Assembly (NCBI RefSeq): GCF_004194535.1
Contig: NZ_CP025781.1
Location: 992,001 to 1,056,000, forward strand
Reading direction: 5' to 3'
From: Iodobacter fluviatilis
GTDB lineage: Bacteria > Pseudomonadota > Gammaproteobacteria > Burkholderiales > Chitinibacteraceae
Length of the DNA: 64,000 bases
The notes beneath the pieces were generated by a model. That model had not been told where the DNA came from. It searched no databases and saw only the letters and a list, made by a program, of their open reading frames with translations. Position numbers and translations under genes: made by a program. This document shows, one piece after another, positions 1 through 64,000 of this stretch. The first letter of the stretch is position 1, and each line of letters begins with the position of its first letter.

Positions 1-192
1 AGTAGCCACTTCCAGCGCCATCATCGGGGCAATGCCCAGATAGTTAGCGATGAATTCGATCATTTCATTACTTAAGTAGCGATGTTCAGTTTGCGCAATA
101 CGCAGAGCACCCATGACTGCAGAGCGCTTTTGTTCTGCTGGGTACTTGGCTACTTCACGATCAATCAACGCTAGGGATTGAGTAGTTAACAT
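1..192 (-). CDS. nuoE: NADH-quinone oxidoreductase subunit E (partial, C-terminus outside window)
   Basis: Only the first 64 codons are present. Reading leftwards from the ATG at 192-190, the product begins [20 protein letters not shown] and continues with a stretch (RSAVMGALRIAQ, then MIEFIANYLGI) typical of the N-terminal helical part of the 24-kDa NuoE subunit. The cysteines that bind its [2Fe-2S] cluster lie beyond the window. The start overlaps the nuoD stop by one base (TGATG), so translation is probably coupled. It belongs to the complex I operon running leftwards from nuoA. Confidence 0.93.
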   Translation of the reverse strand, partial: MLTTQSLALIDREVAKYPAEQKRSAVMGALRIAQTEHRYLSNEMIEFIANYLGIAPMMALEVAT

Positions 193-1448
193 CAGCGGTC
201 AATCTCCCCGAATACAACGTCTTGAGTTCCAATGATCGCCACCACGTCGGACAACATATGGCCACGCGCCATTTCATCTAGGGAGGCTAAATGGGCAAAA
301 CCCGGTGCACGAATTTTCATGCGGTAAGGCTTATTCGCCCCATCGGACACCATATAGATACCAAACTCACCCTTAGGATGCTCAACAGCGGCGTAAGCTT
401 CACCCTCTGGAACATGCATGCCTTCGGTAAATAGTTTGAAGTGGTGAATCAGCTCTTCCATATTGGCTTTCATGCCGCCACGTGAAGGCGATGCCACCTT
501 ATGATTATCCACAATCACAGGGCCAAGATTGGCTTTCAACCATGCCACACACTGCTTGATAATGCGGTTAGACTGGCGCATTTCTTCCACGCGAACCAGA
601 TAGCGATCATAACAATCGCCATTAGTACCCACTGGTATATCAAAATCAAGCGAGCCGTAAACTTCGTAGGGCTGTTTCTTACGCAAATCCCACTCAATAC
701 CCGAGCCCCGCAGCATTGGGCCAGTTAGACCCAGCGCCAAAGCGCGTTCAGGTGTGATAATGCCAATACCCACGGTACGCTGTTTCCAGATTCGATTATC
801 TGTCAACAATGTTTCGTATTCGTCAACATAGGTTGGGAAGCGATTGGTGAAGTCTTCGATAAAATCGAGTAAAGAACCGTTCCGATTGCCATTTAATTTT
901 TTGATCGCAGCGGCGTTACGCACCTTAGAAGCTTGGTACTGTGGCATTTGATCTGGTAAATCACGGTAAACGCCACCCGGACGATAATAGGCCGCGTGCA
1001 TACGTGCACCTGACACGGCTTCATAACAGTCCATCAGGTCTTCGCGTTCACGGAATGCATACAAGAAGATCGTCATCGCGCCACAGTCAATACCGTGTGC
1101 ACCAATCCACATCAGGTGGTTCAGTATCCGCGTGATTTCATCAAACATCACACGGATATACTGAGCACGCAGTGGCACTTCAATGCCAGTCATTTTTTCA
1201 ATCGCCATGCAGTAAGCATGCTCATTGCACATCATCGACACATAGTCGAGGCGGTCCATATAAGGCAGTGATTGGATATAAGTTTTGGATTCAGCTAGTT
1301 TTTCAGTACCACGGTGCAAAAGCCCGATATGCGGGTCAGCCCGTTCAACCACTTCACCATCAAGCTCTAGCACAAGGCGAAGCACGCCGTGCGCGGCGGG
1401 GTGTTGTGGTCCGAAGTTAAGCGTGTAGTTGCGGATTTCAGCAGCCAC
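192..1448 (-). CDS. nuoD: NADH-quinone oxidoreductase subunit D
   Basis: The 49-kDa subunit of complex I helps form the quinone-binding cavity at the base of the peripheral arm. The 418-residue product opens [20 protein letters not shown], the conserved N-terminus containing the HPAAHG quinone-site histidines, and ends with the family's closing [13 protein letters not shown] chose the GTG at 1448-1446 because GAGGAG lies just upstream and the family starts there; a longer reading frame to 1487 only runs through the end of nuoC. It overlaps nuoC by 11 bases. It is full length and shows no defects. Confidence 0.96.
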
Positions 1449-2046
1449 CGTAGTTCTCCTCGCGGATGATACGCGGAGTTGTTTCACGCGGATCGATAGT
1501 GACAGGCTGATAGATCACGCGGCCTTGTTCTGGGTCATAACGCATTTCTACGTAACCTGACAGCGGGAAATCCTTACGGAAAGGATGACCAACAAAACCG
1601 TAATCGGTCAGAATACGGCGTAAATCTGGGTGGCCTTGGAACATAATCCCAAATAAATCAAACGCTTCGCGCTCAAACCAATTCAGGCCAGGCCAAACAG
1701 TCACAACCGATGGCACAACAGGGAAATCATCATCAGTACAGAACACACGTACACGTAAGCGAACATTGTGTTTATACGACAAGAAATGATAAACCGCTGC
1801 AAAACGATGACCTTCCCATGCCGCGTCTTTGTAAGTGCTGTAGTCCACACCGCAAACGTCCAGACAGGATTCAAAGTGCAATGCGGCATCATCACGCAGC
1901 ATAAGAGCCACAGCGGGCCATGCAACAACCGGCACTTCAATAGTAACTTCGTCTAAAGCACAAACCATTTTGGAGAGGTTAGCCCCCCCCACCTCACCTA
2001 GAACAGACTTCAGGCTGTCCATTAGGATGGAAAGTTTACGATCCAC
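1438..2046 (-). CDS. nuoC: NADH-quinone oxidoreductase subunit C
   Basis: The 30-kDa subunit of the complex I peripheral arm, 202 residues. The family signature is visible near residues 121-150 ([19 protein letters not shown] followed by [14 protein letters not shown]), as is the C-terminal [16 protein letters not shown]. The start is the GTG at 2046, preceded by GAGGG at a good distance. An ATG eight codons further in lacks a ribosome-binding site. It sits three bases after the nuoB stop. In this organism nuoC and nuoD are separate genes, unlike the fused nuoCD of enterobacteria. Confidence 0.95.
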
Positions 2047-2049
2047 TGA

Positions 2050-2562
2050 TTACCCTCGCTCACTTGCTACAACACCTGATCGTGCAATAGTGTTTGTACG
2101 CTTAATCTTATTCTGTAGCTGAATAATGCCGTAAAGCAAAGCTTCAGCTGTCGGAGGACAGCCCGGCACGTAGATATCAACTGGCACAATCCGATCACAA
2201 CCACGAACTACAGAATATGAATAATGATAGTAACCGCCGCCGTTGGCACAGGATCCCATCGAGATCACCCAGCGTGGCTCAGGCATCTGATCGTAAACTT
2301 TGCGCAAGGCTGGTGCCATTTTATTGCACAGAGTACCTGCAACAATCATCAGATCAGACTGACGCGGACTTGGGCGAAAAACAATACCAAAACGATCCAA
2401 GTCATAGCGGGCAGCGCCGGCATGCATCATTTCTACCGCACAACAGGCCAAGCCAAAGGTCATAGGCCATAGGGAACCGGTACGGGTCCAGTTGATGACA
2501 GTATCAAGTGATGTAGTGACGAATCCCTTGTCTGCCGTTGGCAAACTTGTTTGAGCATTCAT
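2050..2562 (-). CDS. nuoB: NADH-quinone oxidoreductase subunit B
   Basis: The PSST subunit of complex I carries the terminal iron-sulfur cluster N2, which reduces quinone. The 170-residue product shows the ligand-bearing motifs [34 protein letters not shown] and [12 protein letters not shown]. The start is set at the ATG at 2562 because GGGAG precedes it at the right distance; the extra upstream codons overlap nuoA and are not family-like. It lies between nuoA (4-base gap) and nuoC in the operon. Confidence 0.96.
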
Positions 2563-2566
2563 TTCA

Positions 2567-2935
2567 TTACTCCCATTCCAGTGCGCCTTTCTTCCACTCA
2601 AAGACAAAACCCACAACCAGCACGGTCAGGAAAATCATCATCGTAAGGAAGCCGAACATGCCGAGCTCTTTAAGCACAACAGCCCATGGCACAAGGAAGG
2701 CCACTTCGAGATCGAACAAAATAAACAGGATTGCAACGAGGTAGTAGCGCACATCAAACTGCATGCGCGCGTCTTCGAAAGCTTCGAAGCCACACTCGTA
2801 AGGCGAGCGTTTTTCAGGATCAGGCCGATTGGTCCCGAGAATCTTGCCCACCCCCCAGCCAAGAACAAGAGGGACGACGCCCACCAAGAGTCCTACAGCC
2901 AGAAACATCAGGATGGGGAAATAGTTAGCGAGCAT
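2567..2935 (-). CDS. nuoA: NADH-quinone oxidoreductase subunit A
   Basis: A small membrane subunit of complex I, 122 residues. Three hydrophobic segments are visible (about residues 7-27, 62-84 and 92-112). The conserved loop [21 protein letters not shown] follows the first segment, with its cysteine implicated in the active/deactive transition. It is the first nuo gene of the leftward operon. The tRNA-Leu gene lies just upstream on the same strand. Confidence 0.95.
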
Positions 2936-3010
2936 GGCACTCCCCAGATTTGAAGGTTAAGGATATTTTTATATGTTGTATTCGCCAACATTGCGCGGGC
3001 GTTTTGAATC

Positions 3011-3095
3011 TGGTGCCGACAGAGAGACTCGAACTCTCACAACCGAAGTCACTACCCCCTCAAGATAGCGTGTCTACCAATTTCACCATGTCGGC
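3011..3095 (-). tRNA. tRNA-Leu (anticodon GAG)
   Basis: The minus strand folds as a class II tRNA of 85 bases with a long variable arm. The acceptor GCCGACA pairs with TGTCGGC, the anticodon stem CTATC/GGTAG encloses the loop TTGAGGG (anticodon GAG, reading CUC), the T-loop is TTCGAGT, and CCA is encoded. It lies between secG and nuoA. In E. coli the same anticodon gene (leuU) also sits directly downstream of secG, so this is conserved synteny. Confidence 0.97.
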
Positions 3096-3129
3096 ATTAA
3101 ACACAAATTAATCTTCCTAAAACTAAAAC

Positions 3130-3450
3130 TTATTCAGGAATTTTACTCGGCTGCACAGGCTGCTCTACCGCAGGTTTTTGCGCACCCATTACGCCTAGAT
3201 CAGCCTTCTTCGCTGGGCTTACAAGAAGAACCAGAGCAAGGCAGCTTGCAAAGAACAGCGTAGCAGTCACCGCCGTAGTCCGGCTTAAAAAATTAGCTGA
3301 ACCAGACGATCCAAACAGACTACCCGCAGAACCACTGCCAAATGCAGCGCCCATATCCGCACCTTTACCATGCTGCATCAGCACCAAAACGATAGTGGCA
3401 ATCGCTGAAACCACGTTCAAAATGAGCACGAGTGATTTAATAAGTTCCAT
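3130..3450 (-). CDS. secG: Preprotein translocase subunit SecG
   Basis: An accessory subunit of the SecYEG channel, 106 residues. It has two membrane helices (about residues 5-24 and 57-77) separated by a glycine/serine-rich loop (MQHGKGADMGAAFGSG, then LFGSSGSANFLSRTT), which is the SecG signature. The C-terminal tail is polar. It is followed on the same strand by tRNA-Leu and preceded by tpiA. tpiA-secG adjacency is common in proteobacteria. Confidence 0.95.
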   Translation of the reverse strand: MELIKSLVLILNVVSAIATIVLVLMQHGKGADMGAAFGSGSAGSLFGSSGSANFLSRTTAVTATLFFASCLALVLLVSPAKKADLGVMGAQKPAVEQPVQPSKIPE

Positions 3451-3502
3451 TAATTTCTCAATTCTATGCGGCGCGCATTCTAGCGGGTTTTGTATCCCCT
3501 GA

Positions 3503-4213
3503 CTAGCGCGCAGCCATGCAGATTTCTAAAAACTCGGAAGCCGAAAGGGCTGCTCCGCCAACAAGTACACCATCTACCCCGTCTACAGCCAAAACCTCTT
3601 CAGCATTACTGCCTTTTACACTGCCGCCGTATAAGACACGGGTGCGAGGCTCTAAAGTTTCTTTGATAAACGCGTGCATTTCTGCAATTTGCGCTGATGT
3701 AGCGATCACGCCCGTACCTACTGCCCATGATGGCTCGTAAGCAACGGCATAAAGCCCAATCGGCAAACCACGTAAAACGGCTAATTCTGCAGCGATAATT
3801 TCTTTATGCCGGCCACTTGCGCGCTCATCTGCATCTTCTCCAACACAATACACGGGGAAAAGGCCTGCATCTAAACATGCACGCAGCTTACGTGCAGCAT
3901 TTTCACTGCTCTCGCCAAAATAACGGCGACGTTCTGAGTGCCCCACAATAACCAGCTCGCAACCAATGTCTGCCAACATAGATGCAGAAACTGCGCCTGT
4001 GTAAGCCCCAACATGATACTCGCTGACATCCTGAGCTCCAACCTGAACCTGGCTATCTTTCAGTAAACTCTTAGCAAGCATGACATAAGGATAAGGGATG
4101 CATACCGCCACGTTGGAGCCTAGCTTAGCGCGAGCCAACTCGGGCAATACCGAACGAATCTTACCGATGCTGCCATGCATCTTCCAGTTACCAATTACTA
4201 GCTGTCCTGTCAT
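3503..4213 (-). CDS. tpiA: Triosephosphate isomerase
   Basis: A glycolytic enzyme interconverting dihydroxyacetone phosphate and glyceraldehyde 3-phosphate. The catalytic elements are all present: the N-terminal lysine in GNWKMHG, the histidine in IVGHSERR, the glutamate in AYEPSWAVGTG, and the phosphate loops YGGSVKGSNA and VLVGGAAL. I placed the start at the ATG at 4213 (236 residues), because the protein then begins like the family (MTGQLVIGNWKMHGS). A GTG at 4258 with a G-rich leader would add 15 residues and cannot be excluded. Confidence 0.94.
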   Translation of the reverse strand: MTGQLVIGNWKMHGSIGKIRSVLPELARAKLGSNVAVCIPYPYVMLAKSLLKDSQVQVGAQDVSEYHVGAYTGAVSASMLADIGCELVIVGHSERRRYFGESSENAARKLRACLDAGLFPVYCVGEDADERASGRHKEIIAAELAVLRGLPIGLYAVAYEPSWAVGTGVIATSAQIAEMHAFIKETLEPRTRVLYGGSVKGSNAEEVLAVDGVDGVLVGGAALSASEFLEICMAAR

Positions 4214-4437
4214 ACGACGTGAAGCACCCACTTCAAAAGCTGCAGATTGTATTCCCACCCCTACCCCCAGTCAAACCGAGGCGTGCTTGCTGACATAAAG
4301 AACACGCGTCAATTATATTGATTTTCAACAGAAGCTCACCCAAACTGAGTGACTTGTAATATTTCAGCAACAATCAGCAGCTAGCATAGCGAAATATCAT
4401 TTCAATCCAAACGCTTTAGCCCTCGGAGTTCTCTGTA

Positions 4438-5478
4438 ATGGCATTTGTTCGCAAACTGATTGTTACCATCGGCCTTACTGCCGGCCTGTTCACACATGCT
4501 ATCGCGGCAGACATTACTGGTGCAGGTGCGACCTTCCCGTACCCGCTCTACGCAAAGTGGGCTGAAATGTACAAAGCAAAGACCGGTATTGGTCTGAACT
4601 ATCAATCAATTGGTTCTGGTGGCGGTATTAAGCAAATCCAAGCTAAAACAGTTGATTTTGGCGCGTCTGACATGCCACTTAAGCCAGAAGAATTAAGCAA
4701 ACAAGGCCTGTTGCAATTCCCTACAGTGATCGGTGGCGTAGTGCCGGTGGTAAATATTCCAGGTATTAAGCCTGGCCAGCTAAAAATGAATCCACAAGTT
4801 CTGGCTGACATTTTCCTTGGCAAGATTAAAAAGTGGAATGACCCAGCCATCGTTGCAATTAACGCAGGCGTTAACTTGCCTAGCCAAAACATTACTGTTG
4901 TTCGCCGCTCAGACGGCTCAGGCACTACATTCGTATTTGCTGACTACCTGTCAAAAGTATCAGCAGAATGGAAAGAAAAAGTTGGCGCAAATACTTCCTT
5001 GCAATGGCCAGTTGGTGTAGGTGGCAAAGGTAACGAGGGCGTTTCCAACTATGTACAACGCATTAAAGGTGCGATTGGCTACGTTGAGTTTGCTTACGCA
5101 AAACAAAACAAATTAGCACACGCTGCACTGCAAAACCGTGATGGTGTTTTTGTCCAGCCTTCTGAAGAAGCCTTTGTTGCTGCTGCTGCTGGCGCAGATT
5201 GGAAAAATGCACCAGGCATGTATTTGCTGACGACAAACTCAGCGGGCAAAACATCATGGCCTATTGCTAATCCAACATTCATTTTGATGCACAAAAAGCA
5301 AGACAAACCAGCACAAGCAGTAGACGTATTGAAATTTTTTGATTGGGCTTACGGCAATGATGCAGATAAAGTTGCGCTTGATTTAGACTACATCCCTATG
5401 CCAGATAACGTAGTGAATATGATTAAAGCCAACTGGAAAGCACAATTAACAGATGGTGCAAATCCAATCTGGAAGTAA
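4438..5478 (+). CDS. pstS: Phosphate ABC transporter, periplasmic phosphate-binding protein
   Basis: It captures inorganic phosphate in the periplasm for the PstCAB channel. The 346-residue product has a signal peptide ending HAIAA-D (cleavage near residue 23). It then shows the phosphate-binding motifs GAGATFPYPLY, SIGSGGGIKQI, FGASDMPL and RRSDGSGTTFVF. GGAG lies upstream of the ATG. The 180 bases before it are the divergent promoter region shared with tpiA; I could not identify a convincing Pho box there. The downstream hairpin probably lets pstS be expressed more strongly than pstCAB. Confidence 0.96.
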   Translation: MAFVRKLIVTIGLTAGLFTHAIAADITGAGATFPYPLYAKWAEMYKAKTGIGLNYQSIGSGGGIKQIQAKTVDFGASDMPLKPEELSKQGLLQFPTVIGGVVPVVNIPGIKPGQLKMNPQVLADIFLGKIKKWNDPAIVAINAGVNLPSQNITVVRRSDGSGTTFVFADYLSKVSAEWKEKVGANTSLQWPVGVGGKGNEGVSNYVQRIKGAIGYVEFAYAKQNKLAHAALQNRDGVFVQPSEEAFVAAAAGADWKNAPGMYLLTTNSAGKTSWPIANPTFILMHKKQDKPAQAVDVLKFFDWAYGNDADKVALDLDYIPMPDNVVNMIKANWKAQLTDGANPIWK

Positions 5479-5519
5479 TTTGTCATTACGGTAGCGGCAG
5501 TACCGCTATACGTCTAAAC

Positions 5520-5551
5520 ACACAACAGGAGCCATAAAGCTCCTGTTGTGT
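5520..5551 (+). promoter_or_regulatory. Intercistronic hairpin between pstS and pstC
   Basis: A 13-bp perfect stem (arms 5520-5532 and 5539-5551) closes a 6-base loop, CATAAA. Only TGTTAT follows instead of a U-run, so it is a weak terminator or an mRNA 3'-end stabiliser. Such structures between a binding-protein gene and its permease genes commonly give an excess of the binding protein. Confidence 0.7.
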
Positions 5552-5583
5552 TGTTATGAAGCATCGGTGGAATGGAGATTTTA

Positions 5584-6540
5584 ATGCCGAATCAAACACA
5601 ACGAATGAAACAGCAGCGATTGCAAGATATGCTGTTCGTCGGAAGTACACGTTTTTTTGCTTTTTTTGTACTTGCTTTACTAAGCGGTATTATCCTTTCA
5701 TTGCTCTATGGTGCAATGCCAAGCATTAAACACTTTGGCTTTAGCTTTATTACTTCAGAAAGCTGGAACCCTGTTACAGAAGAATTCGGTGCATGGCCAT
5801 CAATTCGCGGTACTTTAATCTCCTCATTTATTGCATTGATTATTGCTGTGCCCGTTAGTTTTGGTATTGCCATTTTTCTAACTGAATTATCTCCCACTTG
5901 GCTACGCCGCCCTCTTGGGATTGCGATTGAGTTACTTGCCGGTGTGCCTTCTATTATTTACGGCATGTGGGGCTTATTTGTTTTTGCGCCGCTGTTTGCT
6001 GACTATGCACAGCCATGGCTTACCGAAACAACGGAAAATTGGCCATTGATTGGTGAGCTATTTGTAGGTGCTCCGATGGGCATCGGGATGTTCACAGCCA
6101 GCTTAATTCTTTCTATTATGGTTATCCCATACGTTACCTCGGTTATGCGCGATGTATTTGAAGTTGTTCCGCCAATGCTGAAAGAATCAGCTTATGGCCT
6201 AGGCGCGACGACTTGGGAAGTCGTTTGGAATGTCGTTGTGCCATTTACTAAAAATGGCATTATCGGCGGTGTAATGCTGGGCTTAGGCCGTGCACTTGGT
6301 GAAACCATGGCCATTACCTTTGTGATTGGTAATTCCCAAGCAAAAATGAGTTCACTTTTTGACCCCGCCACCACGATATCTGCCACGCTGGCTAATGAAT
6401 TTACCGAGGCCAATGGCGAGCTATATGTTTCATCGCTGATTGAATTAGGTTTACTGTTGTTTTTTATTACCTTTATCGTTCTTGTTCTTTCCAAGTTATT
6501 ATTATTGCGCTTACAACACAATGAGGGCGCTAACTCATGA
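5584..6540 (+). CDS. pstC: Phosphate ABC transporter permease PstC
   Basis: One of the two membrane subunits of the Pst phosphate importer, 318 residues. About six transmembrane segments are visible. The binding-protein-dependent transport signature lies around [20 protein letters not shown] with the EAA-type loop that docks on PstB, followed by [17 protein letters not shown]. The ATG at 5584 is preferred over the one at 5572, because GGAG sits six bases upstream of 5584. Its stop overlaps the pstA start (ATGA). Confidence 0.95.
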
Positions 6541-7385
6541 GTAAGGCCATGAATATTTATAAGCGCCGTCGCGCAATCAATTATCTAAGCCTAACACTTT
6601 CCATTATTGCCATGGCATTTGGTTTGTTTTGGTTATTTTGGATTATGTTTACCCTATTTAAAAATGGCCTACCGGGTTTAACATTAGCGACCTTTACCCA
6701 AACAACGCCAGCTCCAAGCAGTGCAGGTGGTTTATCTAATGCCATTTTAGGCAGCTTACAAATGTCAATTGTGGGCGTTGCGATTGGCACGCCAATTGGT
6801 ATTTTGGCAGGAACTTACCTTGCTGAGTTTGGTAATAAAGGCTGGCTAGCCCCTACTACTCGCTTTATTAATGATATTTTACTTTCTGCACCATCGATTG
6901 TTATTGGCTTATTTATTTTTGAAATGTATGTAGCACGAGTACAGCATTTTTCTGGCTGGGCCGGCTCATTTGCTTTAGCGATTTTGGTAATTCCAGTGGT
7001 ATTAAGAACCACAGAAAATATGCTACGCCTAGTCCCCACCGCAATGCGTGAAGCCGCCTATGCCCTAGGCGCGCCACAATGGAAAATGGTGCTTTTGGTT
7101 ACATTACGTGCAGCCAAGGCCGGCGTTGCAACAGGTATTTTGCTCGCCATTGCTCGTATCTTGGGTGAAACAGCGCCGCTATTATTTACTGCGCTGAATA
7201 ACCAATTCTATTCAAATATGAATCAACCGATGTCTAATTTGCCTGTTGTCATCTTCCAATTCGCCATGAGCCCTTATGAAGAATGGCATCAATTAGCTTG
7301 GACGGGTGCTTTATTAATTGGCCTATTTGTGCTCGGTTTAAATATTGTTGCGCGCGTGATGCTGCGTGAACCGAAACAAAACTAA
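6537..7385 (+). CDS. pstA: Phosphate ABC transporter permease PstA
   Basis: The second membrane subunit of the Pst importer, 282 residues with about six transmembrane segments. The EAA loop is [32 protein letters not shown], split here only for description, followed by the conserved [15 protein letters not shown]. Translation is coupled to pstC through a 4-base ATGA overlap. The C-terminus lies 25 bases before the pstB start. Confidence 0.95.
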
Positions 7386-7410
7386 CAAACCAATACGGAT
7401 AAGTTTAATC

Positions 7411-8181
7411 ATGAAAAATCAAGCAAACCCAGCAAAGCTCGCTATTAAAAACCTGAACTTCTTTTACGGTAATTTTCATGCGCTAAAGAATGTAAATTTA
7501 GATATTCAGGAAGGTAAAGTAACCGCCTTTATTGGCCCATCTGGTTGTGGTAAATCTACTCTGCTGCGTACATTTAACCGGATGTATGACCTTTACCCAA
7601 AGCTACGTGCAGAAGGTGAAATCATATTAAACGGTAAAAATGTTTTAGATAATGATGTAGATTTGAATATGCTACGTGCAAAAGTAGGCATGGTATTTCA
7701 AAAACCAACGCCGTTTCCTATGTCTATTTATGACAATATAGCTTTTGGTGTAAAGCTCTATGAAAACCTGCCTAAATCCGAAATGGATGATCGCGTTGAA
7801 TGGGCCTTACAAAAAGCAGCGCTGTGGAACGAAGCAAAAGATAAACTGAAGCAATCTGGTTTAAGCTTATCTGGCGGTCAACAGCAACGCCTCTGTATTG
7901 CACGCGCGGTTGCTGTTAAACCCGAAGTATTACTACTCGATGAGCCAACTTCGGCGCTTGATCCAATTTCTACAGCACACGTAGAAGAATTAGTGCATGA
8001 ATTAAAGCAAGATTATACGATTGCAATCGTGACACATAATATGCAACAAGCCGCCCGTGTTTCTGATATCACCGCTTATATGTATTTAGGCGAGCTGATT
8101 GAAGTAGGCGAAACAGATAGTATTTTTACTACACCTAAAGTAAAAGCGACTGAAGATTATATTACCGGTAAATTTGGTTAA
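7411..8181 (+). CDS. pstB: Phosphate ABC transporter ATP-binding protein PstB
   Basis: The cytoplasmic ATPase of the Pst importer, 256 residues. It shows the Walker A motif GPSGCGKST, a Q-loop ([13 protein letters not shown]), the signature [14 protein letters not shown], Walker B with [12 protein letters not shown] and the switch histidine in IVTHNMQQA. The start is set at the ATG at 7411 so that the length matches the family; a longer frame to 7366 overlaps pstA and is not family-like. No phoU follows, so the Pho-signalling partner must lie elsewhere. Confidence 0.95.
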
Positions 8182-8200
8182 ATTATTGCTCTCCTAAAGC

Positions 8201-8232
8201 AAATGGCAAGCCTTAGGCTTGCCATTTTTTTA
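8201..8232 (+). terminator. Rho-independent terminator of pstSCAB
   Basis: The stem AATGGCAAGCC / GGCTTGCCATT closes on the loop TTA and is followed by seven T. It lies 20 bases after the pstB stop. Confidence 0.9.
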
Positions 8233-8267
8233 TCTAAAACATTGCTACTCTAACTATTATTAGGCAT

Positions 8268-8296
8268 AAAAAAGGCAGTCTAAGCGTCCTTTTTTT
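8268..8296. terminator. Candidate bidirectional terminator
   Basis: AAAAAAGGC and GTCCTTTTTTT face each other across a short loop, with A and T runs on the outer sides. It lies at the end of the leftward BON gene and probably terminates it. The stem is short. Confidence 0.5.
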
Positions 8297-8306
8297 ATTT
8301 AAACAA

Positions 8307-8609
8307 TTAGTTTTTTGGAACAATATTGTTGAATACGTAGCGCACGCCTTTTACATTTTCAGCCACATTACCTGCAAGGGCCATTTGCTCGCCCTCATCA
8401 ACACTACCTTCAATGGTGACATCTGCATCTTTACCTTTAACTTTTAAGTTAAATTTTTGTAAAACTAAATCGTTATCTAAATTACCTTTGACAGCAGCAG
8501 CAAGTGCATCACCCGTTAATGCGGCAATAGCAGGAGCATCTGCAGCACTCACTGTGCCCATAGCAAATACTAAAGTACTGGATACCAAAATCAGGCGGAC
8601 TAGTTTCAT
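8307..8609 (-). CDS. BON-domain periplasmic protein
   Basis: The 100-residue product has a signal peptide ending VSAADA (cleavage about residue 22). It is followed by one BON domain: a helix (TGDALAAAVKGNLDNDLVL), a strand FNLKVKGKDADVTIEGSV, then a second helix and a final strand VRYVFNNIVP. BON domains bind phospholipid surfaces and occur in OsmY- and DolP-like envelope-stress proteins. This one is a single-domain, probably periplasmic member. It is monocistronic. The exact function is unknown. Confidence 0.8.
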   Translation of the reverse strand: MKLVRLILVSSTLVFAMGTVSAADAPAIAALTGDALAAAVKGNLDNDLVLQKFNLKVKGKDADVTIEGSVDEGEQMALAGNVAENVKGVRYVFNNIVPKN

Positions 8610-8765
8610 AAGATCATTCTCTCAGATTGTTGTGACAACAGATAACCTAGTACGATTCTAAAAGTTTTAAGTTACAGAATTGTTTAATTAGCATGACAAA
8701 TAGTTAAATGAATTTATTACAACACTTCCCATTTTAGAAGCCTACCAGATTTCAAATATGCCGTT

Positions 8766-8787
8766 AAAAAGCGGGGCAATGCCCCGC
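8766..8787 (-). terminator. Rho-independent terminator of glmM
   Basis: On the minus strand the stem GCGGGGC / GCCCCGC with loop ATT is followed by TTTTT. It lies 6 bases past the glmM stop. Confidence 0.88.
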
Positions 8788-8792
8788 CCTGC

Positions 8793-10154
8793 TTATTCGG
8801 CATTTGCCTCGCTACTAACTACTTTAGCAATCTGCTCTGCCCATTCACGTGCGATAGTGGCATCAGTGTGCTCTACCATTACACGCACCACAGGCTCTGT
8901 GCCTGATGGGCGTAATAACACACGGCCAGCCGAGCCCATCACCATCTCAGCCTTGCTTACAGCCGCTTTAATCAGCTCTGAGGCATGGCAATCAAAGCCC
9001 TTAGCGATACGGACATTTTTTAGCACCTGTGTTGACAGTACTAGATCATGGCAATACTGTACCAAGGTCTTGCCGCTTTCTTTAAGCGCCTGCAGTACTT
9101 GTAGTGCAGACACAATGCCGTCCCCTGTGGAGTGTTTATCTAAGCAAAGTAAATGCCCAGAGCCTTCCCCACCTACCAACCAGTTATTTGCCAATAATCT
9201 TTCAAGCACATAGCGGTCTCCTACTTTTGCACGCTCAAAACCAATACCACGTGCTTTCAGGCCGTTTTCTACACCTAGATTCGTCATTAAGGTGCCAACC
9301 ACACCTTCACCTAATGTGCCTTTATCTTGGCGATAACACGCCAATGCGTAGAGCAATTGATCACCATCCACAATCGTGCCATCACGGTCGATCATAATAA
9401 GACGATCACCATCACCATCTAAGGAGATTCCAAAATCAGCGCCTTCAGCCAGTACGGCTTTACGCGCTGTTTCTGGGTGAGTAGCGCCAACATCTTCGTT
9501 AATATTGTAGCCATTGGGCGTTACACCGATCTTGACGACTTCTGCACCTAACTCATGAAACACATGCGGGGCAATATCATAGGTAGCACCGTGCGCACAA
9601 TCCACCACCAGCTTTAAACCGCGTAGATCAAGCTCATTTGGGAACGTTGATTTACAAAATTCAATATAACGGCCAGCCGCATCATCCACTCGCCAAGATT
9701 TACCAATACGCTTAGGCGAAACGCAGGGCTGTACTTGATCGATTGCCGCTTCAATCGCCAATTCAACGTCATCAGCCAGTTTTTTCCCACCTGCACCAAA
9801 AAATTTAATCCCATTATCGTGATAAGGATTATGCGATGCAGAGATCACCACGCCAGCGGATAGACGCAGGGCACGGGTTAAATAAGCGATACCTGGGGTA
9901 GGGAGAGGACCTGTTAGGTATACATCCACCCCAGCAGCATTTAAACCCGCTTGCAACGCAGCTTCTAGCATATAACCTGACACACGCGTGTCTTTACCGA
10001 TCAGCACAGCGGCATGATCACCATTGCCACGCTTACTTTCTGCCGCAAGTACTTTACCAGCGGCATAACCCAGCTTCATAGCAAACTCAGGTGTAATCGG
10101 ATATTCACCCACTAAACCACGTACACCGTCTGTTCCAAAATACTTGCGCCCCAT
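8793..10154 (-). CDS. glmM: Phosphoglucosamine mutase
   Basis: Converts glucosamine-6-phosphate to glucosamine-1-phosphate on the route to UDP-GlcNAc for peptidoglycan and LPS. The 453-residue product begins with the family signature [12 protein letters not shown]. It has the phosphoserine loop [19 protein letters not shown] (Ser about residue 103), the Mg-binding SLDGDGDRL, the sugar-binding GGEGSGH and the C-terminal [12 protein letters not shown]. Two ATGs are adjacent; the inner one (10154) has GGAG six bases upstream. It follows ftsH and folP, the same order as in E. coli. Confidence 0.96.
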
Positions 10155-10260
10155 CATTCACTCCGATAATAAGCTTGGCCAAACTTGCTTCCAGCTACTT
10201 TTACCCCAACTTTTAATCAGGTGCATTGCTGGATAACAAATTATTATAAAAAACTGACGT

Positions 10261-11085
10261 TTATTTTAAGGCACGCCATACTTTTAACGCATCCACTGTT
10301 TCCCGCACATCGTGTACCCGAATCACCGCGCTACCTGCCTGTGCAGCCATAAGCGCAGCAGCAATGCTAGCAGGCATACGTTCCTGCACAGCTTGACCGG
10401 TAATCTGCCCCAACATGCTCTTACGCGATACCCCAACCAATAAAGGGGTGGCTAAGCTTTGCAAGAGCTGAGGTAAACCACGAAATAGCGCTACATTATG
10501 TTCTAAACTTTTACCAAATCCAAAACCAGGATCCAGCAATAAACGCTGGTGGGCAATGCCCGCCGCCAATGCCGCATCTCGTCTTTGCCGCAAATAATCT
10601 ATTACTTCTGCCAGAACATCGGTATAGCTTGGCGTAAATTGCATATTTTGTGGCTCACCCTGCTTATGCATTAAGCAAACTGCAGCATTGCTTTTAGCCA
10701 GCAGCGCTAGTGCCCCCTCTTCTTCTAGGGCAGAAATATCATTAACTATATCTACTCCCGAGTCTAAGGCAGCACGCATTACAGCAGCTTTACGGGTATC
10801 TACAGAAAGCGGCACATTCAGAGCTTGCAGTGCAGTAATAACAGGAATCACGCGGCGAATTTCTTCTGCTTCAGGCACAATTGCTGCGCCTGGGCGGGTT
10901 GATTCGCCACCAATATCCAAAATATCCGCGCCATCGGCAAGTAGCTTTTCGGCATGAGCGAGCGCAGCACCCACCTGCTGAAAATGCCCACCGTCAGAAA
11001 ACGAATCGGGAGTGACATTCACAATTCCCATCACTAGTGAGCGATTCAACTGCAGACTAAAACGCCCACATTGCAATATATTCAT
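10261..11085 (-). CDS. folP: Dihydropteroate synthase
   Basis: Condenses p-aminobenzoate with 6-hydroxymethyl-dihydropterin pyrophosphate in folate synthesis and is the sulfonamide target. The 274-residue protein has MGIVNVTPDSFSDGG at the N-terminus, ILDIGGESTRPGA, VSVDTRKAAV (written LSVDTRK in the protein), LLDPGFGFGKSLEHN and VGVSRKSMLG, which are the pterin and phosphate loops. The start is set at the ATG at 11085, with AGGG five bases upstream; the in-frame ATG at 11097 contains that ribosome-binding site. It lies between ftsH and glmM. Confidence 0.95.
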   Translation of the reverse strand: MNILQCGRFSLQLNRSLVMGIVNVTPDSFSDGGHFQQVGAALAHAEKLLADGADILDIGGESTRPGAAIVPEAEEIRRVIPVITALQALNVPLSVDTRKAAVMRAALDSGVDIVNDISALEEEGALALLAKSNAAVCLMHKQGEPQNMQFTPSYTDVLAEVIDYLRQRRDAALAAGIAHQRLLLDPGFGFGKSLEHNVALFRGLPQLLQSLATPLLVGVSRKSMLGQITGQAVQERMPASIAAALMAAQAGSAVIRVHDVRETVDALKVWRALK

Positions 11086-11146
11086 CTTTGCCCTCATCTA
11101 AAACACTGTTTTGGCACTTTTTATCTCTTGATACCTTTAAGCAACA

Positions 11147-11173
11147 CAAAAAAAGGCGGCCCATCAGGCCGCC
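11147..11173 (-). terminator. Rho-independent terminator of ftsH
   Basis: On the minus strand the stem GGCGGCC / GGCCGCC, with a 5-base loop, is followed by eight T. It lies about 20 bases after the ftsH stop and before folP, so folP-glmM must rely on readthrough or their own promoter. Confidence 0.9.
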
Positions 11174-11193
11174 ATTTTATTCACAACTCAGCT

Positions 11194-13113
11194 TTAAGCT
11201 TCGGTTGCTGGTGTCGTAATAACTGGAGTAGCTGGTGCTTCACCACTTGGGCGATCACCACCACCGCTCGCAGGCGTTTTCACTGGCAACGCCTTTGGTG
11301 GTTTAGGAGTGCGGCCTTGCATGATGTCTTCGATTTGCTCTGCGTCAATGGTTTCCCATTCCAGCAGTGCGGCAGTCATGGCTTCAACCTTATCACGATT
11401 ATCTTCCAGCAAACGGCGAGCTAAGCCATATTGCTCGTCGATAATACGGCGAATTTCAGCGTCAACCTGCATCATGGTCGCTTCAGACATGTTTTTATGC
11501 GTCGTTACCGAGCGGCCTAAAAATACTTCGCCTTCGTTCTCGCCATACACCATAGGGCCTAAAGCATCGGTCATACCGTAACGCGTCACCATATCGCGGG
11601 CTAATGAAGTAGCACGCTCAAAGTCGTTCGATGCGCCAGTAGTCATCTGATTCATAAACAATTCTTCAGCAATACGTCCACCGAATAAAATCGCAATACG
11701 ATCCATCAGATAGCCACGGTCATAAGCGTAACGATCGGCTTCAGGCAGCTGCATTGTTACTCCTAGTGCGCGGCCACGAGGAATAATCGTCACTTTGTGC
11801 ACCGGATCAGACTTAGGCAGTAGCTTTGCTACTACAGCATGGCCTGATTCGTGATACGCCGTATTTTGCTTTTCTTCTTCGCTCATCACCATGGAGCGAC
11901 GTTCCGAGCCCATCATGATTTTATCTTTAGCCGATTCAAAATCGTCCATATCAACCAGACGCTTCACACGGCGAGCAGCAAACAACGCAGCTTCATTCAC
12001 CAAATTCGCCAAATCAGCACCAGAGAAACCTGGAGTACCACGCGCGATCACCTGGGCATCAACATCGTTTGAAATCGGCACTTTGCGCATATGCACGCCA
12101 AGAATCTGCTCACGGCCACGAATATCTGGTAATGACACCATCACTTGGCGATCGAAACGACCTGGACGCAGCAGCGCAGGATCAAGCACGTCAGGGCGGT
12201 TAGTTGCTGCAATCACCATAATGCCGGAATTGCCTTCAAAACCGTCCATCTCAACCAGCATCTGATTAAGCGTTTGCTCGCGCTCATCATTACCGCCGCC
12301 CATACCAGCACCGCGTTGACGCCCCACCGCATCGATTTCATCGATAAAGATAATGCATGGTGCATTTTTCTTCGCGTTTTCAAACATATCACGAACGCGG
12401 GCAGCACCCACACCGACAAACATTTCAACGAAATCTGAACCAGAGATACTAAAGAACGGCACTTTAGCTTCACCGGCAATTGCTTTCGCCAACAACGTTT
12501 TACCAGTCCCCGGAGGGCCAACCAGCAAAATACCACGGGGCATACGGCCACCTAAGCTTTGGTATTTAGTTGGATCACGCAGGTAATCAACGATCTCTGA
12601 TACATCCGCCTTGGCTTCATCGCAGCCCGCTACATCAGCAAAGGTAATCACATTGGTCGCTTCGTCTAAAAGACGCGCCTTTGATTTACCAAAGCTAAAT
12701 GCACCGCCTTTACCACCGCCCTGCATCTGGCGCATAAAGAACACCCATACGCCAATCAAGAGCAGCATAGGGAACCAGTTGATGAATAAATTCATCAAGA
12801 AGCTTGGTTCTTCCTCAGCTTTAGCCGCAAATTTAACGTTATGTTTGATAAGCGTATCAACCATACGGAAATCAAACGGAGCCAGGGTAGAGAATGCACT
12901 GCCATCGTTACGCTTGCCTTTAATGATCTGGCCGCGAATCGGGTTTCCCTCTATTTCTGCGCTGGCAATTCGATCAGCCTCTACATCAGCCATAAACTGC
13001 GAATACGCCACCTGCCCGCTTGCATCTTGCTTGCGAGAAAATTGGTTAAAGACTGTCATCAGTACCAGACCAATAACGAGCCAAATGGCGATGTTCTTGC
13101 CGAGATTGTTCAC
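11194..13113 (-). CDS. ftsH: ATP-dependent zinc metalloprotease FtsH
   Basis: A membrane-anchored AAA+ protease that degrades misfolded membrane proteins and short-lived regulators. The 639-residue product has two membrane helices (about residues 5-24 and 105-127) around a periplasmic domain. Walker A GPPGTGKT is at 199-206, Walker [10 protein letters not shown] follows, then the SRH arginine region [20 protein letters not shown] and the zinc site HESGH at 421-425. The start is the GTG at 13113, with AGGAG seven bases upstream; the family begins at this NNLGKNIA sequence. The tail is proline-rich. Confidence 0.96.
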
Positions 13114-13226
13114 GGCGCTACTCCTGATTATCCCCTGGCAGCCTACCGAGCAAGTGCAATGCACACGCTTAAACTAGACCGGCTATTCGGGATGAAAGAA
13201 AAAAATTCTACACGTTTATATACTAC

Positions 13227-13847
13227 TCAAGCTTTTTTCTGTTTGCCGAGCAAATAAGTTTCATTGCTACGATCTCGTGAAGCCTTAGGATTACGCGTCA
13301 CCACCGTCGTAAATGTTTCACGCATCGCAGTCATGTACTCGGTAAAACCATAACCTTGGAATACCTTGACCAGAAAAGAACCGTTTGGTTTCAATTGCTC
13401 ACGAACAAATTCTAAGGCTAGTTCACATAGAAGCATACTGCGCGCCTGATCCATGACGGCATTCCCCGTTATATTGGGGGCCATATCGCAAATCACAAGG
13501 TCTACCTGACGACCGCCGAGTAATTCAGTGTAATGCGCTAATACTTCATCATCACGAAAATCGCCCTGAATAAAATCGACGCCACGAATCGGCATCATAT
13601 CCAGTAAGTCTAGCGCAAAAACGCGGCCTGAATCACCTACATTCTGACTGGCAACTTGCGACCAGCTTCCTGGTGCAGCGCCAAGATCGGCAACCCATAG
13701 TCCTTGTTTAAGTAATTTATCTTTTTCATTGATCTCTAGCAGTTTGAAAGCCGCACGTGCGCGGTAACCCTCTTTTTTTGCTTGATGGACATAATGATCG
13801 TTGACGTGTTCCTTCAACCACGCATTACTGGAATTGCTACGAGCCAT
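13227..13847 (-). CDS. rlmE: 23S rRNA (uridine-2'-O-)-methyltransferase RlmE
   Basis: Methylates U2552 in the 23S rRNA A-loop, a late step in large-subunit assembly (formerly FtsJ/RrmJ). The 206-residue product has the N-terminal catalytic lysine region YRARAAFKLLEI, the SAM-binding motif VADLGAAPGSWSQVA, the aspartate in VICDMAPNITG, and the lysine in FLVKVFQGYG, matching the K-D-K-E tetrad. It is divergent from yhbY, with 37 bases between start codons, and upstream of ftsH, as in E. coli. Confidence 0.95.
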   Translation of the reverse strand: MARSNSSNAWLKEHVNDHYVHQAKKEGYRARAAFKLLEINEKDKLLKQGLWVADLGAAPGSWSQVASQNVGDSGRVFALDLLDMMPIRGVDFIQGDFRDDEVLAHYTELLGGRQVDLVICDMAPNITGNAVMDQARSMLLCELALEFVREQLKPNGSFLVKVFQGYGFTEYMTAMRETFTTVVTRNPKASRDRSNETYLLGKQKKA

Positions 13848-13884
13848 GAGGTAAAATTGCCTGTTTAGTCAAGGATTTGAAACA

Positions 13885-14199
13885 ATGGAACTCACATCGG
13901 ATCAGCGTCGCCATCTGAAAAGCTTGGCTCATCATATCGATCCAGTCGTGATGATCGGTAATAATGGCCTAGCAGACGCGGTAATCCGCGAAATTGCTGT
14001 TAATTTAGATGCACATGAACTCATTAAAATTCGAGTTTTAGGTGATGATCGTGCCCTGCGTGAAGAATACATGCAAAAGATCTGCTCTGAACTGGGCGCA
14101 TCAGCCGTTCAACACATTGGTAAGTTATTAATTGTTTATCGCGCTTCAAATAGTGATAAGCCTCGAATCGTACTACCCAAGGCAAAAAAAGCCAAATAA
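13885..14199 (+). CDS. yhbY: YhbY-family RNA-binding protein (CRM domain)
   Basis: A 104-residue protein made of a single CRM domain. It opens MELTSDQRRHLKSLAHHIDP, with the signature VMIGNNGLADAVIREI in place of the usual GKNGLT loop, and later HELIKIRVLG and VQHIGKLLIVYR. CRM proteins bind pre-50S ribosomal RNA. Its divergence from the rRNA methyltransferase rlmE agrees with a ribosome-assembly role. A short lysine-rich tail ends the protein. Confidence 0.92.
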   Translation: MELTSDQRRHLKSLAHHIDPVVMIGNNGLADAVIREIAVNLDAHELIKIRVLGDDRALREEYMQKICSELGASAVQHIGKLLIVYRASNSDKPRIVLPKAKKAK

Positions 14200-14216
14200 A
14201 CGGGCTTTAATGTAAA

Positions 14217-14238
14217 TAGGGCGACTCAGGTCGCCCTA
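14217..14238. terminator. Hairpin downstream of yhbY
   Basis: A 9-bp stem, TAGGGCGAC / GTCGCCCTA, closes the loop TCAG. A clear T-run is missing, so its strength as a terminator is uncertain. It sits between convergent yhbY and the DUF4149 gene. Confidence 0.55.
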
Positions 14239-14303
14239 ATACTTTAGCGTTTTTTTCCATCTATGCATTAAAACACATCACCCAAGCGGCACTATTTGCT
14301 CGC

Positions 14304-14747
14304 TTAGCGATCGGTATCAGACCAGATGTAAATTATACCAAACACACTCTGCAACAGATAAATCAAGCTAGAAAGAGTATGCCATTGCGCTAAACCCCCT
14401 CCAAACATACCTTCTGCGGCAGTGCTTACAGCGGGTTTTAAGCTAGAAATCATTGGGAAAATCGCAAACTGGTTTACCAAGGTACATAACAGCATCCCCA
14501 TCACCAGCCAGAATTTTCCACTTTGAAAGCCGCGCATCCCCATCTGCCAGATACACCAAATCGCCAGATATACACCAGCTACAATTCCTACCCAACCAAT
14601 CGCATGAAATAACTTTCCGGTCACCATCCCTGCTGTGGCTTTATCTAAGCCAGCAAATAGCGCAGGGGCTGCGATGACGCCAATGGTCCACATACCGCCA
14701 ATCCACAGTACGGTGAGTAGGTTTTTTAAACCTAAACCTAAGCCCAT
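14304..14747 (-). CDS. DUF4149-family (TMEM205-like) membrane protein
   Basis: A 147-residue protein with four hydrophobic segments (about residues 8-31, 47-68, 78-97 and 122-141). The pattern NLLTVLWIGGMWTIGVIAAPALFA with a following LAQWHTLSSLIYLLQ is typical of DUF4149 proteins found next to greA or carB in betaproteobacteria. The function is unknown. It begins 20 bases after the greA stop on the same strand, so it is probably in the carB-greA transcription unit or has its own promoter. Confidence 0.8.
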   Translation of the reverse strand: MGLGLGLKNLLTVLWIGGMWTIGVIAAPALFAGLDKATAGMVTGKLFHAIGWVGIVAGVYLAIWCIWQMGMRGFQSGKFWLVMGMLLCTLVNQFAIFPMISSLKPAVSTAAEGMFGGGLAQWHTLSSLIYLLQSVFGIIYIWSDTDR

Positions 14748-14766
14748 TGCATTCCCTTTAGGAGTA

Positions 14767-15249
14767 TTAAATGTATTTTACATTGAGCACTTCATATTCG
14801 CGGATGCCGCCTGGAGCCATCACTTCGGCCACATCACCGGCATACTTACCGATTAGCGCTCGTGCAATCGGGCTAGACACTGAGATTTTAAATTCTTTGA
14901 TTTCAGCTTCTTCATCACCCACGATCTGGTAAGTGACTTTATTGCTGGTTTCTAAGTCTTCTAAATCAACTGTTGCCCCAAACACTACGCGGCCTTCAGC
15001 GGTTTCAGCAAGGCTAGCGGGCTCAATTAACTGTGCATTAGAAAGCTTGCTTTCTAGCTCAGCAATACGGCCTTCTACAAAGCCCTGCCTCTCTTTCGCT
15101 GCGTCATACTCAGCGTTTTCCGATAAATCACCGTGTGAGCGTGCTTCGGCAATTGCTGCAATCACTGAAGGACGTTCTACGCTCTTTAGGTTTTGCAGTT
15201 CGGCTTTCAGTTTTACCGCACCTTGTACGGTGAGCGGAATTTTTATCAT
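14767..15249 (-). CDS. greA: Transcription elongation factor GreA
   Basis: Binds in the RNA polymerase secondary channel and stimulates cleavage of backtracked transcripts. The 160-residue product begins [18 protein letters not shown]. It has the coiled-coil tip [20 protein letters not shown] with the acidic residues that activate the polymerase metal, and the C-terminal FKBP-like domain ([14 protein letters not shown]). The ATG at 15249 matches the family start; the longer frame to 15270 adds unrelated residues. The carB-greA order is common in betaproteobacteria. Confidence 0.95.
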
Positions 15250-15269
15250 TTCTTTACAGTCTCCATCCA

Positions 15270-15303
15270 AAAAGAAGAGCCGCCGTCACAAGAGGACGGC
15301 GGC
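15270..15303 (-). terminator. Rho-independent terminator of carB
   Basis: On the minus strand a 9-bp stem, GCCGCCGTC / GACGGCGGC with a 7-base loop, is followed by TCTTCTTTTT. It separates carB from greA, whose start is 21 bases further on. Confidence 0.85.
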
Positions 15304-15374
15304 TTTTACTTAAGTTCTAGTGCTTATGCTTCATTAAAATGAAACACGATTCACGAACCTTAGGGCGTAAATTA

Positions 15375-18300
15375 TCAGTGTTTGATCCTGCGATGCAAGC
15401 CCTGCAGATCATAAACTCGCATTTCACCTAAATCACGCATACCAATACACGCTGCTTTAGCACCAGCAATCGTTGTAAACACGGGTAAGCGGGCCTTCAT
15501 GGCTTCATGTCGAATAGAATAAGAATCTTGAATCGCTTGGCGACGTTCGTCGACAGTATTCACAATCATGGCAATTTCACCATTTTTGATCATATCCACA
15601 ATATGTGGGCGGCCTTCAGTCACCTTATTGACGCTCTGTACAGCCACACCCGCCCCAGCAATGGCCGCTGCAGTGCCCTTAGTTGCAAAGACTTTAAAGC
15701 CAAGAGCCACTAGCACATGTGCACATTCAATCGCGCCGTTTTTATCACCATCACGCACCGAAATAAACACATTGCCCTGTGTAGGTAAAGCAACACCTGC
15801 GGCCAATTGTGATTTTACAAAAGCTTCGGCAAACGTGTCACCCACGCCCATCACTTCGCCGGTTGATTTCATTTCTGGTCCCAGAATTGAATCTACACCA
15901 GGGAATTTAATAAACGGGAATACCGCTTCTTTTACCGAGTAATAAGGTGGAATCACTTCCTTGGTCATGCCTTGCGAAACTAGGCTTTGGCCAGCCATGC
16001 AACGTGCGGCAATCTTAGCAATCGGCAAACTTGTGGCTTTAGAAACATAAGGCACGGTACGGGATGCACGTGGGTTGACTTCCAGCACAAACACCACCGC
16101 ATCGTCACCCTTGCCCTGAATCGCAAACTGCACATTCATTAGGCCAACCACGTTCAAACCGTGGGCCATAGCAACAGTTTGGCGACGCAGCTCGTCCTGA
16201 ATTTCTTTCGATAGGCTAAAGGGTGGCAAAGAGCAAGCCGAGTCACCGGAGTGCACGCCAGCTTGTTCGATGTGTTCCATAATGCCGCCGATCAACACAT
16301 CGGTGCCATCGCAAATCGCATCTACATCCACTTCAATCGCATCATTTAAGAAGCGATCCAGCAGTACAGGGCTATCGTTAGAAACCTTAACGGCTTCACG
16401 CATATAGCGTTCTAGATCGGATTGCTGGTGCACGATTTCCATCGCGCGGCCACCCAATACATAAGAAGGACGAACCACCAGCGGATAGCCGATTTCAGCA
16501 GCCAGCAACAAGGCATCGCGCTCATTACGTGCAGTGCGGTTAGGCGGCTGACGCAAGCCTAAGTCTTGTAGCAGCTTTTGGAAGCGTTCACGGTCTTCCG
16601 CAGCGTCGATCATGTCTGGCGTTGTACCGATAATCGGCACGCCATTCGCTTCTAAGGCACGCGCCAGTTTCAGTGGTGTTTGGCCACCGTACTGCACGAT
16701 CACGCCTTCTGGCTTTTCGATATTAACGATTTCTAGCACGTCTTCGAGCGTTAGCGGCTCAAAGTAAAGACGATCCGAAGTATCGTAATCGGTCGATACG
16801 GTTTCCGGATTGCAGTTAACCATGATGGTTTCAAAGCCATCTTCACGCAGCGCCAGCGCCGCGTGTACGCAGCAGTAGTCAAACTCAATCCCTTGGCCGA
16901 TACGGTTTGGACCACCGCCAAGGATCATGATTTTGCGTTTATCAGTTGGAGCCGCTTCGCACTCTTCTTCATAAGTCGAATACATATAAGCGGTATCCGT
17001 CGAGAATTCTGCCGCGCAAGTATCCACCCGCTTATACACAGGGCGAATTTTCAACGCGTGACGGGCCTTACGTACTGCAGCTTGATCTGTTTCGAGCAAG
17101 ACCGCTAAGCGACGATCAGAGAAACCTTTACGCTTAAGGCGACGCATAGTTGCGTAATCGATGCTTTCAACCGCTGTACCGCGAATCGCGTTTTCTTCTT
17201 GAACCAAGTCTTCAATCTGACGCAGGAACCATGGATCAATCTTAGTGAGCGCAAACACTTCATCTAAGCTCATGCCCACGCGGAAAGCATCGGCGACATA
17301 CCAAATACGCTCAGGGCCTGGATTGGCAATCTCTGCTTCGATCACGCTGCGATCGGTTGTCATTTCATCAAAACCAGACATGCCGGTTTCTAAGCCACGC
17401 AGGGCTTTTTGCATAGACTCTTGAACAGAGCGGCCAATGGCCATCACTTCGCCAACTGACTTCATTTGTGTAGTCAGTTTATTGTTGGCTTGTGGAAATT
17501 TCTCGAAAGCAAAACGTGGAATTTTAGTTACAACGTAATCAATCGAAGGCTCAAACGAAGCCGGTGTTTTGCCGCCCGTGATTTCATTTTGCAGCTCATC
17601 CAGCGTAAAACCCACCGCCAGCTTGGCTGCCACTTTAGCAATCGGGAAACCCGTTGCTTTAGAAGCCAGCGCAGAAGAACGGCTTACGCGTGGGTTCATT
17701 TCAATGACGATCATCTCGCCATTTTCTGGATTGGTCGCAAACTGCACATTCGAGCCACCGGTATCCACACCAATCTCACGCAATACCGCCAAAGAGGCGT
17801 TACGCATGATTTGGTATTCTTTATCCGTTAGCGTTTGTGCAGGGGCAACGGTAATCGAATCACCGGTGTGCACGCCCATCGGATCGAAGTTTTCGATAGA
17901 GCAGATGATGATGCAGTTGTCGGCGCGGTCGCGAACAACTTCCATTTCATACTCTTTCCAACCTAAGACCGATTGCTCGATCAACAATTCGTTGGTTGGC
18001 GATGCTTCAAAACCACGATCACAGATTTCTAAGAACTCTTCGCGGTTATAAGCAATACCGCCACCCGAGCCACCCATAGTGAAGGATGGGCGAATCAGCG
18101 TTGGAAAACCAACCGAAGCCTGTACGGCTAGGGCTTGTTCCATATTGTGCGCAATGCCCGATTTTGGCGTGGAGAGGCCAATTTTGGTCATTGCATCTTT
18201 AAACTTGCCACGATCTTCGGCTTTATCAATCGCATCGGGCTTAGCACCGATCATCTCGACGTTATACTTTTCCAGCACACCCTGACGCCATAAATCAAGC

Positions 18301-18596
18301 GCACAGTTCAGTGCGGTTTGGCCGCCCATAGTAGGCAGCAGCGCATCTGGGCGCTCTTTCTCAATAATTTTTTCGACAACCTGCCAAGTAATTGGCTCGA
18401 TGTACGTCACGTCCGCCATATTGGGGTCAGTCATAATGGTGGCAGGATTGCTATTCACCAAAATAACGCGGTAACCCTCTTCACGCAGCGCCTTACACGC
18501 TTGTGCACCGGAATAGTCGAACTCACACGCCTGACCGATCACAATCGGGCCAGCACCAATGATTAAGATGCTTTTTAAATCTGTACGTTTTGGCAT
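15375..18596 (-). CDS. carB: Carbamoyl-phosphate synthase large subunit
   Basis: Makes carbamoyl phosphate from bicarbonate, ammonia and two ATP for arginine and pyrimidine synthesis. The 1073-residue product shows the duplicated architecture. The first ATP-grasp half begins [24 protein letters not shown] and the second [42 protein letters not shown] and [19 protein letters not shown] are visible, and a C-terminal MGS-like regulatory domain follows. The start is the ATG at 18596, preceded by GAGGG; this gives exactly the E. coli length. It lies 79 bases after carA. Confidence 0.97.
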
Positions 18597-18647
18597 TGCT
18601 CTTCCCTCAAACTGCTTACGCTTAATTTGCGCGAATTTTATCGAATA

Positions 18648-18668
18648 CGACCAGCCTGCGGCTGGTCG
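18648..18668 (-). promoter_or_regulatory. Hairpin in the carA-carB intercistronic gap
   Basis: A 9-bp perfect stem, CGACCAGCC / GGCTGGTCG with a 3-base loop, starts 8 bases past the carA stop. No T-run follows. It may shield the carA 3' end or tune carB expression. Confidence 0.5.
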
Positions 18669-18675
18669 CACATCA

Positions 18676-19809
18676 TTAAGCTGGCTTACGCTCAGCCATC
18701 AGTGCGATAAATTTATCGAACAAATACGCCACGTCATTCGGCCCTGGGCTTGCTTCTGGGTGGCCTTGGAAAGAAAACGCTGGTTTGTCGGTGAGTGCGA
18801 TCCCTTGCACTGTGCCGTCAAACAAGGAGCGATGAGTTACTTTCACATTGGTAGGCAAGCTGGTTTCGTCTACTTGAAAACCGTGATTCTGGCTGGTGAT
18901 CATCACATGTTTGCTGGCCAAATCTTGCACCGGATGATTGGCACCGTGATGACCAAACTTCATCTTGCTGGTTTTAGCACCGCTGGCAAGGCCCAAGAGC
19001 TGATGCCCCAGACAGATACCAAATACAGGCACATCAGTTGCTAAGATGGCTTGAATCGCCTTAATCGCATAATCACAAGGCTCAGGATCGCCAGGGCCAT
19101 TGGATAAAAACACGCCATCAGGTTTCAGTGCCAGTACATCTGCAGCCGGTGTTTGCGCAGGCACGACGGTGAGCTTGCAACCGCGCTCAGCCAGCATGCG
19201 CAGAATGTTGTACTTCACACCGTAATCGTAAGCCACGACATGAAATTTTGGATTAGTTTGCTCGGAGTAACCCGCGCCCAGCTTCCATTCGCGCTTTGTC
19301 CATGCAAATGATTCTTTGCACGTGACGACCTTGGCAAGATCTTGCCCAGCCATGGAGCCAAACGATTTAGCTTTTTCTACGGCAGCGGCTGCATCAATAT
19401 TATCACCAGTAACGATACAACCTGGCTGAGCGCCTTTGCTGCGCAAAATACGAGTGAGCTTACGCGTATCAATATCTGCAATCGCCACAACATTATTCTT
19501 AACGAGGTACTCGCCAAGGCTCATATCAGCGCGGAAATTAGAATGTAATAGTGGTAAATCACGGATGATCAGGCCAGCGGCAAACACGGAATGCGACTCT
19601 ACGTCTTCCGGGCTTACGCCGTAATTACCGATATGAGGATAGGTCAAAGTGATCATTTGCTTGGTATACGAAGGGTCTGTCAGGATTTCCTGATAACCGG
19701 TCATCGCCGTATTGAACACGACCTCACCAATGGTTGTGCCATCGGTTCCGATGGAAATACCATGAAAGAGGGTGCCGTCGGCAAGCGCAAGAAGGGCTGG
19801 TTTTGACAC
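18676..19809 (-). CDS. carA: Carbamoyl-phosphate synthase small (glutaminase) subunit
   Basis: Hydrolyses glutamine and channels ammonia to CarB. The 377-residue product has the N-terminal CPSase domain ([28 protein letters not shown]) and a class I amidotransferase domain with the nucleophile in [13 protein letters not shown] and the His-Glu pair in [11 protein letters not shown]. The start is a GTG at 19809, with AGGAG six bases upstream. A small hairpin abuts this ribosome-binding site. It is transcribed with carB. Confidence 0.96.
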
Positions 19810-19815
19810 AGGCGG

Positions 19816-19833
19816 CTCCTGGGCGTTGCGCCC
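19816..19833 (-). promoter_or_regulatory. Ribosome-binding site of carA with adjacent hairpin
   Basis: On the minus strand GGGCG-CAA-CGCCC folds as a 5-bp GC-only hairpin directly abutting AGGAG, which lies six bases before the GTG start of carA. The placement could affect ribosome loading. No regulator is implied by sequence alone. Confidence 0.4.
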
Positions 19834-19866
19834 ACAAGATTGAGTTCGGATATTTCTGAGGATGGC

Positions 19867-19892
19867 AAAACGGGATAGCTTCCGCTATCCCG
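19867..19892 (-). terminator. Terminator between gpx and carA
   Basis: On the minus strand a 9-bp stem, CGGGATAGC / GCTATCCCG with loop GGAA, is followed by TTTT. It lies 85 bases past the gpx stop and 58 bases before carA. It either terminates gpx or acts as an attenuator in the carA leader. Confidence 0.7.
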
Positions 19893-19976
19893 CCCGCACA
19901 AAATTGAGCCACATTCTACCGCAAAAACCCTTATCTATCAATGTGAAGCCAAATTCATTACGAATAGATTGCAGGC

Positions 19977-20459
19977 TTACAGCAGCTTTTCAATCTCGGC
20001 GCTCAGATCTTCCGGTTTTGTCATCGGGGCAAAGCGATCGACCACCTTACCTTGCTTGTCTAGTAAAAATTTACTGAAATTCCATTTAACCGCCTCAATA
20101 CCCAATAAACCTGGCTTCTCTCCCTTCAACCACGTAAAGAGCGGTGCAGCGTTTTCGCCGTTCACATCCACCTTGGCAAACAGCGGAAAACTCACGTTAA
20201 ATTTAGTCGTACAAAAATCCAAAATTTCCGCCTCATTCCCCGGCTCCTGCGCACCAAACTGATTGCATGGAAAGCCCAGCACCACCAAGCCACGATCTTT
20301 ATACCGCTCATAGAGCGCTTGTAAGCCCTCGTATTGCGGCGTAAAGCCGCATTGACTAGCCACATTCACCACCAAAACCACCGAACCGGCGTACTGAGCC
20401 AAATCAACCGTTTCCCCTGCTATGCCTTGCACGCTAAAATCACCGATATTGCTCATCAT
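19977..20459 (-). CDS. Glutathione peroxidase family protein
   Basis: A thiol peroxidase that reduces hydroperoxides, probably with thioredoxin or glutathione. The 160-residue product has the catalytic cysteine in VASQCGFTPQYEGL (Cys about residue 38), the glutamine region GFPCNQFGAQEPG and the tryptophan in KWNFSKFLLDKQG. The active residue is cysteine, not selenocysteine, as usual in bacteria (BtuE-like). Two ATGs are adjacent at the start. It is divergent from the DUF1841 gene. Confidence 0.9.
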   Translation of the reverse strand: MMSNIGDFSVQGIAGETVDLAQYAGSVVLVVNVASQCGFTPQYEGLQALYERYKDRGLVVLGFPCNQFGAQEPGNEAEILDFCTTKFNVSFPLFAKVDVNGENAAPLFTWLKGEKPGLLGIEAVKWNFSKFLLDKQGKVVDRFAPMTKPEDLSAEIEKLL

Positions 20460-20479
20460 TTATCCTTAGTAGAGAAAAT

Positions 20480-20914
20480 ATGCTATTTAACCCGTCCCGC
20501 GATGAAGCCCGCCGCTTTTTTATTCAAGCTTGGCAAAAGCATCAGGCCAATGCACCACTGGCCGGCATCGAAAAAATAATCGCGGGCATTTTGCTACATC
20601 ACCCAGAATACCAGCCCATTTTAGCTGAAGAATATTTAGATAAAGACTGGCCACCAGAATATGGTGAAACCAATCCTTTTTTACATATCAGCATGCATCT
20701 GGCAATTGAAGAGCAAATCTCAATCGATCAGCCTGCTGGGGTAAAAGCCTTGTACCAGCAGCTTTGTGAACGATTATCCCTAGAGCACACCGCCCTGCAC
20801 GCCATGATGGATGGCTTGGGTGAAATGATGTGGCAAGCCCAAAGAAACAACACCCCACCCGATCCAGAAGTTTATCTAGAGATTTTGCGTTTTAAGGTGA
20901 GGCAGTTGAAATAG
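20480..20914 (+). CDS. DUF1841 family protein
   Basis: A 144-residue soluble protein matching the betaproteobacterial DUF1841 family as I know it: MLFNPSRDEARRFFIQAW at the start, LLHHPEYQPIL, a central ETNPFLHISMHLAIEEQ with histidines in a pattern suggesting a metal or catalytic site, and HAMMDGLGEMMWQAQ near the end. The function is not established. It converges end to end with the BepA-like protease gene. Confidence 0.85.
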   Translation: MLFNPSRDEARRFFIQAWQKHQANAPLAGIEKIIAGILLHHPEYQPILAEEYLDKDWPPEYGETNPFLHISMHLAIEEQISIDQPAGVKALYQQLCERLSLEHTALHAMMDGLGEMMWQAQRNNTPPDPEVYLEILRFKVRQLK

Positions 20915-22345
20915 CTATTTGCTCAAAGGCATTTGTAGTTGCTTAAGCTCTTTCAAACGCGCCTCCACGGCTGACAGCAGGTAAAAATCATTATTGCCGG
21001 TGTTTTGTGCCTGCTGTAATTGCTCGATAGCGGCAGTGTATTCACCAAGGCGGCTGTAATACTCAGCTTGCGCTTGGTGTTGCCTGATGACATCACCACG
21101 CGCGCCTTGGATTTTAGAGATGCGTTGATATAGATAAGCATCTGAAGGGTAAAGCTCGATCGCGTATTGCGTACTAGCCAATGCATCGGCCAGTTGATTA
21201 TTAGCAATCAGCGCATCAATTTCGCCGTAAACCAGTGCTCTGCTGGCGGGGAAGCGTTTACTGCCATCTTTAAATATTTGCAGCGCCTCCGTTGGGCGCT
21301 TTTGCGAAAGGCGGATGCTGCCAGCCAGATACTCTAATGAAGCATGCGTTTTACCTAGGGCTTGCTTTGCTTTTTGTAAAGTAGCCCATGCCTCTTCGGC
21401 ATCAAATGCCGCCAACTGCGCTTGGGCAAGGCCATATAAATGGGCGGGCAGATGAGTATATTTTTTTTCACTCAGTGTTTTGCGGTAGTAATTCAGTGCA
21501 TCCTGCTCATCCATCTGTAAAAAGCGTGCTTTTTCCCGCGCAAATAAAAAGTCTAAAGAGTCTTTTACCTGCTGATAAGGCTTATCTTTAAGCCGCGACT
21601 GCGCATCGCTAATCCGCTTGTAGCTAACAGGGTGAGTACGCAAAAATTCTGGCGCATTACCCTCGCCTAAGCGAGTGCTTTTTTGCATGCGCTCAAAAAA
21701 CATCGGCATCGCCGCCTGATCAAAACCGGCTTTTTGCAAAGTTTGCATACCAATTCGATCCGCCTCTTGCTCAAATTGATAGGTGTAATCCAGTTGACGC
21801 TGAATCATATAAGCTTGACTACCCATCAAGCTGGCCATCGCCACATCACCGCTGCCTTTGCTGGCCGCCACGATGGCTAAACCAATTGCAGCCAAGGTCA
21901 TCCAAGGTGCCATTTTTTGCCCTTCTAATAATCGGGCAAAGTGATGCTGGGTAACGTGGGCAATTTCGTGTGATAGCACTGAGGCTAATTCAGATTCATG
22001 CTGCGCCAACACAATCAAGCCGGTATGCACTCCCACCAAGCCGCCTGGGATAGCAAAGGCATTGATAGAGCGATCCAGCATGGGAAAGAACACAAACGAG
22101 GTTTCGGTTTCACCGCTGGCGTCTTGCAAACGCCCACCTAATTGCCTGAGATAAGCCACCAGTTCAGGATCTTCGCTCATCGCACCGCTGCGCCTTAACT
22201 CGCGCATAGCCGATTCGCCAATTTGCCGTTCTTGTAGCGGGCTTAGGTTTTCTTGCGAAGATTCGCCCAAATTGGGTAGATCTGCTTGCACAGGAGCAGC
22301 CATTAAACTGATGGCCAACATTAAACCGATTAATCGTCGTGACAA
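20915..22345 (-). CDS. Periplasmic M48-family metalloprotease with TPR repeats (BepA-like)
   Basis: The 476-residue product has a signal peptide (MSRRLIGLMLAISLMAAPVQA). Its M48 zinc-protease domain has HEIAH inside SVLSHEIAHVTQHH (about residues 137-141) and the third ligand in QEADRIGMQTL. The C-terminal half consists of TPR-like helices (for example RALVYGEIDALIANNQLADA). This matches E. coli BepA (YfgC), which assembles or degrades outer-membrane beta-barrel proteins such as LptD. It precedes yqaA and cyaY in reverse order and ends one base after the DUF1841 stop. Confidence 0.9.
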   Translation of the reverse strand: MSRRLIGLMLAISLMAAPVQADLPNLGESSQENLSPLQERQIGESAMRELRRSGAMSEDPELVAYLRQLGGRLQDASGETETSFVFFPMLDRSINAFAIPGGLVGVHTGLIVLAQHESELASVLSHEIAHVTQHHFARLLEGQKMAPWMTLAAIGLAIVAASKGSGDVAMASLMGSQAYMIQRQLDYTYQFEQEADRIGMQTLQKAGFDQAAMPMFFERMQKSTRLGEGNAPEFLRTHPVSYKRISDAQSRLKDKPYQQVKDSLDFLFAREKARFLQMDEQDALNYYRKTLSEKKYTHLPAHLYGLAQAQLAAFDAEEAWATLQKAKQALGKTHASLEYLAGSIRLSQKRPTEALQIFKDGSKRFPASRALVYGEIDALIANNQLADALASTQYAIELYPSDAYLYQRISKIQGARGDVIRQHQAQAEYYSRLGEYTAAIEQLQQAQNTGNNDFYLLSAVEARLKELKQLQMPLSK

Positions 22346-22346
22346 A

Positions 22347-22754
22347 TCATGCTCCTATTGAATTTGCAGCAAAGGCAAGTAATAGATAGCGTGCAGCTTT
22401 ACCCAATAACATCCACAACACTACCTGCCGCCAAGGCCAGCGCAGCCAACCTGCTACAGCGCAGAGCACATCCCCAACGATAGGCAGCCAAGTCAGCAAT
22501 AAACTCACTGGGCCAATCCGCTGGGCCCAGGCCACAGCTCGGCCCTGTGGCGCCTTGGGTAATCGACGTCCCATCCACACCGTAAGCAGGCCTCCCAAGG
22601 TATTGCCGACGGTCACGACCAACAGCGCAGGCAGCACACCTTGGGCATTAAAGTGCAGGTACGCCAGCAAGGCCGCCTCAGAATTACCAGGCAATAGCGT
22701 GGCGGAAAGAAAGGCCGAAGCAAACAGCCCAGCCAGCCATGCAGGTTCAAACAT
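22347..22754 (-). CDS. YqaA-family (DedA-like, SNARE-associated) membrane protein
   Basis: A 135-residue membrane protein with several hydrophobic segments. The family-like sequence FLSATLLPGNSEAALLAYL is followed by VVTVGNTLGGLLTVWMGRRLP and WLPIVGDVLCAVAGWLR. YqaA proteins belong to the VTT/DedA superfamily of putative lipid transporters. The ATG at 22754 shares one base with the cyaY stop (TGATG), so translation is probably coupled. It ends one base before the protease gene. Confidence 0.85.
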   Translation of the reverse strand: MFEPAWLAGLFASAFLSATLLPGNSEAALLAYLHFNAQGVLPALLVVTVGNTLGGLLTVWMGRRLPKAPQGRAVAWAQRIGPVSLLLTWLPIVGDVLCAVAGWLRWPWRQVVLWMLLGKAARYLLLAFAANSIGA

Positions 22755-23065
22755 CAAAAGCTAAATTCTTCTTTTGCGTGTGCGCTAATGGCAGTACTTA
22801 GATCAGCAAAAAACTCGCCGGCCTCACGGGTGCTTTGCCAAACGCCATCCACCAAGCGGTAGTGATAGCCACCAGAACGCGCCGCAATCCATAACTCTTG
22901 GTTAGCGCTATGACGGTTGACGATGATTTTACTACGGTCTGCAAACTCAATTTCTAATACATTGCCAGACAGCAGTGTGTCGACATCTAAATCGCTGTTA
23001 TCCAGTGCGGCTTCAATTTTGGCAAATACACTATCGCTAAGATCAAGAAACTCTGATTCGGTCAT
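22754..23065 (-). CDS. cyaY: Iron-sulfur cluster assembly protein CyaY (bacterial frataxin)
   Basis: The 103-residue product begins MTESEFLDLSDSVFAKIEAAL. It has the acidic first helix with its iron-binding carboxylates (DNSDLDVD), the strand region VLEIEFADRSKIIVNRH, then QELWIAARSGGYHYRL and the final helix. Frataxin modulates IscS-dependent Fe-S assembly. The ATG at 23065 has AGAGGA seven bases upstream; the longer frame to 23122 would run through the lptM promoter. It is divergent from lptM, a common arrangement. Confidence 0.94.
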   Translation of the reverse strand: MTESEFLDLSDSVFAKIEAALDNSDLDVDTLLSGNVLEIEFADRSKIIVNRHSANQELWIAARSGGYHYRLVDGVWQSTREAGEFFADLSTAISAHAKEEFSF

Positions 23066-23125
23066 TCGAAAATCCTCTGTTAGAATCGCAATTCTGCCAC
23101 TTAACTCACTTCGCGACACCAAATG

Positions 23126-23257
23126 ATGCGTGCACTACTCATATTACTGCTGACTTCCCTCGCCCTCGCCGCCTGCGGCTTTAAAGGCGGCCTTTACTTA
23201 CCGAAGTCCAACAGCACGGCCAGCGCACCCGTCGCCTCTGCTGTGTCGGGGCAGTAA
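23126..23257 (+). CDS. lptM: LPS translocon maturation lipoprotein LptM (YifL)
   Basis: The 43-residue lipoprotein has a hydrophobic signal MRALLILLLTSLALAA and then the lipobox cysteine in LAACGFKGGLYLPKS. The CG-KG-LY-P pattern right after the lipobox is the LptM/YifL signature. LptM assists oxidative folding of the LptD/E translocon. A second ATG lies directly upstream at 23123. The usual gammaproteobacterial order is cyaY, lptM, lysA. Here an Lrp-type gene has been placed between lptM and lysA. Confidence 0.88.
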   Translation: MRALLILLLTSLALAACGFKGGLYLPKSNSTASAPVASAVSGQ

Positions 23258-23340
23258 ACCTCCCAAAGCCAAATCTTGAATCACAGAGAAAATCAAAGTG
23301 ATATTTACTCAGTGGCTCAAGATGAGGGCTTAAACCATTA

Positions 23341-23781
23341 TCACGGCACTGAAATCGTTTTCCCCACCACATGCGTGGTTAATACGATGGCGGTAGAGGT
23401 GGAGCCAAAGGCGTTCAGCCTATTGATAATGCGCTGCAAGTGCTCTACATCGGTGGCCAGCACCCGCATCACTGCGCCGTCTTCGCCCGTTACGGTATAG
23501 CAATCAATAATTTCTGGGCAATCTGCCGCAAACTGCTCGTAAGGCCTACCCTGCTGGGTAGAAAGCCGGATCATCGCCGTAATCTGATAGCCCAGCGCCC
23601 GTGGGTTAATATCGGCCCGATAGCCACGAATCACATTATTACTCTCCAATCTTTTAATCCGCTCCGATACCGCAGGTTGGCTTAGATGCACCTGCCGGCC
23701 AATTTCTGCGTGCGATATCCTTGCGTCTTGCTGCAAAAGTTGCAGGATTTTCTGGTCAAAAGAGTCAATTTTAGGATTCAT
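23341..23781 (-). CDS. Lrp/AsnC family transcriptional regulator
   Basis: The 146-residue product has an N-terminal winged helix-turn-helix (DQKILQLLQQDARISHAEIGRQVHLS, recognition helix near QPAVSERIKRLE). A C-terminal RAM ligand-binding fold follows (VTGEDGAVMRVLATDVEHLQR). Such proteins sense amino acids. It is divergent from lysA, with the two starts 131 bases apart, so it is a likely regulator of lysA. E. coli lysA instead has a divergent LysR-type activator. Confidence 0.9.
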   Translation of the reverse strand: MNPKIDSFDQKILQLLQQDARISHAEIGRQVHLSQPAVSERIKRLESNNVIRGYRADINPRALGYQITAMIRLSTQQGRPYEQFAADCPEIIDCYTVTGEDGAVMRVLATDVEHLQRIINRLNAFGSTSTAIVLTTHVVGKTISVP

Positions 23782-23912
23782 AGGTATTTATCGCTTATTT
23801 CAAGGTAATCCAAGGGCTACTCGGCAATATACCGATGATTTGCCCTTCATAACAAGGCAATCACTTGCTAAATTATCAGCAATCTCACCCACACACTCGC
23901 CAGAGTCACGCC

Positions 23913-25145
23913 ATGATTGCTAACAGCCAGATTGCCCAGATTGCCGAACAATTTTCCACCCCCTGCTGGGCCTATGATGCCAAAGTCATCCGCGCACAAA
24001 TCGCCCGTCTGCGCCAATTTGATGTGATTCGCTTTGCGCAAAAAGCCTCCAGCAATGTGCATTTATTAAGACTGATGCGTGAGGAAGGCGTGCTGGTGGA
24101 TTCGGTTTCAGTTGGTGAAGTAGAGCGTGCACTGGTGGCGGGCTACGTGCCAGATGATGCAGCCCAGCACGCACCGATTGTTTTTACTGCAGATTTGCTA
24201 GATAAAACCGCGCTGCAACGCGTGGTTGAGCTCAATATCCCAGTGAACTGTGGCTCACCACAGATGCTGCAGCAGCTGGGTGAAGCTCATCCAGGGCATC
24301 CAGTCTGGCTACGAATCAACCCAGGCTTTGGACACGGCCATAGCCGTAAAACCAATACCGGTGGCGAGCAAAGTAAGCATGGCATCTGGTTTGAACACCT
24401 CGCGCAAAGCTTAGCCATTATCGATCAGTACAGCCTAAAGCTAATTGGCTTGCATATGCATATTGGCTCCGGCGTGGATTACGATCACCTGCAAAGCGTG
24501 TGCGATGCGATGATTGCCCAAGTAAAAAGCTGCGCTCACGATTTATCGGCCATTTCTATTGGCGGCGGCTTGTCTATCCCTTATCAAGATGGCGAGGATG
24601 TAGTCGACACCGATCATTATTTTCAGATTTGGAATAGCGCACGCCAGGAAATTGAAGCCTTTTTAGGGCATAAAATCAGCATGGAGATCGAGCCTGGCCG
24701 CTTTCTAATGGCGCAATCGGGCTGCTTAATTTCTGAGTTACGTGCGCAAAAACAAGTGGGGAATAACTTCTTTGCACTGGTCGACGCGGGTTTTAATGAT
24801 CTGGCCCGCCCCGCCATGTATGGTAGCTATCACCGTATCAGCACTTATGCACCGGATGGCACCCCCCGCAGCTCTGCCCCCCACCCTACCGTTGTGGCTG
24901 GGCCGCTATGTGAATCAGGCGATGTATTTACCCAGATTGAGGGCGGCGAAGTGACCAGCCAGAACTTACCCAGTTGCGAAATTGGCGATCTGTTTGTGTT
25001 TCACGATACCGGAGCCTACGGTGCCAGCATGTCGTCCAACTACAATTCCCGCCCCTTAATCCCTGAAGTATTGGTCGATGGCGAGACCATCACCCAAATA
25101 CGCCGCCGTCAAACGGTACAAGAATTAATTGCACTAGAACTGTAA
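23913..25145 (+). CDS. lysA: Diaminopimelate decarboxylase
   Basis: A PLP enzyme making lysine from meso-diaminopimelate. The 410-residue protein is of the E. coli LysA type: FAQKASSNVHLLRLMR carries the PLP lysine (about residue 50), followed by VDSVSVGEVERAL, NPGFGHGHSRKTNTGGEQSKHGIW, HMHIGSGVDY, GGGLSIPY, EIEPGRFL and GPLCESGDVFTQ with the active-site cysteine. The ATG at 23913 is chosen because the upstream extension begins at a TTG with no family similarity. A strong terminator follows. Confidence 0.95.
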   Translation: MIANSQIAQIAEQFSTPCWAYDAKVIRAQIARLRQFDVIRFAQKASSNVHLLRLMREEGVLVDSVSVGEVERALVAGYVPDDAAQHAPIVFTADLLDKTALQRVVELNIPVNCGSPQMLQQLGEAHPGHPVWLRINPGFGHGHSRKTNTGGEQSKHGIWFEHLAQSLAIIDQYSLKLIGLHMHIGSGVDYDHLQSVCDAMIAQVKSCAHDLSAISIGGGLSIPYQDGEDVVDTDHYFQIWNSARQEIEAFLGHKISMEIEPGRFLMAQSGCLISELRAQKQVGNNFFALVDAGFNDLARPAMYGSYHRISTYAPDGTPRSSAPHPTVVAGPLCESGDVFTQIEGGEVTSQNLPSCEIGDLFVFHDTGAYGASMSSNYNSRPLIPEVLVDGETITQIRRRQTVQELIALEL

Positions 25146-25157
25146 GCAAACTACACC

Positions 25158-25193
25158 AAGCTGAGGGCAAGCGTTTTGCCCTTAGCTTCTTTT
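25158..25193 (+). terminator. Rho-independent terminator of lysA
   Basis: A 13-bp stem, AAGCTGAGGGCAA / TTGCCCTTAGCTT with one G-U pair and a 5-base loop, is followed by CTTTT. It overlaps the stop codon region of the convergent amidotransferase gene. Confidence 0.85.
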
Positions 25194-25956
25194 AAGCGCT
25201 TGGCATGCCATCCACAAAGCATAGCAATTCTCCCGGTGCCATTTTGATCCATGTTTCATTATCAGTGAGTGGCTGGGTGGCAATCACCGCAACCCTATCA
25301 TTTTTGCTGGTGACTTCAGAAAAATCGATGCTGACATCGGTATCATTTAAGTGTGCAAGCGTGAAAGGCGCTTGCCTAATCAGATAGTGCAAATCGGTAC
25401 TACAGTGGGCAAACAGAGCGCTGCCATTAGAAAGTAAGAAATTAAACGTGCCTAGAGCCATCAAGACCTGCGCCAGCTCAGCCAATGCTTGTTTTAATAC
25501 CGCCAAGGGTGGGCAGCTCACAAAGCGTTGGGCTAGCTCAGATAAAATCCAGCAAAATGCATGCTCGCTATCGGTGCTTCCTACAGGTAGAAAACGACTA
25601 CTTGTTAAGCTTGGCGGCTCTGGTAAATTACCATTATGTGCAAATATCCAATAACGCCCCCATAGCTCACGCCGAAACGGATGGGTATTGGCAAGGCTAA
25701 CCTGCCCCTGCGTGGCTTTACGAATATGCGCAATCACATTGGTCGATTTGAGGGGATAAGCACGCACAAACTCTGCAATCGGTGAGCTAACCGATGGCAG
25801 ATAATCCAAAAACATGCGACAACCATCCCCTTCAAAAAAAGCGATGCCCCAGCCATCAGAATGTTGATCGGTCAAACCACCACGCTGGCGAAACCCTTCA
25901 AACGAAAACACAATATCGGTAGGCACATTACAATTCATACCGAGTAATTGGCACAT
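25192..25956 (-). CDS. Class II glutamine amidotransferase (YafJ-like)
   Basis: The 254-residue product begins MCQLLGMN, with the nucleophile Cys2 exposed after removal of Met. It then has GGLTDQHSDGWGIAFFEG, ANTHPFRRELWGRYWIFAHNGNLP and DSEHAFCW, the substrate-binding motifs of type II amidotransferase domains. No synthetase domain is attached, as in E. coli YafJ, whose physiological substrate is not well defined. It converges with lysA. Confidence 0.9.
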   Translation of the reverse strand: MCQLLGMNCNVPTDIVFSFEGFRQRGGLTDQHSDGWGIAFFEGDGCRMFLDYLPSVSSPIAEFVRAYPLKSTNVIAHIRKATQGQVSLANTHPFRRELWGRYWIFAHNGNLPEPPSLTSSRFLPVGSTDSEHAFCWILSELAQRFVSCPPLAVLKQALAELAQVLMALGTFNFLLSNGSALFAHCSTDLHYLIRQAPFTLAHLNDTDVSIDFSEVTSKNDRVAVIATQPLTDNETWIKMAPGELLCFVDGMPSA

Positions 25957-25971
25957 ACGTATTCCTTTTAC

Positions 25972-25998
25972 AAAAAAAAACGCCCACTTATGGGCGTT
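25972..25998 (-). terminator. Rho-independent terminator of fabI
   Basis: On the minus strand the stem AACGCCCA / TGGGCGTT with a 4-base loop is followed by a run of T. It lies 20 bases after the fabI stop. Confidence 0.9.
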
Positions 25999-26017
25999 TT
26001 TCGATGATTAGTACCAC

Positions 26018-26803
26018 TTATTCACCGCTTGAGCCCGCACCATGGCTAAAGCCACAATCGACCATCACAACTTCACCCGTCATGCCTGAGGACAGCGAAG
26101 ATAACAAGAAGGCGGTTACATTGCCGACTTCTTCTTGCGTGACATTACGCTTCATCGGAGTGCCCTCGGCCGCTTTTTTCAGCAGCGTACCAAAGTTGGC
26201 AATCCCAGCAGCGGCTAGCGTTTTGATCGGGCCTGCAGAAACGGCATTCACACGAATCGCGCGATCTGGGCCTAATGCTGCAGCCATATAACGTACATTG
26301 GCTTCTAATGATGCTTTTGCCAAGCCCATTACATTGTAACTAGGGATAGCACGTTCAGCGCCCAGATAAGTCATGGTCACGAGCGAAGCACCATCGCTCA
26401 GCATTGGGCGCGCGGCCTTAGCTAAAGCAGCAAAGCTGTAAGAGCTGATGTCATGCGCAATATGGAAAGATTCACGCGTGACCGCATCCAGATAATCGCC
26501 CTTCAAGGCTTCGCGTGGGGCAAAACCAATCGAGTGAACCAAGCCATCAATTGCGTCCCAATGCTTAGCAAGCTCTACGAATAAATCAGTAATCTGCTCA
26601 TCACTGGCTACATCACAGGGCAGTACCAAATCGGTATCAAAGTCTTTTGCCAGATCAACTACACGCTGACGCAAGTTTTCACTTACATAAGTGAAGGCCA
26701 GCGTAGCACCTTCACGTTTAGCTGCCTGAGCAATGCCGTAGGCAATAGAGCGGTCTGACAATAGACCGGTAATCAAGATTTTTTTGCCGGCGAGAAAGCC
26801 CAT
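26018..26803 (-). CDS. fabI: Enoyl-[acyl-carrier-protein] reductase (NADH)
   Basis: The last reductive step of each fatty-acid elongation round and the triclosan target. The 261-residue SDR protein has the FabI-type cofactor motif [30 protein letters not shown] and the catalytic Tyr-x6-Lys in [15 protein letters not shown], with [13 protein letters not shown] before it. The C-terminal [10 protein letters not shown] and [15 protein letters not shown] are also typical. It is monocistronic with its own terminator. Confidence 0.96.
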
Positions 26804-26951
26804 ACAAACACCTTTAATATGTAATTAAGACACAGGGGGCGGATTATAGACGAAACCGCATCAATGTACGCCAATGAAGCAAATCAATTACTTGCATCAC
26901 TGGCGATAAAAGTAAGATAAGCGCTGCAAACCTGCGCAAAAAGGCGCTATT

Positions 26952-27935
26952 TCACGCTAATGCATAGGGTAAATCAAGGATTTCAAGCGCAGGGCCATCC
27001 ACTGCAGCAAGGTGTAAACCATGCTCTAAGCTAGCAATTTGTGCCACCACCAGCACTTCCCACCGGCCTTGACCCGCCTTTGCAGCCAACATTAGCTTAC
27101 CACTTGCTTGGCCATTCATTTCACTACTAAATACATCTTGCCCAGCTTCAGCGTGATCTACTGCAAGGCTAGCACGATACATGCGGCGCTTTAATTTACC
27201 CAAATATTGGGTGCGCGCCACAATTTCTTGCCCTGGATAGCAGCCTTTGGTAAAACTCACACCGCCGATTAGCTCCATATTAGCCATCTGCGCAACAAAG
27301 GCTTCCTGTGTTGCCGTGGTAACCCAAGGAGCGCCTGCGCGAATATCGCTTAAACGCCATAGTGATTCATCGGCTGGCAAAATTCCCGCTGCCAACAACT
27401 GCTGCCAAAGCGCTAGGGCGGCATCGTGGGCAATCGCTAATTGATAGCGCTGGCCAGGCAAAGCAATCACCGTGCATTGCTCGCTATGCACACTGCTAAA
27501 ATCACTCTCAGGCAATGCGCCTACAACACTGGCTAATTTTGCTGCAGCCAAAGGGCCTGCCACGCCCAGTAAAAATAACTCACCACTGGCGTCTCTGGCC
27601 TTGGTTTTGGAGCGCATCACAAACATGCTTAAACGCTTTTGGATGGCGGCTTGCAACTCTGCGACCACTTGCAGGCAATAATCATCCCCACGGCGAAACA
27701 CTAAAAAGCTCGCCAACATCCGGCCCTTAGGCGTGGAATAGCTAGAGTACTGAGCCGCATTTTCCCTTAAGGCACGCACATCGCTAGAAAGCTGCCCTTG
27801 CAAAAAGGGTTGAGTTTCTTCACCACTAAACGCAATCACGCCAAACGCATCCAGCGGGCTCATCACAGCGCCTTGCTCTAAATCGGCGAGAGCCGCATCG
27901 AGTGGTGTATGCGCCAAAAGATCAGTCCAAGCCAT
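26952..27935 (-). CDS. ygfZ: Folate-binding protein YgfZ (tRNA/Fe-S cluster maintenance)
   Basis: The 327-residue product is related to GcvT aminomethyltransferase. The diagnostic motif KGCYPGQEIVART (about residues 230-242) contains the conserved cysteine needed in E. coli YgfZ for MiaB-type Fe-S enzymes. The N-terminal half shows GVIAFSGEETQPFLQGQLSSD and YSSYSTPKGRMLASF. It acts in the cytoplasm with folate. A 200-base gap on its left holds a small possible ORF. Confidence 0.9.
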   Translation of the reverse strand: MAWTDLLAHTPLDAALADLEQGAVMSPLDAFGVIAFSGEETQPFLQGQLSSDVRALRENAAQYSSYSTPKGRMLASFLVFRRGDDYCLQVVAELQAAIQKRLSMFVMRSKTKARDASGELFLLGVAGPLAAAKLASVVGALPESDFSSVHSEQCTVIALPGQRYQLAIAHDAALALWQQLLAAGILPADESLWRLSDIRAGAPWVTTATQEAFVAQMANMELIGGVSFTKGCYPGQEIVARTQYLGKLKRRMYRASLAVDHAEAGQDVFSSEMNGQASGKLMLAAKAGQGRWEVLVVAQIASLEHGLHLAAVDGPALEILDLPYALA

Positions 27936-28024
27936 GATATGCCCCGCCGTATGCTAGAAAAACCGCCATTATATAGAACATTGGTAGGCAGCACGGCATG
28001 CATCAGGCGGGGCAAGAGTGGAGA

Positions 28025-28145
28025 AATGACCAAAACGCATGGCTGTGGCATTCCTCCTTGGGATAGCACACCGGCACGGCATGCGGTGCTGCTACTCTGC
28101 TGTGGGTCTTGCTGCATCTCCGGAGCTAAGCGCTGGGCGGCTTAA
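28025..28145 (+). CDS. Possible small cysteine-rich protein
   Basis: A 39-codon frame with GGAG just before its ATG (the spacing is short). It encodes a peptide with CGIPPWDS, then a hydrophobic stretch with paired cysteines (LLLCCGSCC). Its stop overlaps the convergent stop of the AsmA-like gene by sharing the bases TTAA. I do not recognise a family. It may be noncoding. It is recorded because the local gap has no other content and the stop-to-stop packing is neat. Confidence 0.2.
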
Positions 28146-29317
28146 ATCCCCCCGATACGAATATGGTTAGAAATCGCTAAAACGCCACTTTGCAAACGCG
28201 CTGAAACACCGCCTTCTAACCGCCCTGCCTTAGCAATACTGACAGCACCCTGCGCACTAAATTTACCTGCATCTAGGGCTAAGTTTTTGAGCTGTAATGT
28301 ACTGTCTTTAAACACCATTTTACCTTTAAGCGTATCAAAACGTGTTTGCCCACCCCGCCCAGATGCTGGGCTACCAGACCTTAATTGCGTAATTAAATCA
28401 AGATTATGCAGAGCACCATCACGCAATAAGAAATCGACATCCACCATAGGGTAAGCAAACAGTTTTAAATAATCTTTAGCATGATAATTAAACACCCCCT
28501 CCCCATCCATACGCCCAGAAACAAAGGTTGTTGTGCTAAATACTTTGCTAAATGGCTCGGTATGTACCCCCTTTACACTGACCTGCCCCGCCAGCACCCA
28601 ATCATCGTCCCAAGTGAGCAGGGCCTTGCCACGTAATACGCCGCCATAAGATTCACCACGGATATCATCGATCAACAAGCCAGTAGATGATCCTTCACCG
28701 CTCATATATAGCTTTTCAAACACCACGGGATAACCTAAAGGAATCTCCCAGCTTGTGGCTTGCATTATCAGCCGAATATTTTCCCCGCTTGGCTGGATAT
28801 GCACCTCAATATGACCTTGCTTATCGGCCAATTGCAAATCAGCAAACGCCCCATTAGCAGCAAACTTCATCAGCCCATCAATCGGGCCTAATTCATTTTG
28901 ATCCCATACCACGCTGGATTTAGTGAGCAGCACATCGCCCAGCGTAATACGCCCTTGCTCTAAAGCTGCAAAGCGTTTCGGCAAAGAAAAAGCAAAGGAC
29001 GGAGACAATCTCACCCCATCAACTTCAACATTTTTCAAACTTTTTCCGTAATGAAACAAATTAAAAACACTTAAAGGCACACGAATTTTTTCAATAGAGC
29101 CAGCCCCACCATCTATTTTTACGCCATTTAGGCTAAAAACAGGCAGTGGTTGATAGGCAAATTCGATGTTTTCTAGCTGAACTTGCGCCTGTAGTAGTGC
29201 AGAAAGGCGTGTTTCTAGCTGCGGTTTATAGCTATTTAAGGGAATAAGCAAAGGTAAGCTAATAATTAAAACAAACAAAAAAAGCAAACAAATCAACATC
29301 ATTCTTATCTTTTTCAT
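28142..29317 (-). CDS. AsmA-family-like membrane-anchored protein
   Basis: The 391-residue product has an N-terminal membrane anchor (about residues 5-27, MMLICLLFLFVLIISLPLLI). The AsmA-like opening LLIPLNSYKPQLETRLSALLQ follows, then a long beta-rich periplasmic region (VDGVRLSPSF, GDVLLTKSSVVW). The C-terminal AsmA_2-like segment includes TRFDTLKGKMVFKDSTLQL. Proteins of this type bridge the envelope and influence phospholipid transport and outer-membrane assembly. It is shorter than E. coli AsmA (617 residues). The specific role is unknown. Confidence 0.75.
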   Translation of the reverse strand: MKKIRMMLICLLFLFVLIISLPLLIPLNSYKPQLETRLSALLQAQVQLENIEFAYQPLPVFSLNGVKIDGGAGSIEKIRVPLSVFNLFHYGKSLKNVEVDGVRLSPSFAFSLPKRFAALEQGRITLGDVLLTKSSVVWDQNELGPIDGLMKFAANGAFADLQLADKQGHIEVHIQPSGENIRLIMQATSWEIPLGYPVVFEKLYMSGEGSSTGLLIDDIRGESYGGVLRGKALLTWDDDWVLAGQVSVKGVHTEPFSKVFSTTTFVSGRMDGEGVFNYHAKDYLKLFAYPMVDVDFLLRDGALHNLDLITQLRSGSPASGRGGQTRFDTLKGKMVFKDSTLQLKNLALDAGKFSAQGAVSIAKAGRLEGGVSARLQSGVLAISNHIRIGGI

Positions 29318-29347
29318 ATTACCATCTCGAATATATTACGCATTGTG

Positions 29348-29376
29348 TTGACAGAAAGAACTTCGGATTCTACTAT
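29348..29376 (+). promoter_or_regulatory. Sigma-70 promoter of the tRNA-Asn cluster
   Basis: TTGACA at 29348-29353 and TACTAT at 29371-29376 are separated by 17 bases. A GC-rich stretch (ACGGGCC) follows the -10, the discriminator type expected for stable-RNA promoters under stringent control. The first tRNA starts at 29393. Confidence 0.75.
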
Positions 29377-29392
29377 ACGGGCCTTCATCGAT

Positions 29393-29468
29393 TCCCTGAT
29401 AGCTCAGTTGGTAGAGCGACGGACTGTTAATCCGCAGGTCCCTGGTTCGAGTCCAGGTCGGGGAGCCA
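29393..29468 (+). tRNA. tRNA-Asn (anticodon GTT), copy 1
   Basis: A 76-base cloverleaf: acceptor TCCCTGA paired with TCGGGGA, D-loop AGCTCAGTTGGTAGAGC, anticodon loop CTGTTAA (anticodon GTT), T-arm CCTGGTTCGAGTCCAGG, encoded CCA. It is identical to copies 2 and 3. Confidence 0.97.
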
Positions 29469-29512
29469 AGCTATTTTACGATAGTAAGCTCCGATGAGGT
29501 AGAGTAGTTTAT

Positions 29513-29588
29513 TCCCTGATAGCTCAGTTGGTAGAGCGACGGACTGTTAATCCGCAGGTCCCTGGTTCGAGTCCAGGTCGGGGAGCCA
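29513..29588 (+). tRNA. tRNA-Asn (anticodon GTT), copy 2
   Basis: Identical in sequence to copy 1 and spaced 120 bases from it, start to start. The spacer is unrelated apart from a shared ATTCCC lead-in. Confidence 0.97.
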
Positions 29589-29667
29589 AAATTCAAAGTG
29601 CTGTTGAAAGACAGCACTTATTACTGAGTCATATTTTAGTTACTCAGTAAACAATACCAAGTTTTAT

Positions 29668-29743
29668 TCCCTGATAGCTCAGTTGGTAGAGCGACGGACT
29701 GTTAATCCGCAGGTCCCTGGTTCGAGTCCAGGTCGGGGAGCCA
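29668..29743 (+). tRNA. tRNA-Asn (anticodon GTT), copy 3
   Basis: The third identical copy, 155 bases after copy 2. A strong terminator follows directly, so the three are probably one transcript. Confidence 0.97.
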
Positions 29744-29746
29744 GTT

Positions 29747-29778
29747 AAAAAAACCACAGCCTAGGCTGTGGTTTTTTT
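29747..29778 (+). terminator. Rho-independent terminator of the tRNA-Asn cluster
   Basis: The stem AACCACAGCC / GGCTGTGGTT closes on TA, preceded by A and followed by seven T. Confidence 0.92.
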
Positions 29779-29843
29779 GCACCCATGTTCCGCTAACAGT
29801 GATACTTTGAGCTTTCCTTATCTTCAAGTACCACTCTTAATTT

Positions 29844-30282
29844 ATGCATCCAAAAGAATTCACCGGACTGCAATTACTGCAAGCCATGGCCGATAGCAAG
29901 CTTCCTGCTTCTTCCATCACACAAACCATTCCATGAAAGCAAAAGCATGGAGTGCACCAACGAAGGCTCGGTACGCTTTACAGCACAGGCCGATGAGCGA
30001 CGTTTGAATCCTATGTGTGACGTACACGGTGGCTTTGCCGCCATGGTGCTAGATTCAGTCACCGCCTGCGCCGTACACAGCATGCTAGAAGCAGGGGCAA
30101 GCTACGCCACTGTCGATTTAAATGTGAAAATGGTAAAAGCAATTCCTAAAAACACCGAGCTACTGGCAGAGGTTAAGGTTTTGCATATTTCCAAGAGCAT
30201 CGGTGTTTCAGAAGGATCAATCAAATCAGCCGATAGCACCCTGTTAGCGCATGCCACAGCCACCTGCGTGATTCGATGCTAG
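29844..30282 (+). pseudogene. PaaI-type hotdog thioesterase, frameshifted
   Basis: The main frame from about 29935 to 30282 encodes a hotdog-fold thioesterase with NPMCDVHGGFAAMVLDS (the HGG and Asp of the PaaI active site), YATVDLNVKMV and LLAHATATCVI. Its expected N-terminus lies in another frame from the ATG at 29844 (MHPKEFTGLQLLQAMADSKL) and hits TGA at 29934. Skipping one base there joins ...TQTIP to ESKSMEC in register. So it looks like a one-base insertion; the ATG at 29947 gives only a 111-residue product. It could be a real pseudogene or a sequencing error. Confidence 0.7.
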
Positions 30283-31070
30283 CGGCTCAATGGCAAATAG
30301 CCATCAAAACGCGTACTTTCTCCACCCAATACAAAATCAGCCTTTACCCCTGCCATAAGGGGGGCAATGCGAGGACGTTTAACAATCACGCGTTTTTTAG
30401 CAATTTTCCTTGCGGGTAGCAGCAAATCATTCGCATCTGGGTCGTCGCCAATCACGGTTTGAAACGCGGCCATTTCTTTTTTAGATTTGGCGCGTTTTGT
30501 TGGGTCTGGAAACATCGGGTCTAAAAACACTACGTCAAATTCAGGCACGGTAGCAGGTGGATTAAATAAATAGTTAAACGCCTGCCCCGCCAGTAGTTTA
30601 GCCAGCTCTTGATGGCCATCACCAAACACTAAACGCATTCGGCCCACGATCTTGCCAATGGTGGTATCGGCCTGAGCGCGGCGTAAGCCATCTAGTAATA
30701 GGGCCACGGCCACAGGTGAGCGCTCAATCAGCGTGACTTCACAGCCTAAAGATGCCAAAACAAAAGCATCCCGGCCAAGACCTGCCGTAGCATCGAGAAC
30801 TCTTGGCACGTACTCGCCTTTAATTCCTACCGCTTTGGCCACCGGCTGGCCACGGCCTCCGCCAAATTGCCGACGGTGCGCCGCCGCTCCGCCAACAAAA
30901 TCGACCGCAACCGTGCCTTTCTCGCCGATCGTGACTAGCTCTAGTCGCTCATTTTGCCAGCAAAGATAATGGGCAGCGTCACAAGGCAACTCACTCCAAA
31001 GCGGCAGTCCTAAGGCGGCTATTTGCTCACATATTTCAGGGCTAGCACCCGCTTGCAATAGGCCTATCAT
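30279..31070 (-). CDS. rsmJ: 16S rRNA (guanine(1516)-N(2))-methyltransferase RsmJ
   Basis: The 263-residue methyltransferase has the SAM-binding motif VLDATAGLGRDAFVLASLG, the following VTLIERSPVAVALLLDGL, and the catalytic DVVFLDPMFPDPTKRAKSKKEMA, diagnostic for RsmJ (YhiQ). The N-terminal VDFVGGAAAHRRQFGGGRGQ is also typical. It methylates G1516 of 16S rRNA. It starts inside the last bases of mtfA (4-base overlap) and its stop converges on the thioesterase gene. Confidence 0.94.
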   Translation of the reverse strand: MIGLLQAGASPEICEQIAALGLPLWSELPCDAAHYLCWQNERLELVTIGEKGTVAVDFVGGAAAHRRQFGGGRGQPVAKAVGIKGEYVPRVLDATAGLGRDAFVLASLGCEVTLIERSPVAVALLLDGLRRAQADTTIGKIVGRMRLVFGDGHQELAKLLAGQAFNYLFNPPATVPEFDVVFLDPMFPDPTKRAKSKKEMAAFQTVIGDDPDANDLLLPARKIAKKRVIVKRPRIAPLMAGVKADFVLGGESTRFDGYLPLSR

Positions 31071-31873
31071 GCCCAGCCTCCCATCATAAACACGGGTCTG
31101 TATTGATACTGCGGCCTACGTGCAGCTGGGTCTTGGCGATAAAATAAATTGAGTTGTTGGTACACGTCAGGATAACTCTCAAGCAATAAATGGGGGGCGG
31201 CGAAAAACGTTTCGCTGCACACAGCCAGACATTCTGCCGGATTTTCTGCAGCATAGAGATCAATTGTGCTTTCTTCCCCCATTTGAGCCCGCCTACTTAA
31301 CTGTAAATAAGCGCGAGAAAACACTTTTTTCCAGCGAGCATAGCTCATGCCCTGGTGCAAAGGCGGGCAGCCATTAGCGCTACCGGAGCGCATATCCAAC
31401 TTATGCGCCATTTCATGAATCACCACATTACTACTTGGATGATAGGGCGCTTCAATCACGTCTTGCATCGATAGCAATACCGAGCCTTTATGCCGCGCTT
31501 GCCCCGATAACACCCGCATTTCCTGATGCACAAGGCCAATCGAATCTGTATATAGATCTCGGCTGATAAAGCGCCCAGGATAGAGCACCACTTCTTGCCA
31601 ATCATCATAGGCATCAAAGCCTAGATTCATCACCGGCAAGGCGGCTTGCACCGCGATCAGCAAACGCAGCTCATCGTTAATCTCCAGCCCATGCACGGGT
31701 GTAATGGTTTTTGTATGTAAAAACCACGCGGCATGATCCCTGAGCTGCGCAAGCTCGGCCGTGCTTAAGCCGCGCAATAATGGCAGTGCCAGCATGTTTT
31801 GCCATAAAGCGTCTTTAATCGGCTGCCTAGATAAATACTGCCGCCTGCGGCGCTGGCGCAAAAAATCAAACAT
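31067..31873 (-). CDS. mtfA: Zinc metallopeptidase MtfA (Mlc titration factor)
   Basis: The 268-residue product begins MFDFLRQRRRR. It has the zinc motif in VVIHEMAHKLDMRSG (HEMAH) and the downstream glutamate in YAAENPAECLAVCSETFF. In E. coli MtfA binds and sequesters the repressor Mlc and so influences ptsG; it also has aminopeptidase activity. The start is set at the ATG at 31873 to match the family. It overlaps rsmJ by four bases (ATGA). Confidence 0.92.
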   Translation of the reverse strand: MFDFLRQRRRRQYLSRQPIKDALWQNMLALPLLRGLSTAELAQLRDHAAWFLHTKTITPVHGLEINDELRLLIAVQAALPVMNLGFDAYDDWQEVVLYPGRFISRDLYTDSIGLVHQEMRVLSGQARHKGSVLLSMQDVIEAPYHPSSNVVIHEMAHKLDMRSGSANGCPPLHQGMSYARWKKVFSRAYLQLSRRAQMGEESTIDLYAAENPAECLAVCSETFFAAPHLLLESYPDVYQQLNLFYRQDPAARRPQYQYRPVFMMGGWA

Positions 31874-32000
31874 AGGCGAATTCCAGCGGAAGATATCAAT
31901 AGAGATGGGCATGCTTCATGCACAAATCAAGGATGTCGCTGAATGGTTTAAGCCAAGTTTCAGGTAAACTTGCAGCCCCAACACGATTGATCAAAGCATA

Positions 32001-33107
32001 ATGACGTTTAAAGGGACTTTGCTGTTTGGCCTTGCCGCAGCCTGCTTACTTGCCATCAACGCCCAAAAAGCGCCAAGTGAAATGCGCTTTGCCTTAGCCA
32101 AGCAGCCTAAAATATCCGCCAGCACGCCGCAAATGGAAGTGCAACGCCTGCGTGCGCCTGTGCCTGCTGCGCATAGCGCCAGCATCATCGCGCTACGTAA
32201 CGGTGAGCGCATCGCATTTTGGTTTGGCGGCTCGCGTGAAGGCGCTACCGACGTCAGCGTTTGGGCTTCTCGTTATCAAAATGGCAAATGGATTAAGCCT
32301 TGGATTGTGGCCACGCCCGCGCAAAGCTCAAAAGACCAATGGCGCTATATTAAAAAAGTGGGCAATCCTGTGCCTGTGCTCGATAGCCAAGGGCGTTTGC
32401 AGCTGTTTTATGTATCGGTATCCATGGGCGGTTGGGCGACCAGCACGCTCAACCGCATGACCTCGACCGACAACGGCCAGAGCTGGGGCCCTGCCAGCAA
32501 AATAATTACCAGCCCTTTCTTTAACTTATCCACACTGGTGCGTACCCACGCCGTGCAGCTGGAGGACGGCGGCTTTTTGCTACCGGTGTATCACGAGCTA
32601 GCGCGTAAATTTGGTGAGCTACTGCAATTTAACCGCGAAGGCCAGCTGGTACGCAAAATTCGCATGAATGCCGAGGGCGAAAACCTGCAACCCGCCGTAA
32701 TCGCCCACAGCCCAACCGATGCCTTTGCTCTATTAAGAAACAGCGGCCCAAGCCGCCAATTAATGCTGCAACAAAGCCATGATGGCGGTGCGCATTGGAG
32801 CCCGATTCAACAGCTCAACATCAAAAATCCTGACTCCGCAATTGCAGTAGAACGCATGCCAGATGGCCGGCTCATCATGGCGCATAACCCGCGCAGTGAC
32901 GGGCGCAGCGAGCTGGCGCTCAGTGTTTCGCAAGACGGCAAAAATTGGAAAAAAATCAAAGTGATCGAAAACACCCCAGGCATGGAATTCTCCTACCCCA
33001 CCCTGCTGGTTAACGACGAAATCATGGATTTAGTCTACACATGGGAACGCTCTGAGATCCACCATGTGCGCTTTAACCGCGCTTGGCTAGATGGAGCTCA
33101 GCCATGA
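32001..33107 (+). CDS. Sialidase-fold (BNR-repeat) exported protein
   Basis: The 368-residue product has an N-terminal hydrophobic signal or anchor (LLFGLAAACLLAI). A six-bladed propeller region follows, with three Asp-box-like motifs (STDNGQSWGP, SHDGGAHWSP, SQDGKNWKK). An early arginine/serine loop reads FWFGGSREGATDVSVWASR, and YTWERSEIHHVRF lies near the end. It resembles the BNR_2/exo-sialidase family, but the true substrate is unknown. It is coupled to a small membrane protein by a 4-base overlap, and the pair may act on glycans at the envelope. Confidence 0.75.
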   Translation: MTFKGTLLFGLAAACLLAINAQKAPSEMRFALAKQPKISASTPQMEVQRLRAPVPAAHSASIIALRNGERIAFWFGGSREGATDVSVWASRYQNGKWIKPWIVATPAQSSKDQWRYIKKVGNPVPVLDSQGRLQLFYVSVSMGGWATSTLNRMTSTDNGQSWGPASKIITSPFFNLSTLVRTHAVQLEDGGFLLPVYHELARKFGELLQFNREGQLVRKIRMNAEGENLQPAVIAHSPTDAFALLRNSGPSRQLMLQQSHDGGAHWSPIQQLNIKNPDSAIAVERMPDGRLIMAHNPRSDGRSELALSVSQDGKNWKKIKVIENTPGMEFSYPTLLVNDEIMDLVYTWERSEIHHVRFNRAWLDGAQP

Positions 33108-33610
33108 TGGCCTCATTTAGCGGGCTACTACTGTGGGCGCTGACCGCCACCAGCCTGATCGCCGCAGGCAACAACCGTCTACAGAGGGGCTTTGGCCTGC
33201 TGATTCTGCTGGCTTCCCCCTGGCTGCTGGGCCTGCTTAGCTTCCCCAGCCTGGCCACGCTGGGGCTGGCCACTGGCCTGCTACTGAAGCACAAACTACG
33301 CCCACTACTGGCAGCTTGGCTGCTGCTAAGCGGCCTAGTACTTTATGCCTCTGCACTCGGCTTTATCGCTTACGATATTTACGCCCTAGGCTATGCACCC
33401 CAAGTCATATTAATCTGGTGTGCTATTTCGCTAGGCCTAGCTTGGCAACAAGGCCACCGCGCCCTCGCCTACGCTTGGCTTGCCGCCCTGGCACTCTACT
33501 CATTAGGCGTTTTAGAAAGCCGCAACCTATGGGATGCCATGCTAGACCCTATTGCAATGATCGTTGGAGGCGTGAGTTTGCTGCGATGGCTGTGGGGTAA
33601 AAAACACTGA
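33104..33610 (+). CDS. Small multi-pass membrane protein coupled to the sialidase-like gene
   Basis: A 168-residue, very hydrophobic protein with about six transmembrane segments, rich in Leu, Ala and Gly. The start ATG at 33104 overlaps the preceding stop (ATGA) and has GGAG seven bases upstream. I do not recognise a domain. The coupling suggests a joint function with the sialidase-fold protein, for example as its membrane partner. A clear terminator follows. Confidence 0.7.
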   Translation: MMASFSGLLLWALTATSLIAAGNNRLQRGFGLLILLASPWLLGLLSFPSLATLGLATGLLLKHKLRPLLAAWLLLSGLVLYASALGFIAYDIYALGYAPQVILIWCAISLGLAWQQGHRALAYAWLAALALYSLGVLESRNLWDAMLDPIAMIVGGVSLLRWLWGKKH

Positions 33611-33631
33611 TTGAATAATGAGCGACTAGAA

Positions 33632-33660
33632 AAAACGGGGAGCACATGCCTCCCCGTTTT
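33632..33660 (+). terminator. Rho-independent terminator after the sialidase-like operon
   Basis: An 11-bp stem, AAAACGGGGAG / CTCCCCGTTTT, closes a 7-base loop. The A-rich and T-rich ends make it potentially bidirectional. Confidence 0.9.
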
Positions 33661-33720
33661 ACTATCCGTAGCGTTAGCAAAGTGGCGTAACGGCATAACG
33701 ATCACAAATAAAACGCCCAT

Positions 33721-33963
33721 CTATTGCTTGCAATTCAAAATCAATACAGCCACGGAATTCACTTTTTTTACCCGCAATTTATAAGCCGGATAGGTGGGGC
33801 AACGCTCCTCTAGCCATAACGCTTCTCGGCTGGCTTTTCGATCAAAAAATATGAACAAGGCCACGGTGATCAGTAAGCGCATGGGGCTATGGCTCAGCAA
33901 CGCAAAACCAGCCAAGCTGGTCAATTGTAAGCAAGTGCCACCCACACCGTGGGTGGCAGACAT
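33721..33963 (-). pseudogene. Remnant of an isoprenylcysteine methyltransferase-type membrane protein
   Basis: The 80-residue frame contains SPMRLLITVALFIFFDRKAS, REALWLEERCPTYPAYKLRVKKV. This resembles the C-terminal end of ICMT/phospholipid-methyltransferase-fold proteins, in which a helix is followed by E..L....P.Y..Y...V. The N-terminal membrane helices and the SAM-binding HP motif are missing, and the tail is altered. I read it as a degraded fragment, without certainty. Confidence 0.4.
33937..33958. repeat. Perfect inverted repeat
   Basis: TGCCACCCAC and GTGGGTGGCA flank ACC. It lies between the methyltransferase remnant and the end of hsdR, without a T-run. It marks the edge of the restriction island. 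Confidence 0.5.
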
Positions 33964-33991
33964 CTACATTTGATAGAATTGGGCTACTTGC

Positions 33992-35287
33992 TCACACCCA
34001 CTCCGCCCCCAGTGCCTCAGCCTGTTGCAGCACCATTTGAATCGCTTCTTCCTGAAAATCAGGCGGATAGCCGTATTTACGCAGGATGCGTTTCACCATA
34101 ATCCGCAATTTGGCACGCACGCTTTCCCGTTGCGACCAATCCACGCTGATATTTTTTCGCAAATTGGTCGTAAGCTCATGCGCAATGCGTTTAAGGGTTT
34201 CGTCCGGCAGCTCACGTACTGCCGATTCATTATTGGCCAGTGCATCATAAAACTTCACTTCGTCTTCTGATAATCCCAAGGATTCGCCACGCAAAGCCGC
34301 CTCACGAAATTTCTTGGCCATGGCGACCAGCTCTTCCATCACTTGTGCGGTTTCGATGCTACGGTTTTGATAACGTTTAACCACATCAGTCAGTAGCTCA
34401 GAAAACTTCTTCTGCTGCACCACATTGCTGGCAAACTTGGATTTGATTTCCCCTTCCAGCAAGCGCTCCAGCAATTCTACGGCCAGATTTCTCTCAGGCA
34501 GATTACGCACTTCAGCCAAGAAATCATCATCCAACAGTACAAAAAAGCGCAAATAATCCAGCAGATATTCCGGTGCAAGAATGCCGCGAATCAACGTTTC
34601 TAATTCATTAAATTGCCCTAATGGATCAAGGCTAATGCCATCAATCGTGCGCCATTGCATATAGCGCTCGGCATTAGCTGATAAAGATCCCATCCGCGCC
34701 TCAGACCCATCCGAAATCACCAGAATTTCGTTGTACTGAAACACATCAGGAATTTGCGCTTTATAAGTTTGAATCTGCTCGAATGCTTTATAAATATCCG
34801 CATTTTCATCGGCAGGATTTTTAAGCTCCAAAAGCACCAGCGGCAAGCCATTTACAAACAAAATAATATCCGGCCTACGGGTATGTTTTGCGCCTTTCAA
34901 TGTGTACTGATTAACCGCCAGAAATTCATTTGTGCTAACTTCTGCAAAATCAATCAGCCGCACAAAATCTCCGCGCGTTTCGCCATCTTTTTGATATTGC
35001 ACTGGCACACCATTCACCAGCAGGCCATGAAAATGCCGATTCGCCGCCAATAAAGCAGGTGTTCCTAAATCCAGCACCTGTTTAATAGCATCTTCACGCG
35101 CCACCAAGGGAATCAAAGGATTTAATCGTGCAATAGCAGACCGCAGACGTTCAATTAAAACCGGCTGCACATAATCACCACGCTCAGCGTCTTTACCATC
35201 GGGCGCAATATCATAGCCGCAGAGATGGCGATAACCTGTTTCAACGAGCCAGCTCAGGGCTTCTTGTTCTAATTGGTCTTCGGTCAT
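33992..35287 (-). CDS. hsdR: Type I restriction enzyme R subunit lacking the helicase motor (internal deletion)
   Basis: The 431-residue product keeps the N-terminal nuclease domain ([21 protein letters not shown] with the PD...ExK residues and the QxxxY motif in QIQTYK, about residues 138-176). It also keeps the C-terminal DUF3387-type domain ([20 protein letters not shown], then [14 protein letters not shown]). Between them, at residues 248-256, the sequence passes from [11 protein letters not shown] directly into [11 protein letters not shown]. Normal HsdR is about 1000 residues with two RecA-like domains there; no Walker or DEAH motif is present. The start ATG at 35287 has AGGA upstream. 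It is an open frame but probably cannot translocate DNA. Confidence 0.85.
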
Positions 35288-35318
35288 ACTCAATCCTGTT
35301 TAAATCTGATTATTGCTG

Positions 35319-36056
35319 CTAGTTGCCAGCCCTATTCATCAGCTTCGCCATCATCGCCTGCACCGCAGCGTTCGCGTTAACATCGTCCGGCAGGCTCTGC
35401 GTCAACACTGGATTAAGTCGCATTGCTAATTCTTCCAGACGCAATTGCTGATGGCGCGCGATGGCGGCACTAATATCATCCTCGCTCTGCGTGCTGTAGC
35501 TGTGTAACCAGCTACGAAACAGCGCTTCTTTCGGATAAAAATAAGCGCCACCGCGTACCGTGCGAAGAAACCCGTTCTGGTTATTATCAAACCAAGCCGC
35601 CTCAGCGATACCATCAGGCAGGCAACCGCAGCTTCCCACTTCACGACGGCAAACCATAATGACTTCGTTGATGTGCGCCTGTACGCTGCGGTCGGTTCCC
35701 TTGGTAAAGTGGATTTGCTGACACTTTTCCACCACCCGCTGCAGAGCCAACTGCATACTGGCTTCGTCTAGCGCCCCCGTTTCCCTGCATTGCATACCCA
35801 GCAAAAAGAGCAGACGCTCTAAAAACTGCTGAACCAAACCAACAACATCGCCTTTTTTCAGCTCCCAAAATACCATCACAAAGCGGCTTTGCTGCTCCAT
35901 GACCACAAACACCAGCTTGCGCTTAATGCGTACTGCATGCAGCTGCCAATGCCATGCATCCTGAGGAATATCCAGCGCAGCTTCAGACTGAGCCGCTTTT
36001 TTCTCGGGCGCTTTCAATTCCGCACCCGCCGCTGTTGAATAATGAAAAACCAGCAT
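35319..36056 (-). CDS. Uncharacterised protein of the restriction island (possible DUF6933-like N-terminus)
   Basis: A 245-residue soluble protein without signal or membrane segments. The N-terminal part (DAWHWQLHAVRIKRKLVFVVM) resembles, loosely, DUF6933 proteins. A cysteine-containing CRREVGSCGCLPDG lies near residue 150. The ATG at 36056 has GGGAG five bases upstream. It lies between hsdS and hsdR, 31 bases before hsdR on the same strand. The upstream region holds repeated CGTGTCGATT motifs, so it may be separately regulated. The function is unknown. Confidence 0.6.
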   Translation of the reverse strand: MLVFHYSTAAGAELKAPEKKAAQSEAALDIPQDAWHWQLHAVRIKRKLVFVVMEQQSRFVMVFWELKKGDVVGLVQQFLERLLFLLGMQCRETGALDEASMQLALQRVVEKCQQIHFTKGTDRSVQAHINEVIMVCRREVGSCGCLPDGIAEAAWFDNNQNGFLRTVRGGAYFYPKEALFRSWLHSYSTQSEDDISAAIARHQQLRLEELAMRLNPVLTQSLPDDVNANAAVQAMMAKLMNRAGN

Positions 36057-36065
36057 GACCACTCC

Positions 36066-36152
36066 CAATCATGTCGATTTAATCGACACGCCCAAACAAT
36101 ATGTTTAAAAAACCACCAAAAATCGACACGTTTTGCTGATGTATCGATTTCA
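36066..36152. promoter_or_regulatory. Candidate operator region with repeated GTCGATT motifs
   Basis: GTCGATT-T-AATCGAC forms an inverted repeat at about 36072-36086. AATCGACACG recurs 40 bases later, where AAATCGA and TCGATTT face each other over about 17 bases. The three related half-sites lie just upstream of the leftward gene starting at 36056. This looks like a repressor-binding region. The 440-base gap otherwise holds the two long repeats listed below. Confidence 0.45.
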
Positions 36153-36238
36153 TCGCTCTATCAGTGGAGCTGTTCAGCAAGCACAGGCTGCCATCTACCT
36201 AATTTAGCCATTGTATTGAGCCCTGTTTTTGAATTAAT

Positions 36239-36364
36239 GGGTGGGTTAGCCGCGCCGCGATACATGTGTTCAAGGAAATGTGCTTCGCGGCGTAACCCGC
36301 CTTGGCGCAGCGGGGCAATATAGACCTATTCAACATCACACCACCTCCGCTAGTGCAGCTTCGG
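36239..36364. repeat. Long direct repeat, distal copy (includes an hsdS 3'-end remnant)
   Basis: About 126 bases that are highly similar to 36406-36526. Both begin GGGTGGGTTAGCCGCG and run through GCGGGGCAATATAGACC to the last codons of an hsdS-like gene (minus-strand LAEVV then stop). Immediately beyond, at 36365-36400, the distal copy still encodes RLISGQLHLLEAEAALAEVV-type residues, so a second hsdS tail once existed here. Confidence 0.8.
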
Positions 36365-36405
36365 CTTCGAGCAGGTGGAGCTGGCCGGAGATGAGGCGAT
36401 TTGTA

Positions 36406-36526
36406 GGGTGGGTTAGCCGCGATGCATGTGTTCAAGGAAATATGCTTCGCGGCGTAAGCCACCGAGGCACAGCGGGGCAATATAGACCTATTCAACATCA
36501 CACCACCTCCGCTAGCGCAGCTTCGG
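36406..36526. repeat. Long direct repeat, proximal copy (overlaps the hsdS 3' end)
   Basis: The partner of 36239-36364, about 90% identical by eye. It contains the real hsdS stop at 36498. Recombination between the two would swap or remove the hsdS tail. Confidence 0.8.
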
Positions 36527-37846
36527 GCAGGCGGCGAAGCTGACCGGAGATCAGGCGCGGCAGCAGCGTGTCGCGCAGGGTGGCGAGGGTTTGGGCTTGT
36601 TGATTATTTGCATGCATTCTTTGCTGAATAGGCATTGCTATCAATTCAAAGTGATTAACCAATTCAATCGGAGGTAACAAATATGGCAAGCCATGAATGT
36701 GATTTCGGTTGAGTGACGGAACAGCAGAGCCTGCATTAAATGACAGCATATCTAGTCGATTAAGCACTTCAAGTGCATAGCACGGCGTCGCACGCTTGAA
36801 TTCTTTAATCCATAGCGTTGTGTTGAGTGGCCAGTAGTCTTCCAAAGTGAAGAATACCTTTCCTAAAACACCTGAGCGTCCAGTTATCACTCCGGGGCCT
36901 TTTACCATTGCTTTTTCATGCGAGCCGCTAGGACCACTGGCCGCAATAATTGGATAGAGCCCTTCTGTTCTATCGGATGCAGGTAAATCAAATCCCCGTT
37001 GAAGGACTAGTAAATCTTGTAAAGCCCCTATTTCCCACCCCTCCGGCACCAAGCCTTGTGGGGTTTCGGTGAAGGTGGCGGGGAAGAGGGTTTGGAGTTC
37101 GGGGGGAGTAGATCGTCATTCCCGCGTAGGCGGGAATCCAGTGGCGCGGCTGGATCCCCGACAAAATCACTCGGGGATGACGCAGGGTTGATCATTTGCT
37201 TGGTACCGGCGTTGGCGTAGACGGGATCAAAATCGACAAACCACGACTTAAACAGCGCCTGCGCCATCGCCTCCAGCGTCGCATTGGTCTCACGCAACAG
37301 CGCAATGCGGTCGTCATGCGCAGTGAGTATTTTTCCTATTTCTACCTGAATCCATTCAGGTGGCAACCGAAATTCATACTCACAAATACGGCCAGGTGAT
37401 GTGTGTTTTACTGTCGAACCAGTTGCTGTTGAAACAACACTATGACGGTACTCTGCTGTCCGCATCAAATAATGTAAAAACTCCAGTACCACAGGCGCAT
37501 CTGGCTTTATCTGAATCAAGCCAACGCGTTGATTATGAAGCCATGTTGTTCCTTCTGTTTCTGGAACAATTGCAGCATATCCAAGAGTATCAGCAGCCTT
37601 GCTCAAGTCCGTCATGGTGACAATTAAATCACCTTGCTTTAGAACATACTCTGCGGGGCACTCACCCGCGTAGTACTTCCCTTTTCCAATTTGAAACCCA
37701 CCGCCAATTGCAAAATTCCCAGGCGTGGTTAATTGAAATTCCGTTGGCACATCACTAAAGAACTCACCCTTAAAGGCAAATCCATGCTTGATGGTAATCA
37801 AGTCAGATAGTTTTACCAGCGGCCAAGTTTGCACATCAGAACTCAT
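36498..37846 (-). pseudogene. hsdS: Type I restriction specificity subunit HsdS, split by a one-base frameshift
   Basis: The frame from 37846 encodes the first target-recognition domain and central conserved helix (ALFKSWFVDFDPVYANAG) and runs off-frame to 37028. A second frame (36498-37052) carries the second recognition domain from VPEGWEIGALQDLL to LRDTLLPRLISGQLRR. Adding one C to the run of six C at 37101-37106 (read on the minus strand) restores a single 449-residue HsdS, in which the bridge reads ELQTLFPATFTETPQGLVPEGW. A 69-bp repeat lies in frame just before this run. The ATG overlaps a GLGYEF-stop remnant of hsdM type. Confidence 0.85.
37114..37182. repeat. Dispersed 69-bp palindromic repeat inside hsdS (contains a dRS3-like 20-mer)
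   Basis: The element begins CGTCAT and ends ATGACG. It contains ATTCCC-GCGTAGGC-GGGAAT (37118-37137), which fits the Neisseria dRS3 consensus ATTCCC-N8-GGGAAT. A second inverted pair, GGATCCCCG...CGGGGATG, follows. Its length is a multiple of three, so it adds 23 codons to hsdS without shifting frame. Half of it recurs at 55034-55066. Confidence 0.75.
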
Positions 37847-37949
37847 ACCCCAGCCCTCCTTGTTTCTGACGAATCAGCGCATCGATTACTGTATCCGTTG
37901 CTATAGGTATATCTCTGCGGGTCAAATTTATAGAAAGCTGTAGCCACAT
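37836..37949 (-). pseudogene. hsdM-tail-like remnant directly before hsdS
   Basis: In this frame the minus strand encodes a short peptide ending TDTVIDALIRQKQGGLGYEF and a stop, overlapping the hsdS ATG as hsdM normally does. The real hsdM ends LDLLIRKKLGELGYEF at 40034, more than 2 kb away. The similarity suggests a leftover end of an hsdM copy, or the original hsdM-hsdS junction before the transposase and nuclease genes arrived. A short real gene of 37 codons is possible. Confidence 0.4.
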
Positions 37950-37968
37950 ACCCAATAAGTGCAATCAC

Positions 37969-38059
37969 CGTAGGGGCGCTGCTTGCTGCGCCCTTGCTTG
38001 TGATTGGCGCGATATTGGAAAAGGGCACAACGGCGGGCGCAGCAAGCAGCGCCCCTACG
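37969..38059. repeat. REPIN-like palindromic element A
   Basis: Two perfect 25-base arms (37969-37993 and 38035-38059, CGTAGGGGCGCTGCTTGCTG... and its complement) enclose 41 bases. It lies just downstream of the RAYT gene. A shorter copy lies inside the RAYT at 38289-38367. The pairing of a RAYT with such palindromes is the known REP/REPIN arrangement. Confidence 0.85.
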
Positions 38060-38075
38060 ACATTGTGTTCAGAGC

Positions 38076-38636
38076 TCATACCCCAGCTCCCATGGAAACA
38101 TACAACTTGTCTTGCTCCCATTGCTGTGGGTTGTGGTGAATATATTCGCGCAGAGCATTCAACTCATTCTCATCACGAATGACATGCTCCCAATAATTGC
38201 GTTGCCAGAACGGCTGACCTACACGGTTCAATAGGCGATTTGCGGCAATAGCCGACAATGATTTGAATGCGCGCATGATTTCGCCGACCGTAGGGGCGCT
38301 GCTTGCTGCGACCTTGCTTGTGATTGGCGCAATAGTGGATAAGGGCGCAGCAAGCGGCGCCCCTACGGGGGTAATGACCAAAATACCGTGCAGGTGGTTG
38401 GGCATGATGGTGAAAGCGTCGAGCGAGATATTCGGGAATCGTTTGGGTAAATCATGATATGCGGCACAGACACACTCACCCACTAAAGATAGAAGCATGG
38501 CGCCATTTTCAATCACACCTAAATTGTATTCACGGCCTTGTGTGCAAATGGTGATGAAATAGGCTCCCGCTTGGCTGTAGTCATAGTCTTGCAGGCGAAT
38601 TGATTGCCGATGATGAATTGAGGGTTTAAAACTCAT
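38076..38636 (-). CDS. REP-associated tyrosine transposase (RAYT, IS200/Y1 family)
   Basis: The 186-residue HUH-type transposase has AYFITICTQGREYNLG, the HUH motif in MPNHLHGILVI (His81 and His83) and RNYWEHVIRDENELN, with the tyrosine of EYIHHNPQQW as the candidate nucleophile. RAYTs process REP hairpins as single strands. Residues about 91-117 (VGAPLAAP...ASSAPTV) are encoded by a REPIN-like palindrome sitting in frame. The ATG at 38636 is preferred; upstream codons are not family-like. It interrupts the hsdM-hsdS order. Confidence 0.88.
   Translation of the reverse strand: MSFKPSIHHRQSIRLQDYDYSQAGAYFITICTQGREYNLGVIENGAMLLSLVGECVCAAYHDLPKRFPNISLDAFTIMPNHLHGILVITPVGAPLAAPLSTIAPITSKVAASSAPTVGEIMRAFKSLSAIAANRLLNRVGQPFWQRNYWEHVIRDENELNALREYIHHNPQQWEQDKLYVSMGAGV
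38289..38367. repeat. REPIN-like palindromic element B, inside the RAYT gene
   Basis: 79 bases with inverted arms of about 22 bases, nearly the same as element A and sharing the loop text CTTGCTTGTGATTGGCGC. It forms codons 91-117 of the RAYT without breaking the frame. Confidence 0.85.
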
Positions 38637-38740
38637 ACCCCAGTCCTCCCATCGTTCCATTAGTATATTCATCAAAGCTACATATGGGCTTGTTCTCGCT
38701 GACATACCGAATTTGTGCAAGCGCCGCTTGCACAATTGCA

Positions 38741-39838
38741 TTACTCCTCATCGCCATTCCCCATCTCGCCACTTAATTCCGCTTCAATTGCTTCAATACT
38801 CGGCAAATTGCTGATTAGCGTTGCGGGTAGCTCGCGCAGCAGTTGATATTCGGCGATGCCGATGGGTTTGTGGATGTCGCTGAGCGCATATTCGGCGACC
38901 AGTTTGTCTTTGCTTTTACACAGCAACAGACCAATGGTGGGCTGGTCGTGCTCGCTGCGCAGCTGCTCGTCCACGGCTTTGAGGTAGAAGTTAAGCTTGC
39001 CAGCGTATTCCGGCTCAAATTCAACCGTTTTCAGCTCGATTACCAAATAGCAGTGCAGGCGGGTGTGATAGAACAGTAAATCGAGGAAGAAATCGCGCTC
39101 GCCCACTTGCAAGGGCACTTGTCGGCCGATATAGGCAAAGCCTGAGCCAAGCTCTAATAAAAACTGGGTGATATGCTGGATTAGCCCCAGCCCCAGCTCC
39201 AGTTCCCGCTCGCTGTGCTCTTTGCTTAGCGAAAGAAAATCAAATACATAAGGATCTTTTAGCGTTTGCGTGGCTAGATCAGATTGGGCGGCAGGCAGAG
39301 TTTGCGCAAAATTGCTGATGGCCTTACCTTCGCGCTGCCACAGCCCGCTTGCAATCTGATGGGTTAAAACACTGCGGCTCCAGCCGTAAGCCAGCGTGTT
39401 CTGCACATAATAAAGCGCTTCTTGCTGGCCTTTGCATTTAGCAATAATAGCTAAATTATGGCCCCAAGGGATGCTGTGTAATTGCGAAACAGCCTGTTGC
39501 GCAATTGCAGGGGGCGATAATTGGGCAACAGCCTGTTGCCCAATTGATTGATCACTCCAAAATACAAACCATTGGCGGATATATTTAAGGTTTCGCAGCG
39601 AAAATCCTTTAATTTCAGGGTATTCACGCCTTAAGTCTTAGCTTAGCTGCGCCAGAAACCCATCGCCCCATGCGTGATTTTGCTGTTTGGCCACAATATC
39701 CTGCCCCAGCTCCCAATAAAACTGCAGCAGCGTGGTATTAACGGCTACGGCGGCTTTGAGTTGCAGGCTAGAGAAACGACTTTTCAGTTCGCGGAGCCAA
39801 TACGTGTATTCACTACTGCTGAGTGTTTGACCGCTCAT
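38741..39838 (-). pseudogene. DUF1016 PD-(D/E)xK nuclease family gene (YhcG-like) with an in-frame stop
   Basis: The 366-codon frame encodes a DUF1016 protein. The N-terminal part includes LKAAVAVNTTLLQFYWELGQDI and DGFLAQLS, and later GFSLRNLKYIRQW and IPWGHNLAII. The C-terminal nuclease domain has FFLDLLFYHTRLHCYLVIELK and KLNFYLKAVDEQ. A single TAA at 39640-39638 (codon 67) interrupts it in frame where a lysine or arginine codon is expected. Without that stop the length matches YhcG. A 221-residue product from 39406 keeps the nuclease domain. The start overlaps the small upstream gene by four bases. Confidence 0.82.
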
Positions 39839-40044
39839 GATTTATCCTTTTCCAATGCTAAATAAACCACATATTCGTTTTGGTCATCAATGGCGAGAAA
39901 TTTCCCAGCTTGCAGCGCTTCAAGGTGCGCTGGAGTTAATCGCACTAATTGTCCGCCCCAGCGTTTTCCAAAGGGCAGTTCGGTTTTATCAAGGTTGACC
40001 ATTTCATCAAGAATCAGAACCGTTTCTTCACATTCAAAACTCAT
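39835..40044 (-). CDS. Small uncharacterised protein of the type I RM operon
   Basis: A 69-residue acidic protein (MSFECEETVLILDEMVNLDK, then QLVRLTPAHLEALQAGKFLAI and a final YVVYLAL). It starts within the last codons of hsdM (11-base overlap) and ends on the DUF1016 start (ATGA). This tight coupling supports a real gene. I do not recognise the family. Confidence 0.65.
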   Translation of the reverse strand: MSFECEETVLILDEMVNLDKTELPFGKRWGGQLVRLTPAHLEALQAGKFLAIDDQNEYVVYLALEKDKS

Positions 40045-41587
40045 ACCCTAATTCCCCCAGTTTTTTGCGGATCAGTAGGTCGAGTTCTGCGCCTTTGGCC
40101 ATTTGCTCGCCCAGCTTTTCGGTGAGCGCAGTCATTTTGGTGGCGAAGTCTTCGTCGTTGTCTTCGACTTCTTCCGCGCCGACATAGCGGCCAGGGGTGA
40201 GTACGTGGCCGTGTTCGGCGATTTCGGCCAGCTTCACGCTGCGGCAGAAGCCGGGGATGTCTTGGTAGGTACTCTCGGTTTCTATTCCCCTCCAAGCCTT
40301 CACCAAATTGGCGATGCGGGTAATCGCCTCGTCATCCAGCTCGCATTGCACGCGCGAAATCATTTTGCCGAGCTTGCGCGCGTCGATGAACAGCACTTCA
40401 CCTTGGCGGGTGGTTTTGTTTTTGGCGAGGAACCACAGGCAGGCGGGAATTTGGGTGTTGAAGAACAGCTGACCGGGCAGCGCAATCATCACTTCGACTA
40501 CGTCGGCATCGACCATGGCGGCACGGATTTGTCCTTCAGAATTCTGGCTGGACGACATCGAGCCATTGGCCAGCACAATACCGGCGCGGCCATCGGATTT
40601 AAGGTGGTAAAGCATGTGCTGCAGCCACGCATAGTTGGCGTTGCCTTGCGGCGGCGTGCCGTACACCCAGCGCGAGTCGCCTTCCAAACTGCCATGCCAC
40701 CAATCGCTGATATTGAACGGCGGTCCAGCTACAACAAAGTCGGCACGCAGGTCTGGATGCTGGTTTTTAGTGAAGGTGTCGCCCGGCTCGCGGCCAAGGT
40801 TGAAGTCGATGCCGCGAAGGGCGAGATTCATAGACGCGAGTCGCCAAGTAGTTGGGTTGGAGTCTTGACCAAACAGTGCAACATCTCCAGCCTTGCCGCC
40901 ATTTTGTTGTGAGTATTTTTGCGCGAGCGCCAAAGTATTTCCTGAACCGCAACACGGGTCATAAACCTTGCCACGAATTGGACTAAGGACTGACACGATC
41001 AGCCAATCCACACTCCAAGGTGTGTAAAAGTCCCCGCCCTTTTTTCCCTCGGCGCTGGCAAATTGGCCGAGGAAATATTCGTATACCTGTCCCAGAATAT
41101 CGCGCGCTTTGCCTTGGTCTTCGCCAAAACCGATGGTAGAAATCAAATCAACCAGTTCACCGAGCTTGCCATCCGGCAAGGGCGCACGGGCGTAGCGTTT
41201 ATCCAGAATCCCTTTCAGGCTGGGGTTTTCCAGCTCCAGAATCGCCAGCGCATCATCGATGCGTTTGCCGATGTCGGCCTGCTTAGCATTGGCCCGCAAA
41301 GCTTCCCAACGCGCGCCTTCCGGTACCCAGAATACGTTGACTTCTTTGTAGTAATCACGGTCTTCCAGCTCTTCGGCCAGTAATTGCTCATCGCAATCAT
41401 GCAAAAAATATTCGTCGTTTTCGTCAGCAAAGCGGCGCGTGAGTTCAGCGCGGCGGGCGGAAAACGAATCAGAAATGAATTTCAGAAAAATCATGCCGAG
41501 TGCGATGTGTTTATATTCTGCCGCGTCAACATTGGCACGCAGCTTATCCGCTGCTGACCAGAGCGTTTTTTGGATGTCTTGGAGCAT
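40034..41587 (-). CDS. hsdM: Type I restriction-modification methyltransferase subunit HsdM (altered catalytic motif)
   Basis: The 517-residue product is full length. The N-terminal HsdM domain is followed by GGDFYTPWSVDWLI, motif I VYDPCCGSGNTLALAQKY (210-218), GQDSNPTTWRLASMNLALRG, motif IV AGPPFNISDWW (288-291), and LPGQLFFNTQIPACLWFLAK. Family members have NPPF in motif IV, where Asn contacts the target adenine; here it is GPPF. The GG of motif I (GSGGM) is GN. Both changes suggest weak or absent methylation. The C-terminus LGELGYEF is intact. It is the first gene of the operon. Confidence 0.88.
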   Translation of the reverse strand: MLQDIQKTLWSAADKLRANVDAAEYKHIALGMIFLKFISDSFSARRAELTRRFADENDEYFLHDCDEQLLAEELEDRDYYKEVNVFWVPEGARWEALRANAKQADIGKRIDDALAILELENPSLKGILDKRYARAPLPDGKLGELVDLISTIGFGEDQGKARDILGQVYEYFLGQFASAEGKKGGDFYTPWSVDWLIVSVLSPIRGKVYDPCCGSGNTLALAQKYSQQNGGKAGDVALFGQDSNPTTWRLASMNLALRGIDFNLGREPGDTFTKNQHPDLRADFVVAGPPFNISDWWHGSLEGDSRWVYGTPPQGNANYAWLQHMLYHLKSDGRAGIVLANGSMSSSQNSEGQIRAAMVDADVVEVMIALPGQLFFNTQIPACLWFLAKNKTTRQGEVLFIDARKLGKMISRVQCELDDEAITRIANLVKAWRGIETESTYQDIPGFCRSVKLAEIAEHGHVLTPGRYVGAEEVEDNDEDFATKMTALTEKLGEQMAKGAELDLLIRKKLGELGYEF

Positions 41588-41624
41588 GTTTGTTTTCTTT
41601 ATGTCTAGCGAAAGGTTGCGTCAG

Positions 41625-41630
41625 ATTATA
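41625..41630 (-). promoter_or_regulatory. Candidate -10 element of the RM operon
   Basis: TATAAT on the minus strand lies about 38 bases upstream of the hsdM ATG. No good -35 is seen at 16-18 bases, so the call rests on the -10 match and position only. Confidence 0.3.
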
Positions 41631-41719
41631 ACTGGCAAAGCGCAGCATGGAGCGAGGATCTACAGAGACTTAGGCCGAATTCAAACGCTTATTTCCCCCA
41701 CATCCATTTCCCATTGCCA

Positions 41720-41751
41720 AGAAAAAGAAAAACCCCTCATAAAGAGGGGTT
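41720..41751 (-). terminator. Rho-independent terminator of ssb
   Basis: On the minus strand the stem AACCCCTC / GAGGGGTT with a 5-base loop is followed by TTTCTTTTTC. It lies 31 bases after the ssb stop. Confidence 0.88.
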
Positions 41752-41781
41752 GAAATCTTTTCACTCAAGAAATGCTGCAGA

Positions 41782-42291
41782 TTAGAACGGAATATCATCC
41801 TCAAAATCATCAAAGCTTTTCGGTGCTGCGGCAGCTGGCGCGGGTGCTGGTTGGCGGGCTGGAGCTGGGGCGGCTTGTTGTTGCTGATAGGCGGGCTGCT
41901 GATTAAAGCCGCCGTCGTCGTAGCCAGTATCGGCTGGGCCGCTGCTATTACCGCTGCGCCCACCCAACATTTGCATTTGGTCGGCGATAATTTCGGTGGT
42001 GTAGCGGTCTTGGCCGGTGGTTTTGTCTTGCCATTTACGCGTTTGCAGACGGCCTTCGATATAAACCGATGAGCCTTTTTTCAGGTACTGCGCGGCGATT
42101 TCAGCTAGGCGGTTGTACATGGTGATGTTGTGCCATTCGGTTTTTTCTTGCTTTTGGCCTGTGGCTTTGTCTTTCCAGCTTTCGGTAGTGGCAATGCTGA
42201 AGTTACACACTGCGCCGCCCGATGGCATGAAGCGATTTTCAGGATCTTTACCTAAGTTGCCGATCAGAATTACTTTATTCAATGAAGCCAT
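41782..42291 (-). CDS. ssb: Single-stranded DNA-binding protein
   Basis: A 169-residue OB-fold protein that coats single-stranded DNA and recruits repair proteins. It begins [20 protein letters not shown] and has [13 protein letters not shown] and the tetramer core [22 protein letters not shown] Gln/Ala/Pro-rich linker follows, then the acidic interaction tip DDFEDDIPF. The ATG at 42291 matches the family; the longer frame overlaps the MFS gene end. It lies in the uvrA neighbourhood, as in many proteobacteria. Confidence 0.96.
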
Positions 42292-42334
42292 TTGCTTGTC
42301 TCTTCTTTTGTCTTTTACGGGATAGACGGGGGAG

Positions 42335-43705
42335 TTAAATCTGCCGCGTCTCTTCAATAAGTTGCCGCGCCGCAGCTTCGTCCCAGCCTGTTTGCAGGAC
42401 TTTCAGCAAGGCCACGCGTTCGTCAATTAACACAACGGCTTCTTTTACGCCGTCAATAGCGGCAAGTTTAACAGACAGAGCCTGTGCGCTGCCTTCCCAA
42501 TTATCGCCAATATGGAACATTTGTGTTTTAACGGGTAGCGGTGGCTGCATGCCTGCGGCAAAAAACAACCAAATCACCATCAACGCGGCACACAGCAAGA
42601 AGATGGCGGTAACGCTACCATGCTGCTGATACAGCCAACCTGCAATTGCGGAGCCTAAAAACATGCTCAAGGATTGGCAAGTGTTGTAAACGCCCATCGC
42701 TGTGCCTTTGGCATCGCTTGGGGCAATTTTAGAAATCAAACTAGGCTGGGTGGCTTCTAAAATATTAAACGCAATAAAGTACACCGACAACCACACCACA
42801 ATCATGGTGAGATTGGGCATATACAGCGCCATCCCCAGCTGGGCAAGTAGCATCAGGCTAATTGCAAAAATAAACACTTCTTTTAAGTGTTGTTTTTTTT
42901 CACCATAAATCACTGCCGGCACCATCAGTACAAAGCTGACCAGCACCACGGGTAAATACACCCACCAGTGATGCGTAAGCTCTAGCCCGCCTAATTGAGT
43001 CAGCAGCAGCGGCATGACGGTAAACATGGCCATTTGCGCAGCGTGCAGGGCAAATACGCCGTAGTTCATGCGTAAAAGCTGTGGATGGCGCAATACAGCG
43101 GGCAGGCGGGTGGCACTGATTTCAGCGTCAGAATGAAAACGCGAAATGGTTGGATTAGGAATAATCTGCTTCACACCGATCATGGCGGCAATGGTTAAAC
43201 CGGCCGTCAGCAAAAAGATGCCAGGTAAACCAATCCATGCAGCCAGCGTGGGCGCGGCCACCAAAGAAATCGCAAAGGTGCTGGCAATACTACCGCCGAT
43301 CATCGCCATGGCTTTGGTACGGTTTTCTTCGCGGGTTAAATCGGCCAATAAGGCGGTGATGGCAGCAGAAATAGCCCCTGCGCCCTGCACCGCGCGGCCC
43401 ACAATCAGCCAAGCCACATGATCCGCCATAGCACACATCACGCTACCCACGGCAAACAGGGCAAGGCCAATATAGATGACTTTTTTGCGGCCAACCCGAT
43501 CCGACCACATGCCAAAAGGCAGTTGCAATAAGGCTTGCGTCAGGCCGTAAGCGCCAAACGCCAAGCCAACCATGGCGTGATTATCACCGCCAGGTAGTTT
43601 GCCAGCGTAGACAGCAAACACCGGCAAGATCAGAAACATTCCCAGCATACGCAGGGCATAAAGCCCAGCTAAGCCAAGCGAGGCACGTAGTTCTATAGGA
43701 GTCAT
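42335..43705 (-). CDS. MFS transporter, YajR-like with C-terminal YAM-type domain
   Basis: The 456-residue protein has twelve predicted transmembrane helices in two halves. The MFS signature after helix 2 is [19 protein letters not shown], and [20 protein letters not shown] lies before helix 5. A soluble ferredoxin-like extension of about 65 residues follows helix 12 ([21 protein letters not shown]), matching the YAM domain of E. coli YajR. The substrate is unknown; it is probably a drug or metabolite efflux pump. The ATG at 43705 is preferred over a TTG at 43714. It is divergent from uvrA. Confidence 0.88.
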
Positions 43706-43730
43706 GGGCTTCAAATATCAGAGATCAATG

Positions 43731-43805
43731 TGGGGTGGGTATCTTGCCCACGCGTTTATGCATACAGAGCCGCGTGGGCATATAAAAACGGCCCACCCTA
43801 CCCAT
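43731..43805. repeat. Dispersed-type inverted repeat between the MFS gene and uvrA
   Basis: Nested inverted pairs: GGGTGGG / CCCACCC on the outside and GCCCACGCG / CGCGTGGGC inside (43746-43754 and 43771-43779). It fills most of the divergent promoter space and resembles a small mobile palindrome. Only one copy is in the window. Confidence 0.6.
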
Positions 43806-43905
43806 CTGCAGCAAATGTCATGGTCAAGTAAATGCTTCCAACACGCTTTTGACAGGAAAGTCCGGTATATTATCCGATTCCTCTTTACTGCAGATACCGG
43901 CCTTT

Positions 43906-46761
43906 ATGTCGTACCGTCGTATCGAATCATCCGAAGCCCCGCAAATTCGTATTCGCGGCGCTCGCACGCACAATTTAAAAAACGTTAATCTCGACCTGCC
44001 ACGCGGCAGTTTAGTTGTGATTACGGGGCTTTCTGGCTCGGGCAAATCGTCTTTGGCGTTTGATACGCTCTACGCCGAAGGCCAGCGTCGCTATGTGGAA
44101 TCGCTGTCGGCTTATGCGCGGCAATTTTTACAATTGATGGAAAAACCCGATGTCGATCTGATTGAGGGCTTAAGCCCAGCGATCTCCATCGAGCAAAAAG
44201 CCACCAGTCATAATCCGCGCTCCACCGTTGGCACGGTAACCGAGATCCACGATTATCTGCGGCTATTGTTTGCCCGCGTCGGCACGCCATATTGCCCCGA
44301 GCACAAGCAGCCGCTGCAATCGCAAACGGTCAGCCAGATGGTTGATCACGTATTAGCGCTGCCCGAAGAAACCAAGCTGATGATTCTGGCTCCGGTTGTA
44401 GTCGGCAAAAAAGGCGAAAACGTCGATCTATTTGACGAGCTACGCGCGCAAGGCTTTGTACGGGTTCGCGTGGACGGCGAAATCTGCGAGCTGGAAGAAA
44501 CGCCTAAGCTGGATAAAAACAAAAAACACACTATCGAAGTAGTGGTTGACCGGCTAAAAGTGCGCGAAGACATTAAGCAGCGTCTGGCCGAATCCTTTGA
44601 AACCGCGCTGCGCCACGCCGAAGGCCGTGCAATTGCTTTAGAAATGGATAGCGGTAAAGAGCACTGGTTCTCCGCCAAGTTTGCCTGCCCAATTTGTAGC
44701 TACAGCCTGCCAGAGCTAGAACCTCGTCTGTTCTCATTTAATAATCCGATGGGCGCCTGTCCTAAGTGCGAAGGCCTTGGCCAGATCACCTTCTTTGACC
44801 CTAAGCGTGTGGTGGCTCACCCTGATTTAAGCCTAGCGGCAGGCGCGATTAAGGGCTGGGATAAGCGTAATCAATTTTACTTCCAGATGCTGACCAGTAT
44901 TTCTGAGCACTATGGCTTTGATGTCAGTGAAGCATGGACAGAGCTGACTGCCGAAGTACAACAAGCGGTATTACACGGCTCAGGTACTGAGGAAATTGCT
45001 TTCACCTACATGAACGAGCGCGGCAATAAAGTATCGCGCTCGCATGCTTTTGAAGGGATTATCCCCAACTTAGAACGCCGCTATGTTGAAACCGATTCAA
45101 TGGCCGTGCGTGAAGAATTAGCCAAGTATCAAAACAACCAGCCCTGCCCGCATTGCGAAGGCGCAAGGCTAAGGGTTGAAGCGCGTAATGTGCGCGTCGG
45201 CGAATGTAATCTGCACGAAGTCAGCAAAATGGCGCTGAAAGAAACCGCTGGCTATTTTGCGGGCTTAACGCTCACTGGTGCTAAAGCGCAGATTGCCGAA
45301 AAAATTGTTAAAGAAATCCGTGAACGCTTAGGCTTTTTGGTCAATGTGGGGCTGGATTACCTTAGCCTTGATCGCAGCGCAGATACGCTTTCGGGCGGCG
45401 AAGCGCAGCGGATTCGCCTTGCCAGCCAGATTGGCTCTGGCCTAACCGGCGTCATGTATGTGCTGGACGAGCCGTCGATTGGCCTGCATCAGCGCGATAA
45501 CGACCGCCTGCTCGGCACGCTGCGCCATCTGCGCGATCTAGACAACACCGTGATTGTGGTTGAACACGATGAAGACGCAATCCGCATGGCCGATTATCTG
45601 GTTGATATGGGCCCAGGCGCAGGTGTACATGGCGGTGAAGTGGTGGCAGCGGGTACGCCAGAAGACATCATGAACGAGCCACGCTCGATCACTGGGCAGT
45701 TTTTATCGGGAGCTCGCAAAATCGCGATCCCAGAGGTTCGCCGCAGCCCAGACCCAGACAAATGGCTGTCGCTGAAAGGTGCTTCGGGTAATAACCTGAA
45801 ACAAGTTGAGCTTAAGCTACCGGTGGGCTTGTTTGTTTGCATCACCGGCGTATCAGGCTCGGGTAAATCTACGCTGATCAACGACACGCTTTACACCATC
45901 GCCGCGAAAGAACTCAACGGCGCATCGGGCGAGCCAGCACCGTTTGAAAGCATTACAGGGCTGGATCACTTTGATAAGGTGATTAACGTCGATCAATCAC
46001 CGATTGGCCGCACCCCCCGCTCTAACCCTGCTACCTATACCGGCATGTTTACGCCGATTCGTGAGTTATTTGCCGGTGTACCCACCAGCCGTGAACGCGG
46101 CTATGGGCCTGGGCGCTTTAGCTTTAATGTAAAAGGCGGCCGCTGCGAAGCGTGTCAGGGCGATGGCGTACTCAAGGTAGAAATGCACTTTCTGCCAGAC
46201 GTGTATGTGCCTTGCGATGTTTGCCACGGCAAGCGTTATAACCGCGAAACGCTGGAAGTGCTCTACAAAGGCAAAAACATCACCGAAGTATTGGGGATGA
46301 CAGTAGAGCAAGCACTGGCGTTTTTTGAAGCCGTACCTACGGTGGCACGTAAGCTCAAAACATTGACCGATGTAGGCTTGGATTACATCCGCTTAGGCCA
46401 AAGCGCCACCACATTGTCTGGTGGTGAAGCACAGCGCGTGAAGCTGGCGCTGGAGCTATCTAAACGCGACACTGGCCGCACGCTGTATATCCTTGATGAG
46501 CCAACCACCGGCCTGCATTTCCACGATATTGACCAACTGCTGACGGTGCTGCATCGCCTGCGTGAGCACGGCAATACCGTGGTGGTGATCGAACATAATC
46601 TGGATGTGGTAAAAACTGCAGACTGGGTGATTGATCTAGGGCCAGAAGGTGGCGCGGGTGGTGGGCTTATCCTGATGAGCGGCACACCGGAAGAGCTAGC
46701 GGCTTGCACCGAAAGCCATACTGGGCAATATCTGGCTAAAACCTTAAATATGTGGAAATAA
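43906..46761 (+). CDS. uvrA: Excinuclease ABC subunit A
   Basis: The damage-recognition ATPase of nucleotide excision repair, 951 residues. It has two ABC modules: Walker [13 protein letters not shown] and [13 protein letters not shown], and signatures [16 protein letters not shown] and [16 protein letters not shown]. The zinc finger pairs are CPICSY...CPKCEG and CEACQG...CDVCHG. The start is the ATG at 43906 ([20 protein letters not shown]); the frame extends upstream without family similarity. No SOS box was recognised upstream. Confidence 0.97.
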
Positions 46762-46940
46762 CCACCAGACTAGAGGCAAACACAGACAAGGCTCTAAACA
46801 GGGCTTTCTCTGTGCTCTCTGTGGGTAAAAATTTATTCCATGCTTACACAGAGCGTAAAAGCGAACGGTTTTGATCCTCCCTGCCTTATCTTCCTTTCAT
46901 GGCATTCCCTTAAGCGCTGAATCCCCAAAGCCACACCACG

Positions 46941-47537
46941 CTAAGCCCGCAACTTTAAAAACACCATCGCGGCCAATAAAGCGTCGTTGACTGGATTGTG
47001 CCGAGGCAAATCAGGAATATCTAGCGTTTGCAATATATGGCTAAGGCTAAGATCCACATCTGGACGGTGCGCGCTCACCATTCGATCATAAAATAGCCCA
47101 GAGATATCAATCGCCGCATTCGGCAGCGCTACGCCTAGCTTTAAGCTGCGATTAATCACCGCCAGATCAAACTCTAGATAGTAGCCCACGATAGGCCTGG
47201 GCCCGATAAAGTGCAGCAGCTGCGCCAAGGCGTCTGATAACGCTATTCCACCTTGCACGTCTTGGTGGCGTAAACCGTGCACGGGAATGCTGGCTGGGTC
47301 GATTTGCCCTGCGGGCTTAACCAGAACCTTCCATGTTTCTGAAAGAAAAATGCGCTGATCCTTTATGAGAATCGCCGCAATGCTGATAATTTCAGCCAGC
47401 TTTGGATCTAAACAGCTCATTTCACAATCTAAGCTGACATATTCCCCCGCCGGTGGCTTATCCCATAAAAATGCAAATTGTGGATCACGTAAGGCGGCCA
47501 GTTTGCGGGATCGCCGCCAGTTTTGCAGCCAATTCAT
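46941..47537 (-). CDS. DnaQ-like 3'-5' exonuclease (DEDDh)
   Basis: A 198-residue protein of the RNase T/DnaQ fold. ExoI is YVSLDCEMSCLD (D and E), ExoII is the aspartate in GYYLEFDLAVINRSL, and ExoIII is HNPVNDALLAAMVFL. It is not the PolIII epsilon subunit, since it lacks the C-terminal polymerase tail. It starts within the last codons of the DUF294 gene (ATGA overlap). These two form a conserved pair, often beside acetate metabolism genes, with an unknown joint role. Confidence 0.85.
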   Translation of the reverse strand: MNWLQNWRRSRKLAALRDPQFAFLWDKPPAGEYVSLDCEMSCLDPKLAEIISIAAILIKDQRIFLSETWKVLVKPAGQIDPASIPVHGLRHQDVQGGIALSDALAQLLHFIGPRPIVGYYLEFDLAVINRSLKLGVALPNAAIDISGLFYDRMVSAHRPDVDLSLSHILQTLDIPDLPRHNPVNDALLAAMVFLKLRA

Positions 47538-49327
47538 AGCATGCCTAACTTAAAATGATGGCTAATCAGTTGGCGAAATTGCTTCACCACCCCAAGCGTA
47601 TCTTTAAGCAACTCTCGCTCTAAAGTGGTGAGCTGTGCCGGATCAAGCAAATTATCGATCGGCTTATCCATCGCCAGCCTAGCCAGCCCTAATTTAAGCT
47701 GCAAGCCCTGTAAAAACGCCAAAGATTCGCTCATATCACGGCCAAAACTCTCGTTTAAATACCCGAGCGCAATCAGGCATTGAATCCGCCGATAGCTATT
47801 TGTTTCTTTAATTTGATATTGCAAAGCCAAGCTGCGTACGCCATGCACCAGCGGAAAAATACCGCCTTTTTTTAAATCTAAGCAGTTTTTATCCGCACCA
47901 GCGTGGGTAATTAAGCGAGAAAACAAATTAATTGGCGTGGCAAATTGCTCTACAGGAAATGCAAAGCGGGATAAAAAAGCCGCGCTATCTGCCACGCCTT
48001 GAGTTAAATAATCGCGTAACTCATCAAATAAAGCACTCTGCCCACAAACAGGCCGAGCATCCTGCCAGATCGCCATATTCATCACGTTTTCACTGCTGGC
48101 AGAGCGGCTCCATTCATCCATTTTCCGCTTATAAGCCGTCACGCTTTGCCGCCAAACGGGATTAGAAACCATCACCTCGCCGGGGCACGGCGGATAGCCT
48201 AATTCAATTAAGTGAGCGGTAAAATCATCGCAAACCCGCTGCAAATCTGGATGCTGATAACCATCGGCAATAATCAGCGCATTATCCTGATCGGTATTTA
48301 AAATCTGCTCACCCCGCCCTTCGGAGCCTAAAACCAGCAGGCACACATACGGCAGCATTTCCGGCGGGGCCAACAAGCTAAAGAGCTTACTCAATAATCG
48401 ATGGCGAATTTCGGCCAGCAGCTCAGCCAATAAAGTAATCTTCATACCATTGCGGTGCAGGGAAATAATCAGTTGCTGCGTGCTTTTAACCGCAGCCTGC
48501 AGTGCGCCCGGATGGTGAGCTCGGCCAATTTGGGCGGTAATGCTACGCGGATTATTTGCCAGCGCCGACATGAGATCAATCTGTTCTAGTACGCCACAAA
48601 TCTGCTCGTCTTCCTGCACAATCAGCCTTTGTACCGAATGGCGCATCATCAGCAGCATGGCGTGGTGCAGATCATCCTCGGCCTTTACACAAATCAGCTG
48701 ACGGCTAATATGGCGGTATATGGCTTCCTGCTGCGCATCCAGCCCATCCGCCACCACATTGCGTAAATCGCTCTGGGTAAAAATCCCCACCCCTGATGCG
48801 TCCTGCACCAGCACTGCGCGGCTATGCATGCTTTTCATCAGCCTTGCGGCATCCAGCACAGTGGCGCTTTCCGCCAGCCAGCAAGGCGGATGCAGTACAG
48901 CATCCCCTACCCGTGGCTGCAGCTCTTGCAAGGGGTGATCTAACGCGGCCAGCTTGCGGGCAACATCCGCATAAAAGAACGCAGCAAACTGGCTATTGCC
49001 ATCGCTGATTTTCATCACCACATCGCGTTTAATATGCCAGAGCAGGGTGTCCTCAACCGCCCGCAAAGTACAACAAGCCTTAGCACTCAGCAGCGATTTG
49101 CTATCCAGCACATCAAAAGCGCCGTAAAAAACCACCTCATCCCCTGCCCCTTCTTCACTGACTAGCCCTTTCATCACCACCAGTAGCGCATCCACCTGCT
49201 GCCCTAGCTGCTGAATAGAATGGCCCGCTGCAAAGTAGGAGATATCCAGCGCTGCAGACAAACGATCGCGCTCAGCAGCAGTCAGGCAGCTAAAAGGTGA
49301 ACGATTAAAATCAAAGGATGCAGTCAT
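47534..49327 (-). CDS. Cyclic-nucleotide/CBS-domain protein with DUF294 nucleotidyltransferase-like domain
   Basis: A 597-residue signalling protein: a cNMP-binding-like domain (residues 10-130), a CBS pair (about 150-270, with SRAVLVQDASGVGIFTQSDLRN), a DUF294 putative nucleotidyltransferase domain (LLVLGSEGRGEQILNTDQDNAL with the GSEGR motif) and a DUF294_C helical domain. It resembles GlnD-like transferases in its catalytic core. It is coupled to the exonuclease gene, and the pair suggests ligand-controlled nucleic acid or nucleotide turnover. Confidence 0.87.
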   Translation of the reverse strand: MTASFDFNRSPFSCLTAAERDRLSAALDISYFAAGHSIQQLGQQVDALLVVMKGLVSEEGAGDEVVFYGAFDVLDSKSLLSAKACCTLRAVEDTLLWHIKRDVVMKISDGNSQFAAFFYADVARKLAALDHPLQELQPRVGDAVLHPPCWLAESATVLDAARLMKSMHSRAVLVQDASGVGIFTQSDLRNVVADGLDAQQEAIYRHISRQLICVKAEDDLHHAMLLMMRHSVQRLIVQEDEQICGVLEQIDLMSALANNPRSITAQIGRAHHPGALQAAVKSTQQLIISLHRNGMKITLLAELLAEIRHRLLSKLFSLLAPPEMLPYVCLLVLGSEGRGEQILNTDQDNALIIADGYQHPDLQRVCDDFTAHLIELGYPPCPGEVMVSNPVWRQSVTAYKRKMDEWSRSASSENVMNMAIWQDARPVCGQSALFDELRDYLTQGVADSAAFLSRFAFPVEQFATPINLFSRLITHAGADKNCLDLKKGGIFPLVHGVRSLALQYQIKETNSYRRIQCLIALGYLNESFGRDMSESLAFLQGLQLKLGLARLAMDKPIDNLLDPAQLTTLERELLKDTLGVVKQFRQLISHHFKLGML

Positions 49328-49374
49328 AAATCCCCCTATTAGCTAATTTTAGCCTTACTAGAGGAAAAAGGGTG

Positions 49375-49542
49375 CTAGCAACCAGTCGGACTTAGACGGT
49401 CGAAGCGAAAAATCGCATGGTCGAGACCAGATTTTGCCGGATTTGCAGCGCCAATAACGAGTTATTGGTCAAAAATCTAGTGAAATATAGGCCGATCAGC
49501 TGATTTTGCAGCTGACTGATGCTAAGTCCGACAGGCTACTAG
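49375..49542. mobile_element. MITE-like element, copy 1 (168 bp)
   Basis: It begins CTAGCAACCAGTCGGACTTAG and ends in the near complement CTAAGTCCGACAGGCTACTAG, and it has no coding capacity. The whole unit matches 59348-59515 in reverse orientation. It lies between the DUF294 gene and the tRNA-Ser terminator. Nothing else is seen in this gap of about 390 bases except that terminator. Confidence 0.85.
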
Positions 49543-49590
49543 GTAGTATGCAAAACAAGTAGCGATCAGCAGAAGCCATACTTCAGACGA

Positions 49591-49616
49591 AAAAAAGCCC
49601 TTGATTAACAAGGGCT
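49591..49616 (-). terminator. Rho-independent terminator of tRNA-Ser
   Basis: On the minus strand the stem AGCCCTTG / CAAGGGCT with a 5-base loop is followed by TTTTTTT. It lies about 100 bases past the tRNA-Ser gene. Confidence 0.8.
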
Positions 49617-49714
49617 GTTTTCTTATGCAAGCAATGCAACGGTATTTAAAACCCACTCAATGCCGAATGTTGCTTACCAATGATTTACCGGACTCTGCCA
49701 GTGCAAACTGCACT

Positions 49715-49807
49715 TGGCGGAGAGCAAGGGATTCGAACCCTCGATACAGGTTTTGCCCGTATGCTCCCTTAGCAGGGGAGTGCCTTCGACCACTCGGCCA
49801 ACTCTCC
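49715..49807 (-). tRNA. tRNA-Ser (anticodon GCT)
   Basis: On the minus strand, a 93-base class II tRNA: acceptor GGAGAGT / GCTCTCC, anticodon stem CTCCC/GGGAG around CTGCTAA (anticodon GCT), a long variable arm ATACGGGCAAAACCTGTAT, T-loop TTCGAAT and encoded CCA. Confidence 0.96.
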
Positions 49808-49910
49808 ATCAAGACTGCGAATCATACCTAATCACTTACAATTTAGTCAATCAAACTGTCAAAATTCCGCAAAAAAATACATTTCAATATTGCTCTGCCT
49901 CTTTTTATCC

Positions 49911-50906
49911 TTACAAATCAGTGGGTATCTGCGGTGCGCCGCTCCCCACTACCATGCCATAAGCCATCCACAGCATCAGTAAGCCATACATAATCCTTGG
50001 AAACCACTCGGCCACTTTGCTTTGAAAATCCGCGATGGAAGCACTTTCCATATTCACATGCCGCAGCAGCATTTCAGGCAAAGTACCGCTGGCCTCCCCT
50101 GTTTGCACAAAGCCCATCACCCGCTCTTCCCCTAAAAAAGACTGATGATCCAGCGCTTTAGCTAAGCTATCGCCGCGCTGCATTTTGGGCAGAATACGGC
50201 TGTATTCGCTGCGGATCAGCTGATTATGAATCGCCCGATTCGCCTTAGGCAGGGCATCAAACATCGGCAGGCCCGCTTCCAGCATCAAGGCCAGGCTTTC
50301 AAAAAAATCCCGCGCATTGCGCCGCACATGCATTGCTCCGAATAGCGGCATTTTGATCAACAGCATTTCAAGCTGCAGCCTTAAACGCGATGGCCCCGTG
50401 ACTTCCAGCCAATCCGAAATCCCTCTGAACAAAGCATAGAGGCTGATAAAAAACAGTATTGGCCGCAGGCAGCGCCACAAATAAGCAGCCGAGCTAAGTG
50501 TGCCCAAAACCAAATCAGGCAAAGGTTGTACGAGTAAAGCCAGCACAAACACCACGATGGGCAGCATCATTTTGGAGCGCATCTGCTTGCTTAATCTGGC
50601 TTTCAGCGTATAGCGCTCAGCCAAGCGAAAGTAAGTACGTGCCGGGCTGCCCGCGCTAATCGCCGCATGCAACAAATCCGCTTCCAAATCGCTAAACAAG
50701 CCAGCCATCCGCCCTGCCGCCGCCACATCCTTCCCCCGCCCCAGCCACTTACGCGCCTCATCCACTCTAGGCTGGGCAGCTTTTGCCAGCCGCAGCGACA
50801 AAAAAGCCTGCGCCACCGGCAAGCCCGCTTTCTCCATCGTTGCCAGATGGGTAAACAAATCGGCACGGATGGCGTCGTTTAATGGGGGGAGTTTGGGGTT
50901 AGGCAT
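49911..50906 (-). CDS. Type II secretion/type IV pilus F-domain inner-membrane protein
   Basis: The 331-residue product has two T2SSF helical domains. The first is near residues 15-115 (ATMEKAGLPVAQAFLSLR, ARKWLGRGKDVAAA, SAGSPARTYFRLAERY). The second is near 205-305 (DFFESLALMLEAGLPMFDAL, GDSLAKALDHQSFL, VQTGEASGTLPEMLLRH). About three membrane helices lie between and after them. Members form the membrane platform for pseudopilus or pilus assembly (GspF/PilC). No other secretion genes are adjacent, so it is an orphan whose machine is encoded elsewhere, or a solitary relic. Confidence 0.8.
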   Translation of the reverse strand: MPNPKLPPLNDAIRADLFTHLATMEKAGLPVAQAFLSLRLAKAAQPRVDEARKWLGRGKDVAAAGRMAGLFSDLEADLLHAAISAGSPARTYFRLAERYTLKARLSKQMRSKMMLPIVVFVLALLVQPLPDLVLGTLSSAAYLWRCLRPILFFISLYALFRGISDWLEVTGPSRLRLQLEMLLIKMPLFGAMHVRRNARDFFESLALMLEAGLPMFDALPKANRAIHNQLIRSEYSRILPKMQRGDSLAKALDHQSFLGEERVMGFVQTGEASGTLPEMLLRHVNMESASIADFQSKVAEWFPRIMYGLLMLWMAYGMVVGSGAPQIPTDL

Positions 50907-51414
50907 GGGGTAACTTTTGTAAAAACCATGAATAAAACCCTGATTTTTCTTTCGTGGGTGTGTTGAATATTTCACTAATAGGTATAGGCAGCTTATTTAA
51001 TTCTTTTTTAATTTTTGGCATAATTTCATCTCTAAACGCAATAAATCTATCACTCTCAGCATATTGTTCAACAGCATCGTTACGATTAGATCGCAAATAA
51101 AAACAATACTGATAAACTCTTTCGTAATATTTATTAATAAAACGAGTTGTTTTTTTATTAAAAAACTTATGCACATTTACATTATAATCAGAAAAAGCAA
51201 CAACATATTCTAAATCTATGCTTGTATCTTCTCGCGTAACATGTCCAACAAGTATTTCAAAAGCTCTTACGGTTAAAACTGCGTTATCTAATTTATTTGA
51301 AATTTCAAGTTGATTAGCACTTTTCCTTGCAAAATAAACAGCAGGAACTCCAACGAGAAAAGTAGAAAAAGGGCCTGCCCACTCAAGGATCAATTTCATT
51401 ACATCAGTAGTCAT
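50899..51414 (-). CDS. AT-rich orphan protein with one N-terminal membrane helix
   Basis: A 171-residue protein. A hydrophobic stretch near residues 8-27 (LILEWAGPFSTFLVGVPAVYFA) is followed by a basic and aromatic cytoplasmic part (RFINKYYERVYQYCFYLRSN). I recognise no family. Codon choice is clearly more AT-rich than the flanking genes, which suggests recent transfer. It overlaps the F-domain gene by 8 bases. Its promoter contains a perfect 12-bp inverted repeat. Confidence 0.6.
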   Translation of the reverse strand: MTTDVMKLILEWAGPFSTFLVGVPAVYFARKSANQLEISNKLDNAVLTVRAFEILVGHVTREDTSIDLEYVVAFSDYNVNVHKFFNKKTTRFINKYYERVYQYCFYLRSNRNDAVEQYAESDRFIAFRDEIMPKIKKELNKLPIPISEIFNTPTKEKSGFYSWFLQKLPHA

Positions 51415-51436
51415 ATATTTCCTTATATTTTATTAA

Positions 51437-51466
51437 AAATAGTTTCAGTACATTCTGAAACTATTT
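51437..51466. promoter_or_regulatory. Inverted repeat upstream of the AT-rich orphan gene
   Basis: AAATAGTTTCAG and CTGAAACTATTT form a perfect 12-bp inverted repeat with a 6-base loop, TACATT. It lies 23 bases upstream of the start at 51414, where a promoter and operator would be expected. No T-run follows. Confidence 0.5.
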
Positions 51467-51618
51467 CAATTAAAACACGAAAATATTTTATTTCAAGCCC
51501 TTGCTTTATTTGATTTCCATGCATTGGCCAAATTTTTATCAAAAAACACCTGCCCCTGCTGCATTCCCCCCCACTTTCCGCTACCCTCTCCTCCAAGCCC
51601 ATTTAATAAGACTTTCCC

Positions 51619-54600
51619 GTGCTGCATCTATTCCAATCCAACCGTATCGATGTTCTGCTGGCGGCGCTGGCGCATCAGTTAGAGACTTCTCCTTTGGCTT
51701 CCCCTTTCGAGCAGGAAAAGATTGTGGTGCAGTCTAAGGGGATGGGGAGGTGGTTGAATTTTCGCTTGGCAGAAAAGCAAGGGATGACGGCGCAGATGGG
51801 CTATCCGCTGTTGGCGTCTTTTTTCTGGGATTTAATGCAGCGCACGCTAGGTGGCAATCTGCCGAAAAAGTCGCCGTTTTCGCGGGAGATTATGGGGTGG
51901 CGGGTGTTGGCTTGGCTGGATTCGCAGCCCAATGCGCCGGTGCTGCTTAATTATCTGCGCGAAGGCGGGGATTTTCGGCGCTTTGAACTCGCCACGCGGA
52001 TTGCCGATGTGTTCGATCAGTATCTGGTTTACCGCGCCGATTGGCTGCTGGCTTGGGAAAAAAATCAGAGCCTAGGGCTGGGGGACGATGAGGCTTGGCA
52101 GGCGGCGCTGTGGCGCTATTTATCTAAAGACGAGCTGGATATTCGTGTGGATGGCGGCCATCGCGGCGCTTTGCTGGCAGCCACCCACAAGCGGCTGCTC
52201 GACCCGCGCCCGCTGGATTTGCCCAGCCGTGTTTCGCTATTTGGCATATCCAGCCTGCCGCCGGTGTATATGGAGATTTTGCGCGCGCTATCCAAGCGCT
52301 GCGAGGTGTTTATCCATGCGCTTAATCCTTGCAGTATTCCATGGGGTGAGATTCGGGATCAGGCCGAGATAGCGCGGCTCTCTGATGGCTATGACCCGGA
52401 TGATTTATATCTGGAAGTGGGTAATCCGCTGTTGGCGGTGTGGGGTAAGCAGGGACGGGAGTTTTTTAACCAGCTGATTGCCGAGCCAGAAATGATGGAA
52501 TATTTCACGCCCTTTCCCGGCAACCATGAAACGCTACTGCAAACACTGAAAAGCGATGTACTGGAATTGGTCGCCCGCTCACCAGAAACCGCACAAAGGG
52601 TAGCGCTAGACGATAAATCGCTGCAAATCCACGTTTGCCATTCAGCCATGCGCGAAGTAGAAGTACTGCATGATCAGCTACTGGCTTTATTTGAACGGGA
52701 CGCCAGCTTAAGCCCTGCCGATATTGTGGTTTTGATGCCGGATATCGAACATTACATCCCCTATATTGAGGCGGTCTTCGGCCGCACGGGGATAGATCCG
52801 CGCCCCAAGGCCAATCAAACCCCGCACGTCCCCTTTGCCATTGCCGATCGCAGCCTGCGGGATTCCGCCCCCTTAGCTCAAGCCCTGTTAGAGCTACTCA
52901 TACTGCCGCAATGCCGTTTTGCCAGCGATTGGATGATGGCACTACTGGATATTCCCGCCATTGCCCGCCGCTTTGAAATCCCCGTCAGCGAGCTGCCTAC
53001 AATTCATCGCTGGATGAATGAGCTGGGCATTCATTGGGGCAGAGACGGCGAGCATAAGGCCGAGCTAGGCCTGCCACCTACCTTTGAGCACACTTGGCGC
53101 TTTGGGCTGGATAGGCTGTTGCTAAGCATTGCTCTACCCGCTGGCGTGGCCCACCATGCTGCGCCGCTGTTTGCCGGAACCCTGCCGGGCAGCGGTGTGG
53201 CGGGTAATCAAGCGCAGCTAGCGGCAAGCTTAGCCGCCTTTGCTGAAACGCTGTTTGCCCAAGCCCAGGCCCTATCAGGGGATCACACCCCAGCAGAGTG
53301 GCATATCAAGCTGATTGCTCTGATTGAGGCCCTGTTTGCGCCGGACGAGACCGATGAAAAAGAAGCACTCTTGCTAGCCGAGCTGCGCGAGCAAGTGATC
53401 GAATTTGCCCTGCAAAGCCAAGAGGCTGGCTACGATGCACCAGTGGATTTATCCGTGCCGCGCAGCTGGCTCAATGGTGCGCTGTCCGGCAAGATTCCTA
53501 GCGGTGGATTTTTAACCGGCGCGGTGACGTTTTGCGCTATGGTGCCGATGCGCTGCCTCCCCTTTAGAGTGATTGCCTTGCTAGGTTTTAATGACGGCGC
53601 TTTTCCGCGTGAATCGCGCCCACCGGGCTTTGATTTGATGGCGCACAACCCGCAGTACGGCGATCGCTCACGCCGTGCCGATGATCGCTATCTATTTTTA
53701 GAAACGCTGCTTTCAGCCAGCGATGTGCTGTATCTGAGCTATGTAGGGCGCGGCATCCAGGACAACAATCGGATCCCACCATCGGTAGTGGTATCCGATT
53801 TAATTGATGCAGTCAGTAAAAGCTTTGTGCTGGAAGACGCAGCCCCCATGCCTGCGCTGGGCAATGAGGCGCTGAAATGGCGGCGCTTAGAGCGGGAACG
53901 CCTGCTCGCGCATCTGATTATCGAACATCCCTTGCAGCCCTTTAGCCCGCGCTATTTTAAAGACCAGCGGCTGGTAGCCTATTCGCCACTGTGGTTTATC
54001 GCCGCCTCGCAACTGGGCCAGCCACAAAGCGCGCCTTTATCGGTGCTAAGCGAGACCTTGCCGCTACCCGAGATGGAGCCGATTGCCTTTGTAGATTTCC
54101 TCGCTTTTTGGCGTAACCCAACCCGCTATTTACTCAGAAATCGCCTCGGTATTCGCTTGGCAACAGAGGCCGTCGAGTTTGAAGGCAATGAGCCATTTAG
54201 CCTTTCTTTCTCTGCCAAAAGCGAACTAAACAGTGTGATTTGGCAATCCTTAGAGCAGGGCTGGAGTGCGGATGCCATTGCCACTGGCCGCGCTGCTGGC
54301 CTACTGCCACACGGCGGTTTTGGCAATATCAGCGCCGCCAAACAATCTGCCAGCATGATTAAGCTGTACAACACCGCCGAGCCACTGCTTCATGATGTGC
54401 CGCTTGCGCCGTACTCTTTCCGCTTTGAGTTGTCAGGGCAGATTTTGACTGGTGCCTTGCATCAGTTACGCCCTAATGGCCAAGTGATGATCTGGACCGA
54501 TCACAGCTCACCGATTGAGCTGATCGCCTGCTGGCTAAAGCACCTGGCACTCTGTCTTGCCAGCCCAGAAGGCGTGGCGCTTGAAACCCGCATCGTCAGT

Positions 54601-54948
54601 CAAAAAGGTCATTGGCGTTTTGCCCCGCTCACCAAGCCAGAAGCCAGCCACCAACTAGAAAAATGGCTGCAATATTACTGGCAGGGCCAAGCTGAGCGCC
54701 TGCCCTTTGCCACCCGCAGCAGTGCCAAATATGCCGAAGCGCTTTATACAGACGATGACAAAACCAAGGCAGATACCGCGGCCAGAGAATCTTGGCACGG
54801 TAACAGCCTGCGTGGCTTTAGCGGGGAAGAAAGCGAGCCGTGGTATGAAATGGCTTGGCGTGGGCAAAGCTTGCTGAGCGATGAGGGATTTGCCGAGATG
54901 GCGAATACGCTGTTGCTAACGATGTATCAATGCAGGGAAGAACTATAA
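51619..54948 (+). CDS. recC: Exodeoxyribonuclease V subunit gamma
   Basis: The Chi-recognition scaffold of RecBCD, 1109 residues. It begins MLHLFQSNRIDVLLAALAHQ with a GTG start and has IVVQSKGMGRWLNFRLAE, SLFGISSLPPVYMEIL, VHVCHSAMREVEVLHDQLL (IHVCHSAMREVEVLH in the protein) and FCAMVPMRCLPFRVIALLG. The C-terminal PD-(D/E)xK-like fold is inactive in this family. recB and recD do not follow, unlike in enterobacteria; scattered recBCD genes are known in Neisseriales. Full length. Confidence 0.95.
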   Translation: MLHLFQSNRIDVLLAALAHQLETSPLASPFEQEKIVVQSKGMGRWLNFRLAEKQGMTAQMGYPLLASFFWDLMQRTLGGNLPKKSPFSREIMGWRVLAWLDSQPNAPVLLNYLREGGDFRRFELATRIADVFDQYLVYRADWLLAWEKNQSLGLGDDEAWQAALWRYLSKDELDIRVDGGHRGALLAATHKRLLDPRPLDLPSRVSLFGISSLPPVYMEILRALSKRCEVFIHALNPCSIPWGEIRDQAEIARLSDGYDPDDLYLEVGNPLLAVWGKQGREFFNQLIAEPEMMEYFTPFPGNHETLLQTLKSDVLELVARSPETAQRVALDDKSLQIHVCHSAMREVEVLHDQLLALFERDASLSPADIVVLMPDIEHYIPYIEAVFGRTGIDPRPKANQTPHVPFAIADRSLRDSAPLAQALLELLILPQCRFASDWMMALLDIPAIARRFEIPVSELPTIHRWMNELGIHWGRDGEHKAELGLPPTFEHTWRFGLDRLLLSIALPAGVAHHAAPLFAGTLPGSGVAGNQAQLAASLAAFAETLFAQAQALSGDHTPAEWHIKLIALIEALFAPDETDEKEALLLAELREQVIEFALQSQEAGYDAPVDLSVPRSWLNGALSGKIPSGGFLTGAVTFCAMVPMRCLPFRVIALLGFNDGAFPRESRPPGFDLMAHNPQYGDRSRRADDRYLFLETLLSASDVLYLSYVGRGIQDNNRIPPSVVVSDLIDAVSKSFVLEDAAPMPALGNEALKWRRLERERLLAHLIIEHPLQPFSPRYFKDQRLVAYSPLWFIAASQLGQPQSAPLSVLSETLPLPEMEPIAFVDFLAFWRNPTRYLLRNRLGIRLATEAVEFEGNEPFSLSFSAKSELNSVIWQSLEQGWSADAIATGRAAGLLPHGGFGNISAAKQSASMIKLYNTAEPLLHDVPLAPYSFRFELSGQILTGALHQLRPNGQVMIWTDHSSPIELIACWLKHLALCLASPEGVALETRIVSQKGHWRFAPLTKPEASHQLEKWLQYYWQGQAERLPFATRSSAKYAEALYTDDDKTKADTAARESWHGNSLRGFSGEESEPWYEMAWRGQSLLSDEGFAEMANTLLLTMYQCREEL

Positions 54949-54984
54949 GGCAAGGCCCAAGATCAACATTTGAGCTTTTAAAAA

Positions 54985-55016
54985 CAATAAAACCGTCAGG
55001 CTCGAACGTTTTATTG
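54985..55016. terminator. Hairpin downstream of recC
   Basis: CAATAAAAC and GTTTTATTG pair over 9 bp with a 14-base loop. There is no T-run. It may mark the end of the recC transcript. Confidence 0.35.
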
Positions 55017-55033
55017 GGAACCCAGCAACTCTA

Positions 55034-55066
55034 CTGGATCTCCGATAAAACTATTCGGGGATGACG
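55034..55066. repeat. Half copy of the 69-bp dispersed repeat
   Basis: 33 bases, from CTGGATCTCCG to CGGGGATGACG, match 37150-37182 inside hsdS at about 27 positions by eye. The dRS3-like half is absent. It lies in the gap between recC and the pseudouridine synthase gene. Confidence 0.65.
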
Positions 55067-55111
55067 ATCATGGCGTGAGTACAAAGAGATAAAGCGAGTT
55101 CTTAGATCCGC

Positions 55112-55843
55112 TTAAAACCGCTCTTCCATCCGCAAATAACGCCATTGACCTACAGGTAAATCAGATAGCGATACACGGCCAATACGCAGGCGACGAATGC
55201 CGATCACTTTTAAACCAACTAATTCGCACATACGGCGAATCTGACGCGGGCGGTTTTCGCGCAGTACAAAGCGCAATGCATCTTCACTCTGCCAGCTTAC
55301 CTTAGTTGGCTTGAGGCGCTCTTCATCTAGGCTTAAGCCATTATTAAGCTGCTTCATGCCTTCATCAGATAAAAAGCCTTCTACCTGCACCACGTATTCA
55401 CGCTCTACATCTGCATCCGACATCAGCTTTTTAGCAATTCGGCCATCTTGCGTCAGCACCAACAAGCCTGATGAATCTACATCTAGGCGGCCAGCTGGGG
55501 CCAGATTATGCATATGTTTTTTGAGGAAAACGATGCCTGATTTGTCGGCAATAAAACGTGTTTCCGCTTTGATCAATGTCCAAGCTGGGCGATCGCCCGG
55601 CTCAGCAGGGCCAGAAACATAGCCAACAGGCTTATGCATCAGAATGGTGGCACGCTCAGCTTGGAATAAAGTAGCTTGGCGCTCTAGGGTGATTTTTTGC
55701 TCGGGAACAACACGGCTGCCCAGCGTGTTCACCACCACGCCATCGACTTTTACCCAGCCTTGTTCAATAAATTCGTCGGCCTCGCGGCGTGAACACATGC
55801 CAAGTTCAGTCATGCGTTTGGATAAGCGGATGGATTCAGTCAT
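55112..55843 (-). CDS. RsuA/RluF-family rRNA pseudouridine synthase
   Basis: The 243-residue product has an N-terminal S4 domain (IRLSKRMTELGMCSRREADEFIEQG, split for description) and the catalytic aspartate motif APAGRLDVDSSGLLVLTQDG (Asp about residue 119). The C-terminal ENRPRQIRRMCELVGLKVIGI is typical of the family. The last segment VSLSDLPVGQWRYL is closest to RluF, which modifies U2604 of 23S rRNA, but RluB or RluE cannot be excluded from sequence alone. Confidence 0.87.
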   Translation of the reverse strand: MTESIRLSKRMTELGMCSRREADEFIEQGWVKVDGVVVNTLGSRVVPEQKITLERQATLFQAERATILMHKPVGYVSGPAEPGDRPAWTLIKAETRFIADKSGIVFLKKHMHNLAPAGRLDVDSSGLLVLTQDGRIAKKLMSDADVEREYVVQVEGFLSDEGMKQLNNGLSLDEERLKPTKVSWQSEDALRFVLRENRPRQIRRMCELVGLKVIGIRRLRIGRVSLSDLPVGQWRYLRMEERF

Positions 55844-55892
55844 GGTCGTGAAACTTTTCTTAAGAGCAATCTGCCATTGTACCCGTTAAGGC

Positions 55893-55920
55893 AAAAAAAA
55901 ACGCCACCGATTCGGTGGCG
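55893..55920 (-). terminator. Orphan minus-strand terminator
   Basis: On the minus strand an 8-bp stem, CGCCACCG / CGGTGGCG with loop AAT, is followed by nine T. No minus-strand gene lies to its right, so it may end an unannotated small transcript from 55922-56160. Confidence 0.7.
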
Positions 55921-55942
55921 CAAATACATACAGAGGAGAGAG

Positions 55943-56002
55943 ATGAAACAACATCGAAATCAATTCAATGCAAAGATTCCGTTTCAGCAGCCAGCATTCT
56001 AA
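55943..56002 (+). CDS. Possible small or broken ORF with a strong ribosome-binding site
   Basis: GAGGAG lies a few bases before an ATG that opens a 19-codon frame (MKQHRNQFNAKIPFQQPAF). After its stop, the next frame continues to 56109 with ACSVVAELTSYTANITQQIQ, ending KAQI. Joining the two would need one frameshift and would give a helical peptide of about 54 residues. I cannot assign a family. It may be a leader peptide or a decayed gene. Confidence 0.3.
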   Translation: MKQHRNQFNAKIPFQQPAF

Positions 56003-56168
56003 ATGCTGACGCCTGCAGCGTCGTTGCAGAATTAACATCCTATACCGCGAATATTACCCAGCAAATACAAGCTAAAACTGCCGCTGCACAGATTAAAGCC
56101 CAAATTTGAATATCTTCTGCAGTAATGGCGAATTATGCTTAAGCTATATAAGCCCCAAGGAGCTCGCC

Positions 56169-57278
56169 ATGAACTACGACAGCTTACTCGTTCCCAAAAT
56201 ACACGATATCAACACTTTCCAAGATTTTCGGGAAAGCCTAGGGGATTTAGCGCCGCGCATTGAGCAAATCATTGCCGAGCTAAAGCGTGACCCAGGCAAA
56301 ATGATATTAATCTCTGATTTATTCCGCGCCTTTCACAATATAAAAGGGGATGCTGGATTATGCCGAGTAGAGTTTGTTATTCCCTTAGTGCATGGAATAG
56401 AAACGCTACTTTCTAGAATGCGCGCAGGTGAAATTCAACTCACTGAGGTGCTCTCTGAAGTACTGCTGCTGACCCTAGATAGGCTAGAGCAAGCCGTAGA
56501 ATCGCTTAGCAATAATGCTTCTGCCAGTAGTTTGCACTTACCCACACTGGCACGTGGCTTAGATGGCTTATCCACTTTGCAAGCCGAAGAGCTTGATCCC
56601 GCTTGTTCTCGGCTGATTGAAGCGGTAACAGGCTTTAAACATGCCGCTGTTGTTGTCATGCCTGATCGCTCACGCAATGAAGTGGAGCGCTCAAATGAAG
56701 AGCGTAGCCAAGATTTGCGTTTTTTCCGCAATATGGCACTGCAATTAGAGATGCGCTCACCCTTATTTCGTGGCCGAACCGCACGTAATTTGCAATTAGC
56801 GTTAAATACAAATAAAGCCGCGGGCGGCGTTGTTTCTAGCACCCAGCTAGAGGCTGCCGTTTATATGCACGATGTTGGCATGATGTTTTTGCCTGAATCA
56901 CTATGGTTAAAAATTGGAAGAATGACCGATGCCGAGCGGGCCCAACTGATTGATCACCCAGCTTGGGCCGCCGGTTTATTGAGCCGTATGGATGGTTGGC
57001 ATGATGCATCAACCATGTGTTTGCAGCACCACGAAAACATCAACGGCACGGGTTACCCCAATAAACTCAGTGGCAACGATATTGTGCCGGGCGCAAAAAT
57101 CATAGCGCTGGTCGATGCTTTTGAAGCCGTCATGCTCAAACACAGCCATCGTGGGCAAAATAAATCTGTATTGCGGGCCATTGCAGAAGTCAACGCATCT
57201 GATCTGCAATTTGATTCAGACTGGATCGAGCCATTTAACCGCGTTATTCGCACCATGATGGAAAACGGCGGCTTGTAA
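56169..57278 (+). CDS. HPt plus HD-GYP-like signalling protein
   Basis: A 369-residue cytoplasmic protein. Residues 10-120 form a histidine phosphotransfer domain, with the phospho-acceptor in LFRAFHNIKGDAGLCR (His56). Residues 180-369 resemble an HD-GYP phosphodiesterase: HD at 234-235 in VYMHDVGMMFLPE, HP at 263-264, HHENINGTGYP at 287-297, and VDAFEAVM. The canonical HDIGK lysine is replaced by Met238. AAGGAG precedes the ATG at 56169. A phosphorelay input to c-di-GMP turnover is inferred. No sensor kinase is adjacent. Confidence 0.82.
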   Translation: MNYDSLLVPKIHDINTFQDFRESLGDLAPRIEQIIAELKRDPGKMILISDLFRAFHNIKGDAGLCRVEFVIPLVHGIETLLSRMRAGEIQLTEVLSEVLLLTLDRLEQAVESLSNNASASSLHLPTLARGLDGLSTLQAEELDPACSRLIEAVTGFKHAAVVVMPDRSRNEVERSNEERSQDLRFFRNMALQLEMRSPLFRGRTARNLQLALNTNKAAGGVVSSTQLEAAVYMHDVGMMFLPESLWLKIGRMTDAERAQLIDHPAWAAGLLSRMDGWHDASTMCLQHHENINGTGYPNKLSGNDIVPGAKIIALVDAFEAVMLKHSHRGQNKSVLRAIAEVNASDLQFDSDWIEPFNRVIRTMMENGGL

Positions 57279-57347
57279 AAAACCACAGCGCCTTCGAAAG
57301 CGCCCCCAAGAGATGATGAAACTTGATCCCTCCTTATTTGGGTTTCA

Positions 57348-58268
57348 CTATCGGGGCGCTGCTAATCTAGGCGCAAATTCGCTGACGATAAACTCAACCA
57401 AGGCCGTCACTTTGGCGGGCAGCCAATCCCGTGCGGGGTAGACGGCATACACAGGTAAGCCCACTGCTAGCTGGTAATTAGGCAGCAGCGCCAGTAATTG
57501 GCCACTGGCAAGCGGTGCGGCCAATAAAGCGCGGTCAATCAATAATAAGCCTAGCCCATGGATGGCTGCATCGACCAAAGCGCAAGCATCATTCATCGCT
57601 AAAGGCCCCTTTACCCGTACTTGCTCTTCCCCCAATACCCCAGAAAAAGTCCATAGATTCATAGCGCGCGAGCCATTTTGGTAATAGAGGCAAGCATGCT
57701 GCGCCAGATCACTCGGTGTTTGTGGCGTGCCGTGTTTTGCCAGATAGGCTGGGCTGGCAACCAGCTGTAACTGCAATTCACCCAGCTTACGCGCAACCAG
57801 GGATGAATCTGGCAAATGGCCCACTCGAATAGCGATATCGACTTGCTCTGTCGTTAAATCCACAAAGCGATCTTCTAATTGCAAGAGCAAATCAACTTCT
57901 GGATAACGCTGGGAAAATAAGGGCAGTAAGGGGACTAAATGCACCCGAGCTAACGACGACGAGCAGCTTACTTTCAGCCGCCCACGCACGTTCTGCCGAT
58001 AATCATCGGTAATCGCATCGATATTACCCAACGCCGCAGCCACCGTTTGCGCCTCTTGCCAGACCCGCTCGCCTAATTCGGTCAGTGCTAGCTTGCGCGT
58101 TGTTCTTTGTAATAATTTTGCGCCAAGCTGAGCTTCAAACCGTGCCAGCTGCTTACTCACCGACGAGCGATTTAGGCCCAGCTCCTGGGCGGCCCCGGTT
58201 AAACTGCCATGACGTACCACGCAGGAAAACAGCGCCAAGCCTGGCAAAGTATCTAGAGAAAGAGTCAT
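57348..58268 (-). CDS. LysR-family transcriptional regulator
   Basis: The 306-residue product has an N-terminal helix-turn-helix (LFSCVVRHGSLTGAAQELGL, recognition RSSVSKQLARFEAQLG) and a periplasmic-binding-type effector domain (YPEVDLLLQLEDRFVDL, VDIAIRVGHLPDSSL). It belongs to the CrgA/PcaQ-like group by overall form. It is divergent from the quinone-type oxidoreductase gene, which it probably controls. Confidence 0.9.
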   Translation of the reverse strand: MTLSLDTLPGLALFSCVVRHGSLTGAAQELGLNRSSVSKQLARFEAQLGAKLLQRTTRKLALTELGERVWQEAQTVAAALGNIDAITDDYRQNVRGRLKVSCSSSLARVHLVPLLPLFSQRYPEVDLLLQLEDRFVDLTTEQVDIAIRVGHLPDSSLVARKLGELQLQLVASPAYLAKHGTPQTPSDLAQHACLYYQNGSRAMNLWTFSGVLGEEQVRVKGPLAMNDACALVDAAIHGLGLLLIDRALLAAPLASGQLLALLPNYQLAVGLPVYAVYPARDWLPAKVTALVEFIVSEFAPRLAAPR

Positions 58269-58399
58269 CCATGCTTCCTTTAACGTTGCGAGCTGATTGA
58301 TTCTACTGAGGCAACAATGTAATGCCTTTGTCAGTACTAATCAATCCAGCGATTCATCGATAAACTAGCCCCATTCACTTACCCACTGGAAGAATAAAA

Positions 58400-59344
58400 A
58401 TGACAACAAGCATGCAAGCCATTCGCCAACACAGCTACGGCCAACGCGATGTATTACAGCTAGAAAACGTTCCAATGCCTCAAATTAACCCTGATGATGT
58501 ATTGATTCGTGTCCACGCAGCTGGGGTTAATCCAGTGGATTGGAAAATCCGTGAAGGCTATTTGCAATCCATCATGTCTCATGAAATGCCGCTCACTTTA
58601 GGCTGGGATGTAGCGGGTGAAATTGTTGCCCTAGGCGAGCAAGTCACAGGCTGGCAGATCGGCGATGCCGTGTATTCCCGCCCAGAGATTGCCCGCAATG
58701 GCGCTTATGCCGAATTTGTTGCCGTTAGAGCCAGCGAAATTGCCAAAAAACCCAAAAGCCTAGACTGGCAACAAGCCGCAGCCGTGCCTTTAGCCGCGCT
58801 AACTGCATGGCAAGCGCTATTTGAAATAGCCCAATTGCAAGCAGGCGAGAAAGTACTCATCCATGCCGGAGCAGGCGGTGTGGGCTTGTTTGCGATTCAG
58901 CTCGCCAAGTGGCGCGGTGCCGAGGTGTATACCACCACCTCCAGTAAAAACGCCGAATTGGTCACCGCACACGGTGCCGACCATGTGATTGATTACACCC
59001 AAGCCAACTTCGCAGATTTACGCGATCTGGATGTGGTATTTGACACCATGGGTGGTGATATTCTGGCCCAAAGCTGGCAGACACTAAAAGCAGGTGGCCG
59101 CCTTGTTTCAATTTGCGATCAGCCCGATACGGCTACCGCGCAAAAACACCATGTGCACGGGCATTTTTGCTTTGTGCAGCCCAATGCCGCTCAGTTAAGT
59201 GAAATTGCTGCATTGCTTGATGCCGGACACATCAAAGTGGTGATCGACAGCGTGTTCCCATTAGCCCAAGCCGCCCTTGCCCATGAGCGCAGTGAAAGCG
59301 GCCGAGCCCGTGGCAAGATTGTACTGCAAGTCGCTCAGGGCTAA
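58400..59344 (+). CDS. NADP-dependent quinone-type oxidoreductase (MDR superfamily)
   Basis: A 314-residue medium-chain reductase with no zinc-binding cysteines. It has an N-terminal GroES-like domain (VRVHAAGVNPVDWKIREG, written IRVHAAGVNPVDWK in the protein, and GWDVAGEIVALGEQV). A Rossmann domain follows, with VLIHAGAGGVGLFAIQLAK and DTMGGDILAQSWQTLKAGG. The family reduces quinones or enones. It is divergent from the LysR gene. A MITE has inserted right after its stop, before its likely terminator. Confidence 0.9.
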   Translation: MTTSMQAIRQHSYGQRDVLQLENVPMPQINPDDVLIRVHAAGVNPVDWKIREGYLQSIMSHEMPLTLGWDVAGEIVALGEQVTGWQIGDAVYSRPEIARNGAYAEFVAVRASEIAKKPKSLDWQQAAAVPLAALTAWQALFEIAQLQAGEKVLIHAGAGGVGLFAIQLAKWRGAEVYTTTSSKNAELVTAHGADHVIDYTQANFADLRDLDVVFDTMGGDILAQSWQTLKAGGRLVSICDQPDTATAQKHHVHGHFCFVQPNAAQLSEIAALLDAGHIKVVIDSVFPLAQAALAHERSESGRARGKIVLQVAQG

Positions 59345-59347
59345 TCC

Positions 59348-59515
59348 CTAGCAGCCTGTCGGACTTAGCATCAGCCAGCTGCAAAATCACCTGATCGGCC
59401 TATATTTCACCAGATTTTTGACCAATAACTCGTTATTGGCGCTGCAAATCCGGCAAAATCTGGTCTCGATCATGCGATTTTTCGCTTCGACCGTCTAAGT
59501 CCGACAGGCTGCTAG
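59348..59515. mobile_element. MITE-like element, copy 2 (168 bp)
   Basis: It begins CTAGCAGCCTGTCGGACTTAG and ends with its near-perfect complement CTAAGTCCGACAGGCTGCTAG. The interior matches copy 1 (49375-49542) on the opposite strand. It lies 3 bases after the oxidoreductase stop. The rest of the 485-base gap holds the terminator at 59518 and then nothing I can recognise to 59829. Confidence 0.87.
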
Positions 59516-59517
59516 GT

Positions 59518-59556
59518 AAAACGTCGTCACTCCCGCTTGTGGGTGACGACGTTTTT
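59518..59556 (+). terminator. Terminator downstream of the MITE (probably of the oxidoreductase gene)
   Basis: A 13-bp stem, AAAACGTCGTCAC / GTGACGACGTTTT, has a 12-base loop and ends in T. It sits 2 bases after the MITE, so the element separated the gene from its terminator. Confidence 0.8.
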
Positions 59557-59829
59557 ATTAGGCCTGCAATTTCAAAACGTAATTCAAGCCACATTCTTAA
59601 GCCTATCCTACGCAAGATATAGCGATTTTTTACCCGATAATTTCAATGTATAGGCATGCTGCTGACGCCATTCCAGCGAATTCACACCCCCATTCTTTTT
59701 ATATTGTCAGAAAGATATCTAAGATAAATCACCCCCATGCTTGCATGATCGCCCCTATGATCTATTCTGCTATGTGTATGAACACAAACTAGCTACTCAA
59801 AGATCCTAATCGCTGAAGTTTAATCCCCT

Positions 59830-60576
59830 ATGAAGACCCATTCCTTCCTAGCGCTATGGCTAATCGTCTACTCCATGAATAGCCATGCAGAGAGCATTCG
59901 TGTTGTTACTGAAACAACAGCTTATTCTTATATGAAGGAAGGAAAAGTGGCAGGACCTGCCACAGAAGTGGTTGAGCTGAGCCTTAAAAAAGCAGGCATC
60001 GTCGATTACAGTATCAATATCTATCCATGGGCAAGATCGTATGATCTCGCTTTAAAAGAAGCGAATGTGCTGATTTACCTGATTGCCCGCACACCCAGCA
60101 GAGAAACAGATTTTAAATGGGTGGGTGAGCTGAGCAAACCACAGTGTTTTTTGGTCAAACTAAAAGAAAGAACGGATATCAAGGCTAATAAACTAGAAGA
60201 CACAAAGCACTATTCTATTGGGGTTGTCAGAAATGATGTGCGCCATCAGTTTTTGCAGCAACGAAAATTAACCAACCTAAGTATTTCATCCCAGCAATCA
60301 GATAGCTTTAGGCAATTAGTCAATCATCAACTAGACCTTATTGTTTTATTTGATGCAGATATGCCTCGTCTCTGCCAACAGCAATCATTTGACTGCAATA
60401 AACTCGAGAAACTATTCTTACTTAATGAGCTTAGTAATGGGATATATATGGCATTTAGTAAGCAAACACCTGATTCATTAGTTAAACAAACTCAGGATGC
60501 TTTTGAAAAATTAAAAGCAGAAGGCCTAGTAAAAAAAATAATAGAACGCCCCCCTTGCCACGCTAAGAGGAGATGA
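59830..60576 (+). CDS. Periplasmic solute-binding protein (SBP_bac_3-like), first paralogue
   Basis: The 248-residue product has a signal peptide (FLALWLIVYSMNSHA-E). A family 3-type binding domain follows: IRVVTETTAYSYM, GPATEVVELSLKK, INIYPWARSYDLALK, LIARTPSRETDFKWVGEL and YSIGVVRNDVRHQFL. No permease or ATPase gene is adjacent. It is closely similar in plan to the next gene and coupled to it by a 4-base overlap, so the pair arose by duplication. It could be a sensory binding protein. Confidence 0.83.
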   Translation: MKTHSFLALWLIVYSMNSHAESIRVVTETTAYSYMKEGKVAGPATEVVELSLKKAGIVDYSINIYPWARSYDLALKEANVLIYLIARTPSRETDFKWVGELSKPQCFLVKLKERTDIKANKLEDTKHYSIGVVRNDVRHQFLQQRKLTNLSISSQQSDSFRQLVNHQLDLIVLFDADMPRLCQQQSFDCNKLEKLFLLNELSNGIYMAFSKQTPDSLVKQTQDAFEKLKAEGLVKKIIERPPCHAKRR

Positions 60577-61340
60577 TCTTGCTGAGGCTAAAGTGCATTT
60601 TTTTATCGCTATTACTCAACCTAACATTTGAAGGGTTGGTTTTCGCAGAAACAATTAAAGTAGTCACAGAGGAGCTTGCCCCATATAACTATACCGAGAA
60701 AGGTGTTTTAACTGGATTTTGTACCGAAATCGTTCAAGCTATTCTCAAAGAAATAAATATTCAAGGCGATTTTCAATCGATGCCTTGGGCGAGAGCTTAT
60801 GACATTGCGCTAAAAAATGAAAATGTACTGATCTATTCAATTGGTCGTACACCACAAAGAGAAATGCAATTTAAATGGATAGGCCCTATTGCTCATGCCA
60901 ATAATTATCTCTTTGCTCTGGCTAGCAGCCATATAAAAATATCACAATTAGCAGATGCAAAAAAATATCAAATTGCGAGTGTCAACGCAGACATTCGCGA
61001 GCAATTTCTAGAGTCACAAGGATTTTCCAAAGGAACAAACCTGCAATCTAGCGTAAAATATCAGCATAATTACGAAAAATTAAAATTAGGCCGTGTTGAT
61101 TTATGGGCAATGAATGACATAGCGGCTTATCACCTTGTTCGCCAAGCAGGTGATGATCCAGAAAAAATCCTCATAAAAACCTATAAACTTCAACTAGATG
61201 AAAGCAGATATTTCATTGCATTCAGTCATAAAACCTCTGACAAGATAGTAGACCGATTCAATATTGGACTAGAGAATATAAAAAAAAATGGCATATTAAA
61301 TTTAATAAAAAATAAGTGGGCATTAGAAAATGTAGATTGA
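60573..61340 (+). CDS. Periplasmic solute-binding protein (SBP_bac_3-like), second paralogue
   Basis: A 255-residue exported protein (signal LSLLLNLTFEGLVFA-E) with IKVVTEELAPYNYTEKG, GFCTEIVQAILKEI, SMPWARAYDIALK, YSIGRTPQREMQFKWIGPI and YQIASVNADIREQFLESQG. It is parallel to the first paralogue and overlaps it by ATGA. The histidine kinase gene starts 86 bases downstream. Its ligand is unknown; the family usually binds amino acids. Confidence 0.83.
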   Translation: MILLRLKCIFLSLLLNLTFEGLVFAETIKVVTEELAPYNYTEKGVLTGFCTEIVQAILKEINIQGDFQSMPWARAYDIALKNENVLIYSIGRTPQREMQFKWIGPIAHANNYLFALASSHIKISQLADAKKYQIASVNADIREQFLESQGFSKGTNLQSSVKYQHNYEKLKLGRVDLWAMNDIAAYHLVRQAGDDPEKILIKTYKLQLDESRYFIAFSHKTSDKIVDRFNIGLENIKKNGILNLIKNKWALENVD

Positions 61341-61426
61341 ATTATTAATTAACATTCGCTTTACCATGAAAAACAAATTAACTATTTTTTGCTCATAAAA
61401 ACCCAATCCTTAATTAAAAGCCAACC

Positions 61427-63769
61427 ATGCCACATATCACTCCGTCGGATCAATCGCTTGGAAGCCGTATGGTTTTGGCCACACTCCTTTTTTGTTTTGT
61501 TTTTACACTGGGTGCAGTGGCCGTCAAAACCTGGTCTACGTGGCAAATAAACATAGCCACCATGCGTGCGGAGCTAAACCTGATCGCGCAGGTTTACCAA
61601 TTCACATTAAGCAAAGCAATCTGGGAAATGGATAGAGATACGCTAAAAACTCATTTGACCAGCGCCTCTAAAATCTCAGCAGTAGGCCAAATTGTTATCA
61701 TGATAATGCCTGATCAGCATGCAACAGAAACCTTTACTTTCAAGCAAACCACCTGGAAAAAATCAACTATTGCCCCCTCCCTACAACTGACTCTAAGTTA
61801 CCAAGCTTTTCCCAATGCCCGTCACCAGCAAGTAGGCAAGCTGATTATTTATGGTGATGAGCACGTGTTGTGGTCACGTTTACGCGGTGAAGTAGTGTCG
61901 ATTATTGTCACGCAAATTATCCAGTCCTTATTACTGGCAGGATTTATTATGCTGCTCTTTAACCGCTCTGTGACGGTGCATGTTCAACGTATTGCCCACC
62001 ATTTAGCCCAATTAAGCCCTGAAAACTTGGGCCATCCTCTGGTAATGCAACGCTCTACACGGCAAGATGAACTAAGTATGTTGGTTGCTGGCGTCAACCA
62101 CTTACAGCACAGCCTGCTAGAATACTTACAACAAAAGCGGCTCTACGAACAAGAGCTAGCCGAGCACCGAGATCATTTGGCCGACCGAGTGGCGGAGCGT
62201 ACCGAAGAGTTATTCGCCGCCAATAAAGCATTGGGCAGCTCAGCAGAAACATTACGTCAGCTAGGTGATATTGGAAAGGAGCTAACCACCAGCCTGAATC
62301 ATCACGCTATTTGCCAGACACTCTATCGGCACTTACTCGCCTTAATGCCACTCGATGCTTTTAGTGTTGCGTTGCTTGATGAGCAAGGGGATCGCTTAAA
62401 CCTTATTTATTACATCGAAGACGGCAACGTCGCCTGCCCCTCATACGTGATGCTTGATCACCCCTCATCCCTCTCCGCCTTAGCCTTTCGTGAGGAGCGT
62501 GAGCTGGTTATAGCGGATGAAGCGCTGATAGAAAAAGCACCTATACCAGAAGGCATTACCCCCAACACCCCCATGCGCACTGCGGTGCTACGCCCCTTAA
62601 TTGTAAACAACCAGCGTATTGGTGTGCTTTCGATCCGAAGCCATAACACCAATGCTTTTCAAGAAAGGGAGTTAGACATTTTACGCTCTACTGCAGTCTA
62701 TACTGCCATTGCGCTCGCCAACGCAACGGCCTATGCAGCCACAGAAGCATCAAGAGCACAAACAGCCAATGCTTTAGAAGATTTACGCCAAGCACAAAGC
62801 CAGCTTATTCAATCCGAAAAAATGGCGGCCCTTGGACAATTAATTGCAGGCGTGGCCCATGAGATAAATACGCCGATTGGCGCGGTTAAATCTAGCGGAA
62901 AAAACATTGCCGATGCATTAAGCCACGCCTTAGAAAACCTCCCCAAGCTGTTTCAATTTCTGGATACAAATGATCAGCAGCGCTTTATGCAATTGATCAA
63001 GCACAAAGCGGAGCCTCTGCTCAGCACCCGAGAAGAAAGAAACAAAACACGCGCACTGAGCCAACAGCTGGCAGACGCTGCAATCATAAACCCACGCCAC
63101 ACAGCAGGGATCTTGGTTCAATTACACGCCGACAACCATCTTGCTGAGTATTTACCCCTACTCCAGCACCCTGAAAGCAGCCTCATCCTTGATACGGCTT
63201 ACAGCATCGCCAGCATTATTAATAATACGGATAATATTAATATCGCGGTAGAAAGCGTCTCCAAGATTATCTTTGCGCTGAAATCCTTCTCCCGCTTTAA
63301 TCGCGAAGGCGTCAGCATCGAGGCTCATTTAAAAGATGGCCTAGAAACAGTCTTAACCATTTATCAAAATCAAATCAAACAAAATATCGAACTTATCCGC
63401 AACTATCAGGATATCGAGCCCATCCTTTGTTTTCCTGACGAGCTAAATCAGGTGTGGACCAATCTCATTCACAATGCACTACAAGCGATGCAATATAAAG
63501 GCGTACTTAAGGTAGAAATCAGCCGAAGTGGCAATGACGCCATGGTGGTGATTTCTGATAACGGCTGTGGTATTGCAGAGAACATCCGCTCCAAAATATT
63601 TGACGTCTTTTTTACCACTAAATCCGCAGGAGAAGGCAGTGGGCTGGGGCTGGATATCGTCAAAAAAATCATTGCCAAGCATCATGGGCGAATCGAAGTA
63701 CAGAGCGAAGTAGGCCAAGGCAGCACCTTTACTATTTACTTGCCCTACCTCGCCAACATCGCCGTTTAA
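61427..63769 (+). CDS. Sensor histidine kinase with GAF domain
   Basis: The 780-residue protein has one membrane helix at about 16-36, a periplasmic sensor (37-155) and a second helix at about 157-178. HAMP-like and coiled-coil regions follow (180-270), then a GAF domain (about 285-430). HisKA has the phospho-acceptor in IAGVAHEINTPIG (His478). A long helical insert precedes the HATPase domain with DELNQVWTNLIHNALQAM, ISDNGCGIA and GSGLGLDIVKKII. The adjacent response regulator begins at 63913. Signal input may involve the two binding proteins upstream. Confidence 0.9.
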   Translation: MPHITPSDQSLGSRMVLATLLFCFVFTLGAVAVKTWSTWQINIATMRAELNLIAQVYQFTLSKAIWEMDRDTLKTHLTSASKISAVGQIVIMIMPDQHATETFTFKQTTWKKSTIAPSLQLTLSYQAFPNARHQQVGKLIIYGDEHVLWSRLRGEVVSIIVTQIIQSLLLAGFIMLLFNRSVTVHVQRIAHHLAQLSPENLGHPLVMQRSTRQDELSMLVAGVNHLQHSLLEYLQQKRLYEQELAEHRDHLADRVAERTEELFAANKALGSSAETLRQLGDIGKELTTSLNHHAICQTLYRHLLALMPLDAFSVALLDEQGDRLNLIYYIEDGNVACPSYVMLDHPSSLSALAFREERELVIADEALIEKAPIPEGITPNTPMRTAVLRPLIVNNQRIGVLSIRSHNTNAFQERELDILRSTAVYTAIALANATAYAATEASRAQTANALEDLRQAQSQLIQSEKMAALGQLIAGVAHEINTPIGAVKSSGKNIADALSHALENLPKLFQFLDTNDQQRFMQLIKHKAEPLLSTREERNKTRALSQQLADAAIINPRHTAGILVQLHADNHLAEYLPLLQHPESSLILDTAYSIASIINNTDNINIAVESVSKIIFALKSFSRFNREGVSIEAHLKDGLETVLTIYQNQIKQNIELIRNYQDIEPILCFPDELNQVWTNLIHNALQAMQYKGVLKVEISRSGNDAMVVISDNGCGIAENIRSKIFDVFFTTKSAGEGSGLGLDIVKKIIAKHHGRIEVQSEVGQGSTFTIYLPYLANIAV

Positions 63770-63912
63770 ACTCACTCTATCCTCGAAATAGGGCTTGAGT
63801 AGATTCAGACATGCTCTGTAAAAAACCTGCATAGCGCCTTGTTTTGGACTACAAAACAAAAATCAACTCAAAATACATATTGCTCCAGTAAAACCTAATT
63901 TAGAGATTACAA

Positions 63913-64000
63913 ATGGCAACCATTTTATGCGTAGATGATGATAGTGGCATACTAAGTGCCCTACGCTCTTTATTGGGCCAGCGCTTAGAGCGTGATCAAT
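63913..64000 (+). CDS. Response regulator receiver (partial, cut by window end)
   Basis: The first 29 codons read MATILCVDDDSGILSALRSL, the start of a receiver domain. The acidic triad DDD will bind Mg next to the phospho-acceptor aspartate, which lies outside the window. It follows the histidine kinase on the same strand and is the likely cognate partner. Any output domain is not visible. Confidence 0.85.
   Translation, partial: MATILCVDDDSGILSALRSLLGQRLERDQ

Follow-up and report, generated by a model that had tools for sequence, protein, structure and literature searches.

PmGH from Persephonella marina (4MCW) is among the described HD-GYP proteins that can be compared with the one studied here. 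In the accessible text of PMC4159591, alanine at H189, D183, or K225 abolishes its hydrolysis, and the E185A and D305A variants retain some activity. K225 is not a metal ligand; it forms hydrogen bonds with two of the ligands, E185 and D222, as well as with D183, and RpfG, which has no equivalents of E185 and H189, is active nonetheless (same parts of PMC4159591). RpfG-type regulators likewise have a two-component input joined to HD-GYP, in their case an N-terminal receiver. Proteins that do not hydrolyze c-di-GMP have been described too. DvhD from Desulfovibrio vulgaris (9RBZ/9RC0), a membrane PAS protein with a degenerate HD-GYP domain in which SQ stands for HD and the double His is lost, binds c-di-GMP but does not hydrolyze it, as far as the accessible sections of PMC13090378 go, and Bd1817 from Bdellovibrio (3TM8) is HD-GYP-like, with no c-di-GMP hydrolysis and two metals kept (PMC8177086, available part). 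In the portions available of PMC4159591, PMC13090378, PMC9756655, PMC8177086, PMC1592074, PMC9239204, PMC11841396, and PMC10333796, no fusion of a histidine phosphotransfer (HPt) domain to HD-GYP is described, nor was a description found elsewhere in the literature searched, which did not take in the likeliest survey (Galperin and Chou 2022).

We analyzed a window of 64,000 nucleotides from Iodobacter fluviatilis, to whose positions all window coordinates refer, and found in it a gene that codes for such a fusion. A first-pass annotation made from the letters of the DNA had proposed an HPt domain fused to a variant HD-GYP domain, and this is borne out, since both Pfam domains exceed their curated cut-offs: Hpt (PF01627) matches residues 18-109 (E 2.8e-9, 37.5 bits against a cut-off of 24.6) and HD_5 matches residues 193-350 (E 4.9e-25, 88.7 bits against 27.2). 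The Pfam scan found no kinase core in the protein and no match to the receiver domain PF00072 at E up to 1, and the three NCBIfam models listed for the protein are each below their own cut-off. The ATG start is preceded by AGGAG; a longer frame could start from an in-frame TTG at 56106, where an AGGAG-type site was not seen by eye. The gene and its N-terminal features are the following (counts refer to 97 aligned family members and 36 distant relatives, both defined below).

56169..57278, + strand: HPt / degenerate HD-GYP protein, 369 aa plus stop codon (ORF, Pfam; AGGAG upstream)
56220..56495, + strand: HPt domain, residues 18-109, CheA-P1-like (PF01627; CheA P1 structures by profile)
56334..56336, + strand: His56, presumed phospho-accepting His (93/97; Q 2, N 1, R 1; 28/36 distant)
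56712..57248, + strand: HD-GYP domain region, residues 182-360 (Pfam HD_5 match 193-350)

Both flanking genes, which we labeled pseudouridine-synthase-like and LysR-like from reading their translations, are on the opposite strand, which suggests a single-gene unit for the window copy and led us to reject an operon partner inside the window. No partner gene adjoining the Iodobacter copy was seen in the window translations by eye or in profile searches, and promoter-like sites at the gene are not in excess (2 found against a shuffle mean of 3.0). Elsewhere in the window (59830-61340), two adjacent genes resemble periplasmic solute-binding proteins, judging from their translations.

The N-terminal part is a putative four-helix HPt bundle, assigned from sequence profiles. 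Its top PDB profile match is to a protein made by design, BRIC1 (6ff6, E 3.1e-19); natural CheA P1 domains come next, from E 6.1e-15 (2ld6) to 6.3e-13, along with designed four-helix bundles, so that among natural solved domains the HPt appears closest in profile to CheA P1, which it also resembles in its His motif; unlike CheA, the family protein has no kinase core. PmGH carries an N-terminal domain of its own where the family carries HPt, and RpfG-type regulators have there a receiver, with the opposite chemistry in the relay. CheA P1 is phosphorylated by the kinase core. The first-pass annotation had expected phosphate to reach the HPt from a response regulator rather than from a kinase; this is possible, and given the resemblance to CheA P1 both receiver-borne and kinase-borne phosphate may be considered. 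It had also placed the histidine, His56, within FHNIKGDAG, as the translation confirms. Within the HNIKG motif, Lys59 (94/97) and Gly60 (92/97) are about as well conserved as His56, which would fit a working HPt.

A search for the same architecture, as suggested by that annotation, found relatives, and they make up a conserved, apparently unnamed protein family of HPt plus altered HD-GYP. Matches at E 1e-30 or better were found in 26 of 61 nearby genomes, including the genome itself and 8/8 other genomes of the genus, and several genera of the same taxonomic family are without a match. Scanning the genome contigs yielded 79 loci that encode relatives at 43-98% identity, the nearest named record (98%) being that of an Iodobacter MAG (L036), and all but two short ones, L112 and L114, cover at least 338 of the 369 residues (77 of 79); Iodobacter, Aquitalea, Vogesella, Gallionella, Sulfuricella, Accumulibacter, and Zoogloeaceae are represented. 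Considering that many relatives are near full length and that the key residues vary little or not at all across 97 members, the architecture is not due to chance. In evenly drawn samples that included the genome itself, the family profile was found in 44/300 genomes of the order (E 1e-60), 18/369 of the class (E 1e-40), and 18/398 of the phylum (E 1e-40), the last 18 all being inside the class. The distribution of the family is patchy.

Residue counts were taken on 97 distinct aligned members, with 71 representatives below 85% identity; L093, L111, L112, and L114 (fragments or seemingly broken frames), L001 (the window), L003, and exact duplicates were left out, and L002 and L004-L008 served as comparison. 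Alignment A1 has 70 rows, the 71 representatives minus L031. The 36 distant relatives come from the class and phylum draws, and several of them share genomes (G164, G281, G293). Two class-level genomes have four family matches each, a sign of expansion, and some of these copies are without the HPt His (G164 with L116, L133, L136, and L138; G281 with L120, L134, L137, and L139). In Aquaspirillum serpens DSM 68 (L111:6001-7109), the copy seems to lie in two frames, with an open frame of 293 aa and a best segment of 10-256 within a 10-364 match, and it may be broken or reflect a sequencing error.

The C-terminal part has PDB profile matches to V-cGAP3 (5z7c), PmGH (4mcw), DvhD (9rbz), and PA4781 (4r8z). 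The residues of the active site are the following.

56775..56777, + strand: Arg203, where PmGH has H189, the first metal-ligand His (97/97; 34/36 distant)
56868..56873, + strand: His234-Asp235, HD motif, PmGH H221 and D222 (97/97; each 34/36 distant)
56880..56882, + strand: Met238, where PmGH has the catalytic-network Lys K225 (97/97; 33/36 distant)
56955..56957, + strand: His263, PmGH H250 (97/97; 36/36 distant)
57027..57035, + strand: His287-His288-Glu289, PmGH H276/H277 (97, 95, and 97 of 97; His287 36/36 and His288 30/36 distant)
57051..57059, + strand: Gly295-Tyr296-Pro297, GYP motif (97/97; 36, 34, and 36 of 36 distant)
57114..57116, + strand: Asp316, PmGH D305 (97/97; 33/36 distant)

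Compared with PmGH, the family has the equivalents of HD, H250, H276/H277, D305, and GYP, that is, six of the eight ligand positions (H221, D222, H250, H276, H277, and D305), whereas H189 is replaced by Arg, K225 by Met, and the D183 and E185 positions are changed. The D183 position is Ser197 in 85/97 members, with the others mixed, and the E185 position is Leu199 in 59/97, with the others mixed and Glu in 5. The H...HD...H...HH...D metal motif is incomplete, its first His being Arg throughout and the remainder retained. Arg203 pairs with the His of GHS in profile alignments to V-cGAP3 and DvhD, and V-cGAP3, which the name of its PDB entry makes an enzyme, carries Ser where PmGH has D183, a point against too simple a verdict on activity. 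The first-pass annotation had noted that HHE and GYP remain, as the translation confirms, and that the metal-site Lys of HDxGK is Met; the exchange is real (HDVGM) and invariant, but the Lys that is lost does not bind metal directly. The degeneration goes beyond the Met swap, with Arg203 as a second, equally invariant swap and the changes at D183 and E185 in addition.

Arg203 and Met238 are invariant among the 97 members, as are HD, H263, H287, D316, and GYP, which argues for a fixed replacement rather than decay. Going by the bonding pattern of K225 in PmGH, the changed residues would belong to one connected network around the third metal, and since the swaps hit positions whose alanine mutants are dead in PmGH, a loss of enzymatic activity is likely. 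Arg203 by itself proves nothing, because RpfG, which shares with the family the lack of H189 and E185 equivalents, is active. The family could, on this precedent, be an active binuclear phosphodiesterase, with two metals held by the HD...H...HH...D ligands and with c-di-GMP or pGpG hydrolysis under the control of HPt phosphorylation, and the strict conservation of the six retained ligand positions (97/97 except for H277, 95/97) suggests that metal is still bound. However, every member has Met in place of the Lys that PmGH cannot exchange for Ala without losing activity, and the Arg at the lost ligand is equally fixed; hence, we regard an active enzyme of this kind as unlikely, although a weak or altered enzyme is possible given the retained ligands. 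As the catalytic network is changed beyond the Met swap, the control of c-di-GMP breakdown by a phosphorelay branch, one of two options in the first-pass annotation, seems less likely than the other, a non-enzymatic sensor.

Among the non-hydrolyzing proteins, Bd1817 lacks the Tyr of GYP and carries Asn at the position of the last Asp, whereas the family keeps both residues. DvhD has a degenerate HD-GYP domain, as the family does, but the family retains most of the metal ligands, including HD and HH, and has an HPt as its input; a receptor role for the family is a proposal. We mapped the contacts of DvhD by a hand count on the profile alignment, independently of any structure and taking Tyr621 as the GYP Tyr, which is Tyr296 in 97/97 members. 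Lys582 then falls on Arg257 (R 57, K 31 of 97) and Leu577 on Met252 (L 53, M 33, I 9, V 2 of 97), both compatible, whereas Arg650 corresponds to His325 (H 91/97), Met646 to Val321 (V 81/97), and Tyr652 to a position that varies (H 57/97); Glu668 and Tyr523 were left unassigned. As the positions of Arg650, Met646, and Tyr652 differ, the binding site of DvhD is not simply conserved in the family.

HD-GYP is the better-kept half of the protein, since 31 of the 32 invariant columns of A1 fall there and one in the HPt. Beyond the metal motif, the invariant residues include N215, R273, W277, R336, E340, N342, and N357. In a tree of 83 HD-GYP domains, a branch with support 95/93 separates the family and its distant relatives from eight other HD-GYP domains; the program itself calls this bootstrap rough and not settled and warns of long branches that meet. 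The rows included 24 of the 70 family rows (every third), excluding duplicates and rows under 120 aa, and the comparison set consisted of seven domains of the same genome (two of them, L226 and L227, altered at HDxGK) and one of G048; L218, L219, and L228 of the same genome, with an unaligned HD region, and L225, which is the window gene, were omitted. This genome carries 20 Hpt matches and 11 HD_5 matches. One of its other HD-GYP proteins, L227 (G000:C1:3265672-3266058; a 332-aa frame), is also degenerate, with MN instead of HD and Met after G (MNIGM) and with GYP intact.

The HPt His can go while the HD-GYP signature stays. His56 is lost in L035, L102, L105, and L110 of the family and in 8 of the 36 distant relatives. 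The two members that have a REC-TPR gene directly downstream, both from Sterolibacterium (L102:6001-7050 and L105:6001-7092), carry Gln at His56 and keep Arg203 and Met238; the Gln argues against phosphotransfer with the adjacent REC in these copies.

Of 115 loci, 14 carry a kinase and/or receiver gene downstream on the same strand (L043, L048, L053, L059, L067, L068, L101, L102, L105, L113, L188, L197, L203, and L234), a count for which flanks were short in some loci and misses are possible, as the neighbor kinase, receiver, and GGDEF genes were sought with small profiles derived from those same hits (cut-off E 1e-5). The 115 loci include at least two same-contig pairs (L048/L233 and L042/L204), L233 being outside the 14. 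Across this minority of loci, both kinases and receivers occur among the linked genes. Pfam confirmed a HATPase or receiver domain in seven of eight neighbor proteins, and the eighth is a GGDEF protein. In the Gallionella-type loci L043, L053, L059, and L067, a small soluble kinase, whose H-box was read by eye as HDMKN, and a REC-TPR protein are encoded behind the family gene on its strand (in L053, HATPase_c E 9e-10 and Response_reg E 2.1e-17, respectively). In another Gallionella locus (L100:7050-7436), the frame of the downstream small kinase is only 129 aa and may be truncated. REC-TPR is found downstream on the same strand in 9/98 loci, eight of which were profile seeds, and also lies beside the family gene in G1030 (L234). 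In L068 and L113, it lies about 2.5 kb away, with a gene in between that we take to be ABC-F-like. L197 has a TPR-GAF kinase and L203 a GAF kinase, each downstream on the same strand, the latter followed by a receiver protein.

A family-wide conserved neighborhood was rejected, since the commonest neighbor, presumably a ThiF/TcdA-like gene, is found in only 21/76 loci. In six Aquitalea loci (L057, L064, L076, L091, L092, and L109), an HHE...GYP-like protein with no obvious HD pair is encoded about 2 kb downstream on the same strand. GGDEF genes near some members would suit a protein-interaction adaptor, in which HD-GYP docks a partner such as a GGDEF protein and the HPt modulates docking, with the nucleotide unbound; RpfG acts on WspR in Lysobacter independently of phosphodiesterase activity (PMC10333796, accessible part), and the invariant residues outside the metal motif could form the interface. 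However, GGDEF linkage was rejected as general evidence, as its most frequent instance is a single gene order, with GGDEF on the opposite strand, that seven related loci share, and the nucleotide-facing GYP loop is conserved in 97/97 members; we consider such an adaptor decidedly unlikely.

In the order sample, where the itemized genomes with a match add up to the tallies (44 for the family, 118 for REC-TPR, and 195 for CheA), REC-TPR is present in 42/44 family-positive against 76/256 other genomes, without correction for kinship among these related genomes. Counted by hand by genus, the figures are 25/26 against 33/109; within CheA-positive genomes, which are likewise related, they are 42/44 against 73/151. 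We rejected co-occurrence as proof of partnership, since the genomes are related. CheA associates likewise, its dimerization domain being found in 44/44 family-positive and 151/256 other genomes. This last association, along with the best match among natural solved domains, would agree with the HPt being a P1 domain in trans, phosphorylated directly by the chemotaxis kinase core and not by a receiver. CheA is common anyway (195/300 genomes), though, and no chemotaxis gene was recognized beside the window gene, whose neighbors were judged from translations only. As a reading of its own, we consider this origin of the phosphate very unlikely; it may be combined with a pseudo-phosphodiesterase. 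In Iodobacter, a REC-TPR gene lies elsewhere in the genome (G000:C1:1262400-1263977, one of two matches), with no kinase found by the small kinase profile in the 14 kb around it, and a search for an orthologue of the small kinase gave no strong match, the best of three (E 3.2e-9) being inside a 439-aa frame.

We favor, at a rough probability of 0.5, the family protein being a phosphorelay-linked pseudo-phosphodiesterase that couples the c-di-GMP level to a His-Asp relay. With its HD...H...HH...D core and GYP loop kept and its first metal ligand and catalytic-network Lys exchanged, the HD-GYP domain would most likely bind c-di-GMP or a closely related dinucleotide and hydrolyze it inefficiently at best. 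At His56, the CheA-P1-like HPt would carry a phosphoryl group that it exchanges with a receiver or kinase, and the phosphorylation state of His56 and the nucleotide state of HD-GYP would influence each other, coupling the c-di-GMP level to the relay. A c-di-GMP receptor role as in DvhD is our best inference, by analogy, since the catalytic residues are changed, the GYP loop and most of the core are retained, and DvhD offers a solved precedent. The parts are known and their combination is a variant, probably non-enzymatic. In a putative stronger version, c-di-GMP-gated phosphotransfer, the third-metal/catalytic network would have been replaced as a unit by the fixed Arg/Met pair, giving a c-di-GMP-responsive phosphotransfer protein whose HPt hands on or holds back phosphate within a kinase/REC-TPR relay according to bound c-di-GMP; we hold this version to be doubtful.

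Catalytically inactive GGDEF-EAL proteins such as LapD are c-di-GMP receptors (PMC13090378, accessible sections), and among HD-GYP domains DvhD is the receptor example that we found. The uniform exchange in the active site, together with a phosphotransfer domain, lets this family serve as a natural test case for the question whether c-di-GMP receptors arose repeatedly from HD-GYP domains, with Arg203 and Met238 as precise, testable targets. The family also bears on the direct exchange of information between c-di-GMP and His-Asp relays: in the stronger version, if it is true, a single polypeptide would couple a second messenger to a phosphorelay, the nucleotide being its input and the phosphoryl group its output.
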